A stretch of DNA of 64,000 bases from positions 62,001-126,000 of the forward strand of contig DWXK01000006.1 of assembly GCA_019119205.1 (NCBI GenBank), given 5' to 3'. Of this stretch, positions 1 through 64,000 are shown piece by piece. The stretch comes from Candidatus Mediterraneibacter intestinavium (lineage in GTDB: Bacteria; Bacillota; Clostridia; Lachnospirales; Lachnospiraceae). Below the pieces are notes generated by a model. The model was not told where the DNA came from. It ran no database searches and worked only from the letters and a program-made list of their open reading frames with translations. Each line of letters opens with the position of its first letter. The first letter of the stretch is position 1. The position numbers were made by a program, and so were the translations under genes.

Positions 1-874
1 CGAACAAGTTCAGATGGTTCAGTAGATGATACAGGTCATACAGTTTCTTCCTCTCCGCATATCCTTCCCTGTCGATCGGATTGGCCTCACTGTACGCCGC
101 ATAGAATCTCGATGGAAGACTTCCAAAAAGCTGTGTCATAGCCAGGTCCGCCTCAAAGTCCCCCACATACGCTGCCGGATCGATGATCCATGCCCTGCCG
201 TCCGGTCCGCACAGCATATTTCCGCTCCACAGGTCGCCGTGGAGGAGAGACGGGAACTCCGGCTCCCTCAGATAAGAGTCCAGACGCTCCAGAATCCGGT
301 CCGCCTTTTTCCTGAGATCTGTGCCCAGATATCCCTCTGCCATGGTGATCTGCGGCAGAAGACGGCAGTCCCTGTAAAAGTCCGTCCACTTCTCTTTGGG
401 CTGATTCTTCTGGGGACTGGCGCCGATAAAATTATCTTCCCAAAACCCATACCGCATTCCCTGCTTTTCCCGCTCATCCGCATCAGCCACAAAGGACAGA
501 CATTCCGCCCGGTGCATTCCGGCAAGTTCGTGCCCGAAGGTTTCCCAGTACGACTCAATGCGTGGAGCACTTTCTATATATTCCAGCGCCAGGAAGGAAA
601 CTCCCCTGGCTTCGTCCGTCCCGATCCCCAGGATCTTAGGAACTCCTATTTTCCCGGACGCTCCCAGCGCGCGCAGTCCTCTTGCTTCTGTCAGAAAGAA
701 TCTCAGATTTTTTCTCGTATTCGTTTTCACAAAAACAGGATCGCCGGAAGAAAGGTTCACCCTGTAAGCATCGTTGATATCTCCGCCGTGCACACGGTCC
801 GTCCCCACGATACGGGTCCCTTCTCCGAACATTTCCTTCACCAGTTCTTCCAGTGAATGATACAGCTTCTCCAT
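1..874 (-). CDS. Fructosamine kinase family protein (3' end outside window)
   Basis: Not in the ORF track because its stop lies beyond base 1. I read it by hand from ATG at 874, preceded by a GAGG-type ribosome site. The N-terminal part carries VHGGDIND, typical of fructosamine/ribulosamine kinases. The kinase catalytic motif LLHGDLWSGN sits near residue 210 and is followed by the IDPAAYVGDFEADLAM metal-binding segment. The visible end (LYHLLNHLNLF) matches the last helix of the family, so only some 10-15 residues should be missing. The family phosphorylates sugar amines on glycated proteins or amino acids so that they break down. It starts 7 bases after the response regulator stop, so the two are probably co-transcribed. 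Confidence 0.88.
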   Translation of the reverse strand, partial: MEKLYHSLEELVKEMFGEGTRIVGTDRVHGGDINDAYRVNLSSGDPVFVKTNTRKNLRFFLTEARGLRALGASGKIGVPKILGIGTDEARGVSFLALEYIESAPRIESYWETFGHELAGMHRAECLSFVADADEREKQGMRYGFWEDNFIGASPQKNQPKEKWTDFYRDCRLLPQITMAEGYLGTDLRKKADRILERLDSYLREPEFPSLLHGDLWSGNMLCGPDGRAWIIDPAAYVGDFEADLAMTQLFGSLPSRFYAAYSEANPIDREGYAERKKLYDLYHLLNHLNLF

Positions 875-881
875 TCCTCTG

Positions 882-1562
882 TCATTCCTCCTCTTTTCTC
901 CAGACATAGCCGATCCCGTGGACCGTCCGGATCAGAGCCGGATGTTTCGGATCGTCCTCGATCTTCCCCCTCAGCCTGCGGATATTCACAGACAGGGTAT
1001 TCTCATCCACAAATTTCCCCTGACTGTCCCACACATGTGCCAGGATCTGTTCTTTGGAGAGCACTCTCCCCCGGTTCTCCATAAAATACATAAGGAGCTG
1101 GTATTCCACTTTACTGCACCGGATCTCCTCTCCGTTTTTATACACTTTGCAGGCGTCCTTCTCCAGAGTGATCCCGCCTGAGACAAGACGGTTTTCCGGC
1201 TTTCTTCCCTGAAGGATCTTTTTGATCCGTGCTTTTAGCACTGCGATGGAAAATGGCTTGGACATGTAATCCGCAACGCCCATCTCCAGTGCTTTTACCT
1301 CATCCATCTCTGTGTCCCGCGCCGTCAGCATCAGGATCGGGACATCCCCGTACTCCTTCGCCTCTGTGCAGAGGTCGAACCCGCTGCCGTCCGGCAGGTT
1401 GCAGTCAAGCAGGATAAGGTCGCACAGTGCTTTGCGTATGATCTCCATCCCCGCTCTTTTCGTCCCTGCGGTCAGTACTTCATATCCGTCTTTTTCCAGG
1501 AAATAGGCAAGCCCCTCCCGGAGATCCATATCATCTTCTATGATCAGTATTCTGCTCATCAT
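882..1562 (-). CDS. OmpR/PhoB-family response regulator
   Basis: A 226-residue two-domain regulator. The receiver domain (about 1-118) has the acidic pocket EDD at 9-11, a phospho-acceptor Asp near 53 in LLDCNLPDGSG, and the conserved Lys in YMSKPF near 103. The C-terminal winged helix (about 130-226) ends in the usual RTVHGIGYVW. AGGAGA precedes the ATG. It should be a DNA-binding regulator switched on by a sensor kinase, but no histidine kinase is next to it. The next gene is a fructosamine-kinase-like protein. It may be an orphan, or its kinase may lie outside the window. Target genes cannot be deduced. Confidence 0.93.
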   Translation of the reverse strand: MMSRILIIEDDMDLREGLAYFLEKDGYEVLTAGTKRAGMEIIRKALCDLILLDCNLPDGSGFDLCTEAKEYGDVPILMLTARDTEMDEVKALEMGVADYMSKPFSIAVLKARIKKILQGRKPENRLVSGGITLEKDACKVYKNGEEIRCSKVEYQLLMYFMENRGRVLSKEQILAHVWDSQGKFVDENTLSVNIRRLRGKIEDDPKHPALIRTVHGIGYVWRKEEE

Positions 1563-1590
1563 TCTCTCTCCTGAAACTTATTTTACTGTC

Positions 1591-1620
1591 ATTATACAAA
1601 ACGTTACTTTTCACCTTGAA
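1591..1620 (-). promoter_or_regulatory. Promoter of the response regulator gene
   Basis: On the minus strand TTCAAG (1615-1620) is 18 bases from TATAAT (1591-1596), some 30 bases upstream of the response regulator ATG. The -35 hexamer overlaps the -35 of the oppositely directed antitoxin promoter. The -10 is perfect and the -35 is weak. Confidence 0.5.
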
Positions 1621-1644
1621 TGTCGCATTCCAATATGCTATAGT
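1616..1644 (+). promoter_or_regulatory. Promoter of the candidate antitoxin RNA
   Basis: TTGAAT (1616-1621), a 17-base spacer, then TATAGT (1639-1644). This is a good sigma-A promoter pointing at the small RNA and its terminator at 1705-1745. No credible protein gene lies between promoter and terminator. Confidence 0.6.
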
Positions 1645-1650
1645 GAAAAC

Positions 1651-1745
1651 AGAAAAGGAACAACCGCCCACAAGGGGTTGACCTCAATGAGTTGTAATAG
1701 AATTACCACCCTGAAACCGGTCAAAGTTTTAGAGGGTGGTTTTTC
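1651..1745 (+). ncRNA. Candidate type I antitoxin RNA, convergent to the toxin gene
   Basis: A transcript of about 95 nt is predicted from the promoter at 1616-1644 to a rho-independent terminator (stem ACCACCCT 1705-1712 with AGGGTGGT 1733-1740, then a T run). It ends 14 bases short of the toxin stop codon on the other strand, so it would overlap the 3' untranslated part of the toxin mRNA, as in the txpA/ratA arrangement. The short plus-strand ORF 1540-1791 running across it has no ribosome site and looks spurious. The antitoxin role is inferred from the geometry. Confidence 0.5.
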
Positions 1746-1758
1746 TATGCTTAAGCCA

Positions 1759-1851
1759 TTACTTCAGATTCGAAAATACGAATGTCAGTAATGCCAGAAT
1801 GAACATGCCAAAAGCCATTAGGTCTTTAAAATCAAACGGTTTCTTGTCCAT
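1759..1851 (-). CDS. Small hydrophobic holin-like type I toxin peptide
   Basis: A 30-residue ORF too short for the ORF track. It begins MDKKPFDFKDL, continues into a single membrane helix (MAFGMFILALLTFVF) and ends SNLK. The MxFGxFIxALLTFV pattern is the signature of the putative holin-like toxin family related to TxpA/BsrG-type peptides. A GGGGGTG ribosome site lies 6 bases before the chosen ATG; an ATG two codons upstream is too close to it. Its promoter is TTGAGC-18-TAGAAT at 1918-1947. Toxins of this type insert into the membrane and are silenced by an overlapping antisense RNA. The candidate antisense RNA is at 1651-1745. Confidence 0.72.
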   Translation of the reverse strand: MDKKPFDFKDLMAFGMFILALLTFVFSNLK

Positions 1852-1917
1852 CAGCATCACCCCCATTCTATGTAGAATCGAGGCAAGCCACCCTGTAACA
1901 CGATTGTTCCTTCTTTC

Positions 1918-1947
1918 ATTCTATCACATCTTTATAGAGAGGCTCAA
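1918..1947 (-). promoter_or_regulatory. Promoter of the toxin gene
   Basis: On the minus strand TTGAGC (1942-1947), 18 bases, TAGAAT (1918-1923). It leaves a leader of about 60 nt before the toxin start, long enough for the folded leader usual in type I toxin mRNAs. Confidence 0.55.
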
Positions 1948-2061
1948 TCGTGTTTTTTATCCCCTTATAATATTTTGCAGAAAGACCGCAAGAATCATGA
2001 AACCTTCCGCACGCTGTCATGGTACACTCAATGGTGCAGCAAAACAACAGGAGGACAACTT

Positions 2062-3054
2062 ATGGGAAACCGGGATATCGCACATATTTCAGCAGTCATC
2101 GACTATATCGAGACGCATCTGGACCGCAGGCTGGACCTTGACACCCTTGCCCGCGCCGCGGATTACTCCAGGTACCACCTTCACCGCATGTTCACGGCAG
2201 CCGCCGGGATGACTCCCCACGATTACATCCTCCGCCGTCAGCCCACCCATGCCGCCAGGCTCCTCCTTTACTCGGAGATGCCTGTCCTGGATATCGCCCT
2301 GCTCTGCGGGTATGAGAGCCGGCAGTCCTTCACTTCCGCTTTCCGGGAAATGTATAAGATGACTCCGGCGAGATTCCGGAAAGAAGGAGAATTCTATCCT
2401 CTCCTGATGAAGTTTACACTGCGCACTGACCTGAGCGGCAGGGACTTCACTGCAGATGACATCCGCATCGCCGGGCGCACGGATATCCCGGCATGGATGG
2501 AGCTTGTCCGCATGACGGTGGATGGATTTCCTCATCTGGTCGAGAGCAGCTACAGGCGGGATCTGGAAACGCGCATCTCGCAGAAAGAGGCGCTGATCCT
2601 GAAAGACGGGGAGACCGCTGTCGGTGCCGTGGCATTTTCTCTTTATCACGGCAGCCCTGATCCCGACCGCATTTCCGTCCACATTGATTTCCTGTGCGTC
2701 CATCCCCAGTACCGCCGCAGAGGGATCCCCCGGCTCTTTCTTGAATGGTTTTCCCGACAGCCCGAACGCTTTTTCATGCAGGCAGGGGCGGGATCCAAAG
2801 CCTGTTTCGAGCTCAGCATCACCACGTTCCGCGAGGGTGACCGGGCGGACACGGGGTACCGGGCGGAGCTCAAACGGCTGGGGTTTGAAGAGCGGGAGCT
2901 GCTGATCGAATTCGGCTACCCCACGCAGCGTTTTGTCCTCCCCATATCGCGCGCTTCCGCAGGAGCGGATACAGAAACCTCCGGGAGCGCCGAAGATCGG
3001 AGGGATCCTATTGAACATATTGAGTGTATTAAACAAATTGAACGCAGAACATAA
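2062..3054 (+). CDS. AraC-type DNA-binding domain fused to a GNAT acetyltransferase domain
   Basis: The ORF opens at 1975, but the ATG at 2062 follows a GGAGGA site, giving 330 residues. Residues about 6-105 form a complete AraC/XylS double helix-turn-helix, placed N-terminally. Residues about 135-275 look like a GNAT fold, with the acetyl-CoA loop QYRRRGIPR near 216. The last 40 residues are a polar tail. It is probably a transcription factor whose acetyltransferase-like half senses or modifies a small molecule. The exporter gene downstream overlaps it by 44 bases, which suggests control or detoxification of one compound. The substrate is unknown. Confidence 0.82.
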   Translation: MGNRDIAHISAVIDYIETHLDRRLDLDTLARAADYSRYHLHRMFTAAAGMTPHDYILRRQPTHAARLLLYSEMPVLDIALLCGYESRQSFTSAFREMYKMTPARFRKEGEFYPLLMKFTLRTDLSGRDFTADDIRIAGRTDIPAWMELVRMTVDGFPHLVESSYRRDLETRISQKEALILKDGETAVGAVAFSLYHGSPDPDRISVHIDFLCVHPQYRRRGIPRLFLEWFSRQPERFFMQAGAGSKACFELSITTFREGDRADTGYRAELKRLGFEERELLIEFGYPTQRFVLPISRASAGADTETSGSAEDRRDPIEHIECIKQIERRT

Positions 3055-4330
3055 AAAGGGCTGGCGAAGGAATGCCGTTCTCTTCCTCGTCAGCCAGAGT
3101 ATTACTTTATTCGGCTCCACACTGGTCCAGATGGCAGTGGTCTGGTATGTGACGCTCTCCACTTCCTCGGGCGCCTGGACCGCGGCATTTTCCATCTGTT
3201 CCTACCTGCCCCAGTTTCTCATCTCCATCCCGGGCGGCGTGTGGGCGGACCGATTTTCCCGAAAACGGCTCATCATATCTTCCGATCTGTTCACCGCGCT
3301 TATCACCCTTGCCATGATCGTTCTCATGCCTTACCTTTCAACTGAGCCGTCACTTCTCTCCGGGCTTCTCCTCATGTCTGTACTGCGCTCTCTCTGCGCG
3401 GGGATCCAGACTCCGGCAGTAAACGCCGCGCTCCCGCAGCTTGTTCCTGCCGGTCAGCTCCAGCGTTTTAACGGCATCAATGCGGCGTTTCAGTCTTTCG
3501 TTCAGTTCGCTGCTCCTGCCGCCGCGGGAGCCGTCCTCTCCTTCGGGACACTTCGCATGACGCTGCTGATCGATATATTTACAGCCATTCCCGGGATCAT
3601 CCTGCTGTCGGCAGTCCCCCTTTCCGGAGAACACCCCGGGGAACTTTCTGCAGAATCCTCCGGGAACCTTTCCGGCAGATCATCCGGGCTTTCCCGCAGA
3701 TCATCCGGGCTTTCCCGCAGAGGCAGTCAGAGATTTTCTTCTGCTCTGAAAACAGGGCTTTCCTATGCATTTTCCCACAGCCCTGTCCGCAGACTCCTGA
3801 TCCTATACGGCCTCTTCGTCTTTCTCTGTGTCCCGGCAGGCTTCCTCTCCGGGCTGCTGGTCAGCCGCGCCTACGGCAGTTCTTACGGTTATCTGACCGC
3901 TGCCGAACTTGCTGGATTTGCCGGGATGACAGCCGGCGGCGCTCTCATGGGCACGTGGGGCGGGTTTTCCAGAAAGGAGAAGACACTTTCCGCCGGACTG
4001 GTTCTGTTCGGCGCCATGACAGTCCTCATGGGGACAACGCCGGACTTCCCCCTCTACCTGGTATTCATGCTGGTTTACGGGATTGCCCTGACTGCGGTCC
4101 AGACCACCATCACCACACTCCTCCAGGAATGTACGGACGCCTCCGTCCGGGGACGGGTCTTCGGGATGCTGGGATCCATGTACTCGGGCTTCCTTCCTCT
4201 GGGCATGGCAGTCTTCGGTCCGCTCTCAGATCAGATGCCCCTCCAGTGGATCATGACAGCTTCCGGCATTTTCCTGATATGCACAGGACTCCGAGTCAGA
4301 GTTTCACGATCTTCGGTTCATGTCCCATAG
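3011..4330 (+). CDS. Major facilitator superfamily transporter
   Basis: The track starts this ORF at 2933, but GGAGG at 2999-3003 points to TTG at 3011, giving 439 residues and a 44-base overlap with the AraC-GNAT gene. The first helix follows at NAVLFLVSQSITLFGSTLVQ. The profile is that of EntS/Mef-like drug or siderophore exporters with about 12 helices. The central cytoplasmic loop is unusual: a Ser/Gly/Arg-rich stretch built from a tandem 21-bp repeat. Its stop lies 35 bases inside the convergent ybaK-type gene. It probably exports a toxic compound or metabolite; the substrate is not readable. Confidence 0.85.
   Translation: MNILSVLNKLNAEHKKGWRRNAVLFLVSQSITLFGSTLVQMAVVWYVTLSTSSGAWTAAFSICSYLPQFLISIPGGVWADRFSRKRLIISSDLFTALITLAMIVLMPYLSTEPSLLSGLLLMSVLRSLCAGIQTPAVNAALPQLVPAGQLQRFNGINAAFQSFVQFAAPAAAGAVLSFGTLRMTLLIDIFTAIPGIILLSAVPLSGEHPGELSAESSGNLSGRSSGLSRRSSGLSRRGSQRFSSALKTGLSYAFSHSPVRRLLILYGLFVFLCVPAGFLSGLLVSRAYGSSYGYLTAAELAGFAGMTAGGALMGTWGGFSRKEKTLSAGLVLFGAMTVLMGTTPDFPLYLVFMLVYGIALTAVQTTITTLLQECTDASVRGRVFGMLGSMYSGFLPLGMAVFGPLSDQMPLQWIMTASGIFLICTGLRVRVSRSSVHVP
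3675..3721 (+). repeat. Tandem 21-bp in-frame repeat in the MFS loop
   Basis: Two perfect 21-base copies (3675-3695 and 3696-3716) and the first bases of a third. Each encodes seven residues of the SGLSRRS type, so copy-number changes would keep the frame. The preceding SSGNLSGRSS segment is a diverged version of the same unit. Confidence 0.9.
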
Positions 4331-4847
4331 CGGGAATGATCTTTTCCACCAGGTCCTTTGTCTGGATCTTCAGGCTGGATGTGTTGATGCAGGGGTGACA
4401 TCCGAACCATTCATCCTTCAGCACATCCTCGTCGATCAGAAGCTGCACTTTGTTCTCGTGATCGTTCATCAGCCCCATAATGCTCACCGATCCCGGTGTG
4501 ATGTCCAGATATCTCTCCATATACTCCGGCTTGGCAAAGGACAAGCGGGAGGAGCCAATCTGGGCAGACAGATATTTTGTCTTAAAGGGCTTGTCCCCCG
4601 GGATCAGGAGCAGATAAAAATCTGTCTCCTGCCGGTTGCAGAGGAACAGGTTCTTACAGATCGCCACGCCTTTTTCCTCCCCTTCGCTCAGTGTCCTGTC
4701 AATCTCCTCACACGCTTCCATGGTCATGGCGGCTTCGTGGTCGATCCGCTGATATTTTACTCCCAGAGAATCAAGCAGGTCATACACCCGGATCTCCTTT
4801 TCCAGGCGGCCTTCCTCATTCTCCGGTCTTCCGTTTACTAATTCCAT
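4296..4847 (-). CDS. YbaK/ProX-type aminoacyl-tRNA deacylase
   Basis: A 183-residue single-domain protein, read from the ATG at 4847 (MELVNGRP) behind AAGGAG; the track uses an upstream ATG. Family features are VAICKNLFLCNRQ, the FYLLLIPGDKPFKTK Lys-containing segment, the STTxSA-like LSAQIGSSRLSFA, and GSVSIMGLMND. The homologous Clostridium ProX removes alanine wrongly attached to proline tRNA. The gene is convergent with the MFS gene, and their 3' ends overlap by 35 bases. It lies downstream of the 188-nt palindromic element, in the same direction as the ABC-class ATPase gene. Confidence 0.9.
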   Translation of the reverse strand: MELVNGRPENEEGRLEKEIRVYDLLDSLGVKYQRIDHEAAMTMEACEEIDRTLSEGEEKGVAICKNLFLCNRQETDFYLLLIPGDKPFKTKYLSAQIGSSRLSFAKPEYMERYLDITPGSVSIMGLMNDHENKVQLLIDEDVLKDEWFGCHPCINTSSLKIQTKDLVEKIIPAMGHEPKIVKL

Positions 4848-4872
4848 CGTTTCTGTATCTCCTTTTTTATCG

Positions 4873-5060
4873 CAGTTCACACCTAACCGCCGCCCGCATG
4901 CGCACTCGTCGCGCTGACGCGCTCCAGTCCCGCACTACGTGCTAAGACTGCTTATGAGGGGCGGCGGTTACGAGTTCCACTCGCACTCAGGAACAGGGAA
5001 ATGCCTCTTACATGCAAGCATGACGCTGCATTTCCCTGTTCCTGAGCACAGTGTGAACTG
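4873..5060. repeat. Multi-branched palindromic element, possibly a structured RNA or MITE-like repeat
   Basis: A 188-base intergenic element bounded by a perfect 10-bp inverted repeat (CAGTTCACAC 4873-4882, GTGTGAACTG 5051-5060). Inside are a perfect 12-bp stem (4884-4895 with 4959-4970), a small hairpin CGAGT-TCC-ACTCG (4971-4983), and a perfect 19-bp stem (4986-5004 with 5028-5046) whose loop holds CATGC-AA-GCATG. The first arm contains further hairpins such as GCAC-TAC-GTGC. It encodes no protein. The perfect pairing at every level points to selection on a fold or to a recently mobile palindromic repeat. It does not look like a simple terminator, because no T run follows on either side. 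Confidence 0.85.
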
Positions 5061-5070
5061 TAACCCTTTC

Positions 5071-6777
5071 TCAGTTCAGCTTCAGTCCTCTGTACCGGTT
5101 AAAGCAGGCAAATATCTCCTGCTTCCTGGGCATCGCCATGCAGGAAATGCTGGAGCTGCTCTCACAGAGCGCCGAGAGAGTGCCTTTGTCCATTGCCTTT
5201 TCCAGTTCTTCCACCACCTGCCGCAGGTCTTTTCTTCCATCCAGGATGTGTTTCTGAGCATACCGCATACAATATCCAAGCGCCGTCACCTGCTCGCTGT
5301 CTGTGATCTGCTCCACATATCTTAAGTCAATGGTCTCTTTGTTGATCATCACGCCTTCTTTGGAAAGGGTCTTCATCTTGATGCGGTCATTTCCCTTGAA
5401 CGCCGGGCTGGGTTTCGGGCAGCGCTTAAAGTCCGGCTGTTCCGCTGTCTCTTCCGGACCCGTGATCACGGGGTAGCTCTCCGCTTCTTTCTTGGCATAT
5501 GCAGTGATGTCCTTCGGCACATACCGGTCCATCTGGATGATCGTGTCCGCGATGTGGAAATATGCTCCTGAGCTTCCCGCCACGATGATCGTGGAGATGC
5601 CATACTCATCGTACAGTTCCCGGATCCGCTCGATAAACGGAGTGATGGGCTCCATATCCCTGTGGATGACCCTCTGCATCAGCTCGTCCCGGATCATGAA
5701 GTTTGTCGCGCTGGTATCCTCGTCGATCAGCAGAAGAGACGAGCCTGCCTCAATGCTCTCCACCACGTTCGCTGCTTGGGAGGTACTCCCGCTGGCGTCC
5801 TCGGTACAGAATCTCACCGTGTCCTTGCCGTTGGGAAGGTCGTTGATGAACATGGAGATATCTGTCTTCTGGATGCTCCTCCCGTCCTCGGCACGGATCT
5901 TCATCGCCGTATCGTCCGTGATCACATACTCTCTCCCGTCTCCCGCGATATGGTCATAGACGCCCAGTTCCAGCGCTTTCAGAAGAGTGGATTTCCCGTG
6001 GTATCCGCCTCCCACGATAAGGGTGATCCCTTTTTTGATCCCCATGCCCGTGATCTTTCCTCTGTGGGGCAGTTCCATGGTCACCTTCAGTTCTTCCGGC
6101 GAGCGGAACTTCACGCCTCCCTTCATCGGTCTTGGGGAGATCCCGGACTCTCTCGGCAGGATGCTGCCATCCGCCACAAAAGCACACAGTCCCATCTTGG
6201 GCAGCATCTCGCGGATATAGTGCTGGTCTTCCGCCAGGTCGATGATGGCGCGCAGGCGCTTCGCGTCCATATTTTTATAGAACAGGGCATGTTTCACACA
6301 CTCCGGCACGAAATCGAAAAGGATCTTTTCCAGTTCCCTGGCGTTTATGGTCCTGCCATTTGCCGGGAAACCGATCTCCATCCGGAGCACCACGTCGCCC
6401 GTTGCCGGATCGATCCGACATGCAGTCCGCTCCAGCACTTCCTGACAGCACCGGCTGACCGAGATCAGCCCGCTCTTTCCCGAGCCCTTCGCCTTGAAAG
6501 CAAACTGCTCCGCTCTCCTGCCGAACTGTCGCGTCAGCTCGTCCTGCAGGGCGATCCGCTGATGCGCATCCTGATACAGCTCCTGCGGAAACGCCGCTGT
6601 CTTCCCCTTTACGTGCACGCTCACCTTCGATGGCGATGCGAAAGGATCCCCCTGTACATGGTCGATGGACAGTACATATCCCGGGAACTGGTACATTCCC
6701 CTTGTATCTTTATAAGCAGGATAACCGCGGTGGTCGATCCTGTTCAGTAAACTCCTGAGTTCTGTTGATGTCTGCAT
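5071..6777 (-). CDS. ABC-class P-loop ATPase (COG3044-type)
   Basis: 568 residues, the usual length of the predicted ATPase-of-the-ABC-class family. The Walker A loop is VGGGYHGKSTLL near residue 262, and Walker B is SSLLLIDEDTSATNF near 350. The N-terminal half is the family-specific region. No membrane segments or signal peptide are visible, so it is a soluble protein and not part of a transporter. The biochemical role of the family is not established. It stands alone here, with the palindromic element directly downstream and the L,D-transpeptidase gene 111 bases upstream. Confidence 0.85.
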   Translation of the reverse strand: MQTSTELRSLLNRIDHRGYPAYKDTRGMYQFPGYVLSIDHVQGDPFASPSKVSVHVKGKTAAFPQELYQDAHQRIALQDELTRQFGRRAEQFAFKAKGSGKSGLISVSRCCQEVLERTACRIDPATGDVVLRMEIGFPANGRTINARELEKILFDFVPECVKHALFYKNMDAKRLRAIIDLAEDQHYIREMLPKMGLCAFVADGSILPRESGISPRPMKGGVKFRSPEELKVTMELPHRGKITGMGIKKGITLIVGGGYHGKSTLLKALELGVYDHIAGDGREYVITDDTAMKIRAEDGRSIQKTDISMFINDLPNGKDTVRFCTEDASGSTSQAANVVESIEAGSSLLLIDEDTSATNFMIRDELMQRVIHRDMEPITPFIERIRELYDEYGISTIIVAGSSGAYFHIADTIIQMDRYVPKDITAYAKKEAESYPVITGPEETAEQPDFKRCPKPSPAFKGNDRIKMKTLSKEGVMINKETIDLRYVEQITDSEQVTALGYCMRYAQKHILDGRKDLRQVVEELEKAMDKGTLSALCESSSSISCMAMPRKQEIFACFNRYRGLKLN

Positions 6778-6888
6778 TTTTTCTCCTCTCTTTCAGAATA
6801 TCCTGAATACTCTGACGCTTTTGCTCAAACACGTTTCTATTTTACCATGATTCCCGTTCAAAGCAAGATTAAGCATCAGAATTTTCTG

Positions 6889-8343
6889 TCAGTAATGCAT
6901 CACGACCGGAGTCCCCATCTCCAGCATCCCGTACAGCTGTTCCGCATCAGACAGAGACATGTTGATGCATCCGTGAGATCCGTGTTCCACATACCAGTCC
7001 CCGCCGAATGTCTCCTGCCATGTGGCGTCGTGAAAGCCGATACCGGTCCATGTGACCCGCATCCAGTAATCTACGGGAGTCTCATACTCCGGCAGTCCGT
7101 CCGCCTGAATCTCTCCGGTGAGCACTTTATCCTGTTTCATTTCCAGGATGGAATACACTCCCTGTGGCGTCTCCTTATCCGGAGTGGGTTTGCCTGTCAC
7201 AATATTTGTCTCCATCATGATATTTCCGTCTTTTACATACCACATATACTGCCGGGTCAGGTCCACCTCAACATAAGTGCTTCCCCAGTCCTGCGCCCCA
7301 TGGGATGCAGCGGTGGCATTCTCGCAGTATGCCGGTTCTTTTGTGACCGTCTCCCCTTTCTCGATGCTCGCCGTCAGAGCCGCCAGTTCCGTCTTCTCGT
7401 CCACTTCCCATCCGTAAGTCCCTCCGGTGACCTGTGCGCTCCTGCCGTCCGCCGTAGTAAAGGAGCGTGTCTTCCCCTTCGTATCATATCTCTTTCCAAA
7501 TTCAGAGAGCCACTTCTTCACCGCTTCCTTGTCAAAAGTGACCTGCATCTCATCGTCCACCGTCAGCCATCCCGAGATCACCTCTGCGTCCACGACCACC
7601 GGCTTCTCCATCTCATATGTAACGCTCGCTTTACAATACCGGTTCATCTCATCGCAGGCCGCTTGGAGTTCCGGGGACTCAGATGTGTATTTCGGCTCTT
7701 TGTAACAGCCCGCCTCCTCCAGGTCAAGCGCCGCAGATAGGGAGTCAACACTCTCCCTTACTTTTTGAGCCAGCACGTCTGCTTTCACTGCCGTCCCCTG
7801 TTCTTCCTTCCCCGGCACAAATTTCGTTCCGTCGAATTCCGGGGCAGCGGATACCGGTTCTGTCTGTTCCCCTGCAACCGCCTGCAGAGACTGGATCTTC
7901 GCATCCAATGCATTTTCATCGTACTCTACCCCCGGCTTTGCGCTGGTTACTTCCTTTCCCAGGAATGCAGCCGGCCACAGAAAGATGTTCTGCCGGTTCA
8001 ACAGTTTCTCCGCCTCCCCGTCCCCTTTATAGGACAGGGAGATATCCTCCGCGCGGATCGTATCTGTGACATTTCCCCTGCCGGTTACGGTAAGCGTATA
8101 GCTCTCGATCTGCTGTTTCAGGTATCCGTCCAGTTCCGCCGCAGTCCTGCCGGAGAAATCCACTCCGTTGATCTCCGTGTTCGGCAGAAAATGAAAGTGA
8201 AAATACAGCGCAGTCCCCAGATACGCCGCTGCCAGGACCACCAGGACAGAGCCTCCGGCTATGAGCAGCTTCTTTTTCAGTGTCCCTGCTTGTTCTGCAT
8301 TATTATTTTTCCTGTTCTTTATCTTCTGTCTTCTCCGCTTCAT
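6889..8343 (-). CDS. Membrane-anchored L,D-transpeptidase (YkuD domain)
   Basis: 484 residues: a Lys/Arg-rich cytoplasmic head, one membrane helix at about 26-48, a middle region of two peptidoglycan-binding-type repeats (around NTEINGVDFSGRTAAEL), and a C-terminal YkuD domain. The catalytic motif HGSHGCINMSLSDA lies near residue 464, with the nucleophile Cys present. Such enzymes make 3-3 cross-links in peptidoglycan or attach proteins to it outside the membrane. It is the third gene of an operon headed by an ECF sigma factor and its probable anti-sigma factor, so it is probably induced by envelope stress. Confidence 0.93.
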   Translation of the reverse strand: MKRRRQKIKNRKNNNAEQAGTLKKKLLIAGGSVLVVLAAAYLGTALYFHFHFLPNTEINGVDFSGRTAAELDGYLKQQIESYTLTVTGRGNVTDTIRAEDISLSYKGDGEAEKLLNRQNIFLWPAAFLGKEVTSAKPGVEYDENALDAKIQSLQAVAGEQTEPVSAAPEFDGTKFVPGKEEQGTAVKADVLAQKVRESVDSLSAALDLEEAGCYKEPKYTSESPELQAACDEMNRYCKASVTYEMEKPVVVDAEVISGWLTVDDEMQVTFDKEAVKKWLSEFGKRYDTKGKTRSFTTADGRSAQVTGGTYGWEVDEKTELAALTASIEKGETVTKEPAYCENATAASHGAQDWGSTYVEVDLTRQYMWYVKDGNIMMETNIVTGKPTPDKETPQGVYSILEMKQDKVLTGEIQADGLPEYETPVDYWMRVTWTGIGFHDATWQETFGGDWYVEHGSHGCINMSLSDAEQLYGMLEMGTPVVMHY

Positions 8344-8355
8344 AATTTCTCCCCC

Positions 8356-9465
8356 TTATACCATCTGGTAGACACATAAATACCTGGATTGAAAATGGAG
8401 TTCCGTGCTGCACACCGCGTATTCCCTCAATATCTGTGCAAATGTCTCCGCTTCTGCTCCGGTCTTTGCTTCCCCTGACCGGTACCAGTCTCTGAGTTCT
8501 TCTAATCTCTCCCTCTCGCACAGGAAAATATAGACGGTGCTGATGTCCCGGTTTTCCGTTTTATAATACTCTCCTGCCGAATTCATGAGAGCGCCCGAGG
8601 CATCGCACATCGCAACGATATAATCATCCGTCGAGGCATTTTCCGAAGCGATCACCTCCGCGCGGATATCCTTCGGCGACTTTATCACCCTGCCGATCCC
8701 CACGCCCTCTTTGGCGATCGTATTGATCTCCTCTACCTCCGTCCTCTCCACATCCTGTCTCACTGCCAGGCTAAAATCCCAGGGGCCCCTGCATTCCAGT
8801 GTCTCGCCCCCTGCTGTTTCCATGTGGATCGAAGTAAGTCGCCAGGCATAAGCAAACGGTCCGGTAACTTCCCTGTTTTTCTGCAGTGGCAGCGTCATAC
8901 ATACTGTCCCGGTAAATGTCCGGCTGTCTATAAGCTGACCTTCCAGAAGTTCCGGTGATGTCAGATCACTGCTTCCGCCTTCCAGTTCTGATCTTCCCTC
9001 TGAATCGATCTGCACCGTAACTTCCCCGAACTCTTCCTCTGTATCTACCTCCGTCCAAAACGGCTCGCTGTTTCGCACAAGCACCGTCATGTACATCGTG
9101 TACCCGTTGTGATGTACATTTGACACCGTGACCGTGACGCCCTCCGTTTCCTGCAGATAGGACTCCCCTGTATACTCCTCCTCGGTTTCCGTGTCCGTCC
9201 CGCTCTTTGCCAGAAACTGCTCCGCCTCTCCGGACTGCTGCTCCCCGGAAGCAGTCTGAGGCTGGATATTTTCACTGTACGCTCCGTATCTTCCCACAGC
9301 ATATCCCGACATACAGATCACGGCGGCAGCTGACAGCCCTGCTGCCAGGGTCATCCTCTTTTTTCTCTGCTCCCGCTTCAGTTCCCCGATGCTTTCCCGA
9401 ATCGCATCGTCCAGTTTCTCCGGGACCGGTATCCTGTCCATCTGACGATCTTCCCGACTATCCAT
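8356..9465 (-). CDS. DUF4179-like anti-sigma factor, membrane-bound
   Basis: 369 residues. A short cytoplasmic N-terminus (about 1-40, rich in charged residues and starting MDSREDRQMDRIPVPEKL) precedes one membrane helix (about 41-58, LAAGLSAAAVICMSGYAVG) and a large extracellular part. This is the layout of DUF4179/RsiV-like anti-sigma factors. The start overlaps the sigma factor stop by 8 bases, so translation is coupled. The N-terminus probably holds the sigma factor until the outer domain senses envelope damage. The family name is assigned from layout and context, without clear motifs. Confidence 0.75.
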   Translation of the reverse strand: MDSREDRQMDRIPVPEKLDDAIRESIGELKREQRKKRMTLAAGLSAAAVICMSGYAVGRYGAYSENIQPQTASGEQQSGEAEQFLAKSGTDTETEEEYTGESYLQETEGVTVTVSNVHHNGYTMYMTVLVRNSEPFWTEVDTEEEFGEVTVQIDSEGRSELEGGSSDLTSPELLEGQLIDSRTFTGTVCMTLPLQKNREVTGPFAYAWRLTSIHMETAGGETLECRGPWDFSLAVRQDVERTEVEEINTIAKEGVGIGRVIKSPKDIRAEVIASENASTDDYIVAMCDASGALMNSAGEYYKTENRDISTVYIFLCERERLEELRDWYRSGEAKTGAEAETFAQILREYAVCSTELHFQSRYLCVYQMV

Positions 9466-9988
9466 TCAGATATCCCTCCTTCAGATATTTTCTGAGTTCC
9501 TGTTTTGCCCTTGTCAGATATGCTGAGACCGAGCCTCTCGGTATCCCCATGACAAATGCGATCTCTTCCTGCTTCAGTCCGTCAAAATAACTCAGGATCA
9601 CAACGGTGCGGTACTTTTCGGGAAGCCTTCGTATCGCCTCGTAAAGGTCCATCCGCTCCTCCGCCGTGATGCCCTGCTCTTCATATGCAGTCTCTTCTTC
9701 CAGTTTCTCTTCGTAATGGTATCCATGCCTGAAATAGTCCTTGGAGACATTGATCAGGATCCTCGTCATCCACGTCCTGAACAGCGCCGGCTCCCGAAGC
9801 TGCCGGATCGAACGGAATCCCTTCAGCACGGTCTCCTGGACGATCTCCACCGCCGCGTCTTCATCACCCGAGTACAGAAAGGCAGTACGGTACAGATAAT
9901 CCTTCTCTCTCTCGATCAGCCGTCCATACGCGTCCACACTGCCCCGGACAGCACGCTTTATATCCCTTAAGGTCGAATCCCCCTCCAT
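9458..9988 (-). CDS. ECF-type RNA polymerase sigma factor
   Basis: 176 residues with both sigma domains: region 2 (about 18-85, with the YLYRTAFLYSGDEDAAVEIVQE helix pair) and region 4 (about 115-172, LPEKYRTVVILSYFDGL then the QEEIAFVMGIPRGSVSAYL helix-turn-helix). GGGGGAA precedes the ATG. It is first in an operon with a membrane anti-sigma-like protein and an L,D-transpeptidase, so it probably runs a cell-envelope response and may activate its own operon. Confidence 0.95.
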   Translation of the reverse strand: MEGDSTLRDIKRAVRGSVDAYGRLIEREKDYLYRTAFLYSGDEDAAVEIVQETVLKGFRSIRQLREPALFRTWMTRILINVSKDYFRHGYHYEEKLEEETAYEEQGITAEERMDLYEAIRRLPEKYRTVVILSYFDGLKQEEIAFVMGIPRGSVSAYLTRAKQELRKYLKEGYLNG

Positions 9989-10055
9989 ATGGTTTCCCCC
10001 GTTCTCCCTGTGTACTTTATATCCCCGGATCTATCCTTATCCCTTTTTCCGCATC

Positions 10056-10084
10056 TCTATATATTAGACGATGTTCATCGGCAA
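10056..10084 (-). promoter_or_regulatory. Possible promoter of the sigma factor operon
   Basis: On the minus strand TTGCCG (10079-10084), 17 bases, TATAGA (10056-10061), about 65 bases before the sigma factor start. This is a sigma-A-like match. I could not find a convincing ECF-type promoter (AAC with CGTC at the right spacing) to show autoregulation. Confidence 0.35.
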
Positions 10085-10116
10085 ATTGATACAAAATTCT
10101 GAAAAAGTTCGCAAAA

Positions 10117-10150
10117 GGTGCCGTGTACTTTTTCACAAGTACACGGCACC
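10117..10150 (-). terminator. Terminator of the aroE-metallohydrolase operon
   Basis: A perfect 14-bp inverted repeat (10117-10130 with 10137-10150) with a 6-base loop. Read on the minus strand it is followed by CTTTTGCG. It starts directly after the metallohydrolase stop. Confidence 0.85.
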
Positions 10151-10152
10151 GT

Positions 10153-11016
10153 TCACAGTTTGATCACATTTCCAGTATTGTTCCGGATAAAATCCTTTCC
10201 AAATACTTCTTTAAGTTTCTCTTCCCCCGCAGCACCAGTGCAGTGAGAAACCGCCATTTTCTGAATATTCATTTTTTTCAGTTCTTCCGCCGTACGCCGG
10301 ATCCGTTCCGGAGTGCCGTCCACCAGATGGGTGCCGCCTATGACCGCGCAGATATCCCTGCCGGTCTGGGCAGAGATGTCCTGCAGGATATTGATGATCC
10401 CGGCGTGAGAACATCCTGCGATCACCACCAGCCCCGCGCCGGTCTCTATCCCAAGGACGATCTCATCCTGAAAATCATCGGGGACATATGTCTTCTCCCC
10501 GGCTTCATCCGTCTTTTGATAAACCATTTTGGGGCTCATCGTCTCAAGATCATTCCTGCGCGCGAAATGGTGAAAGACCGTCATCCGTTCATTGATCTGC
10601 ATGGCTTTTCCACTTACTTTGACCAGTTCCAGATTCCTGTCAGAAAAGTCCTTCTCCGAGAATGTGATGCCGTTGAATTTGTATTCGCCCTCCCGCAGTT
10701 TATATTTCTTCCGGAATATCTCCTCACCGGTGACCACCTTCGTCTTTTTCCCAAGCAGGGGCAGAAGACGCGGCACACCTCCCCCGTGGTCATAATGCCC
10801 GTGGCTGATAAACAGGTAGTCCAGATCATCCAGTGATTTCCCCAGCCGTCCGGCATTGTCAATAAAATCCCCGCTCTGTCCGGTGTCAAAAAGCGCCTTT
10901 ACCGACTCTCCCCTGCTGTCCTTCATTTCAATATAAAGAGACAACCCGTGCTCATATTTCAATTTTCCCGGATCATCCGGGCTGTTTTCGATCAGAGTTG
11001 TTATCAGGATTTCCAC
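10153..11016 (-). CDS. MBL-fold metallohydrolase
   Basis: 287 residues. The metal-binding signature is SHGHYDHGGG, with further ligands in GCSHAGIINIL and GGTHL. The DTGQSGDFIDNA segment and overall length match the subfamily annotated as dihydropterin ribofuranosylaminobenzene phosphate synthase-like. That annotation describes an archaeal pathway and is unlikely to be the true role here. It follows aroE by 9 bases in the same direction and is followed by a strong terminator, so the two form an operon. The real substrate is unknown. Confidence 0.9.
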   Translation of the reverse strand: MEILITTLIENSPDDPGKLKYEHGLSLYIEMKDSRGESVKALFDTGQSGDFIDNAGRLGKSLDDLDYLFISHGHYDHGGGVPRLLPLLGKKTKVVTGEEIFRKKYKLREGEYKFNGITFSEKDFSDRNLELVKVSGKAMQINERMTVFHHFARRNDLETMSPKMVYQKTDEAGEKTYVPDDFQDEIVLGIETGAGLVVIAGCSHAGIINILQDISAQTGRDICAVIGGTHLVDGTPERIRRTAEELKKMNIQKMAVSHCTGAAGEEKLKEVFGKDFIRNNTGNVIKL

Positions 11017-11025
11017 ATTTACACC

Positions 11026-11901
11026 TTATGAGAAGAATTTCTCCATTACCTCCTGCGCCGGCATATCCTGCCCGGTAAACAGTTCGAACGCAGCAGCTCC
11101 CTGCCAGAGCAGCATCCCGATCCCGGGCACCGCAGCACGGCATCCTTTCTCCTTTGCCTTTCGGATCAGAAGGGTCTCGCGGGGATTATAGACCACATCA
11201 GCAACAGCAAGTTCCGGACGTAACAGTTCCTCCGGTACCGGCATAACATCTTCCATGGGGCTCATCCCGGCACGGGTCGCATTGACAAGGATATCGCACC
11301 GGTCCACAGCGGATTTCAGAGTATCCATATCATCAAGATCGTTTATGGACACGCTCTTGATCCCGGGCACTGCGTTTCTGATCTTCTCCACGGTCTTCTC
11401 CCCGTTGGCGTAGAACTCGTCTTTCCGGTTGAAGATCGCGATCTCATCCACGCCGTCCAGAGCCGCCTGTACTGCAATGGCAGTCGCCGCTCCGCCTGTT
11501 CCCAGCAGCACGATCTTCTGTCCCTTGATCTCAACACCGTGTTCCTTTAAATTGCGCACAAAACCAACGCCGTCCGTCATATGTCCGGTCATCGTGCCAT
11601 CGTCTTCCACCACAACAGTATTGCACGCGCCCACCAGTTCCGCCGCGGGAGAAAGCCGGTCTACCAGCCTCGCTGTCTCCGTCTTGTCAGGCATCGTGAT
11701 ATTAAATCCGCCCACATTTAAAGTACGGAACGCGTCGATTGCGTCCTTTGTCTTCTCAACCGGTATATCAAAAGCAAGATAAGCACAGTCAAGCCCGAGC
11801 TTTGCAAAACTGTAATTATACATTGCCGGTGATCCTGAATGTCCGACCGGAGAACCGATCAGTGCATATAATCTTGTGTGTCCATTAATTCTCTGTTCCA
11901 T
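11026..11901 (-). CDS. aroE: Shikimate/quinate 5-dehydrogenase
   Basis: 291 residues from the ATG at 11901 (MEQRINGHTRL) behind AAGGAG; the track's upstream start lies in the promoter region. The N-terminal substrate domain has LIGSPVGHSGSP and GGFNITMPDKT with the catalytic Lys. The NADP-binding loop is LLGTGGAATAI. The sequence is closer to the YdiB-like branch (FNRKDEF after the nucleotide site) than to E. coli AroE, so it may use quinate as well as shikimate. HMTDG replaces the more common NTDG. It reduces dehydroshikimate in aromatic amino acid synthesis. It is co-transcribed with the metallohydrolase. Confidence 0.92.
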   Translation of the reverse strand: MEQRINGHTRLYALIGSPVGHSGSPAMYNYSFAKLGLDCAYLAFDIPVEKTKDAIDAFRTLNVGGFNITMPDKTETARLVDRLSPAAELVGACNTVVVEDDGTMTGHMTDGVGFVRNLKEHGVEIKGQKIVLLGTGGAATAIAVQAALDGVDEIAIFNRKDEFYANGEKTVEKIRNAVPGIKSVSINDLDDMDTLKSAVDRCDILVNATRAGMSPMEDVMPVPEELLRPELAVADVVYNPRETLLIRKAKEKGCRAAVPGIGMLLWQGAAAFELFTGQDMPAQEVMEKFFS

Positions 11902-11937
11902 TGGTTGACAGCTCCTTCCAAAAATAAATGCAGGTAC

Positions 11938-11966
11938 AGTATAACACGCTTTCTTTCTCACTGCAA
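11938..11966 (-). promoter_or_regulatory. Promoter of aroE
   Basis: On the minus strand TTGCAG (11961-11966), 17 bases, TATACT (11938-11943), giving a short leader before the ATG at 11901. Confidence 0.65.
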
Positions 11967-12057
11967 TACTTTAACGTGCGAAAATAAGATTTTCAAAAGA
12001 GTATTTCCAAAACAGCAGAACACAGCCTTTCCGAAAGCAGATTTCGGGAGCGCAGCC

Positions 12058-12113
12058 TTCCCTGATCGCAGAAAAGGACCCGGACCGCCTTTCAGCAGTC
12101 CGGATCCTCTGTC
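12058..12113 (-). terminator. Terminator of the surface-protein gene, copy 1 of a duplicated cassette
   Basis: On the minus strand a GGATCCGGAC/GTCCGGGTCC stem (one wobble pair) is followed by CTTTTCTG. The first 29 bases read on the plus strand (from TTCCCTGATCGCAG) are identical to 15339-15367, and the CCGGATCCTCTGT arm also recurs. Confidence 0.75.
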
Positions 12114-12128
12114 CTGTCTTATCTTAAA

Positions 12129-15100
12129 TTATCTCATTCTTTTTCTGCCCAGCAGCACTGCTGCGATCGCCGCAGCTGATACAACACAGAATATCAGCGG
12201 GATCACCGGGGATGCCTGATCTCCCGTCTTAACACTTTTATCTGCTGTAGTCTTTTCCGCTGTGCTCATTTCAGCTTTTTGCACCTTGTCCTGGCCGTCT
12301 GTCTGAGGCGTATCCTGATCTCCAGGACCTCCACCCTGTCCCTCGTTCGGATCTTCACTTTCTGCCTTCATCACCAGAACATAGTCCGAAGCATGGCTGA
12401 ATGCGAGGGATATATCTCCATTCGGCTGGATCAGCCCTGCATCTACAAACACCATTTTCCCTTCGCTGTCATACCAGTAAAGATTGCCGTATTTTCCTGC
12501 ATATTCTTTTCCGGCATTGAATGTGAGGGTCGCCTGGAACCCAAAGTTTCCATTATGTGTCAGAGAGAGCTGCATTGCCGGGTTATCCCCTGCCAGCTCT
12601 GCAACAGTAGAACTCGGGATCGCATCGGTGTTCAGCTTCACTTCAAGATTGATGTCTTTCAGGTTGTCAGCCTGGATATCCTTCCCATTGATCGTCCAGG
12701 TATAGCCGCCCATATCGAGTACGATATCCACATCTTTTCCCTTCGCTGTCTCAAGTACATCTTTCGGGACAACAGTCGCCGCTCCCATATCGATACGGAC
12801 AGATTCGCCTTCGTCCGCCTTGTCCACCATATCGACGATCTGGGAAACAGACTCTTCCGGCAGGGTCACTCCGCCCGGAGTTTCCGCCGGCTCATCCGGG
12901 TCGGCCGGTCCGGTCGAACCGCCCTCGCCTGCATATCCGTAAACTGTTCTCACCCCGTCATAAGTCATTGCCTTTCCTAAATCCCTTTCCTCATCGGAAA
13001 GCGAAATCCAGGTGTAATTCTCCGGAACCGCCACTGGCTCTCCGGGTTCAGCGACTTTACATATTATTTCGAACTCTTCCTCTGGCGGGAATTCCCAGAT
13101 CTCATCTGGATTTTTAAAGCAGTCATGTGCCATAAACCTTACAAGACCTTTATCATACATCGCTTCTGCGTAGACCGTGTAACGTTCACCCACTGCCGCC
13201 TCCGGATCGTCTCCATAGATATCCCATCCCTCAAAGGTCAGTCCCGGATAGCTGCTGTCCGGCGTAAAACCATTGCGGGCTTTGTCTATCATTTCTTTCC
13301 TCGTCGTATCCTTTGATACGAGATAGACCTCAGAATATTCCTGCGAATATCCATCCTTATCATAATAGTGATATCGGACATCTACCGGCGCCTTGTCATA
13401 TACAGCGTAAAAGAAGAAATAGCTGTCGCTCACGATCTGCTGGTCCAGATCCAGTGTATTGCCCTCATAATCGCTCCAGCCCAGGAATGTAAGACCGGGA
13501 TATTCCGGAACCTCCGGCTCTGTAACGCCCGCTTCCGCAAGCGTTGTCCTCCGCTCTACATTTTCATATGACTTCTCATCCAGCATGGTCCATTGTCCAT
13601 TCTCGTCGAGCGCCATGAACGTGACGTTCACGCTGTATGTGGGATTTACAAATGTATTCCCGTTACGGACCCGGAAATAATACGGCATATCCTCCCAATA
13701 CGAACTGTCATCAGCATAATTTCCGGCCTCATCGTATACAGAGATATAAGAGATATACCACTCGCATGGATAGGTCTCCTCCGTCACTTCAAAAGAACCT
13801 TTATACAGACCTGATGCGCTGTCGTAGTCCAGATATACATATACATATGAATCAGCGATATCAGCAGCCGCAGTCAGGTCGACCGTCGCGTTGCTGCTAA
13901 GCTGTACGTTATCTGTCGCTTTCACTGTGATGTTAACAGTGTCTCCGGGTTCCAGTATCTCACCCTGACTGTCGATCTCAACGCTTTCGATGACCGGAGC
14001 TTCTGTATCCCCCTCTGTCCCTGCAACAATGTAGGACACTTCCGGGAGGGCAGATGTCCGGATCTCAAAATTTTTCTCCATGTATTTGAAATACAGTCCT
14101 TCAAGCGTCCAGGTTCCCGGCTCCATCCAACTGTTCGCATAAAAGCTTCCTGTGTATGTATCCTCTGTATCCCAGAGCAGGCCCGCATAGCATTCTTCCG
14201 TATAATCCCCGTTCTTAAATACTGCGATGAAAGATCCATTCTGCAGCATTGTCTCCGGCAGACCAGATGTGATCCTGAAGCTGAAGTTCTTGTACTCATC
14301 CTGTTTCAGGGTTGCTCCCGAATCCTCAAATGTGATATCTTCAGCTGAAATATCTTCCATATCTGCCGGGGTTACAGAAACTTCATATTTATGATTGCCC
14401 TGGTCGTCATACACAACCCAGTCCACATAATTGTTATAAATATCTGTAACTCTAATCTGAGTGACCTCGATCTTGCTGTAGACCACATTTTCAAGAGAAT
14501 AGCTTCCTTCATACAGCTTCGGATCTGAAGCGTTCTGTGTGAGTTCCATCGTCTCCCACGAAGACCTTCCATCACCGCTTTCATCAGAAAACTGCAGATC
14601 TACGGTCACCCTCTCTATCTCGCTATCCGCATCATATGCCCGCAGGGAGATCTTCAGATCATCTTCATAACTTAATGTCTGCCCGTTCTGCGGCATGTCC
14701 ACGCTCTCGATCACCGGTTTTACCGTATCATACTGACCGTCCGCCATCAGGCTGATACCGTTCTCTGCCGAAGGCTCTTCAGCCTCTGTCTCTCCCTCAA
14801 TGTCTTCTTCGGTCGTCTCAGTCTCCGGGCTCCCTTTCCCGAGTACGTTCGAGCTGTTCTCTGTAGAACCTTCCGTCGTCTCTTCTGCCTTTGTTTCAGA
14901 TGAACCATCAGCCGTCTCTTCTCCCTGTCCGTCTGACGTGTCCTCTGTTTCCGTCTCGCCTTCCGTCTGGCCTTCCCCTGTCACTTTCCCCGGCTGCTCA
15001 CCGGTCGTAGAATTGGCCGTCTGTTTTTCGCTGTCCGCCGTCCCCTCTACAGGCTGTTCTTCCTGATTCACATCTCCCGCTGCCTGTTCAGTAGGAACCG

Positions 15101-15206
15101 CACTTTCCGGCGCTTCTTCTGCCATAACTCCCATCGGCGATGCCGTCAGAGTCAGTGCGAGAGCCAGAACGCCTGCTCTTTTGAGCAGATCCTTACGCAA
15201 TCCCAT
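12129..15206 (-). CDS. Large wall-type surface protein with Ig-like and InlB-type repeats
   Basis: 1025 residues from the ATG at 15206 (MGLRKDLLKRAG) after GGAGG. Order: signal peptide (about 1-30, cut near VMAEEA), a Thr/Glu/Ser-rich spacer (to about 145), two related Ig-like modules beginning DTVKPVIESVDMP and DTEAPVIESVEID, two or three Listeria-Bacteroides-type repeats (YPGLTFLGWSDYEGN, YPGLTFEGWDIYGDD), a domain around VSQIVDMVDKADEGESV, a Gln/Asp-rich linker, then VKTGD, a membrane helix and RKRMR. The tail resembles a sortase anchor without a standard LPXTG. It is probably a surface adhesin or binding protein; the ligand is unknown. Confidence 0.88.
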   Translation of the reverse strand: MGLRKDLLKRAGVLALALTLTASPMGVMAEEAPESAVPTEQAAGDVNQEEQPVEGTADSEKQTANSTTGEQPGKVTGEGQTEGETETEDTSDGQGEETADGSSETKAEETTEGSTENSSNVLGKGSPETETTEEDIEGETEAEEPSAENGISLMADGQYDTVKPVIESVDMPQNGQTLSYEDDLKISLRAYDADSEIERVTVDLQFSDESGDGRSSWETMELTQNASDPKLYEGSYSLENVVYSKIEVTQIRVTDIYNNYVDWVVYDDQGNHKYEVSVTPADMEDISAEDITFEDSGATLKQDEYKNFSFRITSGLPETMLQNGSFIAVFKNGDYTEECYAGLLWDTEDTYTGSFYANSWMEPGTWTLEGLYFKYMEKNFEIRTSALPEVSYIVAGTEGDTEAPVIESVEIDSQGEILEPGDTVNITVKATDNVQLSSNATVDLTAAADIADSYVYVYLDYDSASGLYKGSFEVTEETYPCEWYISYISVYDEAGNYADDSSYWEDMPYYFRVRNGNTFVNPTYSVNVTFMALDENGQWTMLDEKSYENVERRTTLAEAGVTEPEVPEYPGLTFLGWSDYEGNTLDLDQQIVSDSYFFFYAVYDKAPVDVRYHYYDKDGYSQEYSEVYLVSKDTTRKEMIDKARNGFTPDSSYPGLTFEGWDIYGDDPEAAVGERYTVYAEAMYDKGLVRFMAHDCFKNPDEIWEFPPEEEFEIICKVAEPGEPVAVPENYTWISLSDEERDLGKAMTYDGVRTVYGYAGEGGSTGPADPDEPAETPGGVTLPEESVSQIVDMVDKADEGESVRIDMGAATVVPKDVLETAKGKDVDIVLDMGGYTWTINGKDIQADNLKDINLEVKLNTDAIPSSTVAELAGDNPAMQLSLTHNGNFGFQATLTFNAGKEYAGKYGNLYWYDSEGKMVFVDAGLIQPNGDISLAFSHASDYVLVMKAESEDPNEGQGGGPGDQDTPQTDGQDKVQKAEMSTAEKTTADKSVKTGDQASPVIPLIFCVVSAAAIAAVLLGRKRMR

Positions 15207-15258
15207 TTCTTTTTCCTCCTGCAAATTAATTATGGTATTTCATACCATATCATTTTTA

Positions 15259-15477
15259 TTATACTGCCGCAGTATGCCGGACAGACACGCAAAATATTAC
15301 CTTTCCCATGCATTCTATTCCATCATGCTGTTTTTCGCTTCCCTGATCGCAGAAAAGGACCCGGACCACCTCACCGCAGCCCGGATCCTCTGTATTTTTA
15401 CCCCTTTTATCCTTCTCTGTCACAAAATCTGCCACCGCCGGAACAGTTTCGATATATTTTTTCAGTTCATTGTTCAT
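15259..15477 (-). pseudogene. Small ORF running into a terminator, possibly a truncated gene start
   Basis: An AGGAGAGATAGG site precedes ATG 15477, and the first 26 codons (MNNELKKYIETVPAVADF) look protein-like. The frame then reads straight through the terminator copy at 15339-15391, which no normal gene would do. I think only the beginning of a gene survives here, joined by a deletion to a terminator. The product is not recognised. Confidence 0.3.
15339..15391 (-). terminator. Copy 2 of the duplicated terminator cassette
   Basis: Shares 29 identical bases with 12058-12086 and the same CCGGATCCTCTGT arm. On the minus strand the GC-rich stem is followed by CTTTTCTG. It lies downstream of the symporter fragment. 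Confidence 0.7.
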
Positions 15478-15495
15478 GATCCTATCTCTCCTCTT

Positions 15496-16150
15496 TTATT
15501 TCTTCTTTTCGGATCCGCGTCCCGGCGCGATATAACCGTTCTTCGGATCAAGGAATTCCTTTGTCATCTTTCTCACTTCAGGAGCAAGGAAGATCAGCGC
15601 AATTATTTTCGGGATGATCAGAAGCCCCAGGGCAACATCCTGAATCGACCACACCATATTTATCGTACTCATGCTTCCTAATATAATAAGGAAAGGAAAA
15701 ATCACCCGGTACACGTTCGCCCATTTCGGTTTTTTTAAGAAGGTCAGGCTGATATGTCCAAAATACCACTGGCTCATGATCGAGGTGCCGGCAAAGAGCA
15801 GCAGGCTGATATAGGTCACATACTGCATCCCCGGAAAGACACTCTCAAATGCCGCGGCTGTCAGCGTTGCCGCGTTGTCATGTACCTGATTCACTCCTGT
15901 CACAAGTACCGTAAATCCGGTCGTACTGCAGATCAGGAGCGTATCCACGAACACTTCCACGATTCCGTAGAACCCCTGTCTGGCCGGGTGATCCACCTGC
16001 GCGGAAGAGTGAAGGACTGCCGTGATATAGATCCCTGCCATGATCGGAGAGACGTTCTGTGCCACCTGGACAAGACGTTTGAATCCTCCGCTTATGATCA
16101 GGCTCATGACCACCGCCATGATGACCGCTGTCAGGATCACCGGAGAATGG
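15496..16150 (-). pseudogene. AGCS sodium:alanine symporter, C-terminal fragment with internal deletion
   Basis: The frame is open (track ORF 15496-16194), but only part of an AGCS transporter is present. It begins in the middle of the protein (SPVILTAVIMAVVMSLIISGGFKR, then VAQNVSPIMAGIYI) and jumps straight to SSAQVDHPARQGF. The conserved stretch between, which includes the SNEAG motif needed for transport, is missing. The rest, to GYIAPGRGSEKKK, looks normal. The codons upstream of about 16150 belong to a different gene fragment. Loss of the N-terminal half and of SNEAG means it cannot work as a symporter. Confidence 0.8.
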
Positions 16151-16154
16151 AACT

Positions 16155-16375
16155 TTTTCTGCCCCCATGACCGCCGCAAGCGTCGGCGCGACATCGATCA
16201 GGTGCACGCCCGTGATCTTTCCTTTTCCGATTCCCTCGCCGGTGATCATGAAAGAAGTTCTCATCTCAGGGAACTTCTCGCTGTATCCGTGCTGCGCTTT
16301 CTGGGTCAGCGTGGTCCTCAGATAGTCACCTGTAACGTCATCCCGTATCTCATATCCTTTCTTTCTTCTGCAACG
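16155..16375 (-). pseudogene. Alkaline-phosphatase-superfamily enzyme, C-terminal fragment
   Basis: Read by hand in the frame of ORF 15878-16264, extended upstream. The peptide runs RKKGYEIRDDVTGDYLRTT, then QKAQHGYSEKFPEMRTSFM, then GKGKITGVHLIDVAPTLAAVMG. This is the typical end of type I phosphodiesterase/nucleotide pyrophosphatase enzymes (HGYxPxxPExRTxFxxxGxGI and IDVAPTLAAxxG). The catalytic N-terminal part is absent. It is joined upstream to a DeoR fragment and downstream to the symporter fragment. Confidence 0.72.
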
Positions 16376-16560
16376 GTAACAGGCACGCCGGCCGCTTTAA
16401 AGTCATCTGCCTGGCGCTTCGTTATGCCCGAATCTGTGATCAGCCTGGAGATCTCCTCCACACCGCACATTCTGACCAGAGAATTGACGCCCAGTTTGGA
16501 ACTGTCCGCAATCACGATCGTTTCCGCCGCCGCTTCCATCATACTGGGGATCTTTTCCTT
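16375..16560 (-). pseudogene. DeoR-family regulator, C-terminal fragment
   Basis: The peptide KIPSMMEAAAETIVIADSSK, then the LGVNSLVRMCGVEEI and LITDSGI parts, is the sugar-phosphate-sensing end of a DeoR/GlpR-type repressor (usual form IVLADSSKFG...ITD). The N-terminal helix-turn-helix and most of the sensor domain are absent. The frame closes at 16318, but the DeoR-like part ends near 16375, where the phosphatase fragment begins in another frame. Confidence 0.72.
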
Positions 16561-16590
16561 CCTGCCTCACGAGAGCATGGGAATCGCAGG

Positions 16591-16662
16591 ATGACGGTGT
16601 TCGCAGTCTGCGGCGTTCTGCTGAGTACATTCATCGTCCGGAAACTGGTCAAAAAAAGCTGA
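16591..16662 (+). pseudogene. C-terminal tail of a membrane protein
   Basis: A 23-residue frame, MTVFAVCGVLLSTFIVRKLV then KKS and stop: one membrane helix with a basic end. A hairpin terminator follows at 16691-16713, so this is probably the last few codons of a lost transporter on the plus strand. No ribosome site supports it as an independent gene. Confidence 0.45.
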
Positions 16663-16690
16663 TACTTACAACCGGATCACTATATTTCCA

Positions 16691-16713
16691 GAAGAGCCCT
16701 TTACGGGCTCTTC
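16691..16713 (+). terminator. Terminator hairpin before the V-ATPase operon
   Basis: Perfect 9-bp stem GAAGAGCCC/GGGCTCTTC with a 5-base loop, followed by TGCGTCTT. The T run is weak. It isolates the V-ATPase operon from the debris upstream. Confidence 0.7.
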
Positions 16714-16804
16714 TGCGTCTTATAACGGAATCTTAACTTGCATTTTTTTTAATTTGGTGTATGATATAAGATATTATGATTTTCTAACAAACAGGAGGCT
16801 GTTT

Positions 16805-17116
16805 ATGGACTCTATTGTGAACAGATTGACGGAAATTGAAGATGCTGCCGCTGCGATCGTGCAGCATGCAGATGCGCAGAAAGATGTTCTGGACAGTGAA
16901 TTTGACGAAAAGCGCAAAAGCTTCGACGCCGAACTGGAGAAGAAGACACAGGAACGCATCGATGCGATACGAAAGGATCTCGAGGAAGATACTTCCCGGC
17001 TCCTTGACAGCCAGAACGGCTCCAGCGGCGCCGCCATTGAAGCTCTCCGAAGAGAATACGATGAACGGCACACGGAATATGCCCGTGAGATCTTGAAACG
17101 CATCACCGAGGTGTAG
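16805..17116 (+). CDS. V-type ATPase small coiled-coil subunit (G/H-like)
   Basis: 103 residues from the ATG at 16805 after AGGAGG; the track start at 16754 lies upstream of that site. Almost the whole protein is a charged helix (DSEFDEKRKSFDAELEKK and similar), as in the peripheral-stalk subunits that pair with subunit E. It is the first gene of the operon, 3 bases before subunit C. Sequence alone gives only a coiled coil; the assignment rests on position. Confidence 0.75.
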   Translation: MDSIVNRLTEIEDAAAAIVQHADAQKDVLDSEFDEKRKSFDAELEKKTQERIDAIRKDLEEDTSRLLDSQNGSSGAAIEALRREYDERHTEYAREILKRITEV

Positions 17117-17119
17117 CTT

Positions 17120-18166
17120 ATGGGAAATTTACTTGCTTACAGCGGGATCGCTACCAAGATACGCGCGATGGAATCCAAGCTGCTCAAACCGGAACAGTTT
17201 GAAGAGATCGCGAACATGACAAGCGTTCCCGAGATCGTTGACTATCTGCGAAGGAACACTGCCTATGCCGAGGCTCTCTCGCCGTTGGAGGACGACCAGA
17301 TCCATAGGGGAAATGTGGAAAAGCTCCTTATCCAGTCGTTTTATCACGACTACACAAAAATATACAGGTTCTGCGGGCAGAAACAGCGCCGTTTTATGCG
17401 GCAGCTCATAAAACCCTACGAGATCGAACTGATCAACTACTGTCTGAGGATCGTGATCAACCACTACCGCCAGCCTTTTGACCTGAATTATAAAAAGGCA
17501 TTTTTCGACCGGTACTCCCAGATCTCCATTGAGAAGCTGATCACTTCCCGGACCACGGATGAACTGATCGAGAACCTGAACGGGACGGAATATTATGCGC
17601 CCCTCAAAAAGCTGAAGGACTCTCAGAACGTGACCCTCTATGATTACGATCTGACACTGAACCTTTACTATTTCACATCGATCTGGAAAGAGCAGAAAAA
17701 GAATCTGAAAAAAGATGATTTTGACCTTTTCAAAAGGGACTGCGGAGCCCAGATCGACCTTCTGAACCTGCAGTGGATCTACCGGGCGAAAAAATATTAT
17801 AATATGAAGCCGGCAGATATCTATCTTCTGCTCATACCGATCCACTACAAAATATCGACAGATCTGATCAAGGAACTGGTGGAAGCGCCGGGACTTGAGG
17901 AATTTCAGGCAGCCGTATCACGTACCAGCTACGCGCGCCACTATAATTTCCAGCAGAATCTGACGATCGAACAGATGTATACAGACTGTCTGCATTCTCT
18001 GTTCACACTTGACCGCCGCCGGAATCCTTATTCTATCGCGGCAGTTAATTCTTACCTCTTCCTCAAAGAAGAGGAACTCAAAAAGCTGACGACCGCCCTG
18101 GAATGCATACGATACAGTCTGACTCCCGGCGAGACGCTGGCATACGTTGGAGGTAGAACCCAATGA
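17120..18166 (+). CDS. ntpC: V-type ATPase subunit C
   Basis: 348 residues, the family's normal size. It begins MGNLLAYSGIATKIRAME, and Tyr/Arg-rich helices follow, including YRAKKYYNMKP and the closing NPYSIAAVNSYLFLKEEE, both typical of NtpC/AtpC. It links the central rotor (D/F) to the membrane ring. Its stop overlaps the start of subunit I by 4 bases, so translation is coupled. Confidence 0.93.
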   Translation: MGNLLAYSGIATKIRAMESKLLKPEQFEEIANMTSVPEIVDYLRRNTAYAEALSPLEDDQIHRGNVEKLLIQSFYHDYTKIYRFCGQKQRRFMRQLIKPYEIELINYCLRIVINHYRQPFDLNYKKAFFDRYSQISIEKLITSRTTDELIENLNGTEYYAPLKKLKDSQNVTLYDYDLTLNLYYFTSIWKEQKKNLKKDDFDLFKRDCGAQIDLLNLQWIYRAKKYYNMKPADIYLLLIPIHYKISTDLIKELVEAPGLEEFQAAVSRTSYARHYNFQQNLTIEQMYTDCLHSLFTLDRRRNPYSIAAVNSYLFLKEEELKKLTTALECIRYSLTPGETLAYVGGRTQ

Positions 18167-20103
18167 TCGTAAAAATGAAATTTATCAACATCTCCGGACC
18201 GCGGGGCGACATTGACCGCGTAACAGACCTGTATCTCTCAAGATATGAGATACAGCTCGAATCCGCATTGTCCGAACTCAAGACAGTGGACAACTTAAGG
18301 CCGTTCGTAGAGATCAATCCTTACCGCGAGGTTCTGAACAAAGCGATCGAGTTCGTCGGCTATCTTCCGAACGCAGACGATGTCACTCCGGACACATCGC
18401 TCGGTCTGGATGACATGTTCGAACTTGTACGAAAGGCAAATGAAGATTACCAGAATCTTCAGGAAAAGAAAGAAAAACTGAAAAAGAAGATCGAGGAGCT
18501 TCGTGCAAAACAGCAGATCATCGCTCCCTTCCGCCCCATGGACTGCGACCTCCACAGGGTCCTGCAGTACCACTATATCACCTACCGCTTCGGCAGGATC
18601 GCCGTTGAGTTTTACCATAAGATGCAGAAGTATCTCATGGATGACCTGGGTGCCATTTTCGTAGAAGGAGAACGGGACGAAAGTTTTGTGTACGGGGCTT
18701 ATTTTGTTTCCCCTGCTGAGGCACAGAAGGTAGACGCAGTTTTCCGCTCCCTCCACTTCGAGCGGATCGAACTCAAAGACGAATTCGAGGGAACTCCTTC
18801 CTATGCTTATCAGTCACTGGAGCGTGAGATCGCCCGGATCAACCTGGAGATCCAGGATCTGGACAAAGAAGCCGGAGAGATGTTATCCGACCGCGCTCCT
18901 CAGCTCGTAGCAGCGAGGAACCGTCTGGAAGAACTCTCCAACAACTTCGACGTCCGCAAACTTGCGGCACGCATGGAGGATAACAAAGAAGATTACTACA
19001 TCCTCTGCGGCTGGATGGCAGAGGACGACGTAGAGAAGTTCTTAAAAGAGATCGAGGACGATGACAAAGTATTCGTGGTGGTCGAGGACGACCATGACGC
19101 CTACTTCGGGGAACCCCCTACCAAACTGGAGAATCCGAAGCTGTTCAAGCCTTTCGAGATGTTCGTCCAGATGTACGGACTCCCGGCTCACAATGAGATC
19201 GATCCCACCGTGTTCGTGGGACTGACCTACTCCTTTATCTTCGGCGTCATGTTCGGAGATGTGGGACAGGGGCTTCTGCTCCTGATCGGCGGCGCCCTGA
19301 TCTATCACTTTAAGAAGGCGCCTCTTGCAGGGATCATCGCTTCAGCCGGTGTGTTCTCTACCATATTTGGTTTCCTGTTCGGGAGTATCTTCGGATTCGA
19401 GGACGTGATACCCGCCTTGTGGATCCGTCCCATCGACCATATGACGACGCTCCCGTTCCTGGGCCGCCTGAACACCGTGTTCATCGTGGCCGTGGGATTC
19501 GGAATGCTCCTGATCATGGTCGCCATGGTGCTCCACATCATCAACGCCATCCGGAGCAAAGATGTGGGAGGCGCATGGTTTGATGCGAACGGAGTTGCCG
19601 GACTCGTTTTCTATGCGGCAGTGGTCGCAGTCCTGGTGCTTTTCTTCACCGGGAACCCGCTCCCGGGCGGTATCTTATTTGCCGTCATGTTCGGAGTTCC
19701 GCTGCTCCTGATCCTGTTTAAGGAACCGCTGACACGGATCATCCAGAAACGGGCTGACAAAATGGAGGAGAGCAAGGCAATGTTCCTCGTCCAGGGATTC
19801 TTCGAGATGTTCGAGACCCTGCTGAGCTACTTTTCCAACACGATCTCCTTCATCCGTATCGGCGCGTTCGCGGTCAGCCATGCCGCGATCATGGAAGTGG
19901 TGCTGCAGCTCGCCGGAGCAGAGAGCGGCAGTCCCAACTGGCTCGGAGTGATCTTCGGCAACCTGTTTGTCTGCGGTTTTGAAGGACTGATCGTGGGCAT
20001 CCAGGTACTCCGTCTGGAATACTATGAACTGTTCAGCCGCTATTACAAGGGAAGCGGCAGGGCATTCGACCCATATACAAAAAAGAAAACGAATAAAAAG
20101 TAG
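18163..20103 (+). CDS. ntpI: V-type ATPase subunit I (a-type membrane subunit)
   Basis: 646 residues. The N-terminal half (to about 340) is soluble and partly coiled coil (ENYQNLQEKKEKLKKK-like region near 90). The C-terminal half has seven or eight membrane helices with FGVMFGDVGQGLLLL and NTISFIRIGAFAVSHAAIM, the latter holding the essential Arg. It forms the stator half-channel for ions. The start overlaps subunit C by 4 bases. Confidence 0.96.
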   Translation: MIVKMKFINISGPRGDIDRVTDLYLSRYEIQLESALSELKTVDNLRPFVEINPYREVLNKAIEFVGYLPNADDVTPDTSLGLDDMFELVRKANEDYQNLQEKKEKLKKKIEELRAKQQIIAPFRPMDCDLHRVLQYHYITYRFGRIAVEFYHKMQKYLMDDLGAIFVEGERDESFVYGAYFVSPAEAQKVDAVFRSLHFERIELKDEFEGTPSYAYQSLEREIARINLEIQDLDKEAGEMLSDRAPQLVAARNRLEELSNNFDVRKLAARMEDNKEDYYILCGWMAEDDVEKFLKEIEDDDKVFVVVEDDHDAYFGEPPTKLENPKLFKPFEMFVQMYGLPAHNEIDPTVFVGLTYSFIFGVMFGDVGQGLLLLIGGALIYHFKKAPLAGIIASAGVFSTIFGFLFGSIFGFEDVIPALWIRPIDHMTTLPFLGRLNTVFIVAVGFGMLLIMVAMVLHIINAIRSKDVGGAWFDANGVAGLVFYAAVVAVLVLFFTGNPLPGGILFAVMFGVPLLLILFKEPLTRIIQKRADKMEESKAMFLVQGFFEMFETLLSYFSNTISFIRIGAFAVSHAAIMEVVLQLAGAESGSPNWLGVIFGNLFVCGFEGLIVGIQVLRLEYYELFSRYYKGSGRAFDPYTKKKTNKK

Positions 20104-20115
20104 GAGGATTCTACC

Positions 20116-20550
20116 ATGACATTAGCAACGAAAATCATCTTTATCGCAGCCCTGATCTTAAGCATCATCATCCCGTTCGGATATTATCTGATCGGCGAGA
20201 AAAACAAGAAACGCTACAAACGCACCATCGGCGTAAATGCATTTTTCTTTTTCGGCGCATTCGCACTGGCGTCCATCATGATGTTGGGGGGACCGGATGT
20301 CCAGGCAGCTGAGGCGGCGGCTTCCGGTTCCGGTCTCGCAGAAGGACTCGGATACATCGCAGCCGCACTTGTAACAGGACTCTCCTGTATCGGAGGCGGT
20401 ATCGCAGTTGCAAGCGCAGCAAGCGCGGCGCTCGGAGCACTGAGCGAGGACTCCACCATCCTTGGTAAATCCCTCATTTTCGTAGGACTTGCAGAAGGTG
20501 TCTGCCTCTACGGACTGATCATCTCCTTCATGATATTAGGAAACCTGTAA
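20116..20550 (+). CDS. ntpK: V-type ATPase subunit K (membrane rotor proteolipid)
   Basis: 144 residues with four hydrophobic segments. The ion-binding Glu is in the last helix (FVGLAEGVCLYGLI, about residue 127), and the Gly-rich helix before it reads GLSCIGGGIAVASAASAAL. The first hairpin has no such carboxylate, as in NtpK-type double hairpins. The ring carries Na+ or H+. The residues for Na+ specificity cannot be judged safely by eye. A 190-base structured gap follows before subunit F. Confidence 0.95.
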   Translation: MTLATKIIFIAALILSIIIPFGYYLIGEKNKKRYKRTIGVNAFFFFGAFALASIMMLGGPDVQAAEAAASGSGLAEGLGYIAAALVTGLSCIGGGIAVASAASAALGALSEDSTILGKSLIFVGLAEGVCLYGLIISFMILGNL

Positions 20551-20558
20551 ACCAGTGA

Positions 20559-20691
20559 GCAGTGCGGGAAAGCACGAAATGACAGCATCTGCAGGCTCGC
20601 CTGCAAGGGCTGGCATTTTCGGGATTTTCCATAGGGCGCACGCCCGTCAGCGAGAAGGAGCGGCTCCGCCGCGGATTCGAGCTGGCACTGC
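20559..20691. repeat. Second branched palindromic element, inside the V-ATPase operon
   Basis: Closing arms GCAGTGC (20559-20565) and GCACTGC (20685-20691) enclose several hairpins: a long imperfect stem CGAAATGACAGC with GCTGGCATTTTCG (20575-20586, 20609-20621) capped by GCAGG-CTCG-CCTGC, then GGGCG-CA-CGCCC (20634-20645), then GGAG-CGG-CTCC (20657-20667). It has no T run, so it is unlikely to be a simple terminator. It shares short words (AGTGCGGGA, GTCAGCG) with the 4873-5060 element and the same branched design. It may set the K:F expression ratio through mRNA processing; that is inference. Confidence 0.65.
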
Positions 20692-20741
20692 GAACGAACG
20701 ACACAGACATACCGTCGTGCAGAAAAGGAAGGATACGCAAC

Positions 20742-21050
20742 ATGAAAATGTATCTGATCAGTGATAATGTCGACACCTACACAGGCATGCGCCTTGCCGG
20801 AGTGGACGGCGTCGTTGTCCATGAACGGGAAGAACTCCACCAGGCACTTGAAAATGTGCTGGCAGACAAAAGTGTGGGCATCGTACTGCTCACGGAAAAA
20901 TTCGGGCGCGAGTTCCCGGACATCATCGACACCTTCCGCCTGGAACGAAAAATGCCGCTCCTGGTCGAGATCCCGGACCGGCACGGGACCGGCAGAAAGA
21001 AAGACTTTATCACATCCTATATCACCGAAGCAATCGGACTGAAGCTGTAA
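20742..21050 (+). CDS. ntpF: V-type ATPase subunit F
   Basis: 102 residues. The Rossmann-like fold starts MKMYLISDNVDTYTGMRLAG and has the GIVLLTEKFG segment, both family hallmarks. It forms part of the central rotor stalk with D and C. AAGGAAGG precedes the start. A 72-base gap without structure of note separates it from subunit E. Confidence 0.93.
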   Translation: MKMYLISDNVDTYTGMRLAGVDGVVVHEREELHQALENVLADKSVGIVLLTEKFGREFPDIIDTFRLERKMPLLVEIPDRHGTGRKKDFITSYITEAIGLKL

Positions 21051-21122
21051 CAGGCCCCGCATCATCGCAAAACCGCGCCATAGCTGAACTGTTACCAAAA
21101 TTGTAAAAAGGAGGGATTCCTC

Positions 21123-21710
21123 TTGACTCTGGAAGAAAAGATCGCACACCTGCAGTCCACATCCATGGAACAGGCAAGAGCGGAAGGCAACGCCATCATC
21201 GACTCCCACCGTGAGGCGCTGGAAAAGGTCTTTGAAGACCACAAGGCAGAAGCCATCCGCCAGGCGGAAACGCGCATCAAGGCAGAGACTACCAACGCGA
21301 AGCTCATGCTCAACCAGGCTTCCGCCAAGTCTCAGCTGGAGATCAAGCGCCGCCAGGGAAAGGTCCAGCAGGAACTGAAAGATAAGATTTTTGACGAGGC
21401 TCGCAGTCTCGTTGACGACTATATGAAAACGGAAGCCTACACAGACTTCCTCATCAAATGTATCAAACAGGCAGGACACTACGCGGGAACTGATCCCGTC
21501 GTCATCTACCTCAATCCGTCCGACGAGGCAAAACGTCCGGAACTTGAGGATGCCACAGGCGTCCACCTGACCATCAGCGCCGAAGATTTCATCGGCGGTA
21601 TACGCGCGGTGATCCGCGCCCGCAATATCCTGATCGATAATTCGTTCAAGACACAGCTGCGGAATGAGTATGACAAATTTATGTTTTTAGGAGGTGACGG
21701 TATTGCTTAA
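21123..21710 (+). CDS. ntpE: V-type ATPase subunit E
   Basis: 195 residues starting at TTG 21123 behind AGGAGG. The N-terminal half is a long charged helix for the peripheral stalk (HREALEKVFEDHKAEAIRQA), and the C-terminal half is the globular domain that binds the catalytic head, with the GGIRAVIRARNILIDNSF signature. The last codons overlap the start of subunit A by 8 bases. Confidence 0.94.
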   Translation: MTLEEKIAHLQSTSMEQARAEGNAIIDSHREALEKVFEDHKAEAIRQAETRIKAETTNAKLMLNQASAKSQLEIKRRQGKVQQELKDKIFDEARSLVDDYMKTEAYTDFLIKCIKQAGHYAGTDPVVIYLNPSDEAKRPELEDATGVHLTISAEDFIGGIRAVIRARNILIDNSFKTQLRNEYDKFMFLGGDGIA

Positions 21711-23472
21711 GACCGGAACTATCTACGGGATCAACGGGCCCGTCATTTACCTGAAAGGAAACACCGGTTTCCGCATGTCGGAGATGGTTTATGTAGGAGA
21801 GCAGAAACTGGTCGGCGAGGTCATCGCCCTGGACAAGGATATGACCACGATCCAGGTATATGAAGAGACGACCGGGCTGCGCCCTGGGGAAGAAGTGGTG
21901 GCGAGCGGAAACGCAGTCTCTGTCACACTTGCCCCCGGTATCCTGAACAACATCTTTGACGGCATCGAACGTCCGCTGGAGCGGATCGCAGAATCCTCCG
22001 GCGGCGCATTCATCACCCGGGGAGTCAGCGTGGATTCCCTGGACAGACAGAAAAAATGGAAGACGCATATCACGGTGCATGAGGGACAGTATCTCCACGG
22101 GGGCGACATCATCGCCGAGGTGCCTGAGACCCATGCCATCGTTCATAAATGTATGGTCCCCCCATATGTAGAGGGAACCGTCAAAAAGATCGTACCTGAC
22201 GGGGACTACACTATTGACGAGACTCTGGTCACCCTGGAACTCTCCAACGGTTCCACTAAAGAGCTGACCATGACACAGCACTGGCCGATCCGTACGCCCC
22301 GCCCGACCCATCACCGTTTTTCCGCCTCGGTCCCCCTGGTAACGGGACAGCGTATCATCGATACCATGTTCCCCATCGCCAAAGGCGGCACTGCTGCTAT
22401 CCCCGGAGGATTCGGGACCGGAAAGACCATGACACAGCATCAGATCGCGAAATGGGCGGACGCGGATATCATCATCTATATCGGCTGCGGCGAACGTGGG
22501 AACGAGATGACCCAGGTCCTGGAAGAGTTCGGCGAACTGACTGATCCCCGCACAGGCAATCCGCTGATGGACCGGACCACGCTGATCGCCAACACATCCA
22601 ACATGCCGGTCGCTGCCCGTGAGGCAAGTATCTATACCGGGCTGACCCTTGCGGAATACTACCGCGATATGGGTTACGACGTGGCGATCATGGCAGACTC
22701 CACTTCCCGATGGGCAGAGGCTCTCCGCGAGCTGTCCGGACGTCTGGAGGAGATGCCGGCGGAGGAAGGTTTCCCCGCTTATCTTGCCTCCCGTCTCTCC
22801 GCATTCTATGAGAGAGCGGGCATGATGCACAACTTAAACGGGACCGACGGTTCCGTCACCATAATCGGAGCCGTCTCCCCCCAGGGCGGTGATTTCTCCG
22901 AACCTGTAACGCAGAATACCAAGCGTTTCGTGCGCTGTTTCTGGGGACTGGACAAGAGCCTTGCTTATTCCAGGCATTTCCCCGCGATCCACTGGCTGAC
23001 CAGCTACAGTGAATATCTGACGGACTTAAGCCACTGGTATCAGGACAATGTCTCCCCGAAATTCGTGGACTACCGCAACCGGCTGATGGCGCTTCTGAAC
23101 CAGGAGAGCAGCCTCCTGGAGATCGTCAAGCTGATTGGAAGCGACGTTCTTCCCGACGACCAGAAACTGGTGCTGGAGATCGCCCGCGTGATCCGCCTCG
23201 GTTTCCTCCAGCAGAACGCATTCCACAAAGATGACACCTGTGTCACAATGGAGAAGCAGTTCCTGATGATGGAGACTATCCTGTATCTCTACAAGCAGGC
23301 GCGCACACTCGTCACGATGGGGCATCCCATGTCCGTGCTGAAGTCGGAAAATATCTTCGAGCGTGTCATCGCCATCAAATACGATGTACCGAACGACCGT
23401 CTCGAGATGTTCGCCCAGTATCACCGCGACATCGACGCGTTCTATCAGCGCGTACTCGAGAAAAACGCATAA
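21703..23472 (+). CDS. ntpA: V-type ATPase catalytic subunit A
   Basis: 589 residues. The track uses GTG at 21694, which falls inside the GGAGG site (21690-21694). TTG at 21703 sits 8 bases after it and gives the usual N-terminus MLKTGTIYGINGPVIYLKG. The Walker A loop is GGFGTGKTMTQHQ, and the family's non-homologous insert lies before it. It is the ATP-hydrolysing subunit of the cytoplasmic head. It overlaps subunit E by 8 bases. Both E and A start with TTG, which may tune stoichiometry. Confidence 0.97.
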   Translation: MLKTGTIYGINGPVIYLKGNTGFRMSEMVYVGEQKLVGEVIALDKDMTTIQVYEETTGLRPGEEVVASGNAVSVTLAPGILNNIFDGIERPLERIAESSGGAFITRGVSVDSLDRQKKWKTHITVHEGQYLHGGDIIAEVPETHAIVHKCMVPPYVEGTVKKIVPDGDYTIDETLVTLELSNGSTKELTMTQHWPIRTPRPTHHRFSASVPLVTGQRIIDTMFPIAKGGTAAIPGGFGTGKTMTQHQIAKWADADIIIYIGCGERGNEMTQVLEEFGELTDPRTGNPLMDRTTLIANTSNMPVAAREASIYTGLTLAEYYRDMGYDVAIMADSTSRWAEALRELSGRLEEMPAEEGFPAYLASRLSAFYERAGMMHNLNGTDGSVTIIGAVSPQGGDFSEPVTQNTKRFVRCFWGLDKSLAYSRHFPAIHWLTSYSEYLTDLSHWYQDNVSPKFVDYRNRLMALLNQESSLLEIVKLIGSDVLPDDQKLVLEIARVIRLGFLQQNAFHKDDTCVTMEKQFLMMETILYLYKQARTLVTMGHPMSVLKSENIFERVIAIKYDVPNDRLEMFAQYHRDIDAFYQRVLEKNA

Positions 23473-23487
23473 GGAGGGAACCGATTC

Positions 23488-24873
23488 ATGTCAATTGAAT
23501 ATTTAGGCTTAAGCAGCATCAACGGCCCTCTGATCGCACTGGAGGGCATACAGGACGCGTTCTATGACGAGATTGTGGAGTTCGTCGTGGACGGCACCGA
23601 GAGAAAGATCGGACGCATCATCGAGATCTACGAGGACAAAGCTGTCATCCAGGTATTTGAAGGCTCCGAGAACATGTCTCTGAAGAATACACACACAAAG
23701 CTCACCGGGCATCCCATGGAGATCGCGCTGTCCCCGGATATGCTGGGACGCACCTTCAACGGGATCGGGCAGCCAATCGACGACCTCGGCCCCATCGTCT
23801 CCACACTGAAACGGGACGTCAACGGGCTTCCGCTGAACCCTGTGCGCCGGGAATACCCCAGGAACTATATCCACACAGGTATCTCCGCCATCGACGGGCT
23901 GACCACCCTGATCCGCGGACAGAAGCTCCCCATCTTCTCAGGGAACGGGCTTCCCCACGACCAGCTCGCAGCGCAGATCGTAAAGCAGGCTTCCCTGGGC
24001 GAAGGTTCCGATGAACAGTTTGCCATCGTGTTCGCCGCCATGGGCGTCAAGCATGACGTCGCCGACTTCTTCCGCAACACCTTTGAGGAAAGCGGCGTTG
24101 CCGACCACGTGGCCATGTTCCTGAACCTGGCAAACGATCCGGTGGTCGAGCGTCTGATCACACCGAAAGTCGCTCTCACCGTTGCAGAATATCTTGCGTT
24201 TGAACAGCATATGCACATCCTGGTCATCCTGACAGACATGACCTCCTTCGCGGAGGCTATGCGTGAGGTTTCCTCCTCCAAGGGAGAGATCCCCAGCCGT
24301 AAAGGATATCCGGGATACTTATACAGTGAACTTGCAACGCTCTACGAGCGCGCCGGCATCGTTCAGGGAGTGAACGGTTCTGTGACCCAGCTTCCTATCC
24401 TGACCATGCCCAACGACGATATCACCCACCCGATCCCCGACCTGACCGGATATATCACGGAGGGGCAGATCGTGCTGGACCGTCCTCTGAACGGGCAGTC
24501 GATCTATCCGCCGATCAATATCCTTCCTTCCCTCTCCCGTCTGATGAAGGACGGCATCGGAGAAGGCTACACCCGGGAAGACCATCAGGATCTGGCAAAC
24601 CAGCTCTTCTCCGCTTACGCAAAAGTGGGTGACGCAAGAAATCTCGCCTCCGTCATCGGTGAAGACGAGCTCTCCCCGATCGATAAGAAATACCTGGAAT
24701 TCGGAAAGGAATTCGAGGAACACTATATCGGTCAGGGCGTAGAAGAAAACCGGAGCATGGAGGAAACGCTCGACCTGGGATGGAAACTTCTCGGAAAACT
24801 TCCAAGAGAAGAACTCGACCGCGTCGATACGAAGATCCTCGACAAGTACTATAAACCTGAAGCGGAAGAATAA
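23488..24873 (+). CDS. ntpB: V-type ATPase regulatory subunit B
   Basis: 461 residues starting [20 protein letters not shown] behind AAGGAGGG. Where subunit A has its P-loop, this one has [15 protein letters not shown], the normal non-catalytic form. [14 protein letters not shown] and the C-terminal helical domain are typical of the family. It is the last gene before a terminator at 24892-24933. Subunit D, which usually follows B, is 4.7 kb further on. Confidence 0.97.
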
Positions 24874-24891
24874 CACTGTCATTAAGGCAGC

Positions 24892-24933
24892 GCGGTCAGA
24901 AAGGGCTTCCTCTCTGACCGCAGCTGTCTTTTT
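24892..24933 (+). terminator. Terminator after ntpB
   Basis: Stem GCGGTCAGA (24892-24900) with TCTGACCGC (24913-24921), then AGCTGTCTTTTTC. It should stop most transcription before the accessory genes and ntpD. Confidence 0.85.
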
Positions 24934-25049
24934 CATATCCGGGATTCCTTACAGTTTGTATCGCCTGGTCTGCATCCTTTCATCACAAGCGGGGCACACC
25001 CGCCAGACTAAACGCAGCAAGAAAATAAAACATCCTCCCCATAGGATGC

Positions 25050-25484
25050 ATGATCTACTTCAGCGCGAACCAGTTCAACTTCGGTGGAAATATGGTCTCA
25101 TACGTTCTCTACGACGGAAATCTGTACCGCATATTTATCGGCAACGAATCCAACAGAACAGCCCAGCTTGTCAGCAAGTATTTAAGTTCATCCATGGGTG
25201 CTACGATATTAAAAAAAGGCGAGCAGGACAGACAGAGGGATCAGCAGCTTCTAGTCCAAGGCTCTTATCTGCACACACAGTTAAATAAAAACGACTGTTG
25301 GAAAATACTGGAAGTGGAAGACATTGTCTCCAAAAAAGATTGTTACAGGATCCGCTGTCTGATCGAGAAAGGGCGCAGCCGGAAAAAATGCAGAAAATCA
25401 TTATACATCCGTCCCGGATACAATAATTATGATCAGCTGATCAGATGCTTTGAGTATCTGAAGGAGTGTTCAAAGGAAAAGTAA
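25050..25484 (+). CDS. Hypothetical protein, 144 residues
   Basis: Not recognised. The first ATG has an AGGA only 3 bases upstream. The internal ATG at 25092 (MVSYVLYDGNLYRIFIG) sits behind GGTGG and may be the real start (130 residues). The sequence is basic, has no signal or membrane segment, and ends in a Lys/Glu-rich tail. It alternates short strand-like runs, which would suit a small beta-rich fold. It is the first gene of the segment between ntpB and ntpD, and looks AT-richer than the ATPase genes, which would fit acquisition. Confidence 0.6.
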   Translation: MIYFSANQFNFGGNMVSYVLYDGNLYRIFIGNESNRTAQLVSKYLSSSMGATILKKGEQDRQRDQQLLVQGSYLHTQLNKNDCWKILEVEDIVSKKDCYRIRCLIEKGRSRKKCRKSLYIRPGYNNYDQLIRCFEYLKECSKEK

Positions 25485-25532
25485 TCTTTTTTCTTCCCAA
25501 CCAAAAGCGAATACAGATGGGAGCCGAATCAT

Positions 25533-25874
25533 ATGTTCAAATGTAAAAATTGTAATACAGAGATCCATCTTCAAAACAAAGGAGTACGCGCGGAGACACT
25601 GATCGTTCTCTGTCCCTGCTGCCACACTGTCGTTGAAGCATCGAGCTGTTACGGCTTTGGTCCGGTATGGCCGGCATGCATCTACTGTGGAGACAGACTC
25701 GTTGCCGAATTAAAAAAGACCGGGCCTTACCGGGACAATATCTTCGAGCTTTGGATACTCGGCGAAAAAGTCCCTTTTCCTCTAAGCGATGAGTTGAGAA
25801 AAGAAAATTACAAACGGCATTTTGAAATCTGTGATCTGGTCATCGAGCTTCTCAGAGAAAGAAACATCTGCTGA
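25533..25874 (+). CDS. Small zinc-ribbon protein
   Basis: 113 residues. It has three Cys clusters: CKNC at the start, CPCC near 27-30 and CIYC near 49-52, enough for one or two structural zinc sites. The rest is helical and charged (SDELRKENYKRHFEICDLV). GGGAG precedes the ATG. No known family is recognised. It follows the unknown 144-residue gene by 48 bases, so the two may be co-transcribed. Confidence 0.65.
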   Translation: MFKCKNCNTEIHLQNKGVRAETLIVLCPCCHTVVEASSCYGFGPVWPACIYCGDRLVAELKKTGPYRDNIFELWILGEKVPFPLSDELRKENYKRHFEICDLVIELLRERNIC

Positions 25875-25893
25875 CTTTTCTGTTACTGTCTCA

Positions 25894-25922
25894 TTGCATG
25901 GTCCTGTAAAATGCGATATGCT
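25894..25922 (+). promoter_or_regulatory. Possible promoter of the thpR-like gene
   Basis: TTGCAT (25894-25899), 17 bases, TATGCT (25917-25922), some 65 bases before the ATG at 25987. The -10 is a modest match. Confidence 0.4.
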
Positions 25923-25986
25923 TGAAAGAAGAACCATGCCAATTTTAACTGATCCAATCACAGAAAAAAAAACAGGAGGCTTTCAT

Positions 25987-26472
25987 ATGAGACTTTTTAT
26001 TGCGATCCGGCTTTCTGAGGAAATGAAGAAGGCGCTTGTCGCATGTATGCACGATTTAAAAAAGCAGGGCGTGGATGGGAATTATGTTCCGGCCCAGAAC
26101 CTGCACATGACTCTCGCATTTATCGGTGAATATGACGATCCTTCCAAAGTAAAAGAAGCGATCCGCAGAGTGCCCCTTCCGGAATTCAGGCTGACCCTCT
26201 CGGAAAAAGGGAACTTTGGGAATATCCTGTGGGCGGGCGTAAAGGGCAATCAGAAACTGAAGACTTATGTGAAAGACCTGAGAGCCGCACTTTCTGCGGA
26301 AGGGATCCCCTTTGACAACGAAAAGTTCGTCCCCCATATCACCCTGATCCGAAAGGTATCTGCGAAAAAGCCGTATCAGGTCCATTTGCCGAAAGCGGAA
26401 ATGACTGTAAAGAAGGCGTCGCTGATGAGATCGGAACAGAAAAACGGGAAGATAGTATATAAAGAGCTTTGA
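25987..26472 (+). CDS. thpR: RNA 2',3'-cyclic phosphodiesterase (2H family)
   Basis: 161 residues from the ATG at 25987 after AGGAGG; the track ORF begins upstream inside the zinc-ribbon gene. It begins MRLFIAIRL and has the two catalytic HxT motifs of the 2H superfamily, HMTLAF near residue 40 and HITLIR near 118. Enzymes of this family open 2',3'-cyclic RNA ends and were first known as 2'-5' RNA ligases. Its biological partner here is unknown. Confidence 0.93.
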   Translation: MRLFIAIRLSEEMKKALVACMHDLKKQGVDGNYVPAQNLHMTLAFIGEYDDPSKVKEAIRRVPLPEFRLTLSEKGNFGNILWAGVKGNQKLKTYVKDLRAALSAEGIPFDNEKFVPHITLIRKVSAKKPYQVHLPKAEMTVKKASLMRSEQKNGKIVYKEL

Positions 26473-26531
26473 TGCCTCTCTTTCTTTCCGAACAGGAACT
26501 TATCAATATTATTTGTGCAAAGGGTGCTGAA

Positions 26532-26713
26532 ATGAACCATTCGGAATTTAAAAGAATATTAGAAAACTGTGTTGCTGTTTTGACTCTAATATGCAGAATA
26601 TTATCATGCCGGTGATCGAGGGAGGAATCTCCCGATATTTTGAGATATTCCCTCACGCCGTTCATTCTGCAAAACGCACTTTGAAAGAATATCTTAACGC
26701 GAGCGATGTCTAA
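26532..26713 (+). pseudogene. Possible remnant of a small gene in two frames
   Basis: The 325-base gap between the phosphodiesterase and GNAT genes holds two short overlapping frames. One is MNHSEFKRILENCVAVLTL, stopping at 26615, with AAGGGTG upstream of its ATG at 26532. The other is MQNIIMPVIEGGISRYFEIF then HAVHSAKRTLKEYLNASDV, ending at 26713. The second has good protein-like composition and a helical end. Together they could be one gene broken by a frameshift or deletion. No family is recognised. Confidence 0.3.
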
Positions 26714-26797
26714 TACAGTGAATAATAAATAATCAGCCATTCATTTTTCAACCAGCAGGATTCATAAGTCAATTCAACACAAGGGAGGAAAACCGCC

Positions 26798-27259
26798 ATG
26801 GATTTCAAAGTTATAAGAGCAACCGAGACTTATCAGCAGGCAGGCGCCTACTATGTCCGCATTCAGGCAATGGCGAGACAGTATCACATCACGCTGCGGG
26901 AAGAATTTGACGAGTATGATACGCCCGATACAAAATATATCGTCATCCTTGACGGTGAATTTCCCGTCGCCACCTGCCGTTTATATGAACTGCCGGAGGA
27001 TGAGGAACCCGTTCCCGCCATGATGCTCGGACGGATCGTAGTCCTTCCCGAGTACAGGAAACAGGGACTGGGGCGCCTTGTCGTTACAGAGGCTGAGAAA
27101 TGGGCAAAAGAACTGGGATGCCGGAAAGCCGTACTGGACAGCCGGGATGTAGCAGTCGGATTCTACGAGAAACTGGGATATACAGCCGACTACAACAGAA
27201 AAGTACACGGATGGACATTCAACTGCATCCATATGGAAAAGATGCTGGTACAGGATTGA
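26798..27259 (+). CDS. GNAT family N-acetyltransferase
   Basis: 153 residues with a clear GNAT core: MMLGRIVVLPEYRKQGLGRL, holding the acetyl-CoA loop RKQGLG near 93, then the VTEAEKWAKELGCRKAVLDS helix-strand pair and FYEKLGYTA. GGGAGG precedes the ATG. The substrate is not predictable. It is 15 bases before the large immunity-like gene and probably co-transcribed with it. Confidence 0.9.
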   Translation: MDFKVIRATETYQQAGAYYVRIQAMARQYHITLREEFDEYDTPDTKYIVILDGEFPVATCRLYELPEDEEPVPAMMLGRIVVLPEYRKQGLGRLVVTEAEKWAKELGCRKAVLDSRDVAVGFYEKLGYTADYNRKVHGWTFNCIHMEKMLVQD

Positions 27260-27274
27260 GAAGGAGGTTTTCCT

Positions 27275-29140
27275 ATGCAGAACCGGACGATCGCCGAAAA
27301 ACTGGAACAGGAACTGACCTCTGTTTCTACTGACAGAACAGAGTACATGCCCCTGAGGGAGGAGCGCGACCCTTTCACCTTTCTGAAGACCGCCGCCGTA
27401 AATATCCGGGAGGCGCATAAAGACCTCAAATATATCGGCTGTTACCACGCCTGCAAAAATGGTGATATGGGGATCATGTATCGTGCTGTCAGGCAGGATA
27501 CGCGTCTCGAATATGCCGGGATCCTGCATGGAGCGGAATCCTTTCTCTGGATCCAGGCCCTGATCGCCCTCGCCGGGAACGACCACGTCCTGGTCCGGAA
27601 GATGCTCCCCAGGGACACGGGGTACTGTGACCGGCTGCATACAATACACAAGATAATAAGCCGGCTCCTCACTGCCCTGTATTACAAGGATGATGTTCTT
27701 GGCAGGAAAGCGCTCGAAGCTTCAGAAACTTTCCTCGGTCAAAAGCATCCCAAAATATGGCTGCTCATAGCAGAGTATCTCTGCGCACTGTGGAGAAAAG
27801 AAACAGACCGCCTGTCGTCTCTTCTCACAGCTGTCTGTGCCGCAGAGCGAAGATCTGACCTTCTCCTGAATCAATGTACCGACGGCATAGATCCTGCCCC
27901 GGAGGAAACCGTCAGTTTCTTAGTCCACGGATTGTTCGCCCTGGCACAGCACTGCCTCTCCCCAGAAGAATTTCAGCAGCTTCCCCTGCCTGAAGACAGG
28001 GCATTTCTGAAAGGATACGAAGAATATCGCCGTACTGCGGACGGCTCCGATGAAACGGCACGCTCCGACGCACATTTCATCCATTTTACAGGAGACGCTG
28101 CCTGGCTGAACGAAGTGGTGGACATTCTTCCGGAAACGGTACTGAAGCAAGAACCGGATGGAGACGTCTTCATCGACCATGAGGATCACTATGAAAAACT
28201 GTTCACACATCTGCTCCGCTCTCCCGCTTTCCAAAGGATGTATCAGGACAGGGATGTCTGCTGGGCGGCAAAATGGGATACCTTTAACCATTTTCTGGAA
28301 CAGTATCGTCCCGGGGATGAAAGAAGACTTTTCTATGGAAGAGGACTTCTGTATTATGCCCTGGCGAACCCTGATCTCGATGCAAGGTACCGTATCTCAC
28401 ACTTTCTCCTTGATAACGGCGCGGGAGTCCAGCCGGTAGAGAGGGAGTACGATGGTCCCTTTCATTATCTTCTCCGGCAGAAATACCACGATATCCCGCG
28501 CACAAAAATGCTGTGTGAAGAGCTTCTCCGACACGGTGCCGATCCGAACCAGGCGGGAGCCCGGAATCTCCTCCCCATTGAGTGCATGATCCAGATGCAC
28601 TACTCTGAGACGGAATTAACACCGCTGTATGAGCTGTGGCTTTCGATCCCTGATCTGGAATTAAACTTAAGGACTTTTGGCGGACGCCGACCCATAGATC
28701 TTGCCAGGGAATGCGGACGGAAAATACTGGCAGAGCGGCTGGAAACGATGATGTGTACGGATGAAAAAGCCCCTTATACCCTCTTAGTTGAAAAAGTGGA
28801 TTCTTATGACTGGAGCAAAGGGGGCTCCTTCCCCGGCAAAGTGCTAAAGGACGCTCACTGTGACCTTGCGCTGGCACTGAAGATATTCTACCTCTTGGAC
28901 GGATACAGTTTCCTGTCCGGCACTCTGCACAACGATAGTTCCGGTAACACGTCCAGTAAAATATCCGGAAATAAAGCCACAGGAAAGCAGACTGCTTTTA
29001 TAGAAAAACTCTATACTGATATCTTAAAAGGCAGATATGACAAAGGTTCCGGGACATTCAAAAACCCACTCACAAAAGTACAGAAATATAAACTCCGAAA
29101 ACTGGATACACCGGACATTTTCCTGGAAGATATTTCCTGA
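27275..29140 (+). CDS. Multidomain immunity-like protein: Imm49-like, ankyrin-like, DUF4274-like
   Basis: 621 residues, no signal or membrane helix, AAGGAGG before the ATG. The N-terminal part (about 40-250) is all-helical with the rhythm of Imm49-type immunity proteins (HKDLKYIGCYHACKNGD, LIALAGNDHVLVRKML). The middle (about 350-500) reads as irregular ankyrin repeats (LFYGRGLLYYALANPDLDAR, LLRHGADPNQAGARNLLPIE). The C-terminal part has YDWSKGGSFPGKVLKDAHC and LALALKIFYLLDGYSFL, close to DUF4274, found in toxin-immunity contexts. I infer a protective role against a contact-dependent toxin. No toxin gene is nearby. The domain names come from pattern memory only. Confidence 0.62.
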   Translation: MQNRTIAEKLEQELTSVSTDRTEYMPLREERDPFTFLKTAAVNIREAHKDLKYIGCYHACKNGDMGIMYRAVRQDTRLEYAGILHGAESFLWIQALIALAGNDHVLVRKMLPRDTGYCDRLHTIHKIISRLLTALYYKDDVLGRKALEASETFLGQKHPKIWLLIAEYLCALWRKETDRLSSLLTAVCAAERRSDLLLNQCTDGIDPAPEETVSFLVHGLFALAQHCLSPEEFQQLPLPEDRAFLKGYEEYRRTADGSDETARSDAHFIHFTGDAAWLNEVVDILPETVLKQEPDGDVFIDHEDHYEKLFTHLLRSPAFQRMYQDRDVCWAAKWDTFNHFLEQYRPGDERRLFYGRGLLYYALANPDLDARYRISHFLLDNGAGVQPVEREYDGPFHYLLRQKYHDIPRTKMLCEELLRHGADPNQAGARNLLPIECMIQMHYSETELTPLYELWLSIPDLELNLRTFGGRRPIDLARECGRKILAERLETMMCTDEKAPYTLLVEKVDSYDWSKGGSFPGKVLKDAHCDLALALKIFYLLDGYSFLSGTLHNDSSGNTSSKISGNKATGKQTAFIEKLYTDILKGRYDKGSGTFKNPLTKVQKYKLRKLDTPDIFLEDIS

Positions 29141-29199
29141 CGTATGCGGTCCGTCTCCTCCTGTTCCTCATACGCAACAGTTGGTTGGAAGTCCGGAAA

Positions 29200-29292
29200 A
29201 TGCTCTGCTGTCTCGCAGTCATCGCCGGCACTGCCCTGGTCACAGTCCTTTTTATCACCGCGCTGGGATTCGTCGCAAAATATCTTTTATGA
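29200..29292 (+). CDS. Possible 30-residue single-helix membrane peptide
   Basis: Too short for the track. MLCCLAVIAGTALVTVLFIT then ALGFVAKYLL is one hydrophobic helix with a basic end. The frame stays open upstream to near the end of the previous gene (RLLLFLIRNSWLEVRK), so the true start may be earlier. Ribosome-site support is weak (GGAA). It lies between the immunity-like gene and a mini-lipoprotein gene, in the same direction. Confidence 0.35.
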   Translation: MLCCLAVIAGTALVTVLFITALGFVAKYLL

Positions 29293-29308
29293 GAGGGGGA
29301 AATATCAA

Positions 29309-29488
29309 ATGAGGAAAAAATGGAAGCGTACTTGTCTTCTCACACTGACACTCGTCGTCCCTTTCCTTTCCGGCTGTATCTACTCTCATAATTATGATAA
29401 AGACGGAAATGAGATGGACCGGGAGCAGGTGGAAGAAACCATCGAAAACATAAAAGATGATGTACAAAACAATTTTAGGAGAAGATGA
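29309..29488 (+). CDS. Small lipoprotein, 59 residues
   Basis: Start at ATG 29309 behind GAGAGGGGG; the longer track ORF begins upstream without support. A basic head (MRKKWKR), hydrophobic stretch and lipobox FLSGC predict lipid attachment to Cys 23. The mature part of about 37 residues is highly charged (DREQVEETIENIKDDVQ), probably one helix. No family is recognised. It ends 76 bases before ntpD. Confidence 0.65.
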   Translation: MRKKWKRTCLLTLTLVVPFLSGCIYSHNYDKDGNEMDREQVEETIENIKDDVQNNFRRR

Positions 29489-29564
29489 AAACTCTCCCGA
29501 AAGGCTTGAAACTTGACGCTGAATGTGTCAAAATTGAAGACAGGTAAAAAAGGAGGGATCTTTT

Positions 29565-30188
29565 ATGGACCCACGTACATTTCCGACAAAAGGAAACTTA
29601 ATGCTGGCGAAGAACTCTCTGGCGCTGGCACAGCAGGGATACGACCTGATGGACAAGAAGCGCAATATCCTGATCCGCGAGCTGATGGATCTGATCGACG
29701 AGGCCCGGAATATCCAGGATGAGATCGACACCACATTCACCTATGCTTATCAATGTCTGCAGCGCGCCAACATCGAGAACGGCATCAGCATGGTGGAACA
29801 GCTTGCATACACCGTCCCCATCGAGAACTCGATCACGATCCAGACGCGCAGTATCATGGGAACGGAGATTCCCCATGTGAAATATATCCCTGACGCCGGA
29901 AAGCCCACATATGCTTTCAGTACGACTCATGAATCCATCGACCAGGCAAAGGAAGCGTTCCGCAGGGTGAAGGATCTGACCGTCAAGCTTTCCATGGTGG
30001 AAAACGCAGCCTACCGTCTGGCAAGCAACATCAAGAAGACGCAGAAGCGCGCCAACGCGCTCCAGAACATCACGATCCCGATGTACTCCTCGCTGGTCTA
30101 CACGATCACGAATGCGCTGGAGGAAAAAGACAGGGAAGAGTTCACCCGGCTGAAGGTGATCAAACGGATGAAAGTAAAGAAAGGGTAG
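29565..30188 (+). CDS. ntpD: V-type ATPase subunit D
   Basis: 207 residues. It begins MDPRTFPTKGNLMLAKNSLA, and the long N- and C-terminal helices (KKRNILIRELMDLIDEARNI; VKLSMVENAAYRLASNIKKT) form the rotor axle. AGGAGGG precedes the ATG. It is essential for coupling, yet lies 4.7 kb and one terminator downstream of ntpB. It must have its own promoter or use read-through from the island genes. I found no strong promoter in the 76 bases upstream. Confidence 0.96.
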   Translation: MDPRTFPTKGNLMLAKNSLALAQQGYDLMDKKRNILIRELMDLIDEARNIQDEIDTTFTYAYQCLQRANIENGISMVEQLAYTVPIENSITIQTRSIMGTEIPHVKYIPDAGKPTYAFSTTHESIDQAKEAFRRVKDLTVKLSMVENAAYRLASNIKKTQKRANALQNITIPMYSSLVYTITNALEEKDREEFTRLKVIKRMKVKKG

Positions 30189-30212
30189 CCCCAAAGGCCG
30201 CCCTTTCTTCCT
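30176..30212 (+). terminator. Terminator after ntpD
   Basis: AAGAAAGGG pairs with CCCTTTCTT across the stop codon region, with an inner GCC/GGC step, then the pyrimidine-rich CCTTTCTTCTCG. The T run is imperfect. Confidence 0.6.
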
Positions 30213-30242
30213 TTCTTCTCGTTTCTCAAACTGTCTCTGTCT

Positions 30243-31112
30243 CTATGCCACTACGATCGAATACTCCTTCTCGAAGATCTCTCCCGGATCCACAGCATTG
30301 ATCCCCGGTTTCTCGGAGATGTCCCTGTCGAACCCGATATCATCCGCACGTCCCATCCAGGGCTCCAGGCAGACGAACGGCGCGTTCTTCACGGACCAGA
30401 TGCCGAAGTTCGGGAATCCCTCGCACTTCATCCCAACATAAGGCGTTCCGTCCTTGTGATACAGCCAGACTTCCCCGATCTGACCTCCGTCAAAGATCAG
30501 CGCGTCATTTGCAAAAAGTTCTTCTGTCACTTCATAACATTCATCTGTCAGTTTCATCTCATGAGGCTTCTTCAGATCCACTGCAGCCTCCGCCGGATCG
30601 ATGAGAACATACTGCAGAGCCTCTTTTCCCGGGAATTTCAGGAGATAGTCTGTCTTAACCTCGTCTTTTCCCGCGAACCGGAATGCCGGGTGTCCTCCGA
30701 TCGTAAAATAGATCGTCTCGTCAGACGGGTTCCGAACTTCCCATTTCACTGTCAGGCTGTTTTTCTCCAGGCGGTAAGTGATGATGAGTTCAAACTCAAA
30801 GGGATAGACTTCCTTTGTCTCCTCGTTTGAAGCAAACAGGTAAGAAACGCTGTCTGCGGAGGAACGGATACAGCGGAACTCATTATCCCTGGCAAATCCG
30901 TGCTGTGAAGTCGGATACTGTACTCCGTTGATCAGCATCGTGTTCTTATACGTCTTTCCTACATTCGGAAAAAGCACGGGAGAATGACGTTTCCAGAACA
31001 CCGGATCCGCCTCCCACAGCACATCCGTATCGTTCTTTTTGTCGTAAATACGCGTCACCTCTGCCCCCATGTCGGCGATCTCGACACAAAGGCGCTCATT
31101 TTCCAGTTTCAT
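30243..31112 (-). CDS. Aldose 1-epimerase family protein (LacX-like)
   Basis: 289 residues. It begins MKLENERLCVEIADMGAEVT and has the family pattern: SPVLFPNVG, then HGFARDNEF with one catalytic His near residue 85, and TIGGHPAFRF with the second near 150. The family interconverts anomers of sugars or sugar phosphates in the cytoplasm. AAGGAGGT precedes the ATG. It stands alone, with a hairpin at 31141-31171 between it and the next gene. Confidence 0.9.
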   Translation of the reverse strand: MKLENERLCVEIADMGAEVTRIYDKKNDTDVLWEADPVFWKRHSPVLFPNVGKTYKNTMLINGVQYPTSQHGFARDNEFRCIRSSADSVSYLFASNEETKEVYPFEFELIITYRLEKNSLTVKWEVRNPSDETIYFTIGGHPAFRFAGKDEVKTDYLLKFPGKEALQYVLIDPAEAAVDLKKPHEMKLTDECYEVTEELFANDALIFDGGQIGEVWLYHKDGTPYVGMKCEGFPNFGIWSVKNAPFVCLEPWMGRADDIGFDRDISEKPGINAVDPGEIFEKEYSIVVA

Positions 31113-31140
31113 AAGATAGACCTCCTTTGCTCTTATTTAT

Positions 31141-31171
31141 AATGAAACGGAGAAGCTCCTCTCCGTTCATT
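31141..31171. terminator. Hairpin between lipoprotein and epimerase genes
   Basis: AATGAACGGAGA-type arms pair with TCTCCGTTCATT (one extra A on one side). It is placed just after the end of the minus-strand lipoprotein gene. The T run is weak on the minus strand, so efficiency is uncertain. Confidence 0.5.
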
Positions 31172-31199
31172 TTCCTCTCTGCCGGTGCATAGCACGCTT

Positions 31200-32279
31200 T
31201 TATTCACTTTCTGTGGACTCTTCCACCTGGATGCAGTTATCCACGAGATAATCAAGTACAGTCTGTCTGAGCACGGAGTCTCTCAGTACATCTTCCCCGT
31301 ACTGCTCCTTGAACGCATCCACATCGTCTGTTCCTGCGCTCTCGGCAAGATCCGCGATCTCTTCTTCGTACTCTTCGTCAGAAGGTTCCAGGTTTTCCTT
31401 CTCTGCGATCAGTTTCAGTGCCTCGTCGAGCTGGACTGTCTGCTGTGCGGCAGTCTCAACGCTGGCATTGAAATCCTCCTCTGTTGTCTGAAGGTAAGTC
31501 GTGATAAAGTCGGAAAGTTCCATGCCATACAGCCCTGCGATCGAAGTATAATATTCCGTCGCCTGCTCAACCTGCTCGTCCACTGCCCCCTCCGGATATT
31601 CCTTGATCTCGCTCTGGGAAAGGAGCGCATCCTGGATGCTGGTCCGCAGTTCGCTCTTTGCAGACTCCTCTGCGTTGTCTTCCAGTGTAGAGCGGATCTC
31701 TTCCCTGTACTCATCTACCGTTTCGGAATCCTCACTGTTCTCCGCCACCCACTCGTCTGTCAGTTCCGGCGTTTCCTGACTGTAGATCTCATTCAGTACG
31801 ATGTGGAAATCTGCCACAACCCCTGCCATCGCCGGATTGTTTGAGTAAGTCTCCGGGAACTGCACTTTGATATCGAACTCATCGCCTGTGTTATGCCCTG
31901 CGATCTGGTCCTCAAATCCCTCGTAATCCTCTGTAGCCCCGATAAAGGAACCTGACCCAAGTTCAAGGTCCGCACCTTCAGCCGAGCCTCCGTCAAATGC
32001 TTCTCCGTCAACATAGCCTGTATAGTCGATATTTACCCAGTCACCAGTCTCTGCAGCGCGGTCCGTGATCGGGTTCTTCGTCATATTCGCGCTCAGTGCG
32101 CTCTGGATCGTCTGCTCCACCTGGTCATCCGTCACTTCCTCTGTGACCACCTGGGGAACTTCCAGCCCTTTATACTGTTTTACAGTGACATAGTCGTTTG
32201 AGATCTCCCCGCTGCATCCGGCGAGAAGGCTTCCCGCGAGCGCAGCAGATATCAGTACAGCAGCTATTTTTCTTTTCAT
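31200..32279 (-). CDS. Trigger-factor-like peptidyl-prolyl isomerase lipoprotein
   Basis: 359 residues. The signal ends in lipobox LLAGC with lipidated Cys 22. An FKBP-type isomerase domain (about 85-175, GDWVNIDYTGYVDGEAFDGG to VADFHIVLNEI) precedes a trigger-factor C-terminal chaperone domain (about 175-345). The N-terminal ribosome-binding domain of cytoplasmic trigger factor is absent and replaced by a short leader and lipid anchor. It probably helps exported proteins fold on the outer face of the membrane, like PrsA. GGAGGAAAAAG precedes the ATG. Confidence 0.88.
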   Translation of the reverse strand: MKRKIAAVLISAALAGSLLAGCSGEISNDYVTVKQYKGLEVPQVVTEEVTDDQVEQTIQSALSANMTKNPITDRAAETGDWVNIDYTGYVDGEAFDGGSAEGADLELGSGSFIGATEDYEGFEDQIAGHNTGDEFDIKVQFPETYSNNPAMAGVVADFHIVLNEIYSQETPELTDEWVAENSEDSETVDEYREEIRSTLEDNAEESAKSELRTSIQDALLSQSEIKEYPEGAVDEQVEQATEYYTSIAGLYGMELSDFITTYLQTTEEDFNASVETAAQQTVQLDEALKLIAEKENLEPSDEEYEEEIADLAESAGTDDVDAFKEQYGEDVLRDSVLRQTVLDYLVDNCIQVEESTESE

Positions 32280-32352
32280 GATCTTTTTCCTCCATTTTCC
32301 AATACTGTTTTTCTATAAAAAATTTTATTTTTATCTTTTCTCCCGGATCCGG

Positions 32353-33828
32353 TCACAAAAGCGGTGACAGCAGCCTTGAGAACTGCTCTTTCGCCTTGAT
32401 GACGATCCCTCTCTCATCGTATACCTTCCGTGTCACGTGGGTACACTGTGTCATATCGTTTTCAAATGACTGCTCCAGCTTCCGGACCGTCCTCTCACTG
32501 TAGATCACTGCATTGACCTCAAAGTTGAGCCCGAAGCTGCGTATATCCATATTCGCGGTTCCCACGCACGCCACCAGCCCGTCAATGCTCAGTGTCTTCG
32601 CGTGGAGAAATCCGTTGTTGTATACATAGCACTTTGCCCCCGCCGCCACCATATCGCCGATATACGAATAGGTCGCCCAGTAGACAAAGGGATGGTCCGG
32701 CTTGCAGGGGACCATGATCCTCACATCGATCCCGGAACGGCTGGCGATCTTCAGGGCATCCAGGATGGAGTCATCCGGGATAAAATACGGCGTCTGGATA
32801 TAGACGTGGTCTTTTGCACTGTGGATCAGCCGCAGATAATTATCGTGGATCGTCTTGGTCTGCGAGTCCGGACCGCTGGAGATGATCTGTACCGGGTCCC
32901 TTCCGCCGCGCACATACCGCGGGATCTCGAAAAGATTATCGTCCAGGAACAGATTCTCCTTTGCCGCATAGTTCCAGTCAAGGACAAACCGGACTGCAAG
33001 AGACGTCACCGCAGCCCCCTCTATGCAGAGATGGGTGTCTCTCCAGTAACCGAATTTCGGGTCTCTCCCGAGGTATTCTCTTCCCACGTTGAAACCGCCC
33101 ACAAATCCGATCCTTCCATCGATCACAACGATCTTTCTGTGATTCCTGTAATTCACGCGGAGCTGGAGTTGCCCCAGGATCGCAGGGAAGAACTCCGCGA
33201 CTTTGATACCCTCTCTCTTCAGGCGTTCCCAGTCACGCTTATGCATGGTCCGGCAGCCCATACTGTCAAAGAGGACACGGACCTCCACGCCCTCCCTCGC
33301 TTTTTCTATCAGGACCTTCTCGATCTCCTGCCAGAGTTCATCATTTCGGATGATATAGTACTGAAGGTGGATGTACCGCTCCGCCTTTCGCATCTCCTCG
33401 ATCAGCGCGCGGAATTTCGCCTTTCCGTCCGTGTAGATCCTGATATCATTATTATCTGTCAGGACCGCTTCTCCCGCCTCCAGGTTATAGAGGATCAAGT
33501 CCTTAAATCGGTTCATCTCCGGGTTGGCAAGCATAAGTTTCCTGTTATAGATCGTCTCCTCCTGCCGCCTGACCGCGTATTTTAACTCGCCCTCGATCTC
33601 CTTGGCTTTGAACATCCTGCTCTTGTGGTAATCCTGCCCGATGATAAGATACATCACGAATCCGAGGATCGGTATAAAATAAAGCAGAAGCAGCCAGGTC
33701 CAGACAGTCTGCGGAGACCTTCTCTGAAAGAAAACGATCACAAGTGCGAAAAGCACATTGATAACGACCAGGTTGTCCATGACAAATTCAAAGGCTGTCA
33801 CCACTCCGTTCCAAATTGTTTCTGCCAT
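32353..33828 (-). CDS. cls: Cardiolipin synthase (phospholipase D family)
   Basis: 491 residues from the ATG at 33828 (MAETIWNG); the track's GTG at 33930 gives 525 and its upstream site is poor. Two N-terminal membrane helices (LVVINVLFALVIVFF; WLLLLYFIPILGFVMYLII) are followed by two HKD motifs, HRKIVVIDGRIGFVGGFNVG and HAKTLSIDGLVACVGTANMD. It joins two phosphatidylglycerol molecules into cardiolipin at the membrane. An AAGGAG is present but 15 bases from the ATG, so the exact start is not settled. Confidence 0.93.
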   Translation of the reverse strand: MAETIWNGVVTAFEFVMDNLVVINVLFALVIVFFQRRSPQTVWTWLLLLYFIPILGFVMYLIIGQDYHKSRMFKAKEIEGELKYAVRRQEETIYNRKLMLANPEMNRFKDLILYNLEAGEAVLTDNNDIRIYTDGKAKFRALIEEMRKAERYIHLQYYIIRNDELWQEIEKVLIEKAREGVEVRVLFDSMGCRTMHKRDWERLKREGIKVAEFFPAILGQLQLRVNYRNHRKIVVIDGRIGFVGGFNVGREYLGRDPKFGYWRDTHLCIEGAAVTSLAVRFVLDWNYAAKENLFLDDNLFEIPRYVRGGRDPVQIISSGPDSQTKTIHDNYLRLIHSAKDHVYIQTPYFIPDDSILDALKIASRSGIDVRIMVPCKPDHPFVYWATYSYIGDMVAAGAKCYVYNNGFLHAKTLSIDGLVACVGTANMDIRSFGLNFEVNAVIYSERTVRKLEQSFENDMTQCTHVTRKVYDERGIVIKAKEQFSRLLSPLL

Positions 33829-33924
33829 AATATATTGATCATACTCCTTTTCCAGACACAAAACGCCATCATAGACAGTATACTCGCAATCCCTGTAAAA
33901 AGTAAACCCAAAATGGTAATTCTC

Positions 33925-33953
33925 TTGCACTTCCCTGAAAACAATGGTACAAT
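33925..33953 (+). promoter_or_regulatory. Promoter of the 148-residue membrane protein gene
   Basis: TTGCAC (33925-33930), 17 bases, TACAAT (33948-33953), about 40 bases before the GTG start. It overlaps the most distal possible start of cls, on the other strand. Confidence 0.7.
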
Positions 33954-34000
33954 ACTACATGCAAAACAGCGCAAAACAGAGCGTTTAGGAGGGTTTTAAC

Positions 34001-34447
34001 GTGAGTACATTCACTATCGTCTTGCTCGTCATCCTTGTAGTGCTGATCGCAGCATGCATCGCATTATATTTCTTTGGGAAGAGAGCGGAAAAGAAACAGG
34101 CGGAACAGCAGGAACAGATGGACGCCGTTGCTCAGACCGTCAGCATGCTGGTCATCGATAAAAAGAAAATGAAACTGAAAGAAGCCGGATTTCCTTCCGT
34201 GGTACTTGAGAACACACCGAAATATTTACGGCGCACCAAGGTACCGGTCGTGAAGGCAAAGATCGGCCCCAGGATCATGACACTGATGTGCGACGCAAAA
34301 GTTTTCGATATCATTCCTGTAAAAAAAGAAGTCAAAGCAGTTGTGAGCGGGATTTACATAACCTCACTGAAAAGCGTCCGGGGCGGCTCCATCGAGGCTC
34401 CTCAGAAGAAGAAAAAAGGACTTTTCGCAAGATTTAAAAAAGACTGA
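34001..34447 (+). CDS. Membrane-anchored protein of unknown function
   Basis: 148 residues from GTG 34001 behind AGGAGGG. One N-terminal membrane helix (TIVLLVILVVLIAACIALYFF) is followed by a short coiled segment (RAEKKQAEQQEQMDAVAQTV), a compact basic domain (KVPVVKAKIGPRIMTLMCDA) and a Lys-rich end. The domain should lie in the cytoplasm. I do not recognise the family, though the clean promoter and terminator show a real single-gene transcript. Confidence 0.75.
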   Translation: MSTFTIVLLVILVVLIAACIALYFFGKRAEKKQAEQQEQMDAVAQTVSMLVIDKKKMKLKEAGFPSVVLENTPKYLRRTKVPVVKAKIGPRIMTLMCDAKVFDIIPVKKEVKAVVSGIYITSLKSVRGGSIEAPQKKKKGLFARFKKD

Positions 34448-34448
34448 C

Positions 34449-34493
34449 AAAAAAGCTTATGGATTCTGAGACATGAACCCATAAGCTTTTTTT
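34449..34493. terminator. Bidirectional terminator between convergent genes
   Basis: AAAAAAGCTTATGG pairs with CCCATAAGCTTTTTT, giving T runs on both strands. It serves the plus-strand membrane protein gene and the minus-strand MFS gene. Confidence 0.88.
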
Positions 34494-35741
34494 CTATCCC
34501 GCTATTTTCTTTCTTCCCGGGCTCCGTCTCTGCCCGGAGATCTCCCGGTCATTTTCCGCTCCTTCTTCTCTCCGTTTCAGGATCCCTGTAAGGAGGAACG
34601 CGCAGATTCCCGCCAGCGCCGCCGGCACAGCCCCGGCTGCTCCCACATAGCGGAGACCTGCGTGATCCACGACCACACCTCCCAGGAATGATCCCGCCGC
34701 GATCCCGAGATTAAAGAACACCGAATTGAACGACGCGGCAAGGTTCACACAGGAAGGATACTCCTGTGCCGCCGTATTCAGGAACAGCATCTGGCTGGGT
34801 GAATTCACCAGATAGATGAGGATCCCCAGCAGGAAGACCGCCGCCAGACCGGCAGGCAGGCTCTGCGTCGCGAAAGGCATGCTCAGAAGGCAGAGCGTAT
34901 GGACCACATAGATCCCCGGCATCCGCTTCATCCCTCCGTTCTCTGCGATCCTTCCGGAATACAGGTTGCTGATCAAAGCTGCCACGCCGAACAGAAGAAG
35001 CGCAAAACTGATCATATTTCCGGGGATATGAAGTTCTGTCTCAAAGATCGGGGTAAGATATGTGTAGACAGTATATGTCGCCGCCGCGCCCAGGAAAACG
35101 CACAGTGCTCCCAGGATGATCTTCCGGTCCGTCAGGAGGACGAACTGCCGGATCACGCTGTGCGATTCCACACCGCCTTTCCTCGGCAGGGTCCGGTACA
35201 GGACTGCCGCCACTGCCAGAGAAGCTGCAGCGATCAGGAAAAACGCAGCGCGCCAGTTCAGGAAACGGGTCACCGCAGTCGCGATCGGAACCCCGAAGAC
35301 CGACGCGATGCTGAACCCGGAGAAGATGCCCGCTACGACTTTCGGCATATTCTCGGGAGCCGCGATGTCCCCCGCATATGTCATGGAAACCGCCACCAGA
35401 GTCCCCGACACCACGGCAATGACGATCCTCGCCGCAGCAAAGACAAGATACATCGACGTCAGCCCGCACAGCAGGTTTGCCACAGCAAAAACAGATACGC
35501 ACACCATGGTAAACCGGAACCTGTCAAACTTTCCCGCCGCTGCCGCGCAGAAAGGAGTTCCCACGGCATAGGCGAAAGCAAACACAGACACGATGCCCCC
35601 CGCTGTTGTCAGCGATATATGAAATCCCTCGGATATTTCCGGAAGTATCCCCACCACGATAAACTCACTTGTCCCTAAAAGAAATGATAATGTGACCAGC
35701 ATGACTACCTGGACTGTCAGAAACCGACTTTTTTTCTCCAT
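34494..35741 (-). CDS. MFS efflux transporter (DHA1/AraJ-like)
   Basis: 415 residues with 12 predicted helices. The first helix region LVTLSFLLGTSEFIVVGILP and the loop AAAGKFDRFRFTMVC match drug and sugar efflux permeases of the CmlA/AraJ type. The C-terminus is basic and ends within the shared terminator. An AraC-family regulator is divergently transcribed from the same 176-base intergenic region and is the natural candidate for its control. The substrate is unknown. Confidence 0.9.
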   Translation of the reverse strand: MEKKSRFLTVQVVMLVTLSFLLGTSEFIVVGILPEISEGFHISLTTAGGIVSVFAFAYAVGTPFCAAAAGKFDRFRFTMVCVSVFAVANLLCGLTSMYLVFAAARIVIAVVSGTLVAVSMTYAGDIAAPENMPKVVAGIFSGFSIASVFGVPIATAVTRFLNWRAAFFLIAAASLAVAAVLYRTLPRKGGVESHSVIRQFVLLTDRKIILGALCVFLGAAATYTVYTYLTPIFETELHIPGNMISFALLLFGVAALISNLYSGRIAENGGMKRMPGIYVVHTLCLLSMPFATQSLPAGLAAVFLLGILIYLVNSPSQMLFLNTAAQEYPSCVNLAASFNSVFFNLGIAAGSFLGGVVVDHAGLRYVGAAGAVPAALAGICAFLLTGILKRREEGAENDREISGQRRSPGRKKIAG

Positions 35742-35917
35742 GCTCCTTTTCTCCTCTCCTTTGTCTTACGGGATTCTATTCTATCATCATCTTTTCCTCA
35801 ATTCTTGTTTACATCAGGCATATTTTTGTATTATATTGATATCAGACAGGGGTATTCTGTCATTGACTGCACTCTGCTCCTGTACTTATATATCCGCTCA
35901 GAAGGAGGCAAGTTCTG

Positions 35918-36781
35918 TTGGAGATACCTGTATTCGGAATTGAAGACCAGTCCACCAGCCCTGATTCCGGGCTTTCCTACACGATCAATACGATCTATGA
36001 CGAACCGCCGCTGCACACCCACACATACTACGAGTTTTTTGTCGTGACAGAGGGCTCTGCCCTGCATCTGATCAACGACTCGGTCCAGACGATACGGAAG
36101 GGGGATTTCTTTTTTATCCGCCCGTCAGATGTGCACAGTTATAATTTTTATCACTCGGAAAATTTTCATAAGCTTAATCTCGGGTTCACGCAGCAGATCT
36201 TCCGCTCTGTCAGCCGCTTCTTTGACAGCACGGAAAAGCTGTCCCTGCTCACCTCCCCGGAATTCCCGCCCTCAGTCCGCCTTGACAAAGGACAGCTCCA
36301 CCGCGTGGTCACTCTCATGAAGGAAGCAGGAGACTATCTTCAGAATGCGAGCCCGCTGAGGACCAAGTACCATGTCCAGTGCATCCTCGCCATGTTTTTC
36401 GAGGAATATTTTTTTGAATATGATACCGAACTGCCGCAGAAGATCCCTTCCTGGCTGACCGGTCTGATGACAGAGATGCAGAAGGTCGAAAATATGCAGG
36501 AAGGATACCCCGGGATGTGCCGCCTTGCGCCATGTTCTCCCAACCATCTCTGCCGCACGATGAAACATTTTTTCGGCGTGACCCCGACCCAGTATATCAA
36601 TGAACAGAGGCTGAACTATTCCGTATATCTGCTGATGCAGACAGATATGGATATCCTGGATATCTGCGGCGCCTGCGGATTTTCCAATCTCAGTCATTTT
36701 TATCACCTGTTCCGCCGCAAATTCTCCTGCCCTCCCCTGCAGTTTCGAAAGGCCAGAGAAAAAGCCTGTACAAACGCTTGA
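35918..36781 (+). CDS. AraC-family regulator with cupin sensor domain
   Basis: 287 residues from TTG 35918, 9 bases after GGAGG. The N-terminal part (about 1-140) is a cupin-like sensing domain (HTHTYYEFFVVTEGSALHLI, GDFFFIRPSDVHSY). The C-terminal 100 residues hold the AraC double helix-turn-helix (PNHLCRTMKHFFGVTPTQYI). The sensing domain probably binds a sugar. It is divergent from the MFS gene. The stop overlaps a hairpin (GCCTGTACAAACGCT with AGCGTCTGCACAGGC) that may end the transcript. Confidence 0.92.
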   Translation: MEIPVFGIEDQSTSPDSGLSYTINTIYDEPPLHTHTYYEFFVVTEGSALHLINDSVQTIRKGDFFFIRPSDVHSYNFYHSENFHKLNLGFTQQIFRSVSRFFDSTEKLSLLTSPEFPPSVRLDKGQLHRVVTLMKEAGDYLQNASPLRTKYHVQCILAMFFEEYFFEYDTELPQKIPSWLTGLMTEMQKVENMQEGYPGMCRLAPCSPNHLCRTMKHFFGVTPTQYINEQRLNYSVYLLMQTDMDILDICGACGFSNLSHFYHLFRRKFSCPPLQFRKAREKACTNA

Positions 36782-36829
36782 CCAGCGTCTGCACAGGCTT
36801 GATCCATATATATTATCCTTATCCAGTCT

Positions 36830-37297
36830 TTAACTCAGCACGGAGAAATCCCCGCTGTTCTTCGAAGTGATGTTCATCCGGATCTTACAGTCCGCGAGCG
36901 GTTCATGATCAACGTCCAGCTCGTAGTCCACAGACACATTGATTTTATCCTCCGAAACGCTGACCTCCATATTTTTCGTATTGATGCCGATGAGCATCTG
37001 CCCGTACGGCGTCTTATAATATGTCAGGTTCTTCCGGTTCTTCTCAAACACCATGTGCGTCCCGGTCCCGCCGCTCCTCATGATCTCCATGCTGTCGTCA
37101 CCGGTGATCTTGATCTTGTTTTTGACCGTCCCTGCCATTCCCTCCATCACTTCGTCATAAATGATATAATGTTTCCCGTTCCGGCAGTAGTAACTGGCAG
37201 GCGTCACAACCTCGATCGGTTCGTCCTCCTCATCCGGCTGCGGGGATACGATCCCCATATGCATCCCGGAGATGCTGACTAATACATCCTTCGTCAT
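36830..37297 (-). CDS. DUF1934 domain protein (YwiB-like)
   Basis: 155 residues, a calycin-like beta barrel family of unknown function. It begins MTKDVLVSISGMHM and has the expected KIKITGDDSMEIMRSGGTGT and YGQMLIGINTKNMEV segments. It starts 3 bases after the murI stop, so the two are co-transcribed. In other Bacillota the family also sits beside cell-wall or arginyl-tRNA synthetase genes, with no defined role. Confidence 0.9.
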   Translation of the reverse strand: MTKDVLVSISGMHMGIVSPQPDEEDEPIEVVTPASYYCRNGKHYIIYDEVMEGMAGTVKNKIKITGDDSMEIMRSGGTGTHMVFEKNRKNLTYYKTPYGQMLIGINTKNMEVSVSEDKINVSVDYELDVDHEPLADCKIRMNITSKNSGDFSVLS

Positions 37298-37300
37298 ATC

Positions 37301-38128
37301 TTAATATTCCTCGATATTTACTACATTGGTAGTGGGTACGTCAAATGGCATCACCGTGTTGGCAAATCTCCTGAACTTCTCCGCCGCATCGCTGACATAG
37401 AAGGAATATCTGCTGTGCTGCTCTGTTGTCCCATCGTTTGCCATCCCCCGCTCCTCCAGCATTTTCTTGAGGTCCATCGCGGTCTCATATGCCGGATTGA
37501 CGATCTGGATCCGGTCTCCCATGTACTCCCGGATCTTTGAGCGGATCAGGGGATAATGGGTACATCCCAGGATCATCGCGTCGATATCCGTATGCTTCAT
37601 GGACTCGAGATAATACTCAATGATCTCCTGCGTCACCACATGTTCCTTAAACCCTTCTTCCACAAGAGGTACAAAGAGAGGACATGCCTTCTCGATCACT
37701 GTGATATCCGGCGCCATCTCCCGGATGACTTTCGTATACATCCCGCTCTGGACTGTGGCATCCGTACCGACCACGCCGACCTTGCGGTTCTTCGTCGCCT
37801 CAACAGCAGCTCTCGCCCCCGGGATGACCACTCCCATGATCGGGATATCGAACTCATCCCTCACTGCGTCGAGCGCCAGTGCGCTCGCCGTATTGCACGC
37901 GATGACGATCGCCTTTACCTGCTTTGTCTTAAGGAAACGGATGATCTGCTCCGAGAAGCGGATGATCGTATTCTGTGACTTGCTTCCGTATGGAACACGC
38001 GCAGTATCCCCGAAATATACGATATTTTCTTTCGGCAGCTGGCGGGATATCTCCCGCGCAACTGTCAGACCGCCGACTCCGGAATCGAACACGCCGACCG
38101 GAGCCGTTTTTCTGCTTTCCATACCCAC
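37301..38128 (-). CDS. murI: Glutamate racemase
   Basis: 275 residues. The catalytic cysteines are in IACNTASA (near residue 77) and GCTHYPLI (near 188), and the active-site Asp is in FDSGVGGLTV. GDTARVPYGSKS is also diagnostic. It makes D-glutamate for peptidoglycan stem peptides. It lies 13 bases after pfkA and 3 bases before the DUF1934 gene on the minus strand, so it is the middle gene of a three-gene transcript. Confidence 0.96.
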   Translation of the reverse strand: MGMESRKTAPVGVFDSGVGGLTVAREISRQLPKENIVYFGDTARVPYGSKSQNTIIRFSEQIIRFLKTKQVKAIVIACNTASALALDAVRDEFDIPIMGVVIPGARAAVEATKNRKVGVVGTDATVQSGMYTKVIREMAPDITVIEKACPLFVPLVEEGFKEHVVTQEIIEYYLESMKHTDIDAMILGCTHYPLIRSKIREYMGDRIQIVNPAYETAMDLKKMLEERGMANDGTTEQHSRYSFYVSDAAEKFRRFANTVMPFDVPTTNVVNIEEY

Positions 38129-38141
38129 GTTTATCTTTCTC

Positions 38142-39155
38142 CTAAAGTGCTAATACTTTCGCCACGTCGTACTGATACTCGGAAACGGACTTCTTCATCG
38201 CAAGAGCTTCCTCGATATCAAAGTCAACGAACTCGCCGTTTTTGTATCCTACGACACGGTTTGTCTTGCCCTGGCAGAGAAGATCCACTGCCATGGAACC
38301 CATGATGGACGCATAAACTCTGTCTTTACATGTCGGGCTTCCGCCGCGCTGCATGTGTCCGAGGATCGTCGCTCTTGTCTCCATCCCTGTAGCCGCCTCA
38401 ATCCTCTTTGCCATGTTGATGGAGTCACCGATACCCTCGGCATTGATAATGATATAGTTCTTTTTACCACGTCTCTGGCACGCTTTGATGTCCGCGATGA
38501 TCTCCTGCTCATCAATATCGTGCTCCTCCGGCATCAGGATGCGCTCCGCGCCGTTCGCGATACCGCACCACAGTGCGAGATACCCGGCATCACGCCCCAT
38601 AACCTCAATGATACTGCATCTCTCATGAGATGTGGAAGTGTCACGCACTTTATCGATCGCTTCCATAGCAGTGTTTACTGCCGTATCAAATCCGATCGTA
38701 TAATCTGTACATGCAATGTCAAGGTCGATCGTTCCCGGGATACCGATGGTGTTCACCCCGAGATTGGCAAGTTTCTGGGCACCGGCAAAAGATCCGTCTC
38801 CACCGATGACTACCAGACCGTCAATCCCGTATTTCTTACAGATCGCAGCAGCTTTCTGCTGTCCTTCTTCTGTCCTCATGGACTTGCATCGTGCAGTCTG
38901 GAGGATCGTACCTCCGCGCTGGATGGTATCGGAAACATCACGCGCTGACATATCAATGATCTCTTCTTTCAGAAGTCCGTGATATCCTCTGCGGATCCCG
39001 CGCACTTTCAGCCCTCTGGACAGTGCTGTCCTGACAACTGCACGGATCGCCGCGTTCATTCCCGGCGCGTCTCCACCACTGGTAAGAACGCCGATCGTGC
39101 GGATCCTGTCTTCAAAGTCATCTGCATATAATTCGTCTAATGTGTTTTCTGCCAT
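38142..39155 (-). CDS. pfkA: ATP-dependent 6-phosphofructokinase
   Basis: 337 residues from the ATG at 39155 (MAENTLDELY) behind GGTGGAG; the track start 53 codons upstream is not supported. Motifs: GVLTSGGDAPGMNAA (ATP loop), VVIGGDGSFAGA with GGDG rather than GGDD, which favours ATP over pyrophosphate, and GIPGTIDLDIACTDYTIGFD with the catalytic Asp. The usual PGTIDND is PGTIDLD here, a variant I believe is common in this bacterial family. It commits glycolysis. murI and DUF1934 follow closely. Confidence 0.95.
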   Translation of the reverse strand: MAENTLDELYADDFEDRIRTIGVLTSGGDAPGMNAAIRAVVRTALSRGLKVRGIRRGYHGLLKEEIIDMSARDVSDTIQRGGTILQTARCKSMRTEEGQQKAAAICKKYGIDGLVVIGGDGSFAGAQKLANLGVNTIGIPGTIDLDIACTDYTIGFDTAVNTAMEAIDKVRDTSTSHERCSIIEVMGRDAGYLALWCGIANGAERILMPEEHDIDEQEIIADIKACQRRGKKNYIIINAEGIGDSINMAKRIEAATGMETRATILGHMQRGGSPTCKDRVYASIMGSMAVDLLCQGKTNRVVGYKNGEFVDFDIEEALAMKKSVSEYQYDVAKVLAL

Positions 39156-39346
39156 GTTTTTCTCCACCTTTCCTTCATAATAGGTCCCGGCAGCCTGCTC
39201 CATGCCACTGTACAGACCGCCTGTAAAACGGACACATCCGATCCGCTTCACTACTTCCTGCTGAGCGCAGAACTGCGCCGCATTTAAGATAACCGCCAAA
39301 CCCTGAAATTGCATTTCTCATCAATTCCGAGAATATTCTACCGTAT

Positions 39347-42300
39347 TTAGAAGTGGTTTTCAATAGCTTTTTCCACCACTTTTACCCGGCTTTCCCCGTA
39401 ATGATTCATTAATCTGCTCAAAACCTGTGCGTCGATCCGGATGTTCCGGTTCCTCGGAAGCCGCTTGACCGCGCGCTCTTTCGCGCAGTAGATGACCACC
39501 TCATCATCTCCTTCGGAATCAGCCAGATATCCGTTTACGATCTGTTCTTCATCCAGATATGAAGCCTTGTCCGGGAACTGGAGCCACAGTTCCCGCTTTT
39601 TCTGCTCAAAGGGGATCACCTTCTCACAGATCAGCTTGCTGGCGCGCTCATCCTCCTCGGCCACTCTTCCCCTGATGAACACCTTGCTGTCCACCTCAAG
39701 GCATTCCCGGTTCTTCTCATAATCTCTGGGGAACACGACGACCTCCACCGTGCCCATCAGATCCTCCACTGTGAGGAAAGCCATCATCTGGTTCGTCTTC
39801 GTGTGCTTCACCGTCTTCTCCGTGATCATGCCGCCGATGACCGCGCGGGAGCCGTCCCTCACCTTGGTCTGCCCGGTCTCCTCATCCGGCTGGAAATCTC
39901 CTGTCGTCGCCGTGATCACCTTTTTCCACTGCTCCTCATATGCCTCCAGAGGGTGTCCGCTGACGTAGATTCCCAGGACTTCCTTCTCAAATGCCAGAAG
40001 GTTCTCTCTGGAATACTCCCCCACGTCCGGGAGTTTGATCTGGAATTCTTCTTTCTGGTCCTCTCCCACCATATCGAAGAGGGTCATCTGCCCCGCCATG
40101 GAATACTTCTTTTCCTGGTTGACGTGGTCCACGATCTGGATGTAGATGCTCATAAACTGCTTCCTGGTTCCTCCCAGCGTGTCCAGCGCGCCGGATTTGA
40201 TCAGGTTCTCGATAGCGCGCTTGTTGAGCGCCTCCCTGGAGGACATCCTCGTGATAAAATCCTCCAGATTCTTAAACGGACCGAACTGTTCTCTCTCCTC
40301 CACGATGGCTTTGATCACCGGTCTGCCGATGCTCTTGATCGCAGCGAGCCCGTACCGGATATTTCCGCTGTCGACCGAGAAGTTCGCCTCCCCTTTGTTG
40401 ATGTCCGGAGGCAGGATCCGGATGTTCATCTGCCGGCAGGCGTAAATATATTCTGCCACCTTTGGCGGATTTTCAATCACAGAAGTCATGAGCGCCGCCA
40501 TAAATTCCACCGGATAGTAATATTTCAGCCACGCAGTCTGGTAAGAGACTACCGCATATGCCGCCGCGTGGGACTTGTTGAACGCATATTTCGCGAAATC
40601 GATCATCTCATCATAGATCTTATTCGCTGTCTTCTCGTCGATCCCGTTCTTGATACAGCCCGGAACGTTCGTCTCCTCATCCCCGTAGACAAAGATCTGA
40701 CGCTCCTTCTGCATCACATCTCCTTTTTTCTTTGACATGGCTCGCCTGAGGAGGTCGCTCCGCCCCAGCGTATACCCTGCAAGATCCCGCACGATCTGCA
40801 TGACCTGCTCCTGATACACGATACACCCGTAAGTGGGCGCGAGGATCGGCTCCAGCTGCGGACAGTCATAGGTGATCGACGCCGACTCGTTCTTTCCTTT
40901 GATATACTGGGGGATAAAGTCCATGGGTCCCGGACGGTACAGTGCGATCCCGGCTATGATATCCTCCAGGCTGTGGGGTTTCAGTTCCTTCATGAAACTC
41001 TTCATGCCGCTGCTCTCGATCTGGAATATCCCGTCCGTCTTTCCGGTACCGATATAATCCATCACCGCCTGATCGTTATAGTCGATCTTCTCAATATCGA
41101 GTGCAGGGGCTTTTTTCCTGGCCATGGCGACCGCGTTCTGGATCACAGTCAGAGTACGGAGTCCCAGGAAATCCATCTTCAGAAGCCCCAGTTCCTCCAG
41201 AGTGGTCATAGTAAACTGGGTCGTGATCGTCCCGTCCGCGGCGCGGGAAAGAGGAACGTACTCATCCACAGATTTCTGGCTGATCACAACGCCGGCAGCA
41301 TGCATGGAACTATGTCTGGGCAGACCTTCCAGGCGCTTCGCCATATCGATCAGGCTTTTCACCTGCTCGTCGGTCTCATAGGTCCTGCGCAGTTCCGGGT
41401 TCTCTTTCAGCGCCTTGTCGATAGTGATGTTCAGCTCCTGGGGGATCATCTTTGCGATGGAATCCACAAAAGCATAAGGCAGATCCATTACCCTTCCCAC
41501 GTCCCGGATGACACCTCTTGCAGCCAGGGTTCCGAAAGTCACGATCTGAACGACCCGGTCCTTCCCGTATTTACGCACCACATAGTCGATGACCTCCTGC
41601 CTTCTCTCGAAGCAGAAGTCCACGTCGATATCGGGCATGGACACACGTTCCGGGTTCAGGAAACGCTCGAACAGGAGCTGATACCGGATGGGATCGATGG
41701 TCGTGATCTCCAGGCAGTAGGAGACAATGCTCCCCGCGGCGGAGCCTCGTCCAGGTCCCACCGCGATCCCGTGGTCCTTCGCATACTTGATGAAGTCCCA
41801 TACGATCAGGAAATAATCCACATACCCCATGTTCTTTATGGTGTCCAGCTCGTAAGTGAGCCGGTCTTTTAATTCCCGGGACGGATCGCGGCCATAGCGC
41901 TTCTCAAGTCCCTCCCAGCACAGTTTTTGAAGGTATTCCCAGGAGGTCATCCCGTCCGGGACATCGTATTTTGGAAGTTTCGTCACGCCGAACTCGATCT
42001 CCACAGAGCACCGGTCAGCGATCTTCTGCGTGTTCTCCAGCGCCTCCTTCGCAAAAGGAAAAAGCGCCTCCATCTCCTCCGGAGATTTCACATAATACTG
42101 TCCGCCCTCGTATCGCATCCGGTTTTCATCCGCCAGCTTCTTTCCTGTCTGGATACAGAGCAGGATATCGTGCGCCTTCGCGTCATCCGCGTAAGTATAA
42201 TGGACGTCATTGGTCGCCACCAGCGGGATCCCGGTCTCCTGGGACATCTTCATGAGCTGCTGGTTCACCAGGGTCTGATCCGGGATCCCGTGGTCCTGCA

Positions 42301-42823
42301 GTTCCAGAAAATAGTTGTCCTCCCCAAAGATATCTCTGTACTCAAGCGCTTTCTTCTTCGCCTCGTCATACAATCCTTTGACGATATAGCGCTGGACCTC
42401 TCCGGCAAGGCAGGCGCTCAATGCTATGATCCCTTCATGATATTCCGCGAGCAGCGACTTATCCACTCTGGGACGGTAGTAATATCCCTCCACAAAGCCT
42501 TTGGAAACAATCTTCATCAGATTCGCATAGCCTTTATTGTTCTCCGCCAGAAGGACAAGGTGATAGTACCTGTCGTCTCCCCCTGTTATCTCTCGGTCAA
42601 ACCGGGAGTTTGGCGCGACATACACCTCGCATCCAAGGATCGGATTGATCCCCTGTTTCTTCGCCTCACGGTAAAAATCGATCACACCGTACATAACGCC
42701 GTGGTCTGTGATCGCGGCGCTGTTCATCCCCAGTTCCTTTACCCGGGACACATATTCCTTTATCTTGTTCGAACCGTCCAACAGACTGTACTCTGTGTGG
42801 ACATGCAAATGTGCAAAACTCAT
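39347..42823 (-). CDS. dnaE: DNA polymerase III alpha subunit, DnaE type
   Basis: 1158 residues from the ATG at 42823 (MSFAHLHVHTEYSLLDG) behind GAGAGG; the track adds 50 unsupported codons. Domains in order: PHP (1-about 280), polymerase palm and fingers with GPGRGSAAGSIVSYC and the metal-binding MPDIDVDFCFERR, the tandem HhH region, and a C-terminal OB fold (MMAFLTVEDLMGTVEVVVFP). This is the DnaE1-like form of Clostridia; the PolC replicase would be elsewhere. It is transcribed separately from the small gene upstream, which has its own terminator. Confidence 0.97.
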   Translation of the reverse strand: MSFAHLHVHTEYSLLDGSNKIKEYVSRVKELGMNSAAITDHGVMYGVIDFYREAKKQGINPILGCEVYVAPNSRFDREITGGDDRYYHLVLLAENNKGYANLMKIVSKGFVEGYYYRPRVDKSLLAEYHEGIIALSACLAGEVQRYIVKGLYDEAKKKALEYRDIFGEDNYFLELQDHGIPDQTLVNQQLMKMSQETGIPLVATNDVHYTYADDAKAHDILLCIQTGKKLADENRMRYEGGQYYVKSPEEMEALFPFAKEALENTQKIADRCSVEIEFGVTKLPKYDVPDGMTSWEYLQKLCWEGLEKRYGRDPSRELKDRLTYELDTIKNMGYVDYFLIVWDFIKYAKDHGIAVGPGRGSAAGSIVSYCLEITTIDPIRYQLLFERFLNPERVSMPDIDVDFCFERRQEVIDYVVRKYGKDRVVQIVTFGTLAARGVIRDVGRVMDLPYAFVDSIAKMIPQELNITIDKALKENPELRRTYETDEQVKSLIDMAKRLEGLPRHSSMHAAGVVISQKSVDEYVPLSRAADGTITTQFTMTTLEELGLLKMDFLGLRTLTVIQNAVAMARKKAPALDIEKIDYNDQAVMDYIGTGKTDGIFQIESSGMKSFMKELKPHSLEDIIAGIALYRPGPMDFIPQYIKGKNESASITYDCPQLEPILAPTYGCIVYQEQVMQIVRDLAGYTLGRSDLLRRAMSKKKGDVMQKERQIFVYGDEETNVPGCIKNGIDEKTANKIYDEMIDFAKYAFNKSHAAAYAVVSYQTAWLKYYYPVEFMAALMTSVIENPPKVAEYIYACRQMNIRILPPDINKGEANFSVDSGNIRYGLAAIKSIGRPVIKAIVEEREQFGPFKNLEDFITRMSSREALNKRAIENLIKSGALDTLGGTRKQFMSIYIQIVDHVNQEKKYSMAGQMTLFDMVGEDQKEEFQIKLPDVGEYSRENLLAFEKEVLGIYVSGHPLEAYEEQWKKVITATTGDFQPDEETGQTKVRDGSRAVIGGMITEKTVKHTKTNQMMAFLTVEDLMGTVEVVVFPRDYEKNRECLEVDSKVFIRGRVAEEDERASKLICEKVIPFEQKKRELWLQFPDKASYLDEEQIVNGYLADSEGDDEVVIYCAKERAVKRLPRNRNIRIDAQVLSRLMNHYGESRVKVVEKAIENHF

Positions 42824-42940
42824 CCGATACCTCTCTGTCACACCGTAATCTCTGTCTCCTGAAACACTGCAGTTCAGCCATATGCCGAAGGAGTGGCTGC
42901 ACTGTGATCCTGAGACCATCCTGATCTTAAGATAAAAGAG

Positions 42941-42966
42941 GCAGTCCCCCTTTCCGGGAACTGCCC
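42941..42966 (-). terminator. Terminator of the small gene upstream of dnaE
   Basis: On the minus strand GGCAGTTCCCGGAAAGGGGGACTGCC followed by TCTTTTATC. One G-T wobble lies in the stem. Confidence 0.75.
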
Positions 42967-43015
42967 TCTCCACATTCTCTCACTGAAAGAAGCTTTCCTG
43001 TCTGTCAGCTCAGAC

Positions 43016-43252
43016 TTACTCTCCATCCATCATAAACTTGATCAGTCTGTCTGTATCTTCCTTCTCATATGCAATGATCTCAAGTTCCGGGATCTCACCG
43101 TTGGAAAAGATATTCGCCATGGAAACGTACTGGGAAAGCTTTGACTTCAGGTTCAGTCTGTCTCCTTCTCCTGTAACCAGTTCTACTTTTCCTTTGCATT
43201 CGTCGATCACCTTAAAGAAGCCTTCTATATCTGTTATGTTCTGCACTTTCAT
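43016..43252 (-). CDS. Small conserved-looking protein of unknown function
   Basis: 78 residues from the ATG at 43252 (MKVQNITDIEGFFKVIDEC) behind AAGGAG; the track start is 8 codons upstream. It is acidic and soluble, with KGKVELVTGEGDRLNLKSKL in the middle and a helical end. It has its own promoter (TTGCAA-16-TATAAT, 43332-43359) and terminator. I do not recognise the family. The sequence suggests a small alpha-beta fold. Confidence 0.75.
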   Translation of the reverse strand: MKVQNITDIEGFFKVIDECKGKVELVTGEGDRLNLKSKLSQYVSMANIFSNGEIPELEIIAYEKEDTDRLIKFMMDGE

Positions 43253-43331
43253 GATTATTTCTCCTTTCACATCCACTCTGTATGTATCTGAAATGTGTCT
43301 TCATACTGCTACTCTGCACATTCCTATAAAT

Positions 43332-43359
43332 ATTATACCCTATTTTATCCGAATTGCAA
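43332..43359 (-). promoter_or_regulatory. Promoter of the 78-residue protein gene
   Basis: On the minus strand TTGCAA (43354-43359), 16 bases, TATAAT (43332-43337). Confidence 0.65.
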
Positions 43360-43408
43360 GGAATTTTCTTCCCTGCCTGTGTCCATCTGGCGCTGCAGAG
43401 ACTTTTCC

Positions 43409-44230
43409 TTACTGCCGCCGGATCTCCGTCCCGCCGATCTCGATCTTGTTTTCTTTCAAAAGACGTCCCACGGCTCTCTTAAAGGCAGCTTTGCTCATAT
43501 CGAATTCCTGACGGATCTCTTCCGGTGAAGCCTTGTCCGTAAACGGTATCCTCCCGCCGTTTTTCTCCATCCAGCTCAGAAGGAGTTCCGCGTCTTTGTC
43601 CATCTGCTGCGGGATCTTTCCGCGCACGCTCAGGTCCAGCTTTCCGTCCGCCTTGACCGCCGTGACTCTCGCCTCGATCCGCTGTCCGTTCTGCATCTTT
43701 CCGTATACTTCCCTCTTCGGGATCATCGCGGAGTACTGATCGTCCACTGCGACATAAACGCCGTAATCCCTGTTTCTTCCATATACAGTCCCGGTCACCA
43801 TGTCGTCTTTTTGGTAGGGGGAATCTGTCCTCAGCATGGGATAGATCTTCATCGTAGCGCAGAGGCGCTCGCTCTTATCGATATAAAGCCCCACAAGGCA
43901 GCGGTCGCCTTTTTCCACCCCCTCTGTCTGCTCCTTATATGGAAGCAGAAGATCTTTTTCAAGCCCCCAGTCAAGGAAGGCTCCCACTCTTCCCACATCA
44001 ACAACTTCCAGCACCGCAAGTTTTCCAAGCGTGAGTTTCGGCTCACGTGTCGTCGCGATCATACGGTCCGAAGAATCCTTGTACAGAAATACTTCTATGG
44101 GATCTCCCACTTCTACACCTTCCGGAACCTGTTTCTTTGGAAGGAGCACCCTCTCCTCATCGCTTCCCAGATACACACCAAAATCTACGGTCTTCACAAC
44201 TGTGAGTACCTGCTTTTCTCCTAATTTCAT
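43409..44230 (-). CDS. cvfB: S1-type RNA-binding protein, CvfB/YitL family
   Basis: 273 residues: successive S1-like barrels (LTVVKTVDFGVYLGSDEERV; VVDVGRVGAFLDWGLEKDLL; VTGTVYGRNRDYGVYVAVDD) and a C-terminal winged helix (SPEEIRQEFDMSKAAFKRAV). This is the CvfB layout. The staphylococcal homologue binds RNA and affects virulence gene expression; the role here is unknown. It follows the promoter of the 78-residue gene and is transcribed in the same direction. Confidence 0.92.
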   Translation of the reverse strand: MKLGEKQVLTVVKTVDFGVYLGSDEERVLLPKKQVPEGVEVGDPIEVFLYKDSSDRMIATTREPKLTLGKLAVLEVVDVGRVGAFLDWGLEKDLLLPYKEQTEGVEKGDRCLVGLYIDKSERLCATMKIYPMLRTDSPYQKDDMVTGTVYGRNRDYGVYVAVDDQYSAMIPKREVYGKMQNGQRIEARVTAVKADGKLDLSVRGKIPQQMDKDAELLLSWMEKNGGRIPFTDKASPEEIRQEFDMSKAAFKRAVGRLLKENKIEIGGTEIRRQ

Positions 44231-44305
44231 AATGGTATTTTCTCCTTGATCCTCTTCGTCGCCGCTGCCCTGGTCAAAAGGACGCCGGCAGCCTCTCTGC
44301 CTATG

Positions 44306-45373
44306 TTAAGTTATCTGTTGCCGATTGTCAATCTCCCCTCTGTTTTCTCCCGCAGCACTGCCAGTGTCAGGAAGCCTGCACACTGACCCTCTCTCCACCA
44401 GTTCCACATTCAGCACGATATTTTCCGCCGGCAGGTCCTGCTCCTGTATATGCTTTATCAGCAGATCGCATGTGACGGAAGCTTTCTTTTTGATATCCTG
44501 CCGCACAGTAGTCAGAGGCGGTGTTACCCGGGCGCTCATCTTCAGATCGTCAAATCCGATGACAGACAGATCTTCCGGAACACGGATCCCCATCCGGTAT
44601 GCTTCGGAATAGATCTGATAAGCACAGTTATCCGCTGTGGTAAAGATCCCCGTCACCGGATCTGCTCCGCTGCAGAGGCGTTTCAGCGTTCCTCCCAGAT
44701 CTTTCACTCCAAGGTCCATGAAATTCTCCAGAGGAAGGGAAACTCCCGCCTCCCTCAGCGTAGTGACAAATCCTCTCATCCTGTGCATGACAACGCCATT
44801 GTCCAGTACCTCCGGTCCGTAAAAAGCCACATTCCTGTGCCCGTTCTCAAGGAAATACTTTGCTGCCAGTTCTCCTCCCGTATAGTCATCAATCCCCACA
44901 TTGGTGATACTGCGGACCGAGCTGTAGCTGTCTGTAAAGATCAGCGGGATGTGATTGTCCTCCTGAAGTTTCCGTATACTCTCATCAAACATGCCGATAA
45001 ACACGGCCCCCGCCACATTCCAGGACTTCAGACTGTAAGTGATCTCCGAGTAATCCTTTACATAATGGATCATCAGATCATAACCTTCCTTTTTTATCTG
45101 AAGCGCCAGCTCACCGAGAAAACAGCTCGTATAACTGTCTTCCAGCGGGTTGTGGTCCTCATCGTACTCCTGAAGGAGCGCTGCGATCAGACGTGAAGAT
45201 CTGGATGCCAGTGCCCTCGCAGAAGAATTCGGCACATATCCCATCTCACGGGCGATCTTCTTGATCCTCTCTGACGTTTTTCCGGAAACTTCTTTCGTAT
45301 TCCCGTTCATCACCCGGGAAACCGTCATGCTGCTGACTCCCGCTTTTTTCGCGATATCTTTTAACGTTACCAT
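44306..45373 (-). CDS. LacI-family transcriptional repressor
   Basis: 355 residues. The N-terminal HTH reads VTLKDIAKKAGVSSMTVSRVMNG with the hinge helix ALASRSSRLIAALL following, and the rest is the sugar-binding periplasmic-type fold. It is divergent from the sugar ABC transporter and GH31 genes. Two matching near-palindromes (45412-45433 and 45517-45530) overlap its own promoter and the transporter promoter, so it very probably represses both and is released by a sugar derived from the locus substrate. Confidence 0.95.
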   Translation of the reverse strand: MVTLKDIAKKAGVSSMTVSRVMNGNTKEVSGKTSERIKKIAREMGYVPNSSARALASRSSRLIAALLQEYDEDHNPLEDSYTSCFLGELALQIKKEGYDLMIHYVKDYSEITYSLKSWNVAGAVFIGMFDESIRKLQEDNHIPLIFTDSYSSVRSITNVGIDDYTGGELAAKYFLENGHRNVAFYGPEVLDNGVVMHRMRGFVTTLREAGVSLPLENFMDLGVKDLGGTLKRLCSGADPVTGIFTTADNCAYQIYSEAYRMGIRVPEDLSVIGFDDLKMSARVTPPLTTVRQDIKKKASVTCDLLIKHIQEQDLPAENIVLNVELVERGSVCRLPDTGSAAGENRGEIDNRQQIT

Positions 45374-45411
45374 TTTTTCACCGCTTTCTGTTTTTGTTGA
45401 TATCCCCCATC

Positions 45412-45433
45412 ATTTCGTTATCGCTAACGAAAT
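45412..45433. promoter_or_regulatory. LacI-type operator 1
   Basis: ATTTCGTTA-TCGC-TAACGAAAT, a 22-base near-perfect palindrome with a central CG, immediately downstream of (and touching) the lacI -10 box. Its core CGTTATCGCTAACG matches operator 2 except at one position in each half. Confidence 0.85.
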
Positions 45434-45460
45434 TATACCTTATATTTTACGTGAAATCAA
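45432..45460 (-). promoter_or_regulatory. Promoter of the LacI-family repressor gene
   Basis: On the minus strand TTGATT (45455-45460), 17 bases, TATAAT (45432-45437). Operator 1 begins inside the -10, implying autoregulation. Confidence 0.8.
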
Positions 45461-45478
45461 GAATCTCACAAAATAGTA

Positions 45479-45507
45479 TTGACATTTTTTACAGCTATAT
45501 CTATAAT
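45479..45507 (+). promoter_or_regulatory. Promoter of the sugar uptake operon
   Basis: TTGACA (45479-45484), 17 bases, TATAAT (45502-45507): a perfect sigma-A consensus. Operator 2 follows at 45517-45530, over the expected start of transcription, as for a repressed catabolic operon. Confidence 0.92.
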
Positions 45508-45516
45508 ATTCTCAAA

Positions 45517-45530
45517 CGTTAGCGCTATCG
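45517..45530. promoter_or_regulatory. LacI-type operator 2
   Basis: CGTTAGCGCTATCG, matching the idealised palindrome CGTTAGCGCTAACG at 13 of 14 positions, placed just after the consensus promoter of the uptake operon. Confidence 0.8.
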
Positions 45531-45561
45531 TAACGAATAAAGGTTATCAGGAGGTGCAATT

Positions 45562-46944
45562 ATGAAAAGAATACTTTCATTCTGTCTTGCCCTCGTCCTT
45601 GTCTTATCCCTGGCCGGATGCAGCAGCGGCGGCAGTGAAGGCGGGACTGCCACAGGCATACAGGACACACAGGCAGACAAAGGTCTGGAAGTCATGGGGG
45701 AAAATGTAACTTACGACCCCAACCATCTTGTAAACAATGGTGATCCCATCTCCATCGACTGGTGGATCTGGGCATCGGAAGACATGTTCCGTGCCATCGC
45801 GGACGAGTATGAAGAGATTCACCCCAACGTCACGATCAATATCATCAACAATCCATGGGACGGATTCTTTACCAAACTTCCTCTGGCTCTGCAGAGGGGC
45901 GAAGAGGGACCCACACTCTACAATATCCATAACAGTTATGAAAACCTGCTCCTTAACTATATGGAGCCATATGACATCGATACAGATGAACTGATCGCGG
46001 ATTATCCTTCTGCATCGACCCATCTGATGGACGGCAAGATCTACTACGCGGATTACGGACTTTCTACCGGAATGTATTATTATAATAAGGATCTCTGGAA
46101 AGAAGCCGGACTGACAGACAACGATATCCCAGAAACATGGGATGAATTCATCCAGGTCGCCCAAAAACTGACAAAATTTGATGAAAACGGCAATATGGTC
46201 CAGGCAGGATACAACTATAACAACTATTTCAATTCCACAGTCATCGGACTGAACTACCAGTTTGGAGACAACCTTTTCTCTGAAGACGGGAAATCCTCTC
46301 TTGTCGACAGCGATGGTATGAAAGATGCCGTCTCCTTCCTTGTTGATCTCTATGACGAATATCATGTAGGCGACAAAGATTTCGGTACAAACTACGATCA
46401 GAGTTTCTATCAGGGACAGAGTGCGATCGTCTTTGCCTGGGGCTTCTTTGTGGGAAATCTTGCCACCAACGCTCCTGATATCGACTATGGTACTTTTGAG
46501 ATCCCGACCCAGGACGGAGAAGCTCCTTACGCTTACTACCGCTACAACGGAGAGTCCACGCCGGGTATCAACAAGAATGCAACCGACGCACAGAAAGAAG
46601 TCGCACAGGATTTCATCCGGTTCTTCCTCGCAAGCGACGACGTGCAGATCCGGCTCAGCCAGGAGGGCGGACTTGTCCCCGCAAAGACTTCTCTTATGGA
46701 TGCACCGGAGCTGAAGGATACCCCGATCGTCAAGACGGTCGGTCCTCACATCGACCGTTACATATGGCCGGGAGCAATGCCTTCCACAGTGGAAAACAAT
46801 ATGAAGATTGCCGGCGAGGATATCCTGTATAATGGAAAAGATGCTGCCGACGCTCTGAAGACCGCTGCAGATACCATAGACATTGACCTTGCGAACGCAG
46901 ACTTCACCTCAAGTGAGAGTCTCTATGCATACTATGAAAAGTAA
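45562..46944 (+). CDS. Sugar ABC transporter substrate-binding lipoprotein
   Basis: 460 residues. The lipobox LSLAGC lipidates Cys 19, and a Ser/Gly linker follows. The body is a MalE-type (family 1) solute-binding fold: ISIDWWIWASEDMFRAIADE, SIDYPSA-type lobe hinge, and WGFFVGNLATNAP. It captures an oligosaccharide outside the cell. GGAGGTG precedes the ATG. It is first in an operon with two permeases and a GH31 glycosidase, so an alpha-linked glucoside or xyloside is the likely cargo. Confidence 0.94.
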   Translation: MKRILSFCLALVLVLSLAGCSSGGSEGGTATGIQDTQADKGLEVMGENVTYDPNHLVNNGDPISIDWWIWASEDMFRAIADEYEEIHPNVTINIINNPWDGFFTKLPLALQRGEEGPTLYNIHNSYENLLLNYMEPYDIDTDELIADYPSASTHLMDGKIYYADYGLSTGMYYYNKDLWKEAGLTDNDIPETWDEFIQVAQKLTKFDENGNMVQAGYNYNNYFNSTVIGLNYQFGDNLFSEDGKSSLVDSDGMKDAVSFLVDLYDEYHVGDKDFGTNYDQSFYQGQSAIVFAWGFFVGNLATNAPDIDYGTFEIPTQDGEAPYAYYRYNGESTPGINKNATDAQKEVAQDFIRFFLASDDVQIRLSQEGGLVPAKTSLMDAPELKDTPIVKTVGPHIDRYIWPGAMPSTVENNMKIAGEDILYNGKDAADALKTAADTIDIDLANADFTSSESLYAYYEK

Positions 46945-46958
46945 AGGAGGGGGAAATT

Positions 46959-47837
46959 ATGTTCAAAAGAAGGCCACTTCAAAGCAAAAGTGAGATCTGG
47001 ATGCGTAATATCGCGATGGGATTTCTCATCATCTATATGACGATCTTCCTGATCATCCCTGTGATCATGGTCGTAGCGGGAAGTTTTCATCAGTGGAACC
47101 CGCTGAACCAGACTTACAACTGGATCGGCCTGGATAACTACGCCCGGATGTTTTCCTATCCGACGTTCTGGCAGTCCATGGCAAACACCGTGATCTTCTG
47201 CGTGGTCGTCGTCATTTTCCGTGTTGCTCTCGGACTTGCGATCGCCTACGCACTCAACTCAAAACTGATGAAACACAAGACACTGTTCCGGACGATCTTT
47301 TACATGCCGACTGTAACTCCTCTGGTTGCGGTTGCATACGTATGGAAGATCATGTACAATCCTCAGTTCGGACTGATCGACAACATTTTCGGACTGGATA
47401 TCAACTGGCTGTATGACAGCAGGTTTGCTCTCATTGCATTGATGGTGATGACGATCTGGAAAGACTTCGGATATGCCGTGATCCTTTTCCTGTCCGGTCT
47501 TCTCTCCCTGCCTTCCGACTGCTACGAGTCGGCGAGCATTGACGGAGCGAACGCATGGCAGACATTCCGGTATATCACTCTTCCGCTTTTGAAGCCGACC
47601 ATGCTGTTCGTGGTGGTGACTTCCATCATCTCCTATCTGCAGGCATACGTACCTGTTCTGGTCATGACTACAGGCGGTCCCGGGACTTCTACCTACTTAA
47701 GTTCCTACCTTGTATACGACCAGGCGTTCAAGCAGTATAACTTCGGGTTCGCGTCAGCCATTTCACTGTTTATCCTTGTGCTGACCGCGGTATTCACCTT
47801 GATCTCATTCAAGGTTACCGGTGCAAATGAAAGTTAA
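46959..47837 (+). CDS. Sugar ABC transporter permease (MalF-like)
   Basis: 292 residues with six membrane helices and the ATPase-docking EAA loop YESASIDGANAWQTFRYITL. The first helix IAMGFLIIYMTIFLIIPVIM follows a short basic head. It pairs with the MalG-like permease. AAAGGAGGGGG precedes the ATG, 14 bases after the binding-protein stop. Confidence 0.95.
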   Translation: MFKRRPLQSKSEIWMRNIAMGFLIIYMTIFLIIPVIMVVAGSFHQWNPLNQTYNWIGLDNYARMFSYPTFWQSMANTVIFCVVVVIFRVALGLAIAYALNSKLMKHKTLFRTIFYMPTVTPLVAVAYVWKIMYNPQFGLIDNIFGLDINWLYDSRFALIALMVMTIWKDFGYAVILFLSGLLSLPSDCYESASIDGANAWQTFRYITLPLLKPTMLFVVVTSIISYLQAYVPVLVMTTGGPGTSTYLSSYLVYDQAFKQYNFGFASAISLFILVLTAVFTLISFKVTGANES

Positions 47838-47849
47838 GGGGGTCTGGAC

Positions 47850-48671
47850 ATGAAACACAAAACACTGACAACAGTTTTATATATCGTGCTCGCTCTGCTC
47901 GGAGTCGTCACTGTCTTCCCTTTCGTGTGGATGGTGCTGTCCTCCTTTAAGACGAACAATGAGATCCAGTCTATCATACAGACGCTGCTTCCTCAGGAGG
48001 CGATCACAGATAATTACCTGAACCTTCAGCAGACTTTTGATTTCCTGAGATATTTTATGAACAGTATCTTTATCGCCGTAGCAGTCACTGTGATCGTGAT
48101 CTACACAAGCTGCCTGTGCGGCTACGTACTTGGAAAATATCAGTTTAAAGGCAAAAATATCATCTTCGGCTTCGTCATGATGACTATGATGGTTCCCTGG
48201 TCGGTCACCATCATCCCGAGGTACACCATGTTCATGGGCGCCAGACTTCAGGATACATATATCTCTCTGATCCTGCCGGTCATGGTCAGCGGATTTGGTA
48301 TCTTCATGATGAAACAGAATATGGAGTCTATTCCGGATGAACTGATCGAGGCGGCCCGGATGGATGGTTCCAATGAGTTCCAGACCTTCCATAAGCTGGT
48401 CCTTCCGTTGTGTAAGAACGGTATCTCAGCGATCGCCATTTTCCAGTTCCTCTGGGTATGGGAGGATTACCTCTGGCCATACCTCATGATCGACAGCGAA
48501 AAGAAGCAGCTCCTCGCCGTAGGACTTACGCTGTTCAACGGACGTTATTCCACAGATTACGGCGGACTGTTCGCAGCTACCACGATATCCATCCTGCCGG
48601 TCATCATCGTTTACGTCATCTTCCAGAAACGTTTTGTTGCAGGCGTTGCAGCCGGAGCGGTAAAAGGATGA
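47850..48671 (+). CDS. Sugar ABC transporter permease (MalG-like)
   Basis: 273 residues, six helices, EAA loop LIEAARMDGSNEFQTFHKLV, and the end VAGVAAGAVKG typical of MalG-type permeases. GGGGGTC precedes the ATG. No ATPase gene is present in the operon, so the pair must use a shared ATPase of the MsmK/MsmX type encoded elsewhere. Confidence 0.95.
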   Translation: MKHKTLTTVLYIVLALLGVVTVFPFVWMVLSSFKTNNEIQSIIQTLLPQEAITDNYLNLQQTFDFLRYFMNSIFIAVAVTVIVIYTSCLCGYVLGKYQFKGKNIIFGFVMMTMMVPWSVTIIPRYTMFMGARLQDTYISLILPVMVSGFGIFMMKQNMESIPDELIEAARMDGSNEFQTFHKLVLPLCKNGISAIAIFQFLWVWEDYLWPYLMIDSEKKQLLAVGLTLFNGRYSTDYGGLFAATTISILPVIIVYVIFQKRFVAGVAAGAVKG

Positions 48672-48713
48672 TGCATTACATAAAATCTGAAACTTGAAAA
48701 GGAGAATGTATAT

Positions 48714-51101
48714 ATGAGACCTGAACTGATCGCAGCTACCCATCCCGAAACAAGACCGGAAAATATCCTTAAGGGCGACCGCTGGCGCATCAGCGTCCTC
48801 ACGGAAAGCCTTTTGAGACTTGAGTATTCCCCGGAGGGTATCTTCGAAGACCGCGCTACCCAGTCTGTCTGGAACCGTGATTTTCCGGTGTCCACATTCC
48901 GGCGCATTGAAACAGAAGATTCTCTGGAGATCATCACACCGGCAGCACATCTGATCTACAATAAAAAAGAATTTTCACCCAATGGACTGTCCATACAGGC
49001 GGTCGGAGATTACAGTGCCTACCACAGCATCTGGCATTACGGAGATGATTTCCGGGATCTGGGAGGAACAGCCCGCACTCTGGATGAAGCGGACGGTGCC
49101 ATTCCGCTGGAACACGGCATCATAAGCCGGAACGGTTTTTCTGTGATGGATGACAGCCGTTCTCTGGCACTCCGGGAAGACGGGTGGGTGGAGCCCCGCA
49201 GAGAGGGATGCACAGACATCTATTTCTGGGCTTACGGTCACGATTATCACCAGGCGCTCAAAGATTTCTGCCATCTGTGCGGGAAGACCCCCATGGTCCC
49301 GAGATACGCTCTGGGCAACTGGTGGAGCCGCTATTACAAATATACGGAAGAATCCTACAAAGCTTTGGTGGAACGGTTTGAAAAAGAAGACCTTCCGTTC
49401 TCTGTCGCAGTGATCGACATGGACTGGCATCTGGTGGATATCGATCCGAAATACGGAAGCGGCTGGACCGGATATACATGGAACAAGGATTTCTTTCCCG
49501 ACCCGGAGGGCTTCATGAAATGGCTCCATGACCGGAACATGCATGTTACCCTGAACCTTCATCCCGCCGACGGGATCCGCGCCTTCGAGGACGCCTATCC
49601 CGAAATGGCGCAGGCGATGGGAATCGACCCGAAAACAGAACAGCCGGTCGTGTTTGATATATCTGACCCTCATTTTCTCGAGGCGACCTTTGAACATGTA
49701 CTCCACCCGGAGGAAGAAAAGGGAGTTGATTTCTGGTGGGTCGACTGGCAGTCCGGGGGCATCAGTAAAGTCGAAGGACTTGATCCCCTGTGGATGCTGA
49801 ACCATTACCATTATCTGGATAACGGAAGGACCGGAAAACGTCCCATGGCGTTTTCCAGATATGCGGGACCGGGGAGCCACCGGTATCCCGTCGGATTCTC
49901 AGGCGATACACTCATCACATGGGAATCCCTTGACTTCCAGCCGTATTTTACGGCTACGGCGTCAAACATCGGCTACGGTATGTGGAGTCATGACATCGGC
50001 GGTCATATGATGGGCTGCAAAGATGATGAGATGGCGGGTCGCTGGGTCCAGTTCGGCGTATTCTCACCGATCATGCGCCTGCACTCCAGCAGCAGTGAAT
50101 TTAATGGAAAGGAGCCCTGGCGTTACAAACCGGAGATCTGCTCCATGATGAAGGAATTTTTACGTCTGCGGCACCGGCTCATCCCCTATCTCTATACAAT
50201 GAACCATCGTGCTTACGCGGAAGACATTCCTCTGATCCTTCCGATGTACTACGACTATCCGGAGGAGGAAGCTGCTTACCATGTTCCCAATGAATATGCC
50301 TTCGGGAGCGAGATGATCGTGGCTCCGGTCACGACTCCCCGGATCACCGGCCTGAATGCTGCCAAGACAAAGGTATGGCTTCCGGACGGGACTTTCTTCG
50401 ATATCTTCACCGGAAGAAAATATCGGGGGAACCGAAACATCACGATGTATCGCGGCATCAATTCCATCCCTGTCCTCGCCAAGGCAGGGGCCGTCATCCC
50501 AACCGCCTGCGACATCCATGATGTGGAAACCAATCCGGAAGAGCTCTGTATCCACGTGTACGCCGGAGCAGCCGGGAGTTTTACGCTCTATGAAGACGAC
50601 AATGTCTCGGAGGAATACAAGAACGGCAGATGCGCGACCACCAAGATGTATTTCCTCTGGGGCAAAGACGCAGAATTCCTGATCGACGGTGCGAAAGGCG
50701 CCACAGACCTGATCCCTGCCAAGCGGACCTATGTGGTAAAGATCCACGGTATAACGCCGTGCGAAGACAGGACTTCCCTGTTCGTAAACGGCTTCGACGA
50801 TGTTCCTGATGGCCTGACGGTATACGACGGCGAGACACGCACGCTCACCTGCACCCTGGAGGGCATTCCCTCCGACGCGCGCGTCCGCATCCTTATCACC
50901 GATGTGTCAGAAGCAGGAAACGACATTGTAAAAGAATCGTTCGACTTCCTGAACCAGGCAGAGATATCCTTTGTCCTGAAGGATGAACTCTACCGTCTGA
51001 TCGAAGCAGCATCAGACCGGACGGTCCTTCTGTCACAGCTTGCCGCAATGGAGCTGGACCGGGATCTCTTCGGTGCGCTGACAGAGATCATCAGCGCATA
51101 A
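48714..51101 (+). CDS. Glycoside hydrolase family 31 (alpha-glucosidase-type)
   Basis: 795 residues, no signal peptide, so cytoplasmic. The catalytic barrel has the substrate motif NWWSRYYKYTEESY and IDMDWHLVDID, the nucleophile region GVDFWWVDWQSGG, and the acid/base motif GFSGDTLITWESL, followed by GYGMWSHDIGGHM. C-terminal beta domains follow (TLYEDDNVSEEYKNGRC). GH31 enzymes release alpha-glucose or alpha-xylose from imported oligosaccharides. It is the last gene of the LacI-controlled operon and has a strong terminator. Exact linkage specificity is not readable. Confidence 0.94.
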   Translation: MRPELIAATHPETRPENILKGDRWRISVLTESLLRLEYSPEGIFEDRATQSVWNRDFPVSTFRRIETEDSLEIITPAAHLIYNKKEFSPNGLSIQAVGDYSAYHSIWHYGDDFRDLGGTARTLDEADGAIPLEHGIISRNGFSVMDDSRSLALREDGWVEPRREGCTDIYFWAYGHDYHQALKDFCHLCGKTPMVPRYALGNWWSRYYKYTEESYKALVERFEKEDLPFSVAVIDMDWHLVDIDPKYGSGWTGYTWNKDFFPDPEGFMKWLHDRNMHVTLNLHPADGIRAFEDAYPEMAQAMGIDPKTEQPVVFDISDPHFLEATFEHVLHPEEEKGVDFWWVDWQSGGISKVEGLDPLWMLNHYHYLDNGRTGKRPMAFSRYAGPGSHRYPVGFSGDTLITWESLDFQPYFTATASNIGYGMWSHDIGGHMMGCKDDEMAGRWVQFGVFSPIMRLHSSSSEFNGKEPWRYKPEICSMMKEFLRLRHRLIPYLYTMNHRAYAEDIPLILPMYYDYPEEEAAYHVPNEYAFGSEMIVAPVTTPRITGLNAAKTKVWLPDGTFFDIFTGRKYRGNRNITMYRGINSIPVLAKAGAVIPTACDIHDVETNPEELCIHVYAGAAGSFTLYEDDNVSEEYKNGRCATTKMYFLWGKDAEFLIDGAKGATDLIPAKRTYVVKIHGITPCEDRTSLFVNGFDDVPDGLTVYDGETRTLTCTLEGIPSDARVRILITDVSEAGNDIVKESFDFLNQAEISFVLKDELYRLIEAASDRTVLLSQLAAMELDRDLFGALTEIISA

Positions 51102-51108
51102 CCGGACA

Positions 51109-51149
51109 AAAAAAAGGCTGTAGAAACGAATATGTTTCTGCAGCCTTTT
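51109..51149. terminator. Bidirectional terminator after the GH31 gene
   Basis: AAAAAGGCTGTAGAAAC pairs with GTTTCTGCAGCCTTTTT (one wobble), with A and T runs on both flanks. It serves the GH31 operon and the minus-strand AraC gene. Confidence 0.9.
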
Positions 51150-51192
51150 TCATATATTGTTTATATCGGTCACGATATACTGCCCGTATCGC

Positions 51193-52212
51193 TCAAATGG
51201 CAATGCTGTCCCGGTATTCTTTCGGCGTTTTACCAAGAGTTGCTTTAAACAGCCGGGTAAAATAATTTACATCTGAGATCCCGCAGTGCTGCGCGATAGT
51301 CTGGACCTGAAGCCGGGTGGAGTTCAGGAGAAAGACAGCCTGTTCGATCCGTTTCCCGTTTACATATTCTGTCAGTGTCTTCCCCGTCTCTTTTTTAAAC
51401 AGAGTTGACAGATAACTGGCATTGACTCCAAACTCTGCCGCCTGCGCTTTCAAGCTCAGGTCCGCAGTCAGATCCATATCGATCTGAGTCAGGACTTTTC
51501 TCACCAGAAGCGAATAGTCTTTCATAGAATGATTTGTCACAAGGAGACAGTATTTTCTCACCATTTCCTTTGCCAGAAGGCTCATCCCTTTCTCTGAGTT
51601 GAGCTGCTCGATCTTATGCGCAAACCTGGAAGAAAGTTCATCGATATGGATAGGATGCACATCCGCGCTCTCCACCGCTTTTCGCAGGAGTGTGTTCATG
51701 ATGATCAGATAGTTCTTCACATTTCTCAGCCGGTCCGGCGTCCGAAGCTCCAGCCAGTGCCCTGATCCGCTCAGAAGAGCCTCCGCCCTGTGGGTCTGCC
51801 CCTTTGCCACAGCCTGGATCAGACGGTTCTCCACCTCATACCGCTCTGCCAGTATCTGCATCATCTGCTGGGACTCCCCTTCTCCTCCGTCTTCTCTGCT
51901 GCCTGCTTCCGCTTCAACATCCAGGGAGATCCCGCTGTTTATATCCTGCAGTTCAAAGTTATCTATGCTTCCCCATATCCTCTCCCCGAATGTATTTACC
52001 ATGGAAAGGAGCACGCTTTCATCGTAGATCCGCGGCAGTCCGACGAAGAACTGTTCCAGCCGGCGGTAGTGCTTTTCCGGAAATGACAGATACTCCGCCA
52101 CATCATAGATCATCTTTTTCGTCACCTCTGTCAGCATGTACGGACCGATCAGGAAAAGATCCTGTCCTTTTCTTCCCGGTTCCGGCAGCCGGAACAGAAG
52201 GTATCGGTACAT
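51193..52212 (-). pseudogene. AraC-family regulator truncated at its 5' end
   Basis: The C-terminal 340 codons are a normal AraC regulator: sensor-domain residues (GQDLFLIGPYMLTEVTKKMI), a middle helical region, and an intact double HTH at the end (LKAQAAEFGVNASYLSTLFK; IAQHCGISDVNYFTRLFKAT). The expected first 60-100 residues are missing. Upstream of MYRYLLFRLPEPG the frame runs antisense through the XRE-type gene and encodes only Pro/Ser-rich nonsense. No ribosome site lies before ATG 52212. It may be inactive, or may make a shortened protein with working DNA-binding domains. Confidence 0.75.
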
Positions 52213-52215
52213 GCA

Positions 52216-52705
52216 CGCCGAACTGATCCTTCTTGAAGACCTGTTCCACATATCCATAGATGAACTCGTAGGCCGTGAGACAGCAGATACAGGCGCAGAG
52301 CCAGAGTCCGGGCTTCTCGCCCTGGGCGGGATCGCATCCGGCATCTTTTCCCTGGGCGGGATTTCCGCGGGTCTCTTCTCTTTTGGCGGACTGTCCGCGG
52401 GGCTTCTGCTTTCCGTCGGCGGATTCTCCGTGGGAACTGTCGCCATCGGCGGACTGGCTCTCGGGATCTTTGCCATTGGTGGCGGCGCCTTCGGAGTCTA
52501 TGCCCTGGGCGGAGCGGCAGTGGCGCAGAAGATCGCCGCAGGCGGAGCCGCGCAGGCAGCCATTGCCATTGGAGACGCAGCGAACGGCGAGATCGCCATC
52601 GACATAAATAATCCCGTCCCGCCATCTGTGATCCGGGACATCATCCTGGAAAAGTTTCCGGGGACATGGGATATCATCGTAGAAATCTTCTCTCATACCG
52701 TATAG
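52216..52705 (+). pseudogene. XRE-type regulator with Gly/Ala-rich membrane-like repeats, 5' truncated
   Basis: The genuine protein begins at ILLEDLFHISIDELVG, the last helix of a Cro/CI-type HTH domain; the rest of the HTH is gone. Then come about nine short Gly-rich repeats of the form (L/V)GGxAxGxFxxGG (SGLLALGGIASGIFSLGGIS, then LSAGLLLSVGGFSVG), then a short tail to FSHTV. The upstream part of the track ORF (from 52136) is antisense to the AraC gene. Truncated at the same junction as that gene, head to head. Intact relatives in Lachnospiraceae, as far as I recall, carry a complete N-terminal HTH. Confidence 0.7.
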
Positions 52706-52775
52706 TCTATAGTCCCAAAAGAACGGTTACCCGATTGGCAGTAAAGAATTTCCTCATTAAAAAACTTTCCCGTCA

Positions 52776-52837
52776 ATGCAGAAAGCTGCAGCCAGGCAGG
52801 ACGATCACGCCTTCCCTTTGCTGCAGCTTTTCTGCAT
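52776..52837. terminator. Long hairpin between XRE remnant and helicase gene
   Basis: ATGCAGAAAGCTGCAG (52776-52791) pairs with CTGCAGCTTTTCTGCAT (52821-52837), one T bulged, loop about 29 bases. It lies just after the end of the minus-strand helicase gene. A T run (GTTTTTT) follows about 10 bases later on that strand, so it may act as a terminator. Confidence 0.5.
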
Positions 52838-52845
52838 ACTCTGGT

Positions 52846-55800
52846 TTACATTTCAAACAGGCTCATCTGATGCCAGTTCTCTTCTTTTTTCTTCTCCACA
52901 TTTTCCTCTTCCATCAATCCATCAGGAAGATTCTTAAGAAACTCTGACATTTCTCCGGATGTCGTAAGAAGCAGTTCCTCCTTCCCCCGTGTCATTCCCA
53001 CATAGAACAGCCGTCTCTCCTCTTCTCTGTCGCAGGGATGCTTTTCGCTCTCCAGCGGGATCGATCCCTGGTCCGCCCCATAGATAAATACAACCGGGAA
53101 CTCCAGCCCTTTGGAGCCGTGCAGTGTCATGATGGTCACAGCATCCGCAGTATATTTCTTCGTCCCGCAGCGCTTCAGATCGCTCTCCACTCCCAGACTG
53201 ACCGCATTCATAAACTCCGTCATTGTCTTATAGAACACTGCCATCTGAAGAAATTTCCGCATCGCCGGATCCTCAGACATCCCCATCTCTTCCATCCACT
53301 GCTCTATGAATTTCTGAGGTTTTTTCTTTTGATACAACGGTCTGAATTTCTCCGCAGCAGACCGGATCACCTCCCCGGTCATCTCGTTCCACTCCAGTTT
53401 CCAGAGCTGCTCCGCCGAACTTTTCATTGCCTCAATATCCTCCGGGTCTTCCAGATAACGGAAAAAGCAGAGACTGTCCTGCACCGTGCTCTCCTTCAGA
53501 AAGTCCTCCCGTCCTGCCACGATATAGGGAATGCTCTCTTTCTTCAGGCATTTTTCCACCAGTTCCGCCTGGTGATGGGTCCTGCACAGGACTGCCATCT
53601 CGTCGAATCCTCTTACTCTTCGCCCGTCCTGCTCCCACGCATTCTGATGGGCCTCCAGCATTCCGATGCCTCCGACCATGCGGTCGATCTCTTTCGCGAT
53701 AAAAATGGCCTCTCCCAGAGGACTGCCCGCACGGATCAGCCGGACCGGGGCATTGTCCGGACAGTTGGGATGGAGTGCCCGCTGTCCGCTGCTGCATGGC
53801 GCTTCGCAGGGCTCATTTTCCAGGAGTCTCTCATCCGAATCTTCTCCGGTCCCCTTCTCTTCCTGAGATATCACAGCCGTGGCTGCATTCAGGATCTGCG
53901 GTGAGGAACGATAATTTTCCTTCAGCGTCACCGTCTCAAGGTCACTGTATTCTTTCCTAAGTCTCTCAAAACATGCCGCGTCTGCTCCCCTGAATCCATA
54001 AATAGACTGGTCCGGATCACCGATCACAAACAACTCTCTGCCAGCACGGCTCCACAGTTTTACTAATCGGAACTGGACCGGATCGATATCTTGAAACTCA
54101 TCTACGAGCAGATAGCGGAACCTCTTTTCCCATCCCGCCGCAGCCTCGCCATTTTCAATCCGGCGTACCGTCCGAAGCAGAAGATCGTCAAAGTCCCACA
54201 GGTTCTTTTCCTCTTTTTTCTTCTCATAGAGATCCCATGCCTTTTTCCATTCCTTTTCCGGTATCATCTCCTCTGACAGCATCTCATCATTCTCACTACG
54301 TTCTGCTTCTGTCTCCGATTTGCATCTTGAGACCATCTCCAGGAACCGCTTTGCATTTATCGAGATCCCGCTCTCTACAACCGTCTCCTCCGCCAGCCTG
54401 CGCTGCTCCTCGTCGGTCATGAGTACAGGTTTCTCCCCCTGCGCTTTCAGGAAATCCAGACAGATAGCATGGAATGTACCGATCTGCAAAGCCCGGGCAG
54501 TCTGTTTCTTTCCGGTTTCCCGCTCGATCCGCTCCCGCATCTCGGCAGCTGCCTGGTTGGTAAATGTGACCGCAGTGATATCCGACGGCTTTACTTTCCG
54601 ATATTCCATCAGATAGCGCAGACGTGAGACCAGTGTCTTCGTCTTTCCCGTTCCGGGTCCTGCTTTCACGGCGATCCGGGGTGAAGTACAGCGTACGGCA
54701 TACGCCTGCTCCGGATTCAGGACCGGAGCAGACGGTTTCTTTGTCGGAATATTTTCCCGTCTCGACGTCCCGGTATCTTCCCGTTTCAGCGAGCGGGCCT
54801 CCTCCGTTTCCGGCGCAGGAGCATCTTTCGATATCTCTTCTTCAACTTCTGAACTCATTTCCGGCTTTCCTTCGCTGTCCCGTTCCTTATCTTTCCTTCT
54901 GTTCACAGGTACGGCTCCTGCTGCCGGCACACCAAGCATATCAAAAAAGTTCATCTGCCCTTCCGTGTTGTTCAGTTCCTCTGCGCTGAACAGCCTGATC
55001 ACGCCATACTCCCCGTCAAATCCCGGAATCCGCTCCACCTGACCGCTCCGGAGCCGTTCGATCCCTTCCGCCAGCCTTGTGCCTGCCGCCCGCCGGATCT
55101 CTTCCAGAGGGAGATTCCGCAGAATCTCGAATTCCGGTCCGAGCTGAGAAAGAATGCGTCGGTATTCCCTGTCCACCTTTTTGCCCGCCGCCGACGCTCC
55201 GACGGACGCCCCGATCACTTCCGGAAGTGGAACCAGGCTCTCAAACCTCTTTGCGTTTTTTCTCACATATCCTTCCTCCCGGTCAGCAAGTTCCTCCACC
55301 CGATGTGACACGCCGATCGTGATCTTCCTGCCGCACACCGGACATTTCCCGTTGTACTTCATGGTCTCGGAGGGCGTCAGGCAGAGATTGCATTTCCGGT
55401 GTCCGTCCATATGATACTTTCCTTCTTCCGGAAAGAATTCAATGGTTCCGTCAAGCCCTTTCCCTGTCTGGATCGCATCTGCCAGAGCGCCATAGGACAT
55501 GGGGATATCAAACAGATTCGCCTCCCGCCCCAGCTTTGCAGGCGAATGAGCGTCTGAATTGGAGATCAGCTGAAAACGGTCCAGTGCGGACACGCGCCAA
55601 TTCATCGGAGGATCCGAGGAAAGTCCTGTCTCCATCGCATGGATATAAGGCGTAAGGTCTTCGAAACACTCCTCCACCGTATCAAATCCGGAAAATGCGC
55701 CGAACAGAGAAAAATGAGGCGTCCAGATATGAGCCGGCACATAGACGGCGGAAGGACACAGTTCCAGGATGATCTCCAGAAGGTCATGGCAGTCCAGACC

Positions 55801-56208
55801 CAGGATGGGGCGCCCGTCCGAATGGATATTTCCGATCTGCTCCAGTTTTGCCGAGATCTTCTCCGCATCCTCCAGGCCCGGGAGCAGGATCAGGCTGTGA
55901 ACTTTGCGCACTTTCCCGTTTTTCTTGTAGATCGAGCTGATCTCTCCCGTGATGACAAAACGGGGGGACATCTCCCCCGGGACCTCACTGTCTCTGATCC
56001 GGTACTCCTCCTTCAGGACATAAAGCCCCTCCTCAGCCGGTTCCAGCTTCTCCGTCAGTTCCTCCCTCCATGCAGGGTGGGTAAAGTCTCCTGTCCCGAC
56101 GATATGGATCCCCTTTCTCCGCGCCCAGAGATCAAGATGCTCCGGAGTGCAGTCCTTACTCGTCGCCCTGGAATAGCGGGAATGAATATGTAAATCTGCA
56201 ATGTACAT
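52846..56208 (-). CDS. EndoQ-like PHP nuclease fused to UvrD-type DNA helicase
   Basis: 1120 residues from the ATG at 56208 (MYIADLHIH) behind GAGGTG. Residues 1 to about 430 match endonuclease Q: PHP metal site DLHIHSRYS, HSLILLPG, LGLDCHDLLE, SDAHSPAKLG, and a four-Cys zinc site (CNLCLTP...CPVCGRK). A Glu-rich linker follows. The rest is an SF1 helicase: Walker A AGPGTGKTKTLVSRL, Walker B LLVDEFQDIDPVQF, GDPDQSIYGFRGAD, and TLHGSKGLEFPVVF. EndoQ cuts DNA 5' of deaminated bases, so the fusion suggests a one-protein cut-and-unwind repair of uracil or hypoxanthine sites. Confidence 0.92.
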   Translation of the reverse strand: MYIADLHIHSRYSRATSKDCTPEHLDLWARRKGIHIVGTGDFTHPAWREELTEKLEPAEEGLYVLKEEYRIRDSEVPGEMSPRFVITGEISSIYKKNGKVRKVHSLILLPGLEDAEKISAKLEQIGNIHSDGRPILGLDCHDLLEIILELCPSAVYVPAHIWTPHFSLFGAFSGFDTVEECFEDLTPYIHAMETGLSSDPPMNWRVSALDRFQLISNSDAHSPAKLGREANLFDIPMSYGALADAIQTGKGLDGTIEFFPEEGKYHMDGHRKCNLCLTPSETMKYNGKCPVCGRKITIGVSHRVEELADREEGYVRKNAKRFESLVPLPEVIGASVGASAAGKKVDREYRRILSQLGPEFEILRNLPLEEIRRAAGTRLAEGIERLRSGQVERIPGFDGEYGVIRLFSAEELNNTEGQMNFFDMLGVPAAGAVPVNRRKDKERDSEGKPEMSSEVEEEISKDAPAPETEEARSLKREDTGTSRRENIPTKKPSAPVLNPEQAYAVRCTSPRIAVKAGPGTGKTKTLVSRLRYLMEYRKVKPSDITAVTFTNQAAAEMRERIERETGKKQTARALQIGTFHAICLDFLKAQGEKPVLMTDEEQRRLAEETVVESGISINAKRFLEMVSRCKSETEAERSENDEMLSEEMIPEKEWKKAWDLYEKKKEEKNLWDFDDLLLRTVRRIENGEAAAGWEKRFRYLLVDEFQDIDPVQFRLVKLWSRAGRELFVIGDPDQSIYGFRGADAACFERLRKEYSDLETVTLKENYRSSPQILNAATAVISQEEKGTGEDSDERLLENEPCEAPCSSGQRALHPNCPDNAPVRLIRAGSPLGEAIFIAKEIDRMVGGIGMLEAHQNAWEQDGRRVRGFDEMAVLCRTHHQAELVEKCLKKESIPYIVAGREDFLKESTVQDSLCFFRYLEDPEDIEAMKSSAEQLWKLEWNEMTGEVIRSAAEKFRPLYQKKKPQKFIEQWMEEMGMSEDPAMRKFLQMAVFYKTMTEFMNAVSLGVESDLKRCGTKKYTADAVTIMTLHGSKGLEFPVVFIYGADQGSIPLESEKHPCDREEERRLFYVGMTRGKEELLLTTSGEMSEFLKNLPDGLMEEENVEKKKEENWHQMSLFEM

Positions 56209-56322
56209 TGAAATCACCTCTGTACTTTATCCTGATGTACTCAGTCAAAAATTTCCAGTTCCAATTTTAGCACAGAAAATGGGAAACCGCCATCGGCTCC
56301 TTTTGTTTGAGCTCACAGAAGG

Positions 56323-56351
56323 TTGCAGCCATGAGTTTTTTTACCTATAAT
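56323..56351 (+). promoter_or_regulatory. Promoter of a candidate small RNA
   Basis: TTGCAG (56323-56328), 17 bases, TATAAT (56346-56351), with no protein start downstream before the terminator at 56412-56454. Confidence 0.55.
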
Positions 56352-56357
56352 GGAACT

Positions 56358-56454
56358 ATTTATTAAAAGAAAAATTAACTACATCGCAAAACATAATATC
56401 AATATCTACAGCAGCGTTCCTGAATTTTTCTCAGGGACACTGTTCTTATTTTCG
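56358..56454 (+). ncRNA. Candidate small RNA of about 97 nt
   Basis: The stretch from the promoter above to a terminator hairpin (CAGCGTTCCTGA 56412-56423 with TCAGGGACACTG 56431-56442, then TTCTTATTTTC) contains no ATG-initiated frame of note and is A-rich and unstructured at its 5' end. It is upstream of, and separate from, the promoter of the next gene. Expression and target are unknown. Confidence 0.45.
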
Positions 56455-56492
56455 TCCATTCCACTCAGGAATATATCGCGTCCGAAGTGGAA

Positions 56493-56521
56493 TTGACTCT
56501 GCAATATCCGCTCACTATAAT
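56493..56521 (+). promoter_or_regulatory. Promoter of the YczE-like gene with flanking inverted repeat
   Basis: TTGACT (56493-56498), 17 bases, TATAAT (56516-56521). An inverted repeat TTCCACT (56458-56464) and AGTGGAA (56486-56492) sits against the -35 box and could be a regulator site. Confidence 0.75.
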
Positions 56522-56549
56522 GAGAACCGAATCAAGGAGGTTCTTCATT

Positions 56550-57218
56550 ATGAAAACGATCATGAAGCTGAATAGATCATTTTATGAAAGGATGTTCTGC
56601 TATATCGCCGGACTGCTCATCATGTCCGTGGGATCCAATCTGTTTTTGAAAGCCGCCCTCGGCGTGGCTCCGAGCTGCACCATCGCGCTCGCGCTTTCAG
56701 AGATTTTTCCTTCTCTCAGCTATGCAGTTTTTAATTTCCTTGTAAACTCGTTCCTGCTCCTCTGTGAGATCGCAGTGGTAAGAAAAATTGAAAAAAGGCA
56801 GGCCGTACAGCTTGTACTGACCTTCCTCTACTCGCTGTTTATCCAGTGGACAGCAGGTCCGCTACGTTTTATCACGGCAGACACCATGACAGCCAGAGTG
56901 GGATTAAGTTTTATAGCCTGCGCTGTACTTGCGGCAGGGATCTCATTCACGGTAAATTCCGGATTTGCGGTGCTTCCGTTGGAAGGATTTGTAGCAAGCC
57001 TTTCTGAAAAGACCGGGAAACCGTTCGGAACGGTTCGGATCTATACGGAGGTCAGTATCACAGTCATCTCCGGGACCGTATCCATCGTCTGCCTTGGGAG
57101 TATTTCCGTCGTCGCGATCGGAACTGTGATCGCTGCATTCTGTACGGGAACGATCACAAACCTCCTCTCCCGATTTTTTACGAGAGGATCTCTTCTTTCA
57201 CATGCCGCTACAGCCTGA
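56550..57218 (+). CDS. YczE/YitT-like integral membrane protein
   Basis: 222 residues from the ATG at 56550 (MKTIMKLNRSFYERMF) behind AAGGAGG; the track start is upstream of the promoter. Five or six membrane helices are visible, starting FCYIAGLLIMSVGSNLFLKA then ALGVAPSCTIALAL, as in the YczE/DUF6198 family. Residues VNSGFAVLPLEGFVASLSEK and GTVRIYTEVSITVISG are also of the family type. The function is unknown; a transport role is possible. Single-gene transcript. Confidence 0.83.
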   Translation: MKTIMKLNRSFYERMFCYIAGLLIMSVGSNLFLKAALGVAPSCTIALALSEIFPSLSYAVFNFLVNSFLLLCEIAVVRKIEKRQAVQLVLTFLYSLFIQWTAGPLRFITADTMTARVGLSFIACAVLAAGISFTVNSGFAVLPLEGFVASLSEKTGKPFGTVRIYTEVSITVISGTVSIVCLGSISVVAIGTVIAAFCTGTITNLLSRFFTRGSLLSHAATA

Positions 57219-57299
57219 TAACAAGATCTATAAAAGTCAAAAGAGTACTGTGCTCTTCTTCTGCCGGGTCTTAATACCTCCCGGCTGACGAACTTCTGG

Positions 57300-58454
57300 T
57301 CATATATTTTCCGGTCCGCTATTTTCTGACTGCACATTTTCTGACCGGAATTCTTCTGACCGGAACGGTTCCGGCCTCTCACAGGAAGATGTGATGTCTG
57401 TAAACGCTCCCGACTCTTCCCCTTTCAGCATAGCGTCAAGCACCTCATGCACATGGTATGCCATCTCTGCAGACGGGCGGAGAGGCGTGCCGTTCAGGAT
57501 CGTATCCGCAAGGTCGGCCGGTCCGATCCCCCTGGAGTTGTCACTGTATTCATTTACAGCGGACAGCACATAAGTTTCCTGCTTCTCCCTGGAATCCATC
57601 ATGTTCGGAAGAAACCGTACTTCTCCGCCGAACTGGTTCGGATCCGTCAGGAACAGAATTCCTTTTGTCCCGTAGATCGTAAAATAAGCCTGGTCTTTTG
57701 TCACAGAATCCGCGTCAATATGGAATGTTCCTGTTACCCCGCTCTCCATCTGTATCACTGCACTGACCTGGCTTTCATTGGGCGTATCCATAACCTGTCC
57801 GTACAGCGGCGTTCCCGGCACCCTGTTCTCATGAGTCGGGTAGGGATGTCCCACAATGCTCCCCACCCGCGCCACAGCCCCCAGAAGACTGACCAGAGCT
57901 GTAACGTAATATACGCCATAGTCGCAGACAATACCGCCGCCCGGCTGCCGGAGAAAATCGGCAACACAGAGCAGGATATCGTTATTCCGGTTTGCGGAGA
58001 CCGCGAAGGAATGGATCTCTCCCAGAAGCCCGCTGTCGATCGCCGCTCTTGCAGTCTGAAGCCCCGAACCGAGGAAAGTGTCCGGCGCTGAGCCCAGATA
58101 AAGTCCTTTCTCACGGGCAAGCCGGACAAGTTCCGCCGATCTCTCCAGATCGTCGGTCAGAGTCTTCTCTGTGTAGACGTGCTTCCCGTGTTCCAGCGCC
58201 GCCCTGATGACACTGTAGTGAGCATGGGCAGGCGTCAGGTTGACGATGAGTTGGATCTCCGGGTCGTCCAGCATTTCCTCCATCGTGACCGCCTGTATCC
58301 CATATTCCCGGGCTTTCTTCTGCGCGCTCTCGATATGCCCCGCGCAGATGGATTTCACAGACAGGCCGTCAAACCTGTATATCATGTTTTTCAAATAGAT
58401 ATCGCTGATCGCGCCGGCGCCAACCACACCGATGCATACTTTTCTGTCTTCCAT
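57300..58454 (-). CDS. Gfo/Idh/MocA-family oxidoreductase
   Basis: 384 residues. The NAD(P) fold begins at IGVVGAGAISDIYLKNMI, the conserved EKTLTDD (usual EKP) near residue 95 marks the cofactor and substrate site, and the C-terminal half is the substrate-binding sheet (GGGIVCDYGVYYVTALVSLL). The enzyme oxidises or reduces a sugar or inositol derivative. The last 25 residues are a repetitive tail (FRSEEFRSENVQSENSGPEN) beyond the fold, made of Ser-Glu units. Neighbouring genes do not show the substrate. Confidence 0.92.
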   Translation of the reverse strand: MEDRKVCIGVVGAGAISDIYLKNMIYRFDGLSVKSICAGHIESAQKKAREYGIQAVTMEEMLDDPEIQLIVNLTPAHAHYSVIRAALEHGKHVYTEKTLTDDLERSAELVRLAREKGLYLGSAPDTFLGSGLQTARAAIDSGLLGEIHSFAVSANRNNDILLCVADFLRQPGGGIVCDYGVYYVTALVSLLGAVARVGSIVGHPYPTHENRVPGTPLYGQVMDTPNESQVSAVIQMESGVTGTFHIDADSVTKDQAYFTIYGTKGILFLTDPNQFGGEVRFLPNMMDSREKQETYVLSAVNEYSDNSRGIGPADLADTILNGTPLRPSAEMAYHVHEVLDAMLKGEESGAFTDITSSCERPEPFRSEEFRSENVQSENSGPENI

Positions 58455-58606
58455 ACCCTTCTCCTCCTGCTTCTTCTTGTTTCCTTCTTTTCATTCATTA
58501 TACATGACACGACCGCTCTGTTTCAGGATCCTCAGGATCTCTTTACAGGCATCCCGCGTATATCCAACGCTCGAAACGGACGGGCTCACCTAAATTAGGA
58601 TAAAAA

Positions 58607-58650
58607 TAGACCGGAAAATGTTTCATCTTACTAAAACATCTTCCGGTCCT
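58607..58650 (-). terminator. Terminator of the 40-residue peptide gene
   Basis: On the minus strand GACCGGAAGATGTTT pairs with AAACATTTTCCGGTC (one bulge), followed by TATTTTTATCC. It lies about 55 bases after the peptide stop codon. Confidence 0.85.
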
Positions 58651-58702
58651 TTACCTTTGATCTGTTATTCTGTTTCTTCATCTTCTGCCGTACCTCTGAG
58701 TC

Positions 58703-58825
58703 TTATCTCATTGACCGGTACAGTCCGTATGCGTCAACGTTTCCGTTCAGAAGCAGAAGTCCTGCATTGATCATCTCTGTGTTAGATGCAAGATAATTTT
58801 TAACTGCTTTTATGATCATACTCAT
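58703..58825 (-). CDS. 40-residue peptide with own promoter and terminator
   Basis: Absent from the ORF track because of its size. It reads MSMIIKAVKNYLASNTEMIN, then AGLLLLNGNVDAYGLYRSMR. AAAGGAGATATAAATC before the ATG is a strong ribosome site. The first half could form an amphipathic helix; the second has LLLLNGN and a basic, Tyr-rich end. There is no Cys, no typical signal peptide and no RiPP or AgrD-type motif that I recognise. It lies in the 600-base gap between the oxidoreductase and aldo/keto reductase genes. It could be a signalling or membrane-active peptide, or a small regulator; I make no functional claim. Confidence 0.65.
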   Translation of the reverse strand: MSMIIKAVKNYLASNTEMINAGLLLLNGNVDAYGLYRSMR

Positions 58826-58870
58826 GATTTATATCTCCTTTTCATTTTTCTTAACTGTTTCCTTGTTACG

Positions 58871-58899
58871 TCTATATCATAGTCCATGATAATACGCAA
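58871..58899 (-). promoter_or_regulatory. Promoter of the 40-residue peptide gene
   Basis: On the minus strand TTGCGT (58894-58899), 17 bases, TATAGA (58871-58876), with the extended -10 TG one base before it. Confidence 0.65.
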
Positions 58900-59055
58900 A
58901 AACAGATATTTTCTTGACCTTTTCTAAGTCGATATTGACTTCGCAGTGCAGTTATACACAAAAAGCATCTTCCTCGATCTGAAAAAAGCATTAGACTTTC
59001 CGCTGTTGGAGAAATAAAATAGAAGCATCTGATAACCAGAAAAAAGGAGTGTATT

Positions 59056-60063
59056 ATGAAGTATACAAAACTAGGAAATTCTGACCTGAACGTATCCCGT
59101 GTCTGCATGGGATGCATGGGCTTCAGAGATGCTGCGCACGGACAGCATACCTGGACCCTGGACGAAGAGCACAGCCGCGAGATCATAAAGCACGGGCTGG
59201 ACCTGGGCATCAACTTTTTTGACACTGCCATTGCTTACCAGAGCGGGACGAGCGAGCAGTACCTGGGAAGAGCACTGAAAGACTTTGCCAGGCGGGACGA
59301 TGTAGTCGTGGCGACAAAATTCCTCCCCCGCACGCCCGAAGAGATCGATGCAGGCGTGACCGGACAGCAGCACATCGAGACCATGCTGAATAAGAGCCTG
59401 GAAAATCTGGGAATGGACCATGTGGACCTCTATATCTATCATATGTGGGACCACCATACTCCCATCTACGATATCCTGGACGGGCTCAACCGGATGGTGA
59501 AAGCCGGAAAGACCCGCTATATCGGTATATCCAACTGCTTTGCCTGGCAGCTCGCCAAAGCCAATGCACTGGCAGAAAAAGAAGGCTTTGCAAAATTTAT
59601 TTCCGTGCAGGGGCACTACAACCTGATCTTCCGTGAGGAGGAGAGGGAGATGGTGCCTTTCTGTCAGGAGGAGAATATCGCCATGACTCCCTACAGCGCT
59701 CTGGCAGGCGGGCGCCTCTCCAAACACAGAGGAGAGACTTCCAAGCGTCTGTCCGAGGACAGCTACGCTCAGCTCAAATACGGTGATACCGCCGCTCAGG
59801 ACCAGGTGATCATCGACCGGGTCGCTGAGATCGCGGAAAAACGCGGGGTGACCATGACCGAAGTCTCCCTTTCCTGGCTCCTGACAAAAGTCACTTCCCC
59901 TGTGGTGGGCGCTACCAAATTCCATCACGTGGAAGGGGCGGCAAATGCCGTGAATCTGGAACTGACAGCCGAAGAGCTCGCTTATCTCGAGGAACCCTAC
60001 ATCCCTCATAAACTGGTGGGCGTGATGGCGCAGAACACTGCCGCTTCACACCAGCGGTCTTAA
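59056..60063 (+). CDS. Aldo/keto reductase
   Basis: 335 residues, a TIM-barrel NADPH oxidoreductase. Catalytic residues are seen in FFDTAIAYQSGTSEQYLGRA (Asp, Tyr), VVATKF (Lys) and DLYIYHMWDHHTP (His). The strand SPVVGATKFHHVEGA is the cofactor phosphate site. GGAGTG precedes the ATG. The substrate is unknown; such enzymes often detoxify aldehydes. A TetR-family gene is convergent and overlaps its end by 18 bases. Confidence 0.94.
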   Translation: MKYTKLGNSDLNVSRVCMGCMGFRDAAHGQHTWTLDEEHSREIIKHGLDLGINFFDTAIAYQSGTSEQYLGRALKDFARRDDVVVATKFLPRTPEEIDAGVTGQQHIETMLNKSLENLGMDHVDLYIYHMWDHHTPIYDILDGLNRMVKAGKTRYIGISNCFAWQLAKANALAEKEGFAKFISVQGHYNLIFREEEREMVPFCQEENIAMTPYSALAGGRLSKHRGETSKRLSEDSYAQLKYGDTAAQDQVIIDRVAEIAEKRGVTMTEVSLSWLLTKVTSPVVGATKFHHVEGAANAVNLELTAEELAYLEEPYIPHKLVGVMAQNTAASHQRS

Positions 60064-60579
60064 GCACTTTACAATATTTTCCACCGTTCGCACAAAGACT
60101 TCCGTATCCGCCTCCGGGTTGCTCAGATACGCGTGATATGCCCCCTGTATGCAGTAGGACAGAAGGATATTTTTCTCCACGTCCTTCTCATACTCGGGGT
60201 ATTTTCTGTAGATCACCTTCTTTAACTCCCGGTCAAGCTGATTCCCGAGATGGTTCTGTTCCTTTCCCGAAAAAATAATATTGATAAGCGAGATCTGTGA
60301 CATGAACGCAAGGCAGACCTCTCTTGTAAACGCATCCGAATTCTCAAATGTATATTCTTTCAGATGTTCGATCCCGTTTATGATCGATGCGACCGTCTCT
60401 TTCTCCATCGCTTCGGAGAGCGCATAGATATCTTCATAATGGGAATAAAAGGTGGATTTGTTGATGCACGCCTCGGCGCACAGTTCCTTCACTGTGATCT
60501 TCTCCAGTGGTTTCTTTGATCTCAGTTCTATAAATGCATTTCGGATCGCCCTCTGCGTCTTTTCTATTCTCAGATCCAT
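60046..60579 (-). CDS. TetR-family transcriptional regulator
   Basis: 177 residues. The N-terminal HTH reads RIEKTQRAIRNAFIELRSKK then ITVKELCAEACINKSTFYSHY, and the C-terminal part is a helical ligand/dimer domain of the TetR_C type seen in DhaS-like regulators. It is convergent with the aldo/keto reductase and divergent from glgB. A perfect 14-bp palindrome (60619-60632) just upstream of its start could be its own operator. Confidence 0.93.
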   Translation of the reverse strand: MDLRIEKTQRAIRNAFIELRSKKPLEKITVKELCAEACINKSTFYSHYEDIYALSEAMEKETVASIINGIEHLKEYTFENSDAFTREVCLAFMSQISLINIIFSGKEQNHLGNQLDRELKKVIYRKYPEYEKDVEKNILLSYCIQGAYHAYLSNPEADTEVFVRTVENIVKCLRPLV

Positions 60580-60618
60580 GATCTCCTCCCTGGCACATCA
60601 CTTCATTCCGTTCTTCCG

Positions 60619-60632
60619 ACGGAAGCTTCCGT
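60619..60632. promoter_or_regulatory. Perfect palindrome upstream of the TetR gene
   Basis: ACGGAAGCTTCCGT, 14 bases, 40 bases before the TetR ATG. A second, partly overlapping CTTCCG-A-CGGAAG lies at 60613-60625. A candidate TetR operator. A separate GTCGG-TTTT-CCGAC hairpin lies about 60 bases further on. Confidence 0.4.
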
Positions 60633-60794
60633 AAACTTTTTCTCCCGGCACAGCAATGATAAACAACACTTTTTCGAAATAGTCGGTTTTCCGACACATC
60701 CCCTGGATTGTCGGTGGACATCCTGATTTTTTGAAGCTATTCTTATTATAAAACGAAAACCAACTACTGTCTATTATTTGTTATGGAGGTAATT

Positions 60795-62597
60795 ATGGAT
60801 TTTTACGGATTCTACACAGGAAAAATATTCGACGCTTACAAGTATCTGGGCGCACACACGGAAAAGGACGGCGTGGTCTTCCGCACCTTCGCTCCGTCCG
60901 CCTCAAAGATCTCTGTCATCGGAGAGTTCAACGACTGGGAAGAAGTCCCCATGGAGAAGGTCCACGACGGGAACTTCTGGGAGTTCTCCACCAAAAAAGC
61001 GCGCCCGGGAATGATGTACAAATACCGGATCTACGATCAGTCCGGACAGTTTATCGACCACTGCGACCCTTATGGATACGGGATGGAGCTGCGTCCCAAC
61101 ACCGCATCCATCATCCGGGACATGGATGCTTACAGTTTCCGCGACTCCGCCTGGATGAAGAAACGTACGGACAGGCTCAGCGGTCCCCTGAATATCTACG
61201 AGATCCACTTCGGCTCCTTCAAAAAGCCCTCCGACGAACCGGACGCATGGTATGATTATGAGGAGATGGCAGATATCCTGATCCCTTATCTGAAGGAGAA
61301 CGGCTACAATTATCTGGAGATCATGCCCCTCAATGAATATCCAAGCGATGAATCCTGGGGCTATCAGGGGACCGGCTTTTTCAGCCCCACTTCCCGTTAC
61401 GGGACGGCAGACCAGCTCAAAGCCTTCGTGGACGCCTGCCATCAGAATGACATCGGCATCATCCTGGATTTTGTGCCCGTGCATTTTGCAGTCGACTACT
61501 ATGCCCTGGCTAATTACGACGGCACGGCACTCTATGAGTATCCCCACGCCGCGGTGGGGCAGAGCGAATGGGGAAGCTGTAACTTCATGCACTCCCGTGG
61601 GGAGGTGAGGAGCTTTCTCCAGTCCGCCGCCAACTACTGGCTGACCGAATTCCACATGGACGGACTCCGCATGGACGCCATCAGCCGCGCCATCTACTGG
61701 CAGGGCACGCCGGAGAGGGGTGTGAACTCCAACGCAGTGGAATTCTTAAAAAACATGAACCGCGGATTGAAGGAACTGCATCCTTCCGCCATCCTGGCAG
61801 CCGAGGACTCCACCAGCTTCCCGGGCGTCACAGAATCACCGGAAAACGGAGGACTGGGGTTCGACTATAAATGGGACATGGGCTGGATGAACGACACTCT
61901 GGATTATTTCCGCATCGATCCCCTTTTCCGTGGAGGCTGTTACCATAAGCTCACCTTCTCCATGGCATACTACTACGATTCGAACTACCTGCTCCCCCTC
62001 TCCCACGACGAGGTGGTCCACGGGAAAGCAACCATCCTCCAGAAGATGTTCGGGGACTATGATATGAAGTTCCCGCAGGCGAGGGCATTTTACATGTATA
62101 TGTACGCGCATCCGGGCAAGAAGCTGAATTTTATGGGAAATGAGATCGGACACTTCCGGGAATGGGATGAGAAGCGTGAACAGGACTGGGACCTTCTCAC
62201 CTATCCCGCCCATCAGGATTTCCACCGGTTCATGACGTACTTAAACCACTTTTACCTGGAGCATCCGGCTTTTTCCGAGAAAGACTATGACTCAGACGGA
62301 TTCCTGTGGCTGGACTGCCACTCCGAGGAGCGCTGCGTCTACGCCTTCGAGCGGATCGGAAAGAACGAGCGGATCGCCGCCATCTTCAATTTCTCCGGGG
62401 TGGAGCAGGCCGGGTATCAGCTTGAGATTCCGGACGCCACAGAGCTGGAGCTGATCTTCAGCAGTGAACTTCCGGAATACGGCGGAAAAGGAGGACCGGA
62501 CCTCGCAGCCGGAACCAGACAGAACACCGGAAGGGCAGTATTTGAATTTACACTGGCGCCGTTTTCGGCGGAGTATTATCTGATAAAGGAAAACTGA
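60795..62597 (+). CDS. glgB: 1,4-alpha-glucan branching enzyme
   Basis: 600 residues from the ATG at 60795 (MDFYGFYTGKIFDAYKYLGA) behind GGAGG; the track begins four codons early, inside the ribosome site. A short CBM48 module (VVFRTFAPSASKISVIGEFN) is followed by the GH13 barrel with nucleophile GLRMDAISRAIYW, acid/base AAEDSTSFPG and LLPLSHDEVVHGK. It adds alpha-1,6 branches to glycogen. No other glycogen genes are beside it, so it may be a solitary second copy. A clear terminator follows. Confidence 0.96.
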   Translation: MDFYGFYTGKIFDAYKYLGAHTEKDGVVFRTFAPSASKISVIGEFNDWEEVPMEKVHDGNFWEFSTKKARPGMMYKYRIYDQSGQFIDHCDPYGYGMELRPNTASIIRDMDAYSFRDSAWMKKRTDRLSGPLNIYEIHFGSFKKPSDEPDAWYDYEEMADILIPYLKENGYNYLEIMPLNEYPSDESWGYQGTGFFSPTSRYGTADQLKAFVDACHQNDIGIILDFVPVHFAVDYYALANYDGTALYEYPHAAVGQSEWGSCNFMHSRGEVRSFLQSAANYWLTEFHMDGLRMDAISRAIYWQGTPERGVNSNAVEFLKNMNRGLKELHPSAILAAEDSTSFPGVTESPENGGLGFDYKWDMGWMNDTLDYFRIDPLFRGGCYHKLTFSMAYYYDSNYLLPLSHDEVVHGKATILQKMFGDYDMKFPQARAFYMYMYAHPGKKLNFMGNEIGHFREWDEKREQDWDLLTYPAHQDFHRFMTYLNHFYLEHPAFSEKDYDSDGFLWLDCHSEERCVYAFERIGKNERIAAIFNFSGVEQAGYQLEIPDATELELIFSSELPEYGGKGGPDLAAGTRQNTGRAVFEFTLAPFSAEYYLIKEN

Positions 62598-62611
62598 CCT
62601 TTCATGATCCT

Positions 62612-62652
62612 GGTCAGCGCAGAAGTTTTTCACTGCGCTGGCCTCTTTTTTC
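62612..62652 (+). terminator. Terminator of glgB
   Basis: GGTCAGCGCAG (62612-62622) with CTGCGCTGGCC (62633-62643), then TCTTTTTTC. One wobble pair. Confidence 0.88.
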
Positions 62653-62673
62653 TTCACTTCCCATTATCCTGTA

Positions 62674-62697
62674 TAACAGTTTACGTCTGAACTGTTA
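62674..62697. promoter_or_regulatory. Inverted repeat upstream of the adhesin gene
   Basis: TAACAGTT (62674-62681) and AACTGTTA (62690-62697), perfect 8-base arms with an 8-base gap. It lies in the 434-base gap between glgB and the adhesin gene. Apart from the glgB terminator, this repeat and a strong GGGGGAGGTG followed by TTG that opens only an 8-codon frame (TAG at 62971), I see no gene in that gap. Possibly an operator or a leader. Confidence 0.35.
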
Positions 62698-63031
62698 CGA
62701 TACGATTCGTTGCTTGCCTCCTTCCCCGCTGCCGTGTTATCCTCATATCATCTTATCTCAGGCGGAGGGCACTCGCCCGGATCTTTCCCGCCGGATAATT
62801 TATCATCTCAGGTTACTGTGAATAGTGACCACCCGGGAGATTTTCCCATACCGTATCCTGCATTCGCGGATCACGGTCTCATGCTCCGCATTCGGAGTTT
62901 TATCCCATTCAAACCAGTCGACCAACAGAACAGGGGGAGGTGTTTCCATTGATAACAAAAATCCGCAATTAGACCGCAGCCCGCAGACCATCTCAGGCTG
63001 CTTCTCACGGCAGCCATAACGGAGGAACATT

Positions 63032-64000
63032 ATGAAAAAACTGAAACACGTTCTGGCATTTATACTGTCAGCCGCTGTTCTGTTCAGCACGGGAATGGAC
63101 AGCCTGGCAGTAAAAAAGATGCCGGAAGAAACGAAACCTGTCCACAAATTGAAGCTAGTACAGCCGGAACACGGTTCCCTGACGTTGTCCGATGACCTTG
63201 AAAATGCAGGAGAAGACTCTTACAGCATACCATCCGGCACAGAGGTAAAGGCATCCGCAAGACCAGAGCACGGTTATGAGATCGGCCGCATCCTTCTGAA
63301 CGGAGATCCTGTAGAGTACTCACAAAGCGGAGATGGGACAGCCGGATTTTCCTTCCGGATGCCGGACTGTGACGCCACACTGGAACTGACAGTGATACGG
63401 AGTTCTTCTGCATCTGCAGACAGTTCCCAAGCCAATGATTCCGGGGACAATAACCCCGGGGCCGGCAGTTCCGCAGCTCAGGATCCTGCGTCTTCCGCTC
63501 CGGAAGGCACTTCCGGTCAGGCAGGCTCAAAAGCCCCCTCAGGCTCAGAAAATTCAGCCTCTGAAAGTTCAGACTCTAAAGGTTCCGGATCCCCCGGTTC
63601 TTCATCCGACAGCACCAGATCCGTACCTTCTGACGGGAGTTCCGCAGACACACAGCCGGAACCTTCCCGGTCAGCTATCCCGTCTGCCAGGATCTCTCCG
63701 GCTTCCGCCGGAAATACCATCACATCCGCTTACATCAAAAAAGGCTCCCAGATCCCCGGCGGGATCGACGTCATCCTGTGGGAGAACGGAGAGTGGACTT
63801 CCCTGGATCACTGGTCCGAAGGAATCCTGGGGACAACATCCGGAGAGTGGCTTTTCTGCGCAGACCCAACCCAGAATTTCAAGGAAGGGCTCACCATGAC
63901 ATCCCACAGCGCACGGGAATATTACAGCCAGGACACCATCGATACCGTATGCGCTCTTCTGTACTATATGGACAACTACAGCTGCTCCGGGCTCACCGAT
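63032..64000 (+). CDS. Secreted thioester-domain surface protein (3' end outside window)
   Basis: 323 codons visible and still open at the window edge. Start ATG 63032 behind CGGAGGA. Signal peptide MKKLKHVLAFILSAAVLFST; a small beta module follows (VHKLKLVQPEHGSLTLSDDL, then YEIGRILLNGDPV), then a roughly 120-residue Ser/Gly/Pro linker, then ITSAYIKKGSQIPGGIDVIL and GEWLFCADPTQNFKEGL. The Cys in that last segment, with the following helix DTVCALLYYMD, looks like the start of a thioester (Cys-Gln) adhesin domain. Such proteins bind host or other surfaces covalently. Anchor not visible. Confidence 0.7.
   Translation, partial: MKKLKHVLAFILSAAVLFSTGMDSLAVKKMPEETKPVHKLKLVQPEHGSLTLSDDLENAGEDSYSIPSGTEVKASARPEHGYEIGRILLNGDPVEYSQSGDGTAGFSFRMPDCDATLELTVIRSSSASADSSQANDSGDNNPGAGSSAAQDPASSAPEGTSGQAGSKAPSGSENSASESSDSKGSGSPGSSSDSTRSVPSDGSSADTQPEPSRSAIPSARISPASAGNTITSAYIKKGSQIPGGIDVILWENGEWTSLDHWSEGILGTTSGEWLFCADPTQNFKEGLTMTSHSAREYYSQDTIDTVCALLYYMDNYSCSGLTD

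Follow-up and report, generated by a model that had tools for sequence, protein, structure and literature searches.

What is the element at positions 4873-5060 of the window, the 64,000-nucleotide stretch of DNA analysed here? The sequence-only reading described a perfectly paired, multi-branched element of 188 nt and took it to be either a structured RNA or a non-autonomous palindromic mobile repeat. Each option is partly borne out, while the either/or is not, since both hold: scattered copies with target-site duplications and compensatory changes among relatives were both found, and the element is therefore a mobile repeat with a conserved single-strand structure. We put at about three in four the probability that it is a MITE-type non-autonomous transposon of ~196 bp, moved in trans by a transposase and carrying a conserved single-strand fold that is probably RNA.

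The minimum free energy (MFE) of 4873-5060 is -98.9 kcal/mol, compared with -57.9 ± 4.3 for dinucleotide shuffles (z = -9.5; none of 200 shuffles as good), so that the claim of pairing far beyond chance stands, and the strongest-folding 188-nt tile of the whole window lies within the element. The second-strongest fold of the window belongs to an ORF at 52136-52705 (plus strand) with a glycine-rich repeated motif (LGGIASGIFSLGGISAGLFSFGG...), and is a by-product of that coding repeat. The coordinates and pairings first proposed were all confirmed, namely a 10-bp closing stem (CAGTTCACAC/GTGTGAACTG), a perfect 12-bp stem (UAACCGCCGCCC/GGGCGGCGGUUA) enclosing two small hairpins, a 13-base hairpin (CGAGTTCCACTCG) and a perfect 19-bp stem (CTCAGGAACAGGGAAATGC/GCATTTCCCTGTTCCTGAG). 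An ORF check found no plausible gene inside 4873-5060, and no terminator-like site (a GC-rich hairpin followed by a T-run) was found at the element, in agreement with its description as non-coding and unlike a terminator. Only the extent had to be revised: the ends of other full copies (GTTAC...GTAAC) place the true unit at 4869-5064 (196 bp), each end lying 4 nt outside the one first given. The minus strand of the window copy folds more strongly than the plus strand (MFE -109.3), and is taken as the structured-RNA sense.

The left terminal inverted repeat, ATCGCAGTTCACACC (4869-4883, plus strand), corresponds to the family consensus GTTACAGTTCACACC, with its outermost 4 nt degenerate in this copy, and the right one, AGTGTGAACTGTAAC (5050-5064, minus strand), was located by comparison with other copies. 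All internal parts are read on the minus strand. The multi-branched domain P4 (4884-4970) comprises the 12-bp outer stem, inner CAU/AUG and GCA/UGC pairs, and two hairpins, P4b (GCGCTGACGCGC, 4911-4922), in which other subfamilies replace the sequence and keep the pairing, and P4a (GCACTACGTGC, 4932-4942); it rests on the fold and on covariation in the outer stem and both hairpins. The 13-base hairpin is P3 (4971-4983), which is likewise supported by fold and covariation. The long hairpin P2 (4986-5046) consists of the 19-bp stem and an apical motif, GCGUCAUGCUUGCAUGUAAG on the minus strand, that is common to the Rfam family Clostridiales-1 (RF01699).

The window copy is one of a dispersed family. 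Its own genome (2.6 Mb, 104 contigs) contains four full copies of 93-100% identity and ~20 partial ones; matches were obtained in 20 of 61 genomes, all except one from the window's genus, and of 58 genomes from that genus, 37 contain the terminal repeat. When the genomes of 84,980 species were scanned for a pattern derived from the conserved domain, 101 stretches matched, and the 80 of them that were listed are all Lachnospiraceae or Eubacteriales entries. Copies occur in at least four named Lachnospiraceae groups (Mediterraneibacter, Merdimonas, Lachnoclostridium and Candidatus Blautia), with Merdisoma and others also among the listed matches. Searches of phage, plasmid and viral-contig sequences gave no matches to the element. 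Orientation to the neighbouring genes was scored for 73 copies and shows no preference (24/20/18/11). Literature searches on Lachnospiraceae or Mediterraneibacter MITEs and on structured bacterial MITEs returned nothing relevant, and no account of window-family elements in gut Lachnospiraceae was found. We also noticed two unusual arrangements: in one genome (G159) two copies, L302 and L304, have both hairpins of the two-hairpin domain unlike the usual form, and many RF01699 copies are found at other loci of this genome; and in a genome from another family of the same order (G057, contig C1), locus L048 carries at ~1235-1690 a tandem array of ~130-bp units, each with the apical motif GCGTCATGCTTGCATGTAAG in a different stem.

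Comparison of the copies defines the true ends as GTTACAGTTCACACC...GGTGTGAACTGTAAC, with 15-bp terminal inverted repeats. Among 94 distinct two-ended copies, 25 have an 8-bp direct repeat without mismatch on their flanks, against 0.3 expected when flanks are re-paired, and 16 more have flanks that match at 7 of 8 positions; exact flanking repeats of any other length were absent from the 94, bar one that extends to 9. Examples of the duplicated target are GCGGGCAT, CTCTTCTT, GGGGAAGA, AACAGTTA and TTCCGGAA. Scattered copies with target-site duplications, which the sequence-only reading named as the mark of a mobile repeat, are thus present. Nearly all copies measure 193-199 bp, and minimal copies of 46-49 bp with perfect duplications also exist (GGAATAAG, TATATGCA). 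By established transposon biology, the combination of these ends with an 8-bp duplication points to an enzyme that transposes the element through cuts staggered by 8 bp, and the family shows what is expected of MITEs: short, non-coding units with terminal inverted repeats, a target duplication of fixed length and dispersed copies.

At the window locus the element is intergenic, lying between two minus-strand genes outside it, an ABC-class P-loop ATPase (PF09818, 5071-6777) upstream and an aminoacyl-tRNA editing-domain (YbaK-like, PF04073) protein (4296-4847) downstream. The left flank CCTTTTTT (4861-4868) is one copy of the 8-bp target duplication and matches the right flank CCTTTCTC (5065-5072) at 6 of 8 positions; comparison with relatives identifies the latter as a drifted copy, as the right flank reads CCTTTTTT/CCTTTTTTC in genomes G063 and G071, where the duplication is still readable as CCTTTTTT. 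The same insertion is found in four relatives (G007, G079, G063 and G071), with flanks 89-98% identical. In G007 CAGTTCACAC is the sole remainder of the element, in G079 the 3' half is missing, and in G063 and G071 the middle is missing; each deletion junction has a short repeat (ACC, AGTTC or GCC). No element was seen at the orthologous site of four further genomes (G003, G016, G006 and G023). Since the copy has decayed in relatives, it is not kept intact by selection at the window site.

Across the family, the structure itself is strongly conserved. An alignment of 97 copies that are complete or nearly so (92 distinct) has pairing in 97.0% of cells and compensated double changes at 46 of the 51 pairs. 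Its covariation score of 0.564 compares with 0.05-0.06 for structures slid by 1-3 columns; none of 500 shuffles reaches any of the covariation or pairing measures. The compensatory changes expected of an RNA are therefore found as well. A smaller set of 55 copies gives double changes in 38 of 51 pairs and a score of 0.593 against 0.05-0.07. The model to which both alignments were fitted came from 30 copies, almost all of them of Mediterraneibacter type; the first MAFFT alignment of 30 copies, made with no structure fitting, already has double changes in 27 of 51 pairs. The P2 stem, in which 17 of 17 counted pairs are compensated, is fully rewritten in other subfamilies with its apical and junction motifs nearly invariant, and the same holds generally: the loop and junction motifs CAUGCUUGCAUGUAAG, CAUAAGCA, UUAGC and GACGAGUGCGCAUG hardly vary while the stems turn over completely. 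In one full copy (L059:129-323, genome G006, contig C49) the apical segment of the long hairpin lies in the opposite orientation to that seen in every other copy, which fits recombination or template switching across the palindrome.

In 84 of 89 copies the minus strand gives the more stable fold, with a mean advantage of 8 kcal/mol. On this strand single G-U pairs exceed A-C pairs by 46:23 when distinct contexts are counted, in alignments fitted to the minus-strand model, and a small alignment-independent count gives 20:8 (p = 0.04), or 17:8 in distinct contexts (p = 0.11); two of the three predicted-helix counts use model-fitted alignments. A cruder, unrestricted count over all helices shows no bias (57:67). 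Because the unrestricted count takes in conserved internal-loop mismatches and spurious helices, we relied on those restricted to predicted helices. The strand asymmetry and the G-U excess support a single-stranded functional form of the window's minus strand, which is most likely RNA, with single-stranded DNA as the alternative.

No Rfam family matches the window element at gathering cut-offs. The minus strand gives 30.2 bits (E = 6e-5) with RF01699, below the curated gathering cut-off of 48 bits. Several Rfam microRNA families match at E of ~0.04-0.1; this generic-hairpin noise is the bar that the RF01699 match had to clear, and it lies well above it. The window family and Clostridiales-1 have in common the apical motif GCGU-CAUGCUUGCAUG-UAAGC and, in the same order, a domain of the form AUGAGCA..UAGC-hairpin-GCGGA..UUGCGAAUG; the long RF01699 hairpin with its conserved GCUUGC apical motif is present in the window element. 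Two modules are thus held in the same order and the 3' module differs: the GAUUGCGGGAG-hairpin-CGGAGCAAUC domain at the 3' side of RF01699 is missing from the window element, where it could not be aligned with good pairing and other hairpins stand in its place, and the window family, unlike Clostridiales-1, carries one hairpin more as well as a small hairpin of the GUGGAAC type. The inverted ends also differ (GTTACAGTTCACACC in the window family, TGATGYYRGGGTCAAAAG in Clostridiales-1), as does the duplication (8 bp and 5 bp, respectively). An intermediate copy, L248, scores 113 bits with the window-family model and 42 with RF01699, and L300, a true RF01699 copy, scores 38 and 66, respectively; most other RF01699 copies tried gave no significant match to the window-family model. 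From these sequence comparisons, the window element appears to be related to Clostridiales-1.

Clostridiales-1 is itself multi-copy, being found in 25 of 146 genomes of the order with at least 18 matches in one genome. Its copies in genome G167 (L129, L154 and L170-L181) have inverted ends TGATG...CATCA; in the ten that were checked, 184-196 bp lie between the ends (196 in seven), an exact 5-bp duplication flanks six, and one has a 10-bp repeat. Judged by these ends and flanks, the G167 copies look mobile too. Weinberg et al. 2010 (PMC2864571) published the family as a candidate RNA; the motif appears there in a table and is not described in the main text. A literature search found no description of Clostridiales-1 as mobile.

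How far could the locus be explained otherwise? If the element were a regulatory or non-coding RNA of the host (a cis-regulator or a small RNA gene) that is merely multi-copy, its strong covariation and invariant loops would be expected, as would the publication of the related RF01699 as a candidate RNA (PMC2864571) and the placement of the window copy, in RNA orientation, within a co-directional gene pair. Such an RNA would not bring 8-bp target duplications, however, nor does it fit with the lack of preferred orientation to neighbouring genes or with a same-locus copy of which four relatives have lost part or nearly all, with random decay seen at the orthologous window site; we consider it quite improbable. 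The absence of an orientation preference and the decay of the window insertion in relatives make regulation of the host gene at each site unlikely.

A second possibility accepts mobility and denies the structure any selected function: the element would be an inert MITE, its palindromes preserved because template switching during replication corrects quasi-palindromes. This kind of correction is known to act on long perfect palindromes, and the apical inversion in L059 together with the deletions at hairpin bases shows that the hairpins do misalign. Against this, the loop and junction motifs are nearly invariant while the stems turn over, the length is constant, and one strand is the better-folding one in 84 of 89 copies, which symmetric correction at the DNA level does not predict, so that we find this reading rather unlikely. 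Spread of a REP/BIME-type palindrome by a tyrosine transposase (HUH, RAYT) that uses single-stranded DNA as its substrate would agree with a palindromic, intergenic, multi-copy element with strand asymmetry, and recognition of single-stranded DNA would also account for the conserved structure. However, HUH chemistry (IS200/IS605 family) leaves no fixed target duplications or inverted ends of this kind, and with 8-bp duplications of fixed length and 15-bp inverted GTTAC ends in the family, this reading is very improbable indeed.

Compared by description with known elements, the window family resembles the ERIC, Correia and RUP MITEs, which are short, gene-less, intergenic and hairpin-forming, with inverted ends and a target duplication; it differs from them in that its internal structure covaries across subfamilies and its loops are invariant. 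The bcr1-bcr3 repeats of the Bacillus cereus group are likewise MITE-like and of high copy number, with intergenic positions that include UTRs and the inside of operons (PMC3446304), and bcr10 and bcr18 have conserved RNA structures (PMC3446304). By the same kind of comparison, bcr1-bcr3 differ in belonging to another host group and in having mobility linked to TTTAT motifs rather than to an 8-bp duplication (PMC6542083).

The mobilising enzyme is inferred to be a DDE-type transposase, because the duplication length is fixed. Among the end matches listed from 66 genomes, none of the paired inverted ends enclose a gene. A 3.2-kb pair of ends in the window's genome was rejected as an autonomous partner, being a chance match in a coding gene. 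Five transposase families (IS256, IS1595, ISL3, IS66 and IS6) were searched for and gave no consistent candidate; most copy-rich genomes lack them. The IS66 elements in G007 and G018 were rejected as partners as they are without window-family ends. At another locus (L309, G207:C30:21050-21500), a second MITE-like element is nested in a window-family copy; its ends, GTAACTGTTCAGAACC, with a flanking repeat matching at 7 of 8 positions, resemble those of the window family and might lead to the transposase.

For the mobile element with a conserved fold, we propose the following course. A DDE-type transposase would act in trans on the 15-bp inverted ends and generate the 8-bp target duplication. 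The minus strand, as RNA made by read-through transcription or as single-stranded DNA, would pair its inverted ends into a closing stem and form the long hairpin, the small hairpin and the two-hairpin domain. Selection would then act on the structure during propagation and not via any advantage that each insertion gives to a host gene: the fold may make insertions tolerable by processing, insulating or stabilising the transcript or, alternatively, may be recognised by the mobilising machinery. After landing, deletion between short direct repeats at hairpin bases would produce half-copies and the 46-49-bp remnants.

The structure thus seems to be kept for the spread of the element rather than for the neighbouring genes, and is more likely maintained along lineages that keep transposing; its conservation throughout the mobile family, set beside the decay of an individual insertion, points to a probable role in propagation. 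More tentatively, and with doubt prevailing, the window family and Clostridiales-1 might form a mobile superfamily of Clostridia, with at least two end types (8-bp and 5-bp), in which the structured RNA is the selected, information-bearing part and helps itself to spread; DNA transposition of these gene-less elements would then depend on RNA or be regulated by it. If the mobile-element reading is right, Clostridiales-1 and the window family would be parts of mobile elements and not ordinary RNA genes, and the covariation, copy number and function of both would have to be read differently. Elements of the window family may also serve as markers for strain comparison in gut Lachnospiraceae.
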